Positions 1 to 20,687 of a stretch of DNA of 20,687 bases are shown in pieces (the stretch's first letter is position 1; each line of letters starts with the position of its first letter). The DNA is from a virus. Made by a program: the position numbers and the translations under genes. Under the pieces are notes generated by a model. It was given only the letters and a program-made list of their open reading frames with translations, was not told where the DNA came from and made no database searches. The DNA is taken from positions 1 through 20,687 of the IMG/VR virus record IMGVR_UViG_3300034012_001094; one strand, 5' to 3'.

Positions 1-1
1 C

Positions 2-217
2 TCCAGCAACGCTAAAGAAGCGCTTAAAGTTTGGAATGAGATCTATCTGTACGAAACAGATCGATTGGCCAATATCTTGTATGTTCCAAACTACAAAGAT
101 CCATTTCAAGCCAGGTATCGTTATGAACGCTCAGGTGCTGAGTTCATTCAAGCTCTACCTGGTCCTGCTGACACTGCAGTGGGTTCTCGTATTTATCTTC
201 ATGAGGCATGGCGCTAA
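2..217 (+). CDS. C-terminal end of an unidentified phage protein (5' truncated)
   Basis: An open frame enters from the left edge and runs 71 codons to TAA at 215-217. It contains the run NEIYLYETDRLANILYVPN and ends in YLHEAWR. The composition is that of a normal folded protein, rich in Tyr, Glu and Arg, and no other frame here reads as well. The TAA shares its last base with the ATG of the next gene, so the two are translationally coupled. From its place just ahead of a run of virion-type genes it is probably a structural or packaging protein. I do not recognise the family. Confidence 0.7.
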   Translation, partial: SSNAKEALKVWNEIYLYETDRLANILYVPNYKDPFQARYRYERSGAEFIQALPGPADTAVGSRIYLHEAWR

Positions 218-1518
218 TGGGTAACGCATTCCTGCAGATGTTTATGCGCGGTGGCCCAGCAGCGTTGCGTGCCGTGCAAGGTTTTGGTGCCAAAGCTGCA
301 CCTAAGGCTGTTAAGCAGCTTGCCGATACTGTCACCAACCCTCAGACCTACCGTTCGCTTGCTGCCCAGGCTGAGAATGTTCTCCAGCGTGGGCTTCCCG
401 GTCAGTTTGCTGGACCCAACTTTGGTAATATTCCAGCTCGTTTCACTGGTCTGATCAGTGATGTTGCCGGTATGCCAGCCGGTATTCAACGCTCTGCTCA
501 GGCTGGGATGGTTAACCGTGCCATCCAAGAGGCAGCCGGTTCTGTCCCACAGCTTGCCCGTGGTGCCCAGCAGTATGCCACTGGTGCACTGAAGGCACCG
601 GTTATTGGAGATGCAGTACAAGGAGCCCGTCAAGTTGCTACAGGCTTGCAAGGAGCTTTAGTTAGCCCCACGGGATTCGGTGGTCCCTTTATGCGTGACG
701 CTGCCCTGCGTCGGGAATTCTTAAAACAGTTTGGTGGTACTAGCGAAAAAGCAGCTCGTGCACTGAGCGGACAATCGGGGTTTGGTCAGGTTGGAAGCCT
801 AGTTCGTAACCTTGCTCCTGGTGGCGCTACCGGCTTACGTGGTACGGCAGTACTGGGTGGCATGGGAGGTATGGCTTGGGGCCTGGCAGATCCCACTCCA
901 ATGATTGAAGCTAGCCGTGGCTTACTGGGTGTTCTGCAGGACCAAGGTCTTGTTTACGATCCAAAGAAAGATTCACGCGTTACACCTATTCAAGATCGTC
1001 CTGTTGTTAATCCTGGTGAATTAGCACCTGATTACAGCGGTGCCAGGGATCGGGCATTTCGATTTGCGCAATATCAAGGAATGGGCCAGAATCAGGTTGG
1101 TGGCGCTCCGCCGCCAGCCCCGACCCTTCCTGCACCACCTTTGGCAGCAGGCGCTGGGTCGCAAGCCGGACGACAGACCCCTCCAGCCCCCGCACCGTTA
1201 GGACCTGGAGTTGTGTCTACTGGGGCCGGTGTCCCCGCACAACGACAAAATGTTCAAAACCGCGCACTCTCTCAAGAAGTACTTAATGCTGCTCAGCAGT
1301 ACTCTGCTCCTTCAAGTGTCCCCCTTTCTTCCTTCTATGAGGGCCAGCAGCAACTGGGTAGGAGTATGGAGCAGACTGGAGAGTTGCAACGGCAACTGAC
1401 GGAATTAGGTGGTGCGACAGGGATGACGCCAGAAGCTCTGATGCAATGGGCTCAGCGCAATCCTGGTCTTGCCTACCGCGAACTGAAGAAACTCCAAGCG
1501 AGGGGCGGCGTCCGATGA
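217..1518 (+). CDS. Gly/Ala-rich probable virion protein
   Basis: A 433-residue protein. I chose the ATG at 217 over the in-frame ATG at 208 because GAGG at 203-206 lies ten bases ahead of it and it forms a TAATG junction with the previous stop; from 208 the spacing would be one base. The first ~230 residues are rich in Gly, Ala, Gln and small hydrophobics (many AAGSVPQLARGAQQ-like segments), which suggests amphipathic helices. Residues ~297-332 are a Pro/Ala linker, followed by a Gln-rich helical tail (EQTGELQRQLTELGG). The next gene is a lysozyme overlapping by four bases. A Gly/Ala-rich protein next to a virion lysozyme recalls internal or ejected proteins of podoviruses, but that is inference. 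Family not recognised. Confidence 0.75.
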   Translation: MGNAFLQMFMRGGPAALRAVQGFGAKAAPKAVKQLADTVTNPQTYRSLAAQAENVLQRGLPGQFAGPNFGNIPARFTGLISDVAGMPAGIQRSAQAGMVNRAIQEAAGSVPQLARGAQQYATGALKAPVIGDAVQGARQVATGLQGALVSPTGFGGPFMRDAALRREFLKQFGGTSEKAARALSGQSGFGQVGSLVRNLAPGGATGLRGTAVLGGMGGMAWGLADPTPMIEASRGLLGVLQDQGLVYDPKKDSRVTPIQDRPVVNPGELAPDYSGARDRAFRFAQYQGMGQNQVGGAPPPAPTLPAPPLAAGAGSQAGRQTPPAPAPLGPGVVSTGAGVPAQRQNVQNRALSQEVLNAAQQYSAPSSVPLSSFYEGQQQLGRSMEQTGELQRQLTELGGATGMTPEALMQWAQRNPGLAYRELKKLQARGGVR

Positions 1519-2216
1519 ATGAGCGTCAGTTCCTAGAGAAGTTCCGTAGTACACCAGAAGGTCAGCGCCTGCTCAAAACCATTCGGTTTGCAGAAGGTAC
1601 TGCTGGTCCCAAGGGTTACCAGACCATGTTTGGCGGCGGAACATTCTCTGATCTGAGCCGCCATCCGGATCGCGTTATTCGCAGTGGTGGTTACGCCAGT
1701 GCTGCAGCAGGTGCCTATCAATTCCTTCCTGGAACGTGGCAAAGCCAAGCATCTCGCCTTGGCCTAAAGCGTTTTGGAGAAACTGAGCAGGACATCGCTG
1801 CTTTGTCCCTGGCACGCAACCGTTTGATGGATATTGGTGGACTTGAAACCGTCCGTAAGGAAGGTTTAAGCCAACGTGTTGCTGCCGCCCTGGCACCTGA
1901 ATGGGCCTCATTCCCAACGGAATCAGGACGCAGTTACTACGGCCAACCCGTCAAATCCTTAGCTTCTCTGCAGAAGTATTACGGATCTGCACCAGTTTCA
2001 GCAGCAGCACCAACCCCTGCTCCTGCAGTTGCTAGTGCTCAAACAGGTCCACAGATTTCTACAGAAGCTTTAACGACTGCGTTGCGCAAGCGGAAGGCAA
2101 CTTCTCTTCTTGACACGGTAAAAGCTGGGTTAATTGAGGGCTTGTTAAAGCAATCTCTTCAGACTGCACCAGCTGTTCTTGGGATGCCAAGCATGTTTCC
2201 CTTCGGAGGTCTTTAA
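1515..2216 (+). CDS. Virion-associated lysozyme, lambda R / GH104-like transglycosylase
   Basis: A 233-residue protein; its ATG overlaps the previous TGA (ATGA) and GAGG lies 11 bases upstream. Residues ~15-155 match the lambda R lytic transglycosylase family (GH104): IRFAEGT with the predicted catalytic Glu27 (equivalent to Glu19 of lambda R), then TMFGGGTFSDLSRHP, then GAYQFLPGTWQ and an EWASFP segment. It would cut the glycan strands of peptidoglycan. Unlike lambda R (~158 residues) it has an Ala/Pro linker (~159-175) and a ~55-residue helical, hydrophobic tail ending MFPFGGL. The position among structural genes, the tail and the presence of a separate endolysin at 10611 suggest that this is the particle-borne enzyme that opens the wall during DNA entry. 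The family assignment is firm; the entry role is inferred. Confidence 0.85.
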   Translation: MNERQFLEKFRSTPEGQRLLKTIRFAEGTAGPKGYQTMFGGGTFSDLSRHPDRVIRSGGYASAAAGAYQFLPGTWQSQASRLGLKRFGETEQDIAALSLARNRLMDIGGLETVRKEGLSQRVAAALAPEWASFPTESGRSYYGQPVKSLASLQKYYGSAPVSAAAPTPAPAVASAQTGPQISTEALTTALRKRKATSLLDTVKAGLIEGLLKQSLQTAPAVLGMPSMFPFGGL

Positions 2217-2218
2217 TC

Positions 2219-2461
2219 ATGGCGTATTCTGATTACTCAGATAAGTACCTCCCAGGGGAATACCTGCGTGGTGTGTTTGGGTCGGGGCGTTTTCGTTTCG
2301 TCCCGAACACCGAGACGACGATGGACAGTGAATCCTTTCAGAGGTTTTTAAATCTTCAGCGGGATCCAGAAGCTTTGTTTACACAAACGGCTAAGTATCC
2401 AAAAGGGTTCACTGATTACATGTCCTTTATGACAGAATTTGGATTAACTCCAAGGGCGTAA
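2219..2461 (+). CDS. Small hypothetical protein of the late block
   Basis: An 80-residue protein beginning MAYSDYSDKYLPGEYLRGVF. The start is well supported: GGAGGT at 2205-2210 is the strongest ribosome-binding site I saw in the window, eight bases ahead of the ATG, and only two bases separate it from the lysozyme stop. Tyr, Phe and Asp are frequent; there is no membrane segment or signal peptide. It is co-transcribed with the lysozyme and followed by a promoter-like gap. I do not recognise the family; a minor virion or assembly protein is a guess from context. Confidence 0.75.
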   Translation: MAYSDYSDKYLPGEYLRGVFGSGRFRFVPNTETTMDSESFQRFLNLQRDPEALFTQTAKYPKGFTDYMSFMTEFGLTPRA

Positions 2462-2469
2462 CAGTCCTT

Positions 2470-2475
2470 TATAAT
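2470..2475 (+). promoter_or_regulatory. TATAAT box ahead of a structural gene
   Basis: An exact TATAAT sits in the short AT-rich gap between two plus-strand genes, 23 bases before the GTG at 2499. No convincing TTGACA-like -35 box lies 16-18 bases upstream. The same hexamer recurs in the gaps before the genes at 15805, 17575 and 19949, which suggests a shared late promoter type. Confidence 0.4.
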
Positions 2476-2498
2476 TAGAAAAAAGGTAGAACAAAGAC

Positions 2499-3278
2499 GT
2501 GGCAAGTACCTCTACGAATAAGCAGCCGCTCCTGGTTGACCGCCCGCTGTTTGATTCGGTGCGTGTCACGACCCAGACTGTTGGCAGCCAGGCAAACAAC
2601 ACCATCTTTGTGCAGGGTGGCCAGGCGCCCTCCATCCTGGTGGACATGGATGCAGCACTGGAAGAAGATAATAATAATGGCGGTGTTGTGGATTCCATTA
2701 CGATTACGCGTAATGATTTCACTCGTTCACCTGATTACGCCGTCAACACCACAACGTCAGGCACTGTCATTTCTTTGACCAGTGGTCAAATTGTTCATGT
2801 GCAATCAACCGCTGTTGTTGGCACGGCACCTGCTAATGGCGTTGGTTATTACACCTATACCGGTGCAACTACGCTGACTGGAGTTAATACAGCCATTGTG
2901 TATTCCGGTGGTACTGCAACTGGCTTCAGCTACAACGGTGTTGCTTACGGCTACAAGCCAGCAGTGACCTTTGTGTTCTACCACACCCGTGGCACCACTA
3001 CCCCAATTCCGGCTTCTGGCGATTACAAAGTACTGTTCGCTAAAACGGTCCCTGCCGACAGCGGAGTTGTGGACTGTTCTGATGTGATGCCGCAACTTGC
3101 TGCTCCTGTTGCCCAAGCAGGTAATACCAATGGCCTCGGCCCCACGGCACCTCTCCGCAACAAGGGTGTTTACCTGGAGCGCGGTGACCGTATTTATGTT
3201 GGCGTGTTTGCAGACGGCCCCAACGTGTCTGGTTACATCCCTGGCGTCCATATCTACGCACAAGGCGGCTTCTTCTAA
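2499..3278 (+). CDS. Probable virion structural protein
   Basis: A 259-residue protein from GTG (MASTSTNKQPLLVDRP). The sequence is rich in Thr, Val, Gly and Ser with alternating beta-type patterns, typical of a capsid decoration, tail tube or other all-beta virion protein. The C-terminal half has VFYHTRGTTTPIPASGDYKV and ends YIPGVHIYAQGGFF, consistent with a folded beta sandwich. Ribosome-binding signals are weak (AAAAAAGG about 12 bases upstream), but no ATG lies near in frame and the reading frame is clean. It has its own TATAAT and is followed after three bases by the next gene. The exact particle location is unknown. Confidence 0.75.
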   Translation: MASTSTNKQPLLVDRPLFDSVRVTTQTVGSQANNTIFVQGGQAPSILVDMDAALEEDNNNGGVVDSITITRNDFTRSPDYAVNTTTSGTVISLTSGQIVHVQSTAVVGTAPANGVGYYTYTGATTLTGVNTAIVYSGGTATGFSYNGVAYGYKPAVTFVFYHTRGTTTPIPASGDYKVLFAKTVPADSGVVDCSDVMPQLAAPVAQAGNTNGLGPTAPLRNKGVYLERGDRIYVGVFADGPNVSGYIPGVHIYAQGGFF

Positions 3279-3281
3279 ACT

Positions 3282-4844
3282 ATGGCCAAAAAGAGTGGAA
3301 GCTCTTTTGGGAACTTTAATCGGGCCGAGGTTTTTGATCCTCGGCCCGTAAAACCAATTACAACTGAGTTCTCAAGGGGCTCGGTCCCAGATTCGATCTA
3401 TACGATCAACCGTGAGTCGGCTTGGTCTCGCTGGCGTCGTGGTTACGAAATTGCAACAGCCTGCTTCTACGACAACTCTTACGACTACGCTTTCACATAC
3501 CAAGTACCGATCCCAGCCGGTACGCCATCCACTGGTGGTAACCCACCCACGATTCCTGGTGTCTTTAAAGGATTTCCAACCAAGAATAAAGAATTTGGTA
3601 TGCACTGGGCTGGCATACGTGTGGCTGGCAGCTTACGGTTTGATAATGTTGTCGATAGCACTGGGGTGCGTGCTTCTATTGCTTCTGTCACTGAAGACGA
3701 TGATTACTGGTACGTCCAGCTGACAGGAACCTGGAGTGTAGCCAACCCACTCCCGCCTCCGCTCTACGTTGCTATTCCGGGTGTACCAGGTGGCCTGAAG
3801 GCAATCAACGGTGAGATCCTGGAAGACCGAATCATTACTCCAGGTGGTGTACCTATCACTAGGGATACGATTGATCCGACAACTCAGAAACGATACGGAT
3901 ATGTCCAGGCCGTTTTGGTTGACACCAATCCGTTCACAGGTGTCCTTAAGTTAAGGAAAGCTGGATCTGTGGAGGCAACTCCTGACCGTGCTTTGGTTAC
4001 TCCTGCAACCCGGCCCCCAAATATCGGCAGGTTCATGATGACCGGCACACGGTATTGTTGTTCGTGCCAGGATTTCAATCGCCGTGATTACGGTTACATG
4101 ACATCTTTAAACAAGGTGTCTGAATCACTGAAAGTTAGATTCCCACGGAGTGGATTCTCATCCCTCAAGCCTGGTCGGTATGAAGTAATGACCTTATCTG
4201 GTGTGGTGGATAACAACGCCATGACCAATGCCAATACCAATCGGGACATGAGGATCATTTCCCCGGCACCTCAATACAATGTCCCACCAACAGTCACGCC
4301 TACCACCACGACTAAACCTGGAGCCGCTAGGGACAATCCTGGTGTGTTCCGTGATTTTGGTTCGATGTACCTGCGTAGTACGACAGATCCTTCTCTCCCT
4401 GGCTCCAGGGCAGAAGGGATGCCTAGCTATGCGGACTACTCTGCGGCAGGTAATGTAATCACATCGCTGACGGACACCTGGACCCCACTGCTAGATGAGA
4501 TGCGTTACTGCAAACACATCTACGCCATGAAATATGAAGAAGGTGTGTTTCCACCTGAGCCTTCTGATTTTCCCGTCGGCATTGAAAGCATGGCAGCCTG
4601 GGAGCAAAAACTTGTTGAGGACACAGAAAAGGATCAGACAGAGTTAAGGGCAGCTGATCTGCAACGACGTTCGCTGGCGACTATGGATGTACCGCCTTAC
4701 AACTGTCAGGCGCCAATGATGATGCCGATGATGCAAAAGTTGTTTAACATCCCGTCAACCTTTGTCAAGATGGCAGGTTTTACAATGATTGACAAGAATG
4801 GAACCAAGTACATTCCTGCATCTGGTGAACGTCCTTCTGTGTAG
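3282..4844 (+). CDS. Large probable structural protein with a Cys cluster
   Basis: A 520-residue protein (MAKKSGSSFGNFNRAEVFDP). It has aromatic, beta-rich segments in the first half (ESAWSRWRRGYEIATACFYD), a Cys-containing stretch TRYCCSCQDFNRRDYGYM near residues 255-272, a Thr/Pro-rich low-complexity stretch near residues 335-350, and a Met-rich segment MMMPMMQKLF near the C-terminus. The CCSC group could bind metal or form disulphides. It lies between a beta-rich virion-type protein and a 73-residue gene with two- to three-base gaps, so it belongs to the same late transcript. I have seen similar RYCCSC-type proteins only as cyanophage hypotheticals. A virion or tail role is inferred. Confidence 0.75.
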   Translation: MAKKSGSSFGNFNRAEVFDPRPVKPITTEFSRGSVPDSIYTINRESAWSRWRRGYEIATACFYDNSYDYAFTYQVPIPAGTPSTGGNPPTIPGVFKGFPTKNKEFGMHWAGIRVAGSLRFDNVVDSTGVRASIASVTEDDDYWYVQLTGTWSVANPLPPPLYVAIPGVPGGLKAINGEILEDRIITPGGVPITRDTIDPTTQKRYGYVQAVLVDTNPFTGVLKLRKAGSVEATPDRALVTPATRPPNIGRFMMTGTRYCCSCQDFNRRDYGYMTSLNKVSESLKVRFPRSGFSSLKPGRYEVMTLSGVVDNNAMTNANTNRDMRIISPAPQYNVPPTVTPTTTTKPGAARDNPGVFRDFGSMYLRSTTDPSLPGSRAEGMPSYADYSAAGNVITSLTDTWTPLLDEMRYCKHIYAMKYEEGVFPPEPSDFPVGIESMAAWEQKLVEDTEKDQTELRAADLQRRSLATMDVPPYNCQAPMMMPMMQKLFNIPSTFVKMAGFTMIDKNGTKYIPASGERPSV

Positions 4845-4846
4845 CC

Positions 4847-5068
4847 ATGGCTGAATTTGGCGACGTTGTTGACTCCAATTTCATCTACTCACAAGAGCAG
4901 ATTGATCAACGTATCTACGGTGAGAGTACTATTTCTTACAGCGGGATCCCCACGATTTATCACGTGGGGGATGTGGTACACCTGCCGTACCAATCAGGTG
5001 AAACCTCAACCATGGAAGCGATAGGCTTGGCCTGGGCTGCGTTCGCCAGCGGTATCGGACCAGAGTAA
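4847..5068 (+). CDS. Small hypothetical protein closing the first late block
   Basis: A 73-residue acidic protein (MAEFGDVVDSNFIYSQEQID) starting two bases after the previous stop and ending at TAA 5066-5068. It has no membrane segment; the middle reads ISYSGIPTIYHVGDVVHLPY and the end AIGLAWAAFASGIGPE is mildly hydrophobic. It is the last gene of the tightly coupled 217-5068 run and is followed by 108 bases without a gene. No family recognised. Confidence 0.65.
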   Translation: MAEFGDVVDSNFIYSQEQIDQRIYGESTISYSGIPTIYHVGDVVHLPYQSGETSTMEAIGLAWAAFASGIGPE

Positions 5069-5176
5069 CATAATGTAAACTTATATTAGTCCCACAGGAC
5101 TTATTAAGAAATCCTTTACCCCTTGCGAGTGGGAACCGCCCGTTCTTAGGGTCAGGTTATCCAACTCATCTCAGCT
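5069..5176 (+). other. Non-coding gap with small inverted repeats; possible end of late transcript
   Basis: This is the second-longest gap in the window. It holds AGTCC/GGACT arms with a CACA loop at 5088-5101 followed by TTATT, which is a weak terminator candidate, and GAAC/GTTC arms at 5133-5145. TATATT at 5082-5087 could be a -10 box for the next gene, with no clear -35. I looked for a tRNA (anticodon and T-arm pattern) and saw none. Nothing here is strong. Confidence 0.25.
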
Positions 5177-5599
5177 ATGACTCAAACCCCGCCTGTTGAC
5201 CAGCGGATTGTGGATGAGTATTTCCAGCTGGCATCCCATCGGAAGACCAAAGACGTTGCTTGGTTGTACGGCATGGTTGCGACCTATGGCGTCAAACCAG
5301 ATGAACTAAAGAATTTTGATTGGGGTCCAGAGAACACCATCCACCTCCCTGGAAAGAAACGAATGATTCGCCCGCTGCACCCACAGTGGGTTTTGCTTTT
5401 TGGTCTCAATGAAAAACGGCCCAGCAAATTGCAAGGCCGTTGGGAATCCATCTCGCACTCACTCTATGAAGCCATTGCCTATCAGCATGTTCAGTTGAAC
5501 ATTACTGATTTGCTACTGGCCCACCGCATTCGCAAGAACTACTCGCGTTCCTTCAAGCAGCAACAGTCATCTTCTCCTGCTTTTGCAGGTGCTTTCTGA
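5177..5599 (+). CDS. Short tyrosine-recombinase-like protein, likely degenerate
   Basis: A 140-residue protein. Residues 29-75 read WLYGMVATYGVKPDEL, then a strand with GKKRMIRPLHPQWV. This matches the beginning of the catalytic domain of cyanobacterial and cyanophage integrases, where the usual form is TYGLRPHE followed by a beta hairpin with a Lys and PLHPEW. The catalytic Arg of that first box is Lys40 here. The later His-x-x-Arg box and the nucleophilic Tyr are not recognisable; DLLLAHRIRKNYSR near 111-124 may be what remains of the DLRHxxAIR region. Full integrases have 300-400 residues, so this is a remnant, a decoy or a repurposed DNA-binding protein. It converges with an excisionase-like HTH gene, which fits an integration-module origin. 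Moderate confidence in homology, low in activity. Confidence 0.55.
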   Translation: MTQTPPVDQRIVDEYFQLASHRKTKDVAWLYGMVATYGVKPDELKNFDWGPENTIHLPGKKRMIRPLHPQWVLLFGLNEKRPSKLQGRWESISHSLYEAIAYQHVQLNITDLLLAHRIRKNYSRSFKQQQSSSPAFAGAF

Positions 5600-5771
5600 C
5601 GGCTGCCACGTTCCAGCGATAACCATCGCGAGAACGGGTCTCAGGGAAGGCGGCGAAATGCGGACCCAGTTTCAGAGTGCCGTCGTCGCGGTACTTGAAT
5701 AAGGTCTTGCGGTCGATACCAAGGAGTTCTTCTGCCCGTTGGACAGAGACCCAACCATTGGCTTTGGTCAT
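5553..5771 (-). CDS. Excisionase/MerR-like helix-turn-helix protein
   Basis: A 72-residue protein. Residues 7-31 (WVSVQRAEELLGIDRKTLF then KYRDDG) are a typical HTH of the excisionase/MerR type, followed by GPHFAAFPETRSRDGYRW as a wing and VAAVRKHLQKQ as the end of the winged domain. It should bind DNA and act as a repressor or recombination directionality factor. The 3' end overlaps the recombinase-like gene by 47 bases on the opposite strand. Its start faces the HNH gene across a 138-base region with a perfect 6-bp inverted repeat (5846-5863), a candidate operator. The product at 14908-15315 has the same order of HTH, then G-x-H-F/Y, then basic beta wing. Confidence 0.75.
   Translation of the reverse strand: MTKANGWVSVQRAEELLGIDRKTLFKYRDDGTLKLGPHFAAFPETRSRDGYRWNVAAVRKHLQKQEKMTVAA
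5576..5589. terminator. Hairpin in a convergent gene overlap
   Basis: CCTGC/GCAGG arms with a TTTT loop lie inside the 47-base tail-to-tail overlap of 5177-5599 (+) and 5553-5771 (-). The GC-rich five-bp stem could stop transcription from both sides, but no T-run follows on either strand. The two other convergent junctions of the window also carry hairpins. Confidence 0.35.
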
Positions 5772-5845
5772 GGCGCGGAAAAAACGCGTGCCTTCATACC
5801 GTAACGGCTGTCAAGCCCTAGTCAACGGTCTTAAGAAAACTTTTA

Positions 5846-5863
5846 CAAACTTGTTGCAGTTTG
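5846..5863. promoter_or_regulatory. Candidate operator in a divergent promoter region
   Basis: CAAACT, six bases, AGTTTG: a perfect inverted repeat in the 138-base region between the HTH gene (-) and the HNH gene (+). Its size (18 bp, dyad) suits a small dimeric HTH regulator, and the obvious candidate is the neighbouring 72-residue protein. Autoregulation is inference. Confidence 0.4.
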
Positions 5864-5881
5864 ATACACGTAAGGGGAAAT

Positions 5882-5887
5882 TAAAAT
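5882..5887 (+). promoter_or_regulatory. TAAAAT -10-like box for the HNH gene
   Basis: TAAAAT lies 22 bases before the ATG at 5910 and about 18 bases downstream of the candidate operator. No clear -35 box is seen. The same hexamer occurs at 11268-11273 before the NblA-like gene and at 20128-20133 before the last fibre gene. Confidence 0.3.
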
Positions 5888-5909
5888 AAGATAACGGCAA
5901 CAGAAGAGT

Positions 5910-6278
5910 ATGTTCAATTGTGAGCAGGACCCCCTTTCCCTACTCATTGAATTAACTCCCAAACTTGCGAAGAAACGTTATCGACAATCCATTTACGAAG
6001 CCTGGGACCACAAATGTGCGTACTGCAAGGATAGCGCCACCAGCCTTGACCACATCATCCCTCGCTTCAAGTCAGGATCCAACAACCGGAATAACCTGGT
6101 TCCCGCATGCCGTCGGTGCAATTCGAACAAAGCCAGCATGAAGATGGAAGATTGGTACCAGCAGCAGGAATTCTTTGACCAGATTCAGATGGACAAGATC
6201 CAAGCCTGGGCCTCACAGGAAGTAATTGACATCTTCCAGTACGGAACTCCCGGCCTACTGCCTAGATTTGCGGTTTAA
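5910..6278 (+). CDS. HNH endonuclease
   Basis: A 122-residue protein with a complete McrA-type HNH core: CAYC (Cys36, Cys39), LDHIIPRFKSGSNNRNNLV (Asp47-His48, Asn62) and CRRCNSNK (Cys67, Cys70, Asn71). The two CxxC pairs bind structural zinc, and His48 is the expected general base. It would cut or nick DNA. The small size, the stand-alone gene and the position beside recombinase-like and HTH genes suggest a mobile or accessory nuclease rather than the packaging HNH that sits next to terminase genes; no terminase is visible here. AGAAGAG directly before the ATG is a weak ribosome-binding site. Confidence 0.85.
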   Translation: MFNCEQDPLSLLIELTPKLAKKRYRQSIYEAWDHKCAYCKDSATSLDHIIPRFKSGSNNRNNLVPACRRCNSNKASMKMEDWYQQQEFFDQIQMDKIQAWASQEVIDIFQYGTPGLLPRFAV

Positions 6279-6312
6279 TCTTGGTAGGATACTGAAAAGA
6301 AATGTGTAGATA

Positions 6313-9300
6313 ATGGGCATTCGTTACGATGCCAACGCCCGCAAATGGGTTGTCACGAACGAAAGAACTGATTATCCGACCAATTACCAAACGGATTATC
6401 AGACGAATCGCCCTACCGATTATCCGACAAACTTAAATACCCAAAACCCTTACCATACCTGGGGTGTCATCCGGGACCGTAACGGGAATATCATCAGAGA
6501 AGACTGGACTACCACGACTAACTGGGGTGGCGTCAAGTTTCAACCCTATCTTCCTACCAATCTTCAGACAGATTTACCAACTAACTTAAGGACTGATTTT
6601 CCAACTGATTTAAAAAGAACAGAAACATATAACGAGTTTGTTTGTTATGTCAGAATTTTTGGCGGTTGTTTATATGGAGACAACGAAAGAAGAACGCGAA
6701 CTGTTAATGATTCAGAAAGGAACCAGGCTAACCGTCAAAAAAACAACGAGAATGCACAAACTAATACAAACAATAGGGCGACTAATTTAGCGAATGCTCA
6801 AACCAACGCTAATAACGCAAAGGCAAACATTGAGATTGAAAAAACAAACACACGAATTCAAGGCGAGAACCAAAATTTATACACAGTTAATACCGATAAC
6901 TTAAACACAAACACAACCAATACTCAGCTGAACGCAACCAACAAAGCGCTCAACGAAGAAGCGTTTGCCTTAAATCAAAAAAACACTCAACTTAATAACG
7001 AGAACACCAAGCTCAATACTCAAAACACAGCTCGGAACAATCTTTATTCACAGACCGTATCTATTGCTTCTACCACCCAAGGGGGAGATTACGTTGGCAA
7101 ACGTGATCAGCTCTCTGCGCAAACTTTAATCAATGCAGGTATTCCTGCTTCTGAAGCTCAAAGTTTAGTTGACAGCATCAAGGGCAACTACAAACTGTTT
7201 TACCAGACGGAAAAGTTGGTGCCATGGGATTCAAAGCTTGGAGCCCAACCACCACACGGTACGTTTGATCCTGCTTATTACAAGCAGCAAAACCAGGCCG
7301 TTGTACAAGCCTGGAATAACGCTGTTGCTAATGATGATTTAGATATTACACAACGTTATGGTGAGAATAATTTTTACTGGCAACACTACACTAACGTCGG
7401 TAAAAACCAAGGTCTACGTGGCAATAAAGCGGAAGACACGATTGCCGCAGGGCGCTACACAGAAGCTGCCCTGACGGATAAAGAGCTTCAGGATATTCGC
7501 GATTACCAATTAGGTGTTGATTCCGACACAATCACCCAGCGTTTGTTGAATATCCCAGAAGTCACAAACCAATGGACAAAAGCCCGCCAGGGGGATCCTT
7601 ATTGGCAGAATCTCGCAAAACAAAAGTATTTAGATGTCAATAAGGCAGAAGATTTTGCTGCGTTGTTTCGTTTGTCTGAACGTCCGGAGGACAAGCAAGT
7701 TGTTTTGAACTACAACGTTAATGCTGGTACTGGCATTACTCAGCTAGAGGACGCTATCAATGAAGCCATTGGTTCCAAGGCTCAGGTTGACGTAAAGAAA
7801 TTTGCTGCTTTGAATCAAACGATTCTTAAAGATACGATCCAGGAGATGAAGCGTGTCAAAGCAGAGCAGGAAATGATGGGTTTCTACCGTGGCTTCAGCG
7901 GCTTCTCTGAAGTGATGGACATCAACAAGGAGCTTGCTAACAATATCCTCGGTGACACGGGGGTTGGCGGCATCCTTTCCTATACGTCTGCTGGCAAGGC
8001 AGAAGAAGATCTCCTTGGTGCGCTCCAGAACGTCACTGGGATGCGGAGCAATGTGGCCTACAACTGGCAGCAGTGGTTTGATAAAGCCATTAAAGATAAG
8101 TACGGCATTGATTACTCCTTGTTTGAACCCCTGGAGGAGAAGAAAGATATCATCTCGGCGTTTACCAAAACCGACAAGAAAGCATTTGATGCTGCCACAG
8201 GTAAGTTCAATGATGAGTTCTTGAAATCTGCTGGTTTTGATTCGACCGAAAATCTGGTTGCGTTTCTGGAGAAGCAAGGGGAAGAAGGTACCAAAATCTT
8301 GAACGCAATCAAGGGAGATCCGGGAGAGGCTGCAAACGCAATCTTGGTACCGATTCAATCACGTCTGGAAGCAGATATCAAAACCCTTGACGAAACCAAA
8401 GATCGAGGCATTGCTGTTTCATACACCCTTGGTGATGCAACAGAGATGATGAATATCGAAGCTCAATTTGCCAGAAACTACATTGATGAATACCTGGTAC
8501 CAAGGTTCAGCACTGCTCGTTCCATGGATGAATTTGTCGAATACCTTGATGTTCGGCAAGAAGAGAAAAACCCCTTCCAAACCCAAGATACCTATGACGC
8601 GATTAAAACAATCGGTGAGCTGTACAGTAAGAAATATCTGGATGACATTCGGCAGCAAGGTGCCAGAGGGTTTGATTCGGAGTTTTACTTCAATCCCACG
8701 GGTGATACATCGCGTCAAGATGCGTACGCAAAACAAAAACAAACAGTGGAAGAAGATTGGCAAAAAGCAAAGGCAGGCGATCCTTACTGGACTACTCAGC
8801 TGTACCGTTTTGGCATTGATGTAAACAACAAAGCTGCATTTGCACGCATGCACTTTGAGGTCAAGGGTCAGGGCCAGGGCTTTGATGCGGCTGACGACAT
8901 CACCAACGCAAGCAAGGTCAAGGATTTTCTGTACCAGACGGTGATTCCTGTCATGAAGGAAGAAGCCTTCAAGTCGGATCCGGTCTTTGGTCAGTTCATT
9001 ACCCCAGAAGAGTTTGCAGATGAGATGCTGCGGGGCCTGGATCCCGACCAAACACCAGATGCCTGGAAGGAGCTGCTCCAGCGGTACGGCCTCAGTAGCT
9101 TTGCCGGGACCATTGATGAGTTGAAGCAGTACATCGTCGAGACGCTGCGCACCGGATCAGCTCAGGACATTCGAGAGCAGATTAAGTTCCTTAACGAAAA
9201 ACGTCAAAAGCCAACTCAAGAAATCTTGGGCGTTACTTACATTGATCGTCCCGAAGATTACAAGGATGAGATGGCAAAACCAACGACAGAGTTGTATGCC

Positions 9301-9648
9301 ATCTTCCAGAAGTCTGGCTATCAAGGAACAGAAGATGAGTTCTACACCAATATGTTCCCTGATCTGGATCGAACTGAGCAGGTTCTCCTCACCAAGGCAG
9401 GTAGGGATGACGCGCTGAAATCCTATGGTCTTGATCTTTCAGATCCATTTGCATCCCTTGGAACAATTGAAAGCTTCTTCCCTGAAGATCAACAGGAGCA
9501 GGATAAAGAAACTGCCAAGGAAACTGCTAAGGATTTCTATACAAGTTATTTTAAAATTGGAGAAGATGATGATGACGACGAAACGCAGAAATCTGCTGCC
9601 GCCCAATCTCTTCTTGGTGAATTCACTTCCATGTTCAAGGGCCTGTAA
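6313..9648 (+). CDS. 1111-residue virion protein with Thr-tetrad and Asn-heptad repeats
   Basis: The largest protein in the window. Residues 19-46 and 81-100 are four-residue repeats (T-D/N-Y/L-P/Q). Residues 150-240 are thirteen consecutive heptads with Asn at position two in every one, which suggests a long fibrous or coiled-coil stalk. From ~318 (FDPAYYKQQNQAVVQAW, then YGENNFYWQHYTNVGKNQG) it resembles the FDPxYYxxxNPDV / HYxxxGxxEG modules of cyanobacterial secreted proteins. A GDPYW-centred segment occurs twice (residues 427 and 822). The last 40 residues hold an acidic DDDDDE run and end LLGEFTSMFKGL. No long hydrophobic segments are seen, so a classical tape measure is unlikely. The gene is followed by a TAATG junction. 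A structural role, perhaps tail or an ejected protein, is inferred; the family is not known to me. Confidence 0.75.
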   Translation: MGIRYDANARKWVVTNERTDYPTNYQTDYQTNRPTDYPTNLNTQNPYHTWGVIRDRNGNIIREDWTTTTNWGGVKFQPYLPTNLQTDLPTNLRTDFPTDLKRTETYNEFVCYVRIFGGCLYGDNERRTRTVNDSERNQANRQKNNENAQTNTNNRATNLANAQTNANNAKANIEIEKTNTRIQGENQNLYTVNTDNLNTNTTNTQLNATNKALNEEAFALNQKNTQLNNENTKLNTQNTARNNLYSQTVSIASTTQGGDYVGKRDQLSAQTLINAGIPASEAQSLVDSIKGNYKLFYQTEKLVPWDSKLGAQPPHGTFDPAYYKQQNQAVVQAWNNAVANDDLDITQRYGENNFYWQHYTNVGKNQGLRGNKAEDTIAAGRYTEAALTDKELQDIRDYQLGVDSDTITQRLLNIPEVTNQWTKARQGDPYWQNLAKQKYLDVNKAEDFAALFRLSERPEDKQVVLNYNVNAGTGITQLEDAINEAIGSKAQVDVKKFAALNQTILKDTIQEMKRVKAEQEMMGFYRGFSGFSEVMDINKELANNILGDTGVGGILSYTSAGKAEEDLLGALQNVTGMRSNVAYNWQQWFDKAIKDKYGIDYSLFEPLEEKKDIISAFTKTDKKAFDAATGKFNDEFLKSAGFDSTENLVAFLEKQGEEGTKILNAIKGDPGEAANAILVPIQSRLEADIKTLDETKDRGIAVSYTLGDATEMMNIEAQFARNYIDEYLVPRFSTARSMDEFVEYLDVRQEEKNPFQTQDTYDAIKTIGELYSKKYLDDIRQQGARGFDSEFYFNPTGDTSRQDAYAKQKQTVEEDWQKAKAGDPYWTTQLYRFGIDVNNKAAFARMHFEVKGQGQGFDAADDITNASKVKDFLYQTVIPVMKEEAFKSDPVFGQFITPEEFADEMLRGLDPDQTPDAWKELLQRYGLSSFAGTIDELKQYIVETLRTGSAQDIREQIKFLNEKRQKPTQEILGVTYIDRPEDYKDEMAKPTTELYAIFQKSGYQGTEDEFYTNMFPDLDRTEQVLLTKAGRDDALKSYGLDLSDPFASLGTIESFFPEDQQEQDKETAKETAKDFYTSYFKIGEDDDDDETQKSAAAQSLLGEFTSMFKGL
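6367..6612 (+). repeat. Two blocks of a Thr-Asp/Asn tetrapeptide repeat
   Basis: Within the 1111-residue protein, Thr recurs every fourth residue at 19, 23, 27, 31, 35, 39, 43 and again at 82, 86, 90, 94, 98. Units are mostly TDYP, TNYQ, TNLQ and TDLP, with Asp and Asn nearly alternating. A 35-residue Trp-containing segment separates the blocks. Confidence 0.85.
6760..7032 (+). repeat. Thirteen Asn heptads
   Basis: Residues 150-240 of the 1111-residue protein divide into 13 seven-residue units, for example TNTNNRA, TNLANAQ, LNATNKA, LNQKNTQ, LNNENTK. Asn is at unit position two in all 13 and often also at five; position one changes from Thr to Leu along the array. Confidence 0.85.
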
Positions 9649-10019
9649 TGTCAGACAAACGTAAGAAAGCTGCTAAGGCCGCGAAGATCGCCAAGGATCA
9701 GATGGCGTGCAACAAACCACGCCGCACTCCTGGGCACCCCACAAAATCTCACGTTGTTAAAGCATGTAAAGGCGGAGAGGAGAAGATCATCCGCTTCGGC
9801 CAGCAGGGTGTAGAAGGCGCTGGCAAGAATCCCCAGAGCGCCAAGGACAAGGCCAGGAAGAAGTCATATTACGCAAGGCATAACGCCCAAGATCCGAATC
9901 CCGACATAATGTCTGCCCGCTACTGGAGCCATCGAGTAAAGTGGATGATCTTAGGTGGTATACTAGGGGCTGATGCAATTACGCAATGCCTTCACAGCGT
10001 TGGAACTATGTTGACGTAA
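9648..10019 (+). CDS. Basic conserved phage protein (CNKPRRTPGHP family, probably DUF5872)
   Basis: A 123-residue, strongly basic protein. TAATG overlaps the previous stop, and AAGGG lies six bases upstream. It has a Lys-rich N-terminus, then CNKPRRTPGHPTKSHVVKAC, then KIIRFGQQGVEGAGKN, then a KARKKSYYARHNAQ segment and MSARYWSHRVKW. I know this pattern from many phages and some giant viruses as a domain of unknown function (DUF5872, named from memory). Family members usually end soon after the VKW, so the last ~24 residues (ILGGILGADAITQCLHSVG...), which overlap the HNH gene, may be a recent extension. Role unknown; the charge suggests contact with nucleic acid. Confidence 0.75.
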   Translation: MSDKRKKAAKAAKIAKDQMACNKPRRTPGHPTKSHVVKACKGGEEKIIRFGQQGVEGAGKNPQSAKDKARKKSYYARHNAQDPNPDIMSARYWSHRVKWMILGGILGADAITQCLHSVGTMLT

Positions 10020-10411
10020 AGTGTTCGAGTTGTAACAAAGAAGCAAAGATCAGGATTGATCAGTTTAATAGGCGAGGGAAAACTTGGGAATGTAGATCTT
10101 GCGTCTATAAAGGCAGAAAACTAGATATTAAAGATCCTTCCGCTCGCCATGATCCCGTTAAAAAAGGAGCATGGAATAGTTATTACAGAGCAAAAGGCAG
10201 ATGTAACTCAGGTCATTATGGTTATTACACAAACATTGAGTTTAAATTTAATTCTTTTGATGAGTTTTACGCCGAATTAGGGCCGCGACCAGAAGGAATG
10301 AGCTTAGACCGCATTGACAATCTTGGACATTATGAGCCAGGTAATGTCCGCTGGGCTACCCATCAAGAGCAATGCAACAACCGGCGTGCTCGTGGCTCAG
10401 TTTCCAGGTAA
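9986..10411 (+). CDS. HNH-type homing-like endonuclease
   Basis: A 141-residue protein. The N-terminus has a zinc ribbon (Cys13/Cys16 and Cys36/Cys39). The middle (AWNSYYRAKGRCN) and the C-terminal core SLDRIDNLGHYEPGNVRWAT followed by QEQCNNRR (residues 106-134) are the signature of the phage HNH group that often travels as free-standing homing endonucleases. It overlaps the end of the previous gene by 34 bases in another frame and has only a distant AGGGG upstream, so it may be translated at a low level. Its base composition is more AT-rich than its neighbours, which fits recent transfer. It would nick or cut DNA lacking the insert. Confidence 0.8.
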   Translation: MPSQRWNYVDVKCSSCNKEAKIRIDQFNRRGKTWECRSCVYKGRKLDIKDPSARHDPVKKGAWNSYYRAKGRCNSGHYGYYTNIEFKFNSFDEFYAELGPRPEGMSLDRIDNLGHYEPGNVRWATHQEQCNNRRARGSVSR

Positions 10412-10437
10412 AGTGGTGACGCCAACTCATTCCTGTC

Positions 10438-10563
10438 ATGGCAAAACCCAAGTCATCCGCAACTGTCAAAATCGAGTCCAAGCCCAAGAAAACACGTCAA
10501 GGTCAAGGGCAAAACAGTTTGCCTAACCATGGCCGCAAAAAGATGCGCGGTCAGGGAAAGTAA
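10438..10563 (+). CDS. 41-residue basic protein ending RGQGK
   Basis: A short frame from ATG 10438 to TAA 10561-10563. It begins MAKPKSSATVKIESKPKKTR, continues with a Gln/Gly run and ends NHGRKKMRGQGK. About a third of the residues are Lys or Arg. I recognise the KPKKTRQG...GRKKxRGQGK pattern from small cyanophage proteins annotated as hypothetical, which makes it real rather than noise. It starts 26 bases after the HNH gene. A nucleic-acid- or ribosome-binding role is possible by charge only. Confidence 0.65.
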   Translation: MAKPKSSATVKIESKPKKTRQGQGQNSLPNHGRKKMRGQGK

Positions 10564-10587
10564 CACCCTATTTTTAATCTGTGTAAT

Positions 10588-10612
10588 ATGGGAGTACTTG
10601 TTGTACTCCCAT
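10588..10612 (+). promoter_or_regulatory. Perfect hairpin enclosing the endolysin start codon
   Basis: Arms ATGGGAGTAC (10588-10597) and GTACTCCCAT (10603-10612) pair perfectly over 10 bp around a TTGTT loop. The right arm contains the first two bases of the endolysin ATG (10611-10613), and the left arm holds the only Shine-Dalgarno-like bases (GGGAG). TAATAT at 10584-10589 could be a -10 box placing the start of transcription inside the left arm. No T-run follows, so this is not a simple terminator. Phage T4 controls its lysozyme gene e by a comparable RNA hairpin. Confidence 0.55.
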
Positions 10613-11264
10613 GCCAACTTTGAGGGAAGCTGTTGAATTAATTCGGAAGTATGAAGGCTTCAGCGAAAAAGCGTTCCCCGCTGATGACACTGGGACTTAT
10701 TCAATCGGTTACGGCACTCAATACTATCCTGATGGGTCTCCTGTTAAACAAGGGCAGTGGTGCACCAAGGAAAAGGCCTTGGAGTATCTGTGCAAGGAAG
10801 TAAAAGCAATTCAAGGTCTACTGTCGGAGCTAGATATTCATCTTGATAACTCTGCCGAACAGGCATTGATTTCATTCATCCACTCGGTAGGTTGGAAGCC
10901 CTTCCTCTACAGCACCATTGTGGACTGCATCCAGCAGGATGATTGGGCTGGAGTGGCAGAAGAGATTACACGCTGGATCTTTGATGAGAACCACAGGGTA
11001 ATCGGTGGACTCATTGACCGCAGACGAGAAGAGGTAGATCTGCTCCTGCGAGAGATTGATGAAAATCCCTGGTGCTCTACCGAAGTTTTGATGTCGGCCT
11101 TCCGCAACTACAGCGCTGCACCACACCAGGTCAGGGCTATTCGCCAGCTGGAAGAGAACATCAATCCTTATGTGCTAGCGCAGTTTGCTAACGAATTCAA
11201 GGTAAATGAGGACCCTTGGAAACTGGACGACGCAAAAGAAATAGAATCGTTATTCGCAAGCTAG
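10611..11264 (+). CDS. Endolysin, T4-lysozyme-like (GH24)
   Basis: A 217-residue muramidase predicted to cut peptidoglycan at lysis. EGFSEKAFPADDTGTYSIGYG gives Glu15 and Asp25 in the place of the T4 Glu11 and Asp20; Ser31 stands where T4 has Thr26, and there is one extra residue between Glu and Asp. Residues 81-144 carry the rest of the fold: AEQALISFIHSVGW, STIVDCIQQDDW, RWIF and IGGLIDRRREEVDLL. T4 lysozyme has 164 residues; here about 60 extra helical residues follow (SAFRNYSAAPHQVRAIRQLE). No signal peptide is seen, so a holin is needed; none is adjacent, though a one-pass membrane protein lies at 15371. The start codon sits in a hairpin. Confidence 0.85.
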   Translation: MPTLREAVELIRKYEGFSEKAFPADDTGTYSIGYGTQYYPDGSPVKQGQWCTKEKALEYLCKEVKAIQGLLSELDIHLDNSAEQALISFIHSVGWKPFLYSTIVDCIQQDDWAGVAEEITRWIFDENHRVIGGLIDRRREEVDLLLREIDENPWCSTEVLMSAFRNYSAAPHQVRAIRQLEENINPYVLAQFANEFKVNEDPWKLDDAKEIESLFAS

Positions 11265-11267
11265 CCT

Positions 11268-11273
11268 TAAAAT
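11268..11273 (+). promoter_or_regulatory. TAAAAT box before the NblA-like gene
   Basis: TAAAAT in the 24-base gap between the endolysin and the NblA-like gene, 15 bases before ATG 11289 and 27 before the alternative ATG 11301. Weak evidence by itself. Confidence 0.25.
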
Positions 11274-11288
11274 AGTTTCATCAAAGCC

Positions 11289-11594
11289 ATGAAGGACGCA
11301 ATGGAGAGGTCAGTGGAACCACGGGAGTTCGAACTACCACTGGAACTCCAGTTTTCAATGCGGAAGGCTGAGATGGTAGCCCAGGAAATGACCTGGGAAG
11401 AGTTGCATGCTGCTCTGCTTAACCTCTACCACCAGCGCCTGATGGAGTGGCAAGCAGTCAAGGAGATTCTCCAGGACGAGAACATCCAGTTAGATTTCGA
11501 CGTTCCCACTGATCTGGAACTGCAAGAACTCGCCGCTGCCTGCGCGTTCTACGAAGACAGCGACGACGATGATGACGAGCTTCAGCCGTTCTGA
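11289..11594 (+). CDS. nblA: NblA-like protein (phycobilisome degradation adaptor) with acidic tail
   Basis: A 101-residue protein. Residues 14-61 align without gaps to NblA as I remember it: FELPLELQFSMRK matches the LSLEQQFSxR box, Met34-Thr35 and Glu37-Glu38-Leu39 match M/I-S-x-E-D/E-L, and LLNLYHQRLM matches FLVxLYxQMM. NblA is a ~60-residue helical-hairpin dimer that hooks phycobilisomes to the Clp protease. This one has ~35 extra residues ending in EDSDDDDDELQPF. It follows the endolysin and converges with the DUF3310 gene by 13 bases. GAAGGA at 11291-11296 would better serve the ATG at 11301 (97 residues), so the start is uncertain. No database check was possible; a structural look-alike cannot be excluded. 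Confidence 0.6.
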   Translation: MKDAMERSVEPREFELPLELQFSMRKAEMVAQEMTWEELHAALLNLYHQRLMEWQAVKEILQDENIQLDFDVPTDLELQELAAACAFYEDSDDDDDELQPF

Positions 11595-11602
11595 ATTTCG
11601 TC
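11574..11602. terminator. Hairpin over a convergent stop-stop overlap
   Basis: GACGA, two bases, TTCAG, loop CCGTT, CTGAA, two bases, TCGTC: two perfect five-bp stems separated by a symmetric two-base internal loop. It spans the stops of the NblA-like gene (+, 11594) and the DUF3310 gene (-, 11582). No T-run, so a bidirectional terminator is plausible but unproven. Confidence 0.4.
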
Positions 11603-12091
11603 CAGTTCAATCAAGCGATCCAGATACCACTGTGCCTTCTTCAGTGATTCTATCCCGCCTTTATGGCGCTCACGCCAAAGATACTTGGCGATATTACCCT
11701 TTAGATAACCTCGGAATTCTTCTAAAGTCTGCTGGGCTTCGATTGCTTCGATACATTCGATCCCGCCGTCAGTGTAATGAGACGGATGGTTGACCACATC
11801 CTCTTGAATTACAGGAGGCCCCTGGATCGTAAACACAGGATTTGATGGGCTGGCCCAGGGTACCGGGCAAACCCCATCCTTACATTCGAGGGTTTCTACC
11901 GGCGCAAACCACGACGTTTTGCCGACAGTTCCTTCATTTCCTCCGTCGGACCCTCCAGTTCCAGTACCAAGGCTTTTGGCTTCGGGCTGGCTCCCATTGC
12001 CATTCCTTCCTCCGCCGATGGGATGTAACCCGTCAGGCCCGGACGACCCTCCGACAGTGACAGGTTCTGTCTCTCGTTCCCTTCTTGACAT
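11582..12091 (-). CDS. DUF3310 protein (T7 gp1.7 type), start uncertain
   Basis: The frame from ATG 12091 gives 169 residues. Residues 100-163 are a clear DUF3310 domain: VNHPSHYTDGGIECIEAI, then FRGYLKGNIAKYLWR, then KKAQWYLDRLI. Phage T7 gp1.7, of this family, is a nucleotide kinase; many members are uncharacterised. Residues ~13-57 are Gly/Ser/Asn-rich and lie antisense-free but in another frame over 11896-12237, so they look like a shadow rather than protein. From KTSWFAPVETLECKDG onward the sequence looks real again, yet no ATG or GTG lies there; the next in-frame GTG is at 11836. A -1 shift from the overlapping upstream frame at an AAAA run (11917-11920) would join them. The domain is certain, the 5' end is not. 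Confidence 0.75.
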   Translation of the reverse strand: MSRRERETEPVTVGGSSGPDGLHPIGGGRNGNGSQPEAKSLGTGTGGSDGGNEGTVGKTSWFAPVETLECKDGVCPVPWASPSNPVFTIQGPPVIQEDVVNHPSHYTDGGIECIEAIEAQQTLEEFRGYLKGNIAKYLWRERHKGGIESLKKAQWYLDRLIELDEIQNG

Positions 12092-12237
12092 GCAACCAGA
12101 CCTCGGTTGTACATATCTTGCAATGGTACATCATTTTGCTCATTGTCGAGTGGAGCACCAAAATCTTCTTCCGTCAGACAACGGGACTTCACTTCATCTT
12201 GTACAAATGCATCCAAGAAGGCAGCTGGGCTATGCAT
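11896..12237 (-). CDS. Hypothetical protein overlapping the DUF3310 frame
   Basis: A 113-residue frame starting MHSPAAFLDAFVQDEVKSRC and ending ELSAKRRGLRR. Its composition is that of a normal soluble protein (balanced acidic and basic residues, e.g. LTEEDFGAPLDNEQNDVPLQ), much better than the Gly-rich frame that overlaps it. The start is 39 bases from the divergent gene at 12277. It overlaps the DUF3310 frame by 196 bases. Either it is an independent gene, or it is the N-terminal half of one gene whose C-terminal half is the DUF3310 domain, joined by -1 frameshifting or separated by a sequencing indel. Function unknown. Confidence 0.55.
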   Translation of the reverse strand: MHSPAAFLDAFVQDEVKSRCLTEEDFGAPLDNEQNDVPLQDMYNRGLVACQEGNERQNLSLSEGRPGLTGYIPSAEEGMAMGASPKPKALVLELEGPTEEMKELSAKRRGLRR

Positions 12238-12276
12238 CGTATTAAGCGCTAGAACTACTTCTTTTACAATAATACT

Positions 12277-12657
12277 ATGGCAAGATTCTTTGATCCCACC
12301 TACGATCCCAGGCAGGACTCTGGTAGTTCTGGCTCTGAAGTAACGGATCTACATCCCGAACGTAATTACGATACGGACTTACGTCGTATTGAGGAGTCCG
12401 AACGTCCTGACGTTGAAGCGATTAATGACGATCAAGCACGTATTAAACGCTTCATTACGTCAGCCAAGGCAGCCAATAAGTTCAAGCAGAAGGCTTCCAT
12501 TGATGAGCCAACGCTCCGTGGCGAAACACCCCGTTCAGAAGCTGTGATTGGTGGTGTAGAAGTCCCCAGCACAGGCGATGAGTATGGGAAAGTCGGCAGT
12601 GTTGGTTACGCCAAGAAACCCAGGCCACAGTCGGGGACGTTCTACGGCTTTAGCTAA
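12277..12657 (+). CDS. Small hypothetical protein, lone plus-strand gene among minus genes
   Basis: A 126-residue polar protein (MARFFDPTYDPRQDSGSSGS) with a charged first half (NYDTDLRRIEESERPDVEAI), a Lys-rich middle (AKAANKFKQKAS) and a Gly/Ser-rich end GTFYGFS. It is probably partly disordered; no membrane segment. It diverges from the minus-strand gene at 12237 with only 39 bases between, and TACAAT at 12265-12270 is just six bases before the ATG, so its mRNA may have almost no leader. It converges with 12654-12860, sharing four bases and a hairpin. Family not recognised; the disordered, charged type is common among minor virion proteins. Confidence 0.65.
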   Translation: MARFFDPTYDPRQDSGSSGSEVTDLHPERNYDTDLRRIEESERPDVEAINDDQARIKRFITSAKAANKFKQKASIDEPTLRGETPRSEAVIGGVEVPSTGDEYGKVGSVGYAKKPRPQSGTFYGFS

Positions 12658-12675
12658 CGCCAGTTATCGCTAAAG
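12648..12675. terminator. Strong hairpin over a convergent stop-stop overlap
   Basis: CTTTAGC-TAAC, loop GCCA, GTTA, a two-base bulge (TC), GCTAAAG: 11 bp with one bulge. Both stop codons (+ at 12657, - at 12654) are inside it. No T-run on either side. It is a good candidate for a bidirectional stop between the two convergent units. Confidence 0.45.
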
Positions 12676-12860
12676 TCCTCAAGATCCAGGGCATCCTGCA
12701 TCTGGCCGAGCATATCCTGAAGCATGTTTAAGATCCAGTTCACGTTCTCGGACTTGAACCCGGTTAAAGAACCAGCAAGTTCCTCGTTCTTAAGGAATAC
12801 CACCTGATCCTCCAGGATGCGGAGGATGTCAATGCGTTGCTCAAGCGTGGTGCGATCCAT
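12654..12860 (-). CDS. Small helical hypothetical protein
   Basis: A 68-residue protein from ATG at 12860 (MDRTTLEQRIDILRILEDQV). AAAGG eight bases upstream supports this start over a TTG at 12866 that would overlap the dCTP deaminase stop. The protein is acidic and almost wholly predicted helix, ending MLGQMQDALDLEDFSDNWR. It follows the deaminase after two bases and so is the last gene of that minus-strand unit. No family recognised. Confidence 0.65.
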   Translation of the reverse strand: MDRTTLEQRIDILRILEDQVVFLKNEELAGSLTGFKSENVNWILNMLQDMLGQMQDALDLEDFSDNWR

Positions 12861-12862
12861 GA

Positions 12863-13450
12863 TCAAGCCTTTGCGTACACAACTTCTTGAGCCTGGTTCT
12901 GATACTTGCCCTTCCGGTCCTGGTAGGACACCTCACAGGGAGTGCCGCGCAGGAACAGCAGCTGGATGATGCCTTCGTTTGCGTAGATGCGGTTGAACTG
13001 ACCGGTAGCGTTGCTGATCTCCAGGGTCAGGTAGCCCTCCCAACCGGCCTCTGCCGGGGTGATGTTGGCAATGATGCCAGAGCGTGCGTAACTACTCTTA
13101 CCCATGGCAATCACGGTCACATCCTGGGGCAGCTTCAGCCGTTCTTCTGCAACAGCAAGGCAGTACCCATAGGGAGGCAGCAGGAAATACTTACCCTTCT
13201 CGTCTTCTAGGAGTTCGGAGTCTGACAGGATCTTGGGGTTGAAATCCTTAGGATCCGACACTCCCTCCTGGATGCGACCAAAGATCAGACATTGCTTGGG
13301 AGACAGGCGAATGTCGTACCCATACGAGCTGAGGCCATAACTCAAGATGCGGCGTCCATCTTCTTCATTCACCAGACGGTCGGTGAACGGTTCAATCATC
13401 CCTTGTTCCAGGGCAAAAGCCTTGATCTCAGCGTCGCAAAGGATTCCCAT
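12863..13450 (-). CDS. dcd: dCTP deaminase
   Basis: A 195-residue member of the Dcd/dUTPase superfamily. It converts dCTP to dUTP, the first step toward dTMP, and so feeds phage DNA synthesis in the cytoplasm. Markers: ISYGLSSYGYDIRLS-type box (residues 35-50, here LSYGLSSYGYDIRLS), GKSSYAR (Lys118-Ser119-Ser120, Arg123) and ITPAEAGWEGYLTLEISN with the predicted catalytic Glu144. The length is typical of the family. The C-terminal YQDRKGKYQNQ matches the usual end that closes over the substrate. It has its own 33-base upstream gap with a TATAGT box and an AGGA ribosome-binding site, so it may be expressed separately from the genes before it. Confident call. Confidence 0.92.
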   Translation of the reverse strand: MGILCDAEIKAFALEQGMIEPFTDRLVNEEDGRRILSYGLSSYGYDIRLSPKQCLIFGRIQEGVSDPKDFNPKILSDSELLEDEKGKYFLLPPYGYCLAVAEERLKLPQDVTVIAMGKSSYARSGIIANITPAEAGWEGYLTLEISNATGQFNRIYANEGIIQLLFLRGTPCEVSYQDRKGKYQNQAQEVVYAKA

Positions 13451-13471
13451 AGATCCTGTTAATCGTCCTTA

Positions 13472-13477
13472 ACTATA
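13472..13477 (-). promoter_or_regulatory. TATAGT box before dcd
   Basis: On the minus strand TATAGT lies 21 bases ahead of the dcd ATG, in the only gap of the 15315-12654 minus-strand unit. No clear -35 box. Confidence 0.3.
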
Positions 13478-13483
13478 CCGAAT

Positions 13484-14071
13484 TCAGTAGATAACGCGGC
13501 CAAATTGCTCGTACGTTTCAATAAATTTCAGTGTGGCTTCAGACGATCTTCCTTGTGGCTGCAAGTACACCGCAAATGAACTGCAGGTTTTATGCTTGCC
13601 AATCCCTTCACTGGTGTTCTTGATCAGTGTTGGAATGGTCTTAAGGAAACAGATGGGGAAATCAAAGATCTTTTGCTCGTACCGGATCATGTCAGGGCAG
13701 TTGGTGAAGTAGATGGCCTGCTCCACTTCTCCCGCCAGCCACTTTTTATACAGCTGACGGAACCACACGGCATGAGACGACACCAAAGTTGGGGATGACG
13801 CCCTGGTCATCTTCCATTTATCCAGCTTTTTATCGAAGTAATAGCAGCCGCTTGGGGGGAAAAGGTACACACGACCAAACCACTGCTGCATGTTGAGTCC
13901 GTCCTGCTGAGGACTAAAGAACTCATCGGCCTGCACAAATTCCTGCGCCACCTTGGAACTGGCAGGATCTAAGTTGATCCCACCCATCACAATATTGGCA
14001 GCTTGCACCAGTTCTGTGGGCGTGATGAGTTCAAGATCTTCACGCCGTCCAGTGACACGACGGATGGTCAT
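13484..14071 (-). CDS. Phage N6-adenine methyltransferase-like protein (Dam family) with altered motif
   Basis: A 195-residue protein. ITPTELVQAANIVMGGINLD followed by PASSKVAQEFVQADEFF, DGLNMQQW and GRVYLFPPSG (residues 16-75) follow the phage Dam family (PF05869) box by box: TP...GxIxLDPASs, A..FF, DGL...W, grV. LDPASS (34-39) is the SAM-contact region. The family's catalytic N/D-P-P-Y is FPPS here (Phe71-Pro-Pro-Ser74), so both the amino-group-binding Asn/Asp and the aromatic residue are missing. It may be inactive, modify another base, or belong to a cyanophage subgroup with this form. It overlaps the upstream gene by four bases (ATGA). Confidence 0.75.
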   Translation of the reverse strand: MTIRRVTGRREDLELITPTELVQAANIVMGGINLDPASSKVAQEFVQADEFFSPQQDGLNMQQWFGRVYLFPPSGCYYFDKKLDKWKMTRASSPTLVSSHAVWFRQLYKKWLAGEVEQAIYFTNCPDMIRYEQKIFDFPICFLKTIPTLIKNTSEGIGKHKTCSSFAVYLQPQGRSSEATLKFIETYEQFGRVIY

Positions 14072-14454
14072 GCTGCGTCAACAACCTTGTTGTAGTCTAT
14101 TTCCAAATAGCGAATGCCCTCGTCATCATTGATGATGTAGCCAGCCTTCTCCTCGGGATCAATCTTCTGTGCTGCCTCCAGAATGCGGCGGAAGGTTTCA
14201 ACTAGATCATGGTTGTTATCCCGTTCCATCGCTTCTTTAGCGGCGTTCAGCTCTTCTAGCGTCATGTAAACCACCCCACGTTCCTGTTTCGGTTGGAAGC
14301 ACATGACCCCCGGCCCTTCCGATTGCCAGAACTGGTAGTACATCTCGCCCATATCACCAAGGATGAAGTCAACCGTCTGGTTGAGCATCTTTGCCTTGGT
14401 CTCGGTTACATCACCTTGCAGCGCAGCGTGGATGAGCTTCTCGCGACGATTCAT
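14068..14454 (-). CDS. Hypothetical protein of the minus-strand operon
   Basis: A 128-residue acidic protein (MNRREKLIHAALQGDVTETK), with mixed helix and strand and a C-terminal YIINDDEGIRYLEIDYNKV. It shares ATGA with the methyltransferase gene downstream and overlaps the upstream gene by 44 bases if the first ATG is used; the next in-frame Met is at residue 23 (KMLNQTV), which would nearly remove that overlap. Ribosome-binding signals are weak for the first ATG. Function unknown; its neighbours suggest DNA metabolism or early takeover. Confidence 0.6.
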   Translation of the reverse strand: MNRREKLIHAALQGDVTETKAKMLNQTVDFILGDMGEMYYQFWQSEGPGVMCFQPKQERGVVYMTLEELNAAKEAMERDNNHDLVETFRRILEAAQKIDPEEKAGYIINDDEGIRYLEIDYNKVVDAA

Positions 14455-14911
14455 TTTCTACCAAACCCTGTCGTACTAAAGATTCTAGAAGCTTAGGTAA
14501 TGGTTTGTAAATCACAACGAGCTTGCCAAGATTTCCACGTTTCTTAACAAGTTTCCCGTTTTCGTCACGAAGCTTGTCAAACTCGCCAGATCGGATAAGA
14601 TATTCGGCCACACAACGCAACCGCCGCTTCAGGGGCAGCTCTGCCTGGGGGAACTTCCCACAAATGGTGTCGGGATTCATGTCGACGAAGGCCAGGCGCA
14701 ACCTGTTGGCCAGGGTCATGCCCGAATTGGCGTCCTCCTCTTCATAATTTCTTACGTTTTCCAGGTATCGACGCAAGCATCCGTCATCGAACGAGCCAGA
14801 GGGGGGAAAGAACTCCTCCACCTGCTTGAACAGTGATGTGGGCAACAGCTGAGATGCGTTCTCAATTGTGACGGCAGCTAGGTCCAACCCCTGGAAACGG
14901 TTTGAAATCAT
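14411..14911 (-). CDS. Hypothetical protein, possible winged-helix C-terminal half
   Basis: A 166-residue protein starting inside the upstream stop (ATGA, 14908-14911). The N-terminal half is acidic (FKQVEEFFPPSGSFDDGC...NYEEED). Residues ~92-155 (RLRCVAEYLIRSGEFDKL, a basic turn KLVKKRGNLGK, then YKPLPKLLESLVRQGLVEN) have the helix / beta-turn / helix pattern of a winged-helix domain, and the spacing is suggestive rather than diagnostic. It directly follows an HTH gene in the same transcript. The last residues overlap the next gene. A DNA-binding role is a guess. Confidence 0.6.
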   Translation of the reverse strand: MISNRFQGLDLAAVTIENASQLLPTSLFKQVEEFFPPSGSFDDGCLRRYLENVRNYEEEDANSGMTLANRLRLAFVDMNPDTICGKFPQAELPLKRRLRCVAEYLIRSGEFDKLRDENGKLVKKRGNLGKLVVIYKPLPKLLESLVRQGLVENESSREAHPRCAAR

Positions 14912-15315
14912 TCGAGTTTCTCCTGGGTGGATTGGTATTTGTTGCCGTAGAAATCAGACAGGTCAATGTCCTTGTTTTTAGAAAAGGACATGACCAGGAA
15001 GTTCCACGGGATCCGAATGACGGCCTTCTTGCCGGAGTCAGGAGCGATGTTGACGTAATGAATGCCCTCAGTCCAACCTTTTTCCGGCTTTTTCTTGCCA
15101 ACGGCAATCCAATTTCGGATCGTTTGGTCGGATACGGACAGACGCCTGGCACACTCCTCGGTTGAGATGTACTCATCCGCAAACGCCTGGGGATTCATCT
15201 TGTCCGTTTCTTGCGTCTGATACCGGCTATGCCACATGGAAGCCAGAATATTTCTGACGCCCTTGAGTTCGAACGCAATATCTTCCAAACCCTTACGGAT
15301 TCCGAATGCTGCCAT
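14908..15315 (-). CDS. Helix-turn-helix (excisionase/MerR-type) regulator at head of minus operon
   Basis: A 135-residue protein. Residues 49-71 (YISTEECARRLSVSDQTIRN then WIAVG) are a clear HTH of the excisionase/MerR type; then KGWTEGIHYVNIAP, KKAVIRIPWNFL forms the wing and core strand. The first 40 residues are an extra helical region (GLEDIAFELKGVRNILASMW) and the last ~25 are acidic and polar. It shares the HTH then G-x-H-Y then basic beta layout with the 72-residue protein at 5553-5771. It is first in the minus-strand unit, which suggests a regulator of the early/late switch or of its own operon. The start ATG at 15315 faces the membrane-protein gene across ~55 bases. Confidence 0.75.
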   Translation of the reverse strand: MAAFGIRKGLEDIAFELKGVRNILASMWHSRYQTQETDKMNPQAFADEYISTEECARRLSVSDQTIRNWIAVGKKKPEKGWTEGIHYVNIAPDSGKKAVIRIPWNFLVMSFSKNKDIDLSDFYGNKYQSTQEKLE

Positions 15316-15370
15316 CGTTTCAACTCTTCTTTTTAGATGCTAGTGTGTGGGAAAACAATCTGCATTAGCA

Positions 15371-15751
15371 ATGGAAGAACTTCCTACTTCCAACGTGCCT
15401 CCTCAAGTTCCCACTGAAGAGAATCAATCCATTCCTGGTGTGCTGACCCCTGAAGCCCTGGAGCAGCTGAAGGCTCGGGCTCGGGAAGAAGCCATTCGAA
15501 TGACGATTCTTCAGCAACAAATGGCACGTCCGGAACCAGCGGTCCAGCCCATTGCTCGGCCAGAGGTTCCAGCCAGCCAGAGGTTTGATTTTCCAATGCC
15601 ACAGCCTCAGGTTGTTTATGTTCGCCGCAACCTGACAGTTGCGGAACTCATTGTGGTTTTTGCTATTGCTTGTGGAATCGTTACCGGTACTCAAGCAGCC
15701 TGGAATTTTGTGTCTAACTCCTTGCCTAGGATTGAAATCAAGGCCCGGTAG
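15371..15751 (+). CDS. Single-pass membrane protein with Pro-rich N-terminus
   Basis: A 126-residue protein from ATG 15371; an in-frame GTG at 15347 would add eight residues but has no better ribosome-binding site. Residues 1-80 are Pro/Glu/Gln-rich with one helix (TPEALEQLKARAREEAIRM). Residues ~89-109 (TVAELIVVFAIACGIVTGTQ) are one membrane segment after a basic VRRN, so by the positive-inside rule the N-terminus is cytoplasmic, and a short amphipathic tail (SLPRIEIKAR) follows. It is the first plus gene after the divergent control region. It could be a holin-like or spanin-like lysis protein, or a membrane-bound takeover factor; nothing decides between these. Confidence 0.7.
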   Translation: MEELPTSNVPPQVPTEENQSIPGVLTPEALEQLKARAREEAIRMTILQQQMARPEPAVQPIARPEVPASQRFDFPMPQPQVVYVRRNLTVAELIVVFAIACGIVTGTQAAWNFVSNSLPRIEIKAR

Positions 15752-15802
15752 ATTAAACACACTGCGACTATAATTCATTTTATAGGGTTTGTGTGATTTA
15801 AT
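15752..15802 (+). promoter_or_regulatory. Nested inverted repeats around a TATAAT box before a fibre gene
   Basis: The whole gap is near-symmetric. Outer arms ATTAAACACAC (15752-15762) and GTGTGATTTAAT (15791-15802) pair with a single extra A. Inner arms TATAA (15769-15773) and TTATA (15780-15784) pair around TTCATT. TATAAT is 15769-15774, 30 bases before the GTG at 15805. It could be an upstream terminator, a promoter with a bound dimer, or an RNA structure over the fibre start. Confidence 0.45.
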
Positions 15803-15804
15803 AG

Positions 15805-17532
15805 GTGGCCAACAGACGGATATCCGAGTTACAGGAGATCGCCGGTCTTGACCTAGCGGATGGCGACCTATTGACGGTCGTTCAGGTCGCAGAAGTTGAC
15901 CCTGCGATCAAGAACAAGAAACTAACGATATCTGGTACCCGTACTTATCTAAATGTCTACTATCTCCCCCGCACTGGGGGAACAGTTAGTGGTTCAATTG
16001 TTGTCCAGAACAACCTGACGGTTTCTGGTAACGCCAACCTGAACTCTCTGACGGTTACCGGTGACATTGTTTTTGCCAACCTCACGGTTCAAAACAATCT
16101 CACGGTCAGTGGCACCATCAGCGGTAACACAATTACCGGTGAAAGTATTGCTGCGCCCCTGGTAACGTCAGCCAGCGGTCGTTTCACTGATGTCACTGGC
16201 GCCACGGCACGGTATACCTCTGGAACATTCCAGACCCTCAGTGGCAACTTCATTACAGGTGTGACGATTACCACCTTTACTGGTGGTTTCTCCAACATCG
16301 TTTATTCCAATACCGTCAGCGGCGTCACAGTTACTGGCACGACGGTTAATGCAAGCAGCGGCGTTTATACAACTCAGCTTTCCGGTGCCACCATCACCGG
16401 CAACAACATTAATGGAACCACTGGTACGTTCCAGACCCTGGTCACGAGCGGCCAAACGATTGGTGGTAACGTCACTGTCAGTGGCACGCTGAACGTATCT
16501 GGTATTGGTACGTTTGCTTCTGGTGTCAACGTCCTTGGCACGCTGAGCGGCACAACCGTTACCGGTACCAACGCTCAATTCACCAACATCACAGGCTCCA
16601 CAGTTGTTGGAACCACCGTTGTTTCTGGTGCGACCGTTACCGGTAACACGGGCAACTTTAGTAATCTCAACACCATCAGCGGCGTCTTTAGCGCCCAGCT
16701 CTCCGGTGCAACGATCACGGGGAACACCGGTAACTTCACGACGCTCAACGCAATCACGGCCATCTTTGAGACCGGGATTGTCAAGCAGAACATCACGGTT
16801 ACTGGCAACATTGCAACCAGCGGCACCCTGACGGTTGGTCAGACGGCAACCATTGCTTCTGGCCTGACTGTCACCACTGGTTCGATCTCTGGTGTCACGA
16901 TTACTGGTACCACTGGTCAATTCACCAACCTTGTTGGTATTGGTGGGTCGTTCACAACGTTGACCGGCACGACCGTCACAGGCGGTACCGCTAACTTCAA
17001 CAACGGTAACTTCACTGGCACCCTGAGTGGTGCAACGGTTACTGGTAACACAGGCCAGTTCACCAACCTTCTTGCAGGTGGGGGTTCCTTTACAACCCTG
17101 ACTGGCACCACCATTACTGGAACCACAGGTCAATTCACGAACCTGACCGCGATTGGTGGCAGCTTCACAACCCTCACTGGCACGACGGTGACCGGTGGTA
17201 CCGCCAACTTCAACAACGGTAATTTCACTGGCACGCTGAGTGGCGCCACTATTACCGGCCAGGTTGGTCAATTCACCAGCATCACCGGTATCAGCGCTGG
17301 CTTCACAACAGTGACCGGTGGTACCGGCATCTTCACCACCAGTGTTTCTGGAGCCACCGTGACCGGCAATACGGTCCAAGGAACCTCCGGCATCTTCCAA
17401 TATCTGAGTGGTGCCACGATTACTGGTGTTAGCGGCAACTTCAGTACGGCATTAACGATTAGCGGACAGAATGTTGCCACTGTTAACTACGCGGACTCTT
17501 CTGCAATTGTGTATGCAATTGCTCTCGGATGA
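15805..17532 (+). CDS. Repetitive tail-fibre protein
   Basis: A 575-residue protein from GTG. The first ~60 residues (MANRRISELQEIAGLDLADG, then VDPAIKNKKLTISG and YLNVYYLP) match the N-terminal attachment domain I know from cyanophage fibres, which supports the GTG start although no Shine-Dalgarno site is near. The rest is a long series of short Thr/Gly/Asn/Ser repeats with the pattern SGATxTGNTGxFxxLxxIxG, as in beta-helical or triple-helical fibre shafts. A 71-residue unit is duplicated near the C-terminal end. It ends TVNYADSSAIVYAIALG. The likely role is a trimeric fibre shaft that contacts the host. A 410-codon open frame on the opposite strand is a by-product of the repeats. Confidence 0.8.
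   Translation: MANRRISELQEIAGLDLADGDLLTVVQVAEVDPAIKNKKLTISGTRTYLNVYYLPRTGGTVSGSIVVQNNLTVSGNANLNSLTVTGDIVFANLTVQNNLTVSGTISGNTITGESIAAPLVTSASGRFTDVTGATARYTSGTFQTLSGNFITGVTITTFTGGFSNIVYSNTVSGVTVTGTTVNASSGVYTTQLSGATITGNNINGTTGTFQTLVTSGQTIGGNVTVSGTLNVSGIGTFASGVNVLGTLSGTTVTGTNAQFTNITGSTVVGTTVVSGATVTGNTGNFSNLNTISGVFSAQLSGATITGNTGNFTTLNAITAIFETGIVKQNITVTGNIATSGTLTVGQTATIASGLTVTTGSISGVTITGTTGQFTNLVGIGGSFTTLTGTTVTGGTANFNNGNFTGTLSGATVTGNTGQFTNLLAGGGSFTTLTGTTITGTTGQFTNLTAIGGSFTTLTGTTVTGGTANFNNGNFTGTLSGATITGQVGQFTSITGISAGFTTVTGGTGIFTTSVSGATVTGNTVQGTSGIFQYLSGATITGVSGNFSTALTISGQNVATVNYADSSAIVYAIALG
16921..17346 (+). repeat. 213-bp tandem duplication inside the fibre gene
   Basis: Units 16921-17133 and 17134-17346 encode nearly the same 71 residues. 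A 36-residue core starting at IGGSFTTLTG (first at 16939, second at 17152) differs by one conservative change (Val/Ile). The DNA has many synonymous differences, including TCG versus AGC for one Ser. Confidence 0.8.
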
Positions 17533-17538
17533 TCCGTT

Positions 17539-17544
17539 TATAAT
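17539..17544 (+). promoter_or_regulatory. TATAAT box before a small virion-type gene
   Basis: An exact TATAAT in the 42-base gap after the fibre gene, 30 bases before ATG 17575: the same distance as at 15769-15774. AATAAATA also lies directly before the ATG, like the T4-type late box, but it is too close to the start codon to serve this gene well. Confidence 0.45.
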
Positions 17545-17574
17545 GAATGAAACTGCGTAAGTACCAATAAATAC

Positions 17575-17946
17575 ATGGCCCGTTTTGTTTCGGTCGTTAG
17601 GCAAAGTATTGCAAGCGGTTCCACCGCCCCGACGGTTATTATTTCTGGTACTTCCAACTCCAGTGGTGTGCCAGCTAATACCTATGGTGTGATCCTGAGC
17701 ATCCTTGCCTCTAACACCACTGCCAATTCTCAGAACGTCACGGTACAACTGATCAAATCTGGTGGCACCCCCACCGGATCTCTCATCACCTCTGGCACCG
17801 TACCAAACCAATCTTCTCTTGAATTCATGACCGGTAATAAGGTCATCGTTCAATCGGAAGATGTAATTCGTGCTTACGCAGGAACTGGCAGCGCTGTTGA
17901 CGTGACCATTTCCTACATGCTGAACCCGCAAGATAACACCATCTGA
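17575..17946 (+). CDS. Small beta-rich virion-type protein
   Basis: A 123-residue protein (MARFVSVVRQSIASGSTAPT) with alternating hydrophobic and polar strands (VTVQLIKSGG, SSLEFMTGNKVIVQSED) and the ending AVDVTISYMLNPQDNTI. Short all-beta proteins with this SVDVTISYL ending are common between fibre genes in cyanophages and are usually annotated as virion or fibre-associated. It has its own TATAAT and is followed by the S74 fibre after two bases. It may be an adaptor or capping protein for one of the flanking fibres; this is inferred. Confidence 0.7.
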   Translation: MARFVSVVRQSIASGSTAPTVIISGTSNSSGVPANTYGVILSILASNTTANSQNVTVQLIKSGGTPTGSLITSGTVPNQSSLEFMTGNKVIVQSEDVIRAYAGTGSAVDVTISYMLNPQDNTI

Positions 17947-17948
17947 TC

Positions 17949-19523
17949 ATGCCTTACATCGGTAATGTCCCAAGTTCCTTCAATGTTGGAACTGACAACA
18001 TCAATAATGATGCGATCACAACTGCCAAGATTGCAGATGGCGCGATCCTTAATGCCGATGTAAATAGTGCGGCTGCCATTGCCGGTACCAAGATCAGTCC
18101 TGACTTTGGTAGTCAGAATTTACTAACCACTGGTACCAGCACAGCAGCAAGTTTTATTCCCAGTAGTTCAACAGCACCAACAAACGGTTTATATTTAGCT
18201 TCCGCAAATAACGTAGCCATCTCGACTAATGGCACTGGGCGGTTGTTTGTTGATGCGAGTGGACGAGTAATTGTCGGAGCGTCGTCTGCCGCTGTAGGCA
18301 ACCCTCTTGAAGTAGTTGCCACATCCAACGGCAATGCCATTGCTGTTCGCGGCAGAAGCTCTGACAACGTGGGAATCATTACGTTCCATCCAAATGCCAG
18401 TAGCACTGAATATGCAAGGATCCAAGCAGAAAGCGATTCGGCATTGCGCTTCGGGACCGGATCTGCCGGATCCGAACGCATGCGCCTGGACTCCAGTGGC
18501 CGCTTAGGGATTGGCACTACTCCGGGAGTGACGTTAGACGTCAACGGACAAATCCGTGCAAACAATGACTTTCTCTACGCAGATTCAACAGCAACTCGCG
18601 GTCGTGTTTATGGCGACTCTTCCGGCTTAGTTGTTCGTGCAGATACTGGGTTGGCTCTTCGGTTTCATGCCGATGTTAATGAAAGAGCACGAATTGACAC
18701 ATCAGGCCGCCTGTTAGTTGGCACGTCTTCAAGTGTTAACAACGAGTGTATTTTTCAAACATCTGGCGACTCAGTTAGAGACATTGCTCTTAAATACACT
18801 GGTACTTCGGGCGGCGCTGAAACAAGTTTTAGATGGATTGATAAAAACAACCAGGTAAATGCGCAAGTTGGCAACAACCTTCAAAACGATGCTATTGGCA
18901 CAGCCGCCGCGCATCTTGTCTTTAAGACAGCAACCGGTGGCACGTTGGCGGAGCGGGTGCGTATTACGCAAGATGGCAAAATTTACATGGGTCAAACTTC
19001 CGGGTTTGGCTTTAGTACAAACAGGCTAGAGGTTGAAGGTCAAAACGCTGTTGCATTTAAGAGTACGGGCACCGCAGGCCAGCAAACTGCATACATCTGG
19101 CACTCCGCAACCAGTGGCAATAATTTGTTCATGGAATTTGGCACGGAATCGTCCATTAACACCCGTGGCTCTATTGACTACAACCGTGGCGCTGGTCAAG
19201 TTAGGTACAACGTCACGTCAGATCGCCGCCTCAAGTCAAACATTGAAGATGCAAGCTCAGCCCTAAACGTTCTTGATCAAATTAAAGTCAGGTCTTACAC
19301 CTGGACTGAGACCGGGTACAACATTCCTCACGGCTTTATTGCGCAAGAACTGAACGAAGCTGTACCCGATGCCGTCAAGGTTGGTGACGATGGAGATGAG
19401 GTGGTCGATACCTGGGCAGTCGACAACGCCAAGCTGGTGCCACTGCTTACAAAAGCACTGCAAGAAGCTTTGCAGAAGATCGACGCGATGGAAGCCCGAC
19501 TGTCAGCCCTTGAGGCGTCGTAG
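17949..19523 (+). CDS. Tail fibre/spike with C-terminal S74 intramolecular chaperone
   Basis: A 524-residue protein. The N-terminus MPYIGNVPSSFNVGTDNINN is a typical cyanophage fibre start. The middle repeats an R-x-D-x-SGRLxxGTS motif (e.g. GSERMRLDSSGRLGIGTT, ERARIDTSGRLLVGTSS, ERVRITQDGKIYMGQTS), a common trimeric fibre module. From residue 424 SDRRLKSNIEDASSALNVLD begins a Peptidase_S74 domain: Ser424 and Lys429 are the expected catalytic dyad, with GFIAQELNEAVPDAV and a final coiled coil (ALQKIDAMEARLSALEAS). The C-terminal ~100 residues should help trimer folding and then be cut off. Host binding would be by the central part. Firm domain call. Confidence 0.9.
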   Translation: MPYIGNVPSSFNVGTDNINNDAITTAKIADGAILNADVNSAAAIAGTKISPDFGSQNLLTTGTSTAASFIPSSSTAPTNGLYLASANNVAISTNGTGRLFVDASGRVIVGASSAAVGNPLEVVATSNGNAIAVRGRSSDNVGIITFHPNASSTEYARIQAESDSALRFGTGSAGSERMRLDSSGRLGIGTTPGVTLDVNGQIRANNDFLYADSTATRGRVYGDSSGLVVRADTGLALRFHADVNERARIDTSGRLLVGTSSSVNNECIFQTSGDSVRDIALKYTGTSGGAETSFRWIDKNNQVNAQVGNNLQNDAIGTAAAHLVFKTATGGTLAERVRITQDGKIYMGQTSGFGFSTNRLEVEGQNAVAFKSTGTAGQQTAYIWHSATSGNNLFMEFGTESSINTRGSIDYNRGAGQVRYNVTSDRRLKSNIEDASSALNVLDQIKVRSYTWTETGYNIPHGFIAQELNEAVPDAVKVGDDGDEVVDTWAVDNAKLVPLLTKALQEALQKIDAMEARLSALEAS

Positions 19524-19572
19524 TCCTACTCACTAATATCTACTGGTAAACTAAAGAAAACGGTTACGTAAA

Positions 19573-19911
19573 ATGACCCTTACTTCTGAATGGCACATCG
19601 CCGCTCTTGAGACCGCTCCTTCGGAAGATGGCCTGACCGATGTTGTGAAAGTCGGTCACTGGACTGCATCTGCCACTGAAGTGGACGGTGCCAACACCTA
19701 TACCGCCAGCTGCTACGGCTCCGTTGGTTTCGGTACCCCAGACCCCGATGCCTTCGTTGATTACCCCAACATCACCGAAGAAGAAGCCATCACCTGGGTC
19801 AAGGAAACCCTTGGTGCTGAGCAGGTGACTGCCATTGGTGACAATCTTCTGAGTCAGATTGAAGAGCAGAAGAACCCTTCTATCGTGACATTACCACTCC
19901 CTTGGAGCTGA
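19573..19911 (+). CDS. Small conserved phage protein (EDGLTxVV / YTASCYG family)
   Basis: A 112-residue protein (MTLTSEWHIAALETAPSEDG). The order W-x-I-x-x-L, EDGLTDVVKVGHWTASAT, YTASCYGSVGFGTPDPDAF, ITEEEAITWV and an end of IEEQKNPSIVTLPLPW is that of a small family widespread in cyanophages and other marine phages and annotated as unknown (I recall DUF7936). It is usually encoded near fibre genes, as here. Its ATG follows a TAAACT box at 19547-19552 by 20 bases. Function unknown; a virion or fibre accessory role is inferred from the neighbours. Confidence 0.75.
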   Translation: MTLTSEWHIAALETAPSEDGLTDVVKVGHWTASATEVDGANTYTASCYGSVGFGTPDPDAFVDYPNITEEEAITWVKETLGAEQVTAIGDNLLSQIEEQKNPSIVTLPLPWS

Positions 19912-19920
19912 GTATTAATC

Positions 19921-19926
19921 TATAAT
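19921..19926 (+). promoter_or_regulatory. TATAAT box before the 58-residue coiled-coil gene
   Basis: An exact TATAAT in the 37-base gap after 19911, 22 bases before ATG 19949. No -35 box seen. Confidence 0.4.
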
Positions 19927-19948
19927 TTGGTCAGTCCATCCATTAACC

Positions 19949-20125
19949 ATGGCCTCGATCCAAGAAAAGATTGATTCTCTGTACAAGGAACTGGAAGAAG
20001 TTGTGGAGCAACACAACCAGGCTCTTCAGGTTCAAACTGCAGCCAAGGAAAAAGCAATTGCCCTCCAAGGTGCACTCAATGCACTGAAAGAACTGCAGGA
20101 AGAAGAGCCCGCTGAGGCTGAATGA
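19949..20125 (+). CDS. 58-residue coiled-coil protein
   Basis: ATG 19949 to TGA 20123-20125. The sequence starts MASIQEKIDSLYKELEEVVE and continues as one long helix with hydrophobic residues at three- and four-residue steps (L, V, A, L), ending in an acidic EEEPAEAE tail. It is almost certainly a coiled coil. The clean frame, its own TATAAT box and its place between a conserved small gene and a fibre gene support it being real. Similar tiny helical proteins sit near cyanophage fibres; its partner is unknown. Confidence 0.7.
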   Translation: MASIQEKIDSLYKELEEVVEQHNQALQVQTAAKEKAIALQGALNALKELQEEEPAEAE

Positions 20126-20127
20126 TT

Positions 20128-20133
20128 TAAAAT
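20128..20133 (+). promoter_or_regulatory. TAAAAT box before the last fibre gene
   Basis: TAAAAT in the 31-base gap after the coiled-coil gene, 23 bases before the TTG at 20157. No -35 box seen. Confidence 0.25.
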
Positions 20134-20156
20134 AAAGCTAAGCGCGTAGGGTAAAA

Positions 20157-20687
20157 TTGAGCTACATTGGTCAACAACCAGTAGTTGGTCGGTATATTAA
20201 AATCGACCAAATCTCTGGTGGTTTCAATGGAACCGCTAGTGGTTTTACCCTGGCTGCAGGTGGGCAAGGTGTTTTACCTGGTACCGCCCGCAACTTAATG
20301 CTCTCCTTGGGGGGTGTCATCCAAGAACCAGAGGTTGATTTCACGGTCTCTGGTTCTGGAATCACCTTCACCACACCGCCAGTTTCTGGTACAACCTTCT
20401 TCTGTGTCGTCTTTGGCGACATGCAGGCCATCGGTCAGCCCAGTGATGGCACCGTTATTCCTGCATCGATTGCCGCCAGCGGTATCTTCACCTTCCCAGA
20501 TAGCGTTAACGTCAACGGCTCTGGGTTCCTAAAAATTCCCATTGGCACAGAAGCCACCAGGCCTGCTGGTAATACTGGTTATATCCGTTACAACACCACA
20601 ACCAGTCAATTTGAAGGTTATAGCTCTGCCTGGGGTGCTTTAGGTGGTGGTGCCACTGGTTCAGGTGGTGACCGGGTTTTTGTTGAA
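20157..20687 (+). CDS. Tail-fibre protein, 3' truncated by the window, TTG start
   Basis: A frame of 177 codons open to the right edge. It reads (M)SYIGQQPVVGRYIKIDQI, then SGGFNGTASGFTLAAGG, then LMLSLGGVIQEPEVDFTVSG. This is the conserved N-terminal domain of many cyanophage fibre and tail proteins, which normally begins MSYIG. No ATG lies at this point, so TTG 20157 is the start by homology; TAGGG about six bases upstream is a plausible ribosome-binding site. Later it has GYIRYNTTTSQFEGYSSAWG, the common fibre motif for a short beta segment ending at a Trp, then a Gly-rich linker. It would attach a fibre or appendage to the particle. Confidence 0.8.
   Translation, partial: MSYIGQQPVVGRYIKIDQISGGFNGTASGFTLAAGGQGVLPGTARNLMLSLGGVIQEPEVDFTVSGSGITFTTPPVSGTTFFCVVFGDMQAIGQPSDGTVIPASIAASGIFTFPDSVNVNGSGFLKIPIGTEATRPAGNTGYIRYNTTTSQFEGYSSAWGALGGGATGSGGDRVFVE

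Follow-up and report, generated by a model that had tools for sequence, protein, structure and literature searches.

A Predicted Inactive Tyrosine-Recombinase Fragment Domesticated Beside Two Core Genes in a Cyanophage Group

Results

Gene Layout and the Closest Phage

The locus examined here is a domesticated fragment of a tyrosine recombinase, denoted REC, standing beside two core genes, denoted HTH and HNH, and it is not a decayed island. The window, i.e., the whole stretch of DNA that was analyzed, is the 20,687-base IMG/VR virus record IMGVR_UViG_3300034012_001094 (positions 1 to 20,687). The features of the locus are listed in Table 1. As described in the original prediction, all three open reading frames (ORFs) are present, with REC converging with HTH and HTH diverging from HNH, and the occurrence of an Int/Xis-like pair within a late-gene region is likewise supported.

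Table 1. Positions of the genes and DNA elements of the locus in the window.
Feature	Position	Strand	Description
g73 (small gene)	4847-5068		upstream flank of REC/HTH/HNH
Candidate -10 TAAACT	5076-5081	+	just upstream of the hairpin; TATACT or TATAAT in many relatives; conservation only
Hairpin AGTCC-CACA-GGACT	5088-5101	+	precedes REC; stem covaries among REC-plus relatives
Candidate second promoter TTGCGA-N18-TAGGGT	5123-5152	+	relatives often TATGGT or TATAGT; conservation only
REC	5177-5599	+	140-aa tyrosine-recombinase catalytic-domain fragment, predicted to be catalytically dead
REC/HTH coding overlap	5553-5599		47 nt, tail to tail
HTH	5553-5771	-	72-aa winged-helix protein, Xis/MerR fold
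Divergent HTH/HNH intergenic region	5772-5909		138 bp; conserved GTCAA and TTAAAATAA elements
HNH	5910-6278	+	122-aa predicted HNH endonuclease; invariant D47-H48, N62 and two Cys pairs
Large gene	6313-9648		downstream flank of REC/HTH/HNH

When two late proteins of the window were compared with the phage collection, Synechococcus phage S-EIV1 (KJ410740), whose source is a high arctic lake, was the single record matched by the 520-aa protein (61% over the full length) and the sole record matched by the 1111-aa protein (57% over 74% of the length). S-EIV1 shares with the window the order g73, HTH (minus strand), HNH (plus strand) and large protein; unlike the window, it has no REC. A second HNH-type ORF (phrog_374, E 1.1e-20) is located at 9986-10411 of the window, where it overlaps the end of a 123-aa gene, and a similar ORF is present in some relatives and missing from others.

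Homology of REC to Tyrosine Recombinases

The comparison set for REC consisted of 26 integrases (full or partial copies, L120-L145) on other viral contigs, which were fetched using a DNA pattern of box I. We take this ATYGLR-type group to be of the cyanobacterial type. The profile comparison covers this group only, and box I of the P-SSP7-type integrases is not of the ATYGLR type. The HMM of the 26 integrases matched REC proteins with E values down to 1.4e-12 (63 sequences searched), and hhalign aligned the REC profile with the integrase profile at P 5.8e-12 over 78 columns. Because the integrase set had been selected by box I, box I was also masked in REC, which gave P 1.8e-6, again over 78 columns. 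In the reverse search, the REC HMM was run over 2930 distinct ORFs, i.e., those of at least 100 aa from all loci collected to that point, and 18 ORFs from integrase loci outranked all other non-REC ORFs. The recombinase resemblance that had been claimed for 5177-5599 is thus confirmed by the profile search, and these matches show that REC is truly homologous to the catalytic domain found in a group of tyrosine integrases.

The AlphaFold model of REC is weak (pLDDT 56). Among 91 chains compared with this model using VIA-align, 8 reached Z ≥ 2 (Z 5.6 to 2.5), all of which are tyrosine recombinases or topoisomerases, belonging to one superfamily; the best chain was 2h7f (Z 5.6, rmsd 3.8, 93 aligned). 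The modeled fold agrees with the recombinase homology and can be regarded as supported but not proven, the Z values alone being insufficient as proof. Foldseek, applied to the PDB with the same weak model, gave no match with E < 0.001; the top ranks were occupied by unrelated proteins, Cre and a topoisomerase appearing at ranks 12-14.

The Pfam search with the REC of the window returned 0 families, and the 7 families that one or more of 30 REC members matched at E values up to 10 did not include PF00589. At the thresholds used, no recombinase match for REC was obtained from Pfam, PHROGs, NCBIfam or the PDB sequences. The tblastn searches of phages and plasmids with REC and with the REC consensus found no recombinase, and two of these searches gave chance-level matches only. 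REC is accordingly described here as a family absent from Pfam, NCBIfam and PHROGs at these thresholds, an inactivated recombinase that probably has another use. The literature search, which covered titles and the openings of abstracts, returned nothing on the REC family.

Catalytic Residues and Boundaries

The catalytic positions were compared using a merged MAFFT alignment of 138 unique REC sequences and the 26 integrases, from which 2 incomplete or short REC copies had been excluded. REC and the ATYGLR integrases are alike in the start of the catalytic domain at a PSDxxI linker and in the WxYGMMATYGL box I region, and the P-x-x-P-x-W turn and the box II helix region also align. They differ in that REC has no core-binding domain, no box III and no standard nucleophile position, and has Arg I almost never and Arg II never.

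At the Arg column of box I, R is found in 26/26 integrases, whereas the 138 REC sequences have K in 72, T in 32, H in 9, D in 8, S in 5, N in 4, Q in 4, R in 2, G in 1 and A in 1. The change from Arg to Lys had been noted correctly for the window (K40); Lys is not fixed in the family, and the position is free. At the Arg column of box II, R is found in 25/26 integrases, with one gap, and in 0/138 REC sequences, which have L in 94, I in 25, V in 14, Q in 3 and M in 2, with Leu in the window. Box III (His/Trp) is absent from 138/138 unique REC sequences.

The assignment at box II depends on the register of the alignment. Another HxxR, H116-x-x-R119, exists one turn later, where H116 is nearly invariant and R119 is invariant in REC alignment A1. 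The reading of H116-R119 as the box II motif is disfavored and the loss of Arg II is preferred, because the profile alignments place TDLLLAHRIR on YDLRHAWAIR; this is the preferred register and not a proven one. The earlier statement that no HxxR is visible is therefore fair in the preferred register, and it overlooks the motif one turn later. As for the nucleophile, Tyr falls in the corresponding column in 123 of the 138 REC sequences, but only across a gap of ~26 columns, and this placement may be an alignment accident. The window has Ser in this column and Tyr one residue earlier.

The N-terminus of REC lies at the linker that leads into the catalytic domain, where PPVDQRI corresponds to LPSDxxI. 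Its reading frame continues through the box II helix and stops within the 3′-terminal part of HTH, which converges with it. Judged from these alignments, REC covers about two thirds of the catalytic domain, counted from the domain start, and is truncated ahead of box III and of the site where the nucleophile normally stands, and the residues that it retains predict that it cannot recombine DNA by known chemistry.

Maintenance of REC

The search with the window protein as the query gave 117 confirmed stretches, and that with the family alignment as the query gave 319 stretches on viral contigs; 80 loci were kept from each. The length of REC is nearly constant, with 60 of the 138 unique copies having exactly 140 aa and 123 having 136-146 aa within a total range of 123-151 aa. 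The members diverge to ~40% identity (38-46% when compared with the first row of alignment A5) while the same fragment is kept, and the proteins are basic (median pI 9.5, range 7.9-9.9). Outside the overlap with HTH, the median dN/dS of REC is 0.153 (range 0.027-0.329), as obtained for 62 distinct sequences and 408 pairs restricted to dS 0.1-1.2. The corresponding medians are 0.094 for HTH (253 pairs) and 0.098 for HNH (211 pairs). The description of the module as decayed does not hold for REC, which is under purifying selection and has a narrow length range. The domestication of REC is well supported, and it is very probable that REC is both domesticated and functional. One copy, at L010:6001-6420, has an in-frame TAA at codon 125, which trims the last 16 residues and leaves 124 aa compared with 140.

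HTH and HNH Proteins

The model of HTH (pLDDT 78) is a winged helix of the Xis/MerR type, and HTH is a small basic protein (family median pI 10.1) with a putative DNA-binding fold. The model matches 2kvv, a putative excisionase, with Z 8.6 (rmsd 2.7, 69 aligned), and the fold is common to phage excisionases and MerR-like proteins (2kvv, Pukovnik Xis 4j2n and Tn916 Xis 1y6u). It also matches the DNA-binding domains of viral packaging motors, 7lw0 with Z 7.0 and 7lwr with Z 6.5. Because packaging-type and MerR proteins match as well, the word excisionase is used for HTH as a statement on the fold and not on the function. In sequence searches, HTH gave 19.3 bits against Pfam HTH_17, which is under the cut-off of 27, E 0.0027 against the phrog_66 excisionase, no family in NCBIfam, and one clear match in the phage collection, namely S-EIV1. 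Unlike phage excisionases, HTH is below the Pfam cut-off, and no active integrase partner was found for it in 22 related records, most of which may be fragments. The original designation of HTH as excisionase-like is therefore sound with respect to the fold, and at the level of Pfam HTH_17 it stays under the threshold.

The HNH protein gave 39.7 bits against Pfam HNH (cut-off 21.4) and 40.6 bits against HNH_5 (cut-off 27.5). The residues D47, H48, N62, C36, C39, C67 and C70 are invariant in 12 sequences, and relatives of the protein occur in 476 phage records. With a Pfam match over the cut-off and intact motif residues, the gene was identified correctly as HNH.

Conserved Gene Order and Optional Status of REC

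A total of 268 loci were scanned, where loci and not contigs were counted; several loci come from one contig, and most were fetched by REC. REC is present in 245 of them, in 243 of which HTH lies convergent beside it, and the other 2 end at a contig edge. REC and HTH are arranged tail to tail in 243/243 testable loci, with an overlap in 240 and none in 3. The overlap is 47 nt in 138 loci, 44 nt in 29, and 38 and 62 nt in 17 each, other lengths being rarer. When distinct DNA blocks are considered (n = 151), the two genes overlap in 149 and keep the same frame phase (phase 2) in 150, although constant overlap and phase would also be expected from the inheritance of one arrangement.

HNH is present in 250 of the 258 loci with HTH, and the remaining 8 run off the contig within 185 bp. 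Both genes, HTH and HNH, turned up in every contig that extends to their site, S-EIV1 included. In L181 and L203, the upstream tail gene is present and neither HTH nor HNH is in the record, but both contigs end in inserted genes before the expected HTH, so that they count neither for nor against. L224 and L225 were considered as genomes without HTH and HNH and were rejected as such; both genes are in the records, beyond the fetched locus. The three genes do not form the accessory island that had been proposed, since HTH and HNH are core genes as far as can be tested.

The frequency of REC can be measured only in the 95 loci fetched with the tail gene or HTH of S-EIV1, which were ranked by similarity to S-EIV1; the loci L001-L081, L085-L096 and L241-L320, for which REC or its relatives served as the query, are useless for this purpose. 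Of these 95 loci, 85 span the site and 10 do not, and REC is present in 70 and absent in 15 of the former. The profile search found no REC in the whole of S-EIV1, and the other 21 records searched, which had been chosen for REC, all have it. There is also no REC in the records of L224 and L225. In L322, g73 and HTH nearly abut, and several genomes without REC (e.g., L146-L149, L152 and L214) have a compact terminator-like hairpin in the gap, as read by eye. Conservation as core genes in all relatives, which had been put forward as the observation that would speak against an island, was thus found for HTH and HNH where testable, and not for REC. A clean junction joining 5068 to 6313 was not seen; the observed junction runs from the end of g73 to the end of HTH.

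In the tail-protein tree (225 sequences reduced to 137 distinct ones), the presence and absence of REC needs at least 6 changes, all of which are forced by well-supported branches, and REC-plus rows lie on both sides of the midpoint root. REC is therefore probably ancestral and was lost several times, with the provisos that the tail gene may have evolved on a path of its own and that REC-plus rows are over-sampled. Since REC was lost repeatedly while HTH was kept, HTH does not need REC.

DNA Elements

The hairpin in front of REC is paired in 95.8% of the cells over 25 sequences. In this alignment, 8 cells are changed on both sides, compared with a shuffled mean of 1.8 and 0/500 shuffles as high, and one of the five measures (further pair types) shows no excess over the shuffles. 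The sigma-70 consensus scan of 4800-6400 found no promoter, and the promoter assignments in Table 1 therefore rest on conservation. The Rfam search of the same region gave one match, which is far under the family threshold. The hairpin combined with the -10-like box was also considered as a repeated phage promoter and was rejected, the window having one copy of the hairpin. A structured scan for the combination, which misses even the copy in front of REC (-10 TAAACT, stem 5 bp), gave none in the window and two unrelated places in S-EIV1. The length of the HTH/HNH intergenic region is 132-141 bp in 79 of 82 loci and 124 bp in S-EIV1, 2 loci being not measured.

Integrases in Related Records and the Scan of Species Genomes

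No tyrosine integrase (PF00589) was found in the 22 related records, most of which may be fragments, and the same search was positive in 14/14 control genomes. The serine recombinase family (PF00239) was also absent from the 22 records, with 10/14 controls positive. A full-length integrase, which had been suggested as something to look for in relatives, was not found in these records.

The REC alignment was compared with one genome for each of 84,980 species, using two peptide patterns only, and one locus was obtained, in an archaeal MAG. Its contig (L085:1-6068), binned in a Euryarchaeota MAG, carries REC, HTH and HNH in phage order. Because of these ORFs, the contig is taken as misbinned phage DNA, which it probably is. 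No integrated REC copy was seen in this two-pattern scan.

Discussion

Proposed Role of REC

The best explanation overall, to which we give about an even chance, is that REC is a domesticated, dead integrase fragment that acts as a regulator with the Xis-like HTH. The regulatory job itself, which we infer, is held slightly below even chances. In this mechanism, REC would be a small basic DNA- or protein-binding regulator of the late region, working with HTH. HTH would bind the divergent HTH/HNH control region and set its own expression and that of HNH, and perhaps also that of the large gene behind HNH. REC may be expressed from its own candidate upstream promoter region, and it could counteract or tune HTH by contact or by competition for DNA, while the REC transcript would oppose HTH transcription across the overlap. 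The targets and the direction of control are likewise conjectural. HTH stands beside REC wherever this can be tested and also occurs without REC, which is expected if REC depends on HTH or its site. On the other side, the coupling of REC and HTH may be mere linkage through the overlap, and REC, which has no core-binding domain, may by analogy have lost DNA binding, as in TnsF.

TnsF of the Tn6022-like Tn7 transposons provides a precedent for a partial inactive recombinase catalytic domain as a protein-contact module; this partial catalytic domain is thought by the authors to have lost DNA binding (PMC10293859). TnsF carries zinc fingers together with two core-binding domains, and its task is the targeting of the transposon (PMC10293859), unlike REC, which is a single fragment of 123-151 aa without zinc fingers or tandem core-binding domains; the two are likened by description and not by sequence. 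The ALOG domain proteins of plants (PMC3537659) are a case of a tyrosine-recombinase piece recruited as a regulator. They resemble the proposed REC in being a regulator made from a recombinase piece, and they are eukaryotic.

A more specific version of the regulator, which we regard as speculative and rather unlikely, is that an old Int/Xis-like pair in apparently non-integrating cyanophages has become a recombination-free switch, locked tail to tail, that would control late genes at the insertion site of psbA and host-directed genes. It is easy to set aside truncated integrases in phages as mere scars; in REC, purifying selection acts across a diverse cyanophage group. REC can serve as a tractable example of how the domain of a site-specific recombinase is retained, with an excisionase-fold partner, after the loss of its chemistry, and the site at which phage genomes acquire photosynthesis genes can be tested for a connection to a regulatory cassette.

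Alternative Explanations

The main rival is that REC is an anti-integrase, i.e., a dominant-negative decoy for the integrases of prophages, integrative elements or phage satellites in the same host, with which it would pair or whose sites it would occupy, and that the excision or integration of those elements is blocked during lytic growth. Much of the catalytic-domain scaffold is kept in REC, and the similar integrases encoded on other viral contigs are complete enzymes, where only the ATYGLR group was profiled. In addition, REC is optional and was lost several times, a pattern common among accessory interference genes, and its immediate upstream neighborhood admits other genes, e.g., psbA. 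However, no target is known, the core-binding domain that recognizes sites is missing, and the constant pairing of REC with HTH is left unexplained; we therefore consider both the decoy and the blocking of such elements to be doubtful. HNH nucleases lie beside terminases in other phages, and HTH and HNH could instead be a core pair for packaging or genome maturation, in which HTH would resemble a small-terminase DNA-binding domain and REC would have joined later to modulate the pair. The presence of HNH beside HTH wherever testable and the matches of HTH to 7lw0 and 7lwr are in line with such a pair. It is nevertheless improbable, as the annotated terminase large subunit is ~13 kb away in S-EIV1 and the MerR and Xis folds also match HTH.

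The remaining explanations receive very little weight. Recombination in trans, with REC assisting a host Xer or integrase as an accessory subunit and HTH as the directionality factor, would suit an Int/Xis-like pair with a recombinase-type fold, but it is very unlikely in view of the scan of 84,980 species, in which the two peptide patterns found a single REC contig, likely a misbinned phage. There is slightly less to be said for the REC frame mattering only as antisense or read-through RNA over HTH, with the protein being incidental, because protein-level selection acts on REC outside the overlap; the constant overlap and phase that would favor it (phase 2 in 150/151 blocks) are also given by a single inherited arrangement. 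That REC is a pseudogene remnant of a decayed integration module, on its way out, is scarcely credible. Such a remnant would be truncated, with catalytic residues lost, as REC is, and the independent losses and the one contig with a premature stop after codon 124 would agree with it. Against this stand the narrow length range, the dN/dS of ~0.15, the 319 related stretches, and the same fragment kept by members at only ~40% identity, and the selection measurement largely refutes the decay of REC.

Insertion Place Between g73 and REC

In L088 (1448-3807), the gap between g73 and REC contains a 364-aa photosynthetic reaction centre protein (PF00124, psbA-like, E 3.9e-87), a cyanophage outer-membrane-like protein at 3005-3370 (PF24653, E 5e-38), and a 64-aa ORF, presumably high-light-inducible-like but without a Pfam match. 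The gap is therefore regarded as an insertion place on account of these extra genes. In L183, a 219-aa ORF with no Pfam match lies at 6883-7542 in a g73-REC gap of 855 bp, and the same gap length is shared by L182, L184 and L187. In L181 (6848-7978), g73 is followed by an ORF of at least 377 aa that is cut by the contig end, in the position expected for REC or HTH. Behind the tail gene, a collagen-repeat ORF (PF01391, E 1.7e-51) is inserted in L225 (6680-8680), and repeat-like ORFs follow the tail gene in L203.
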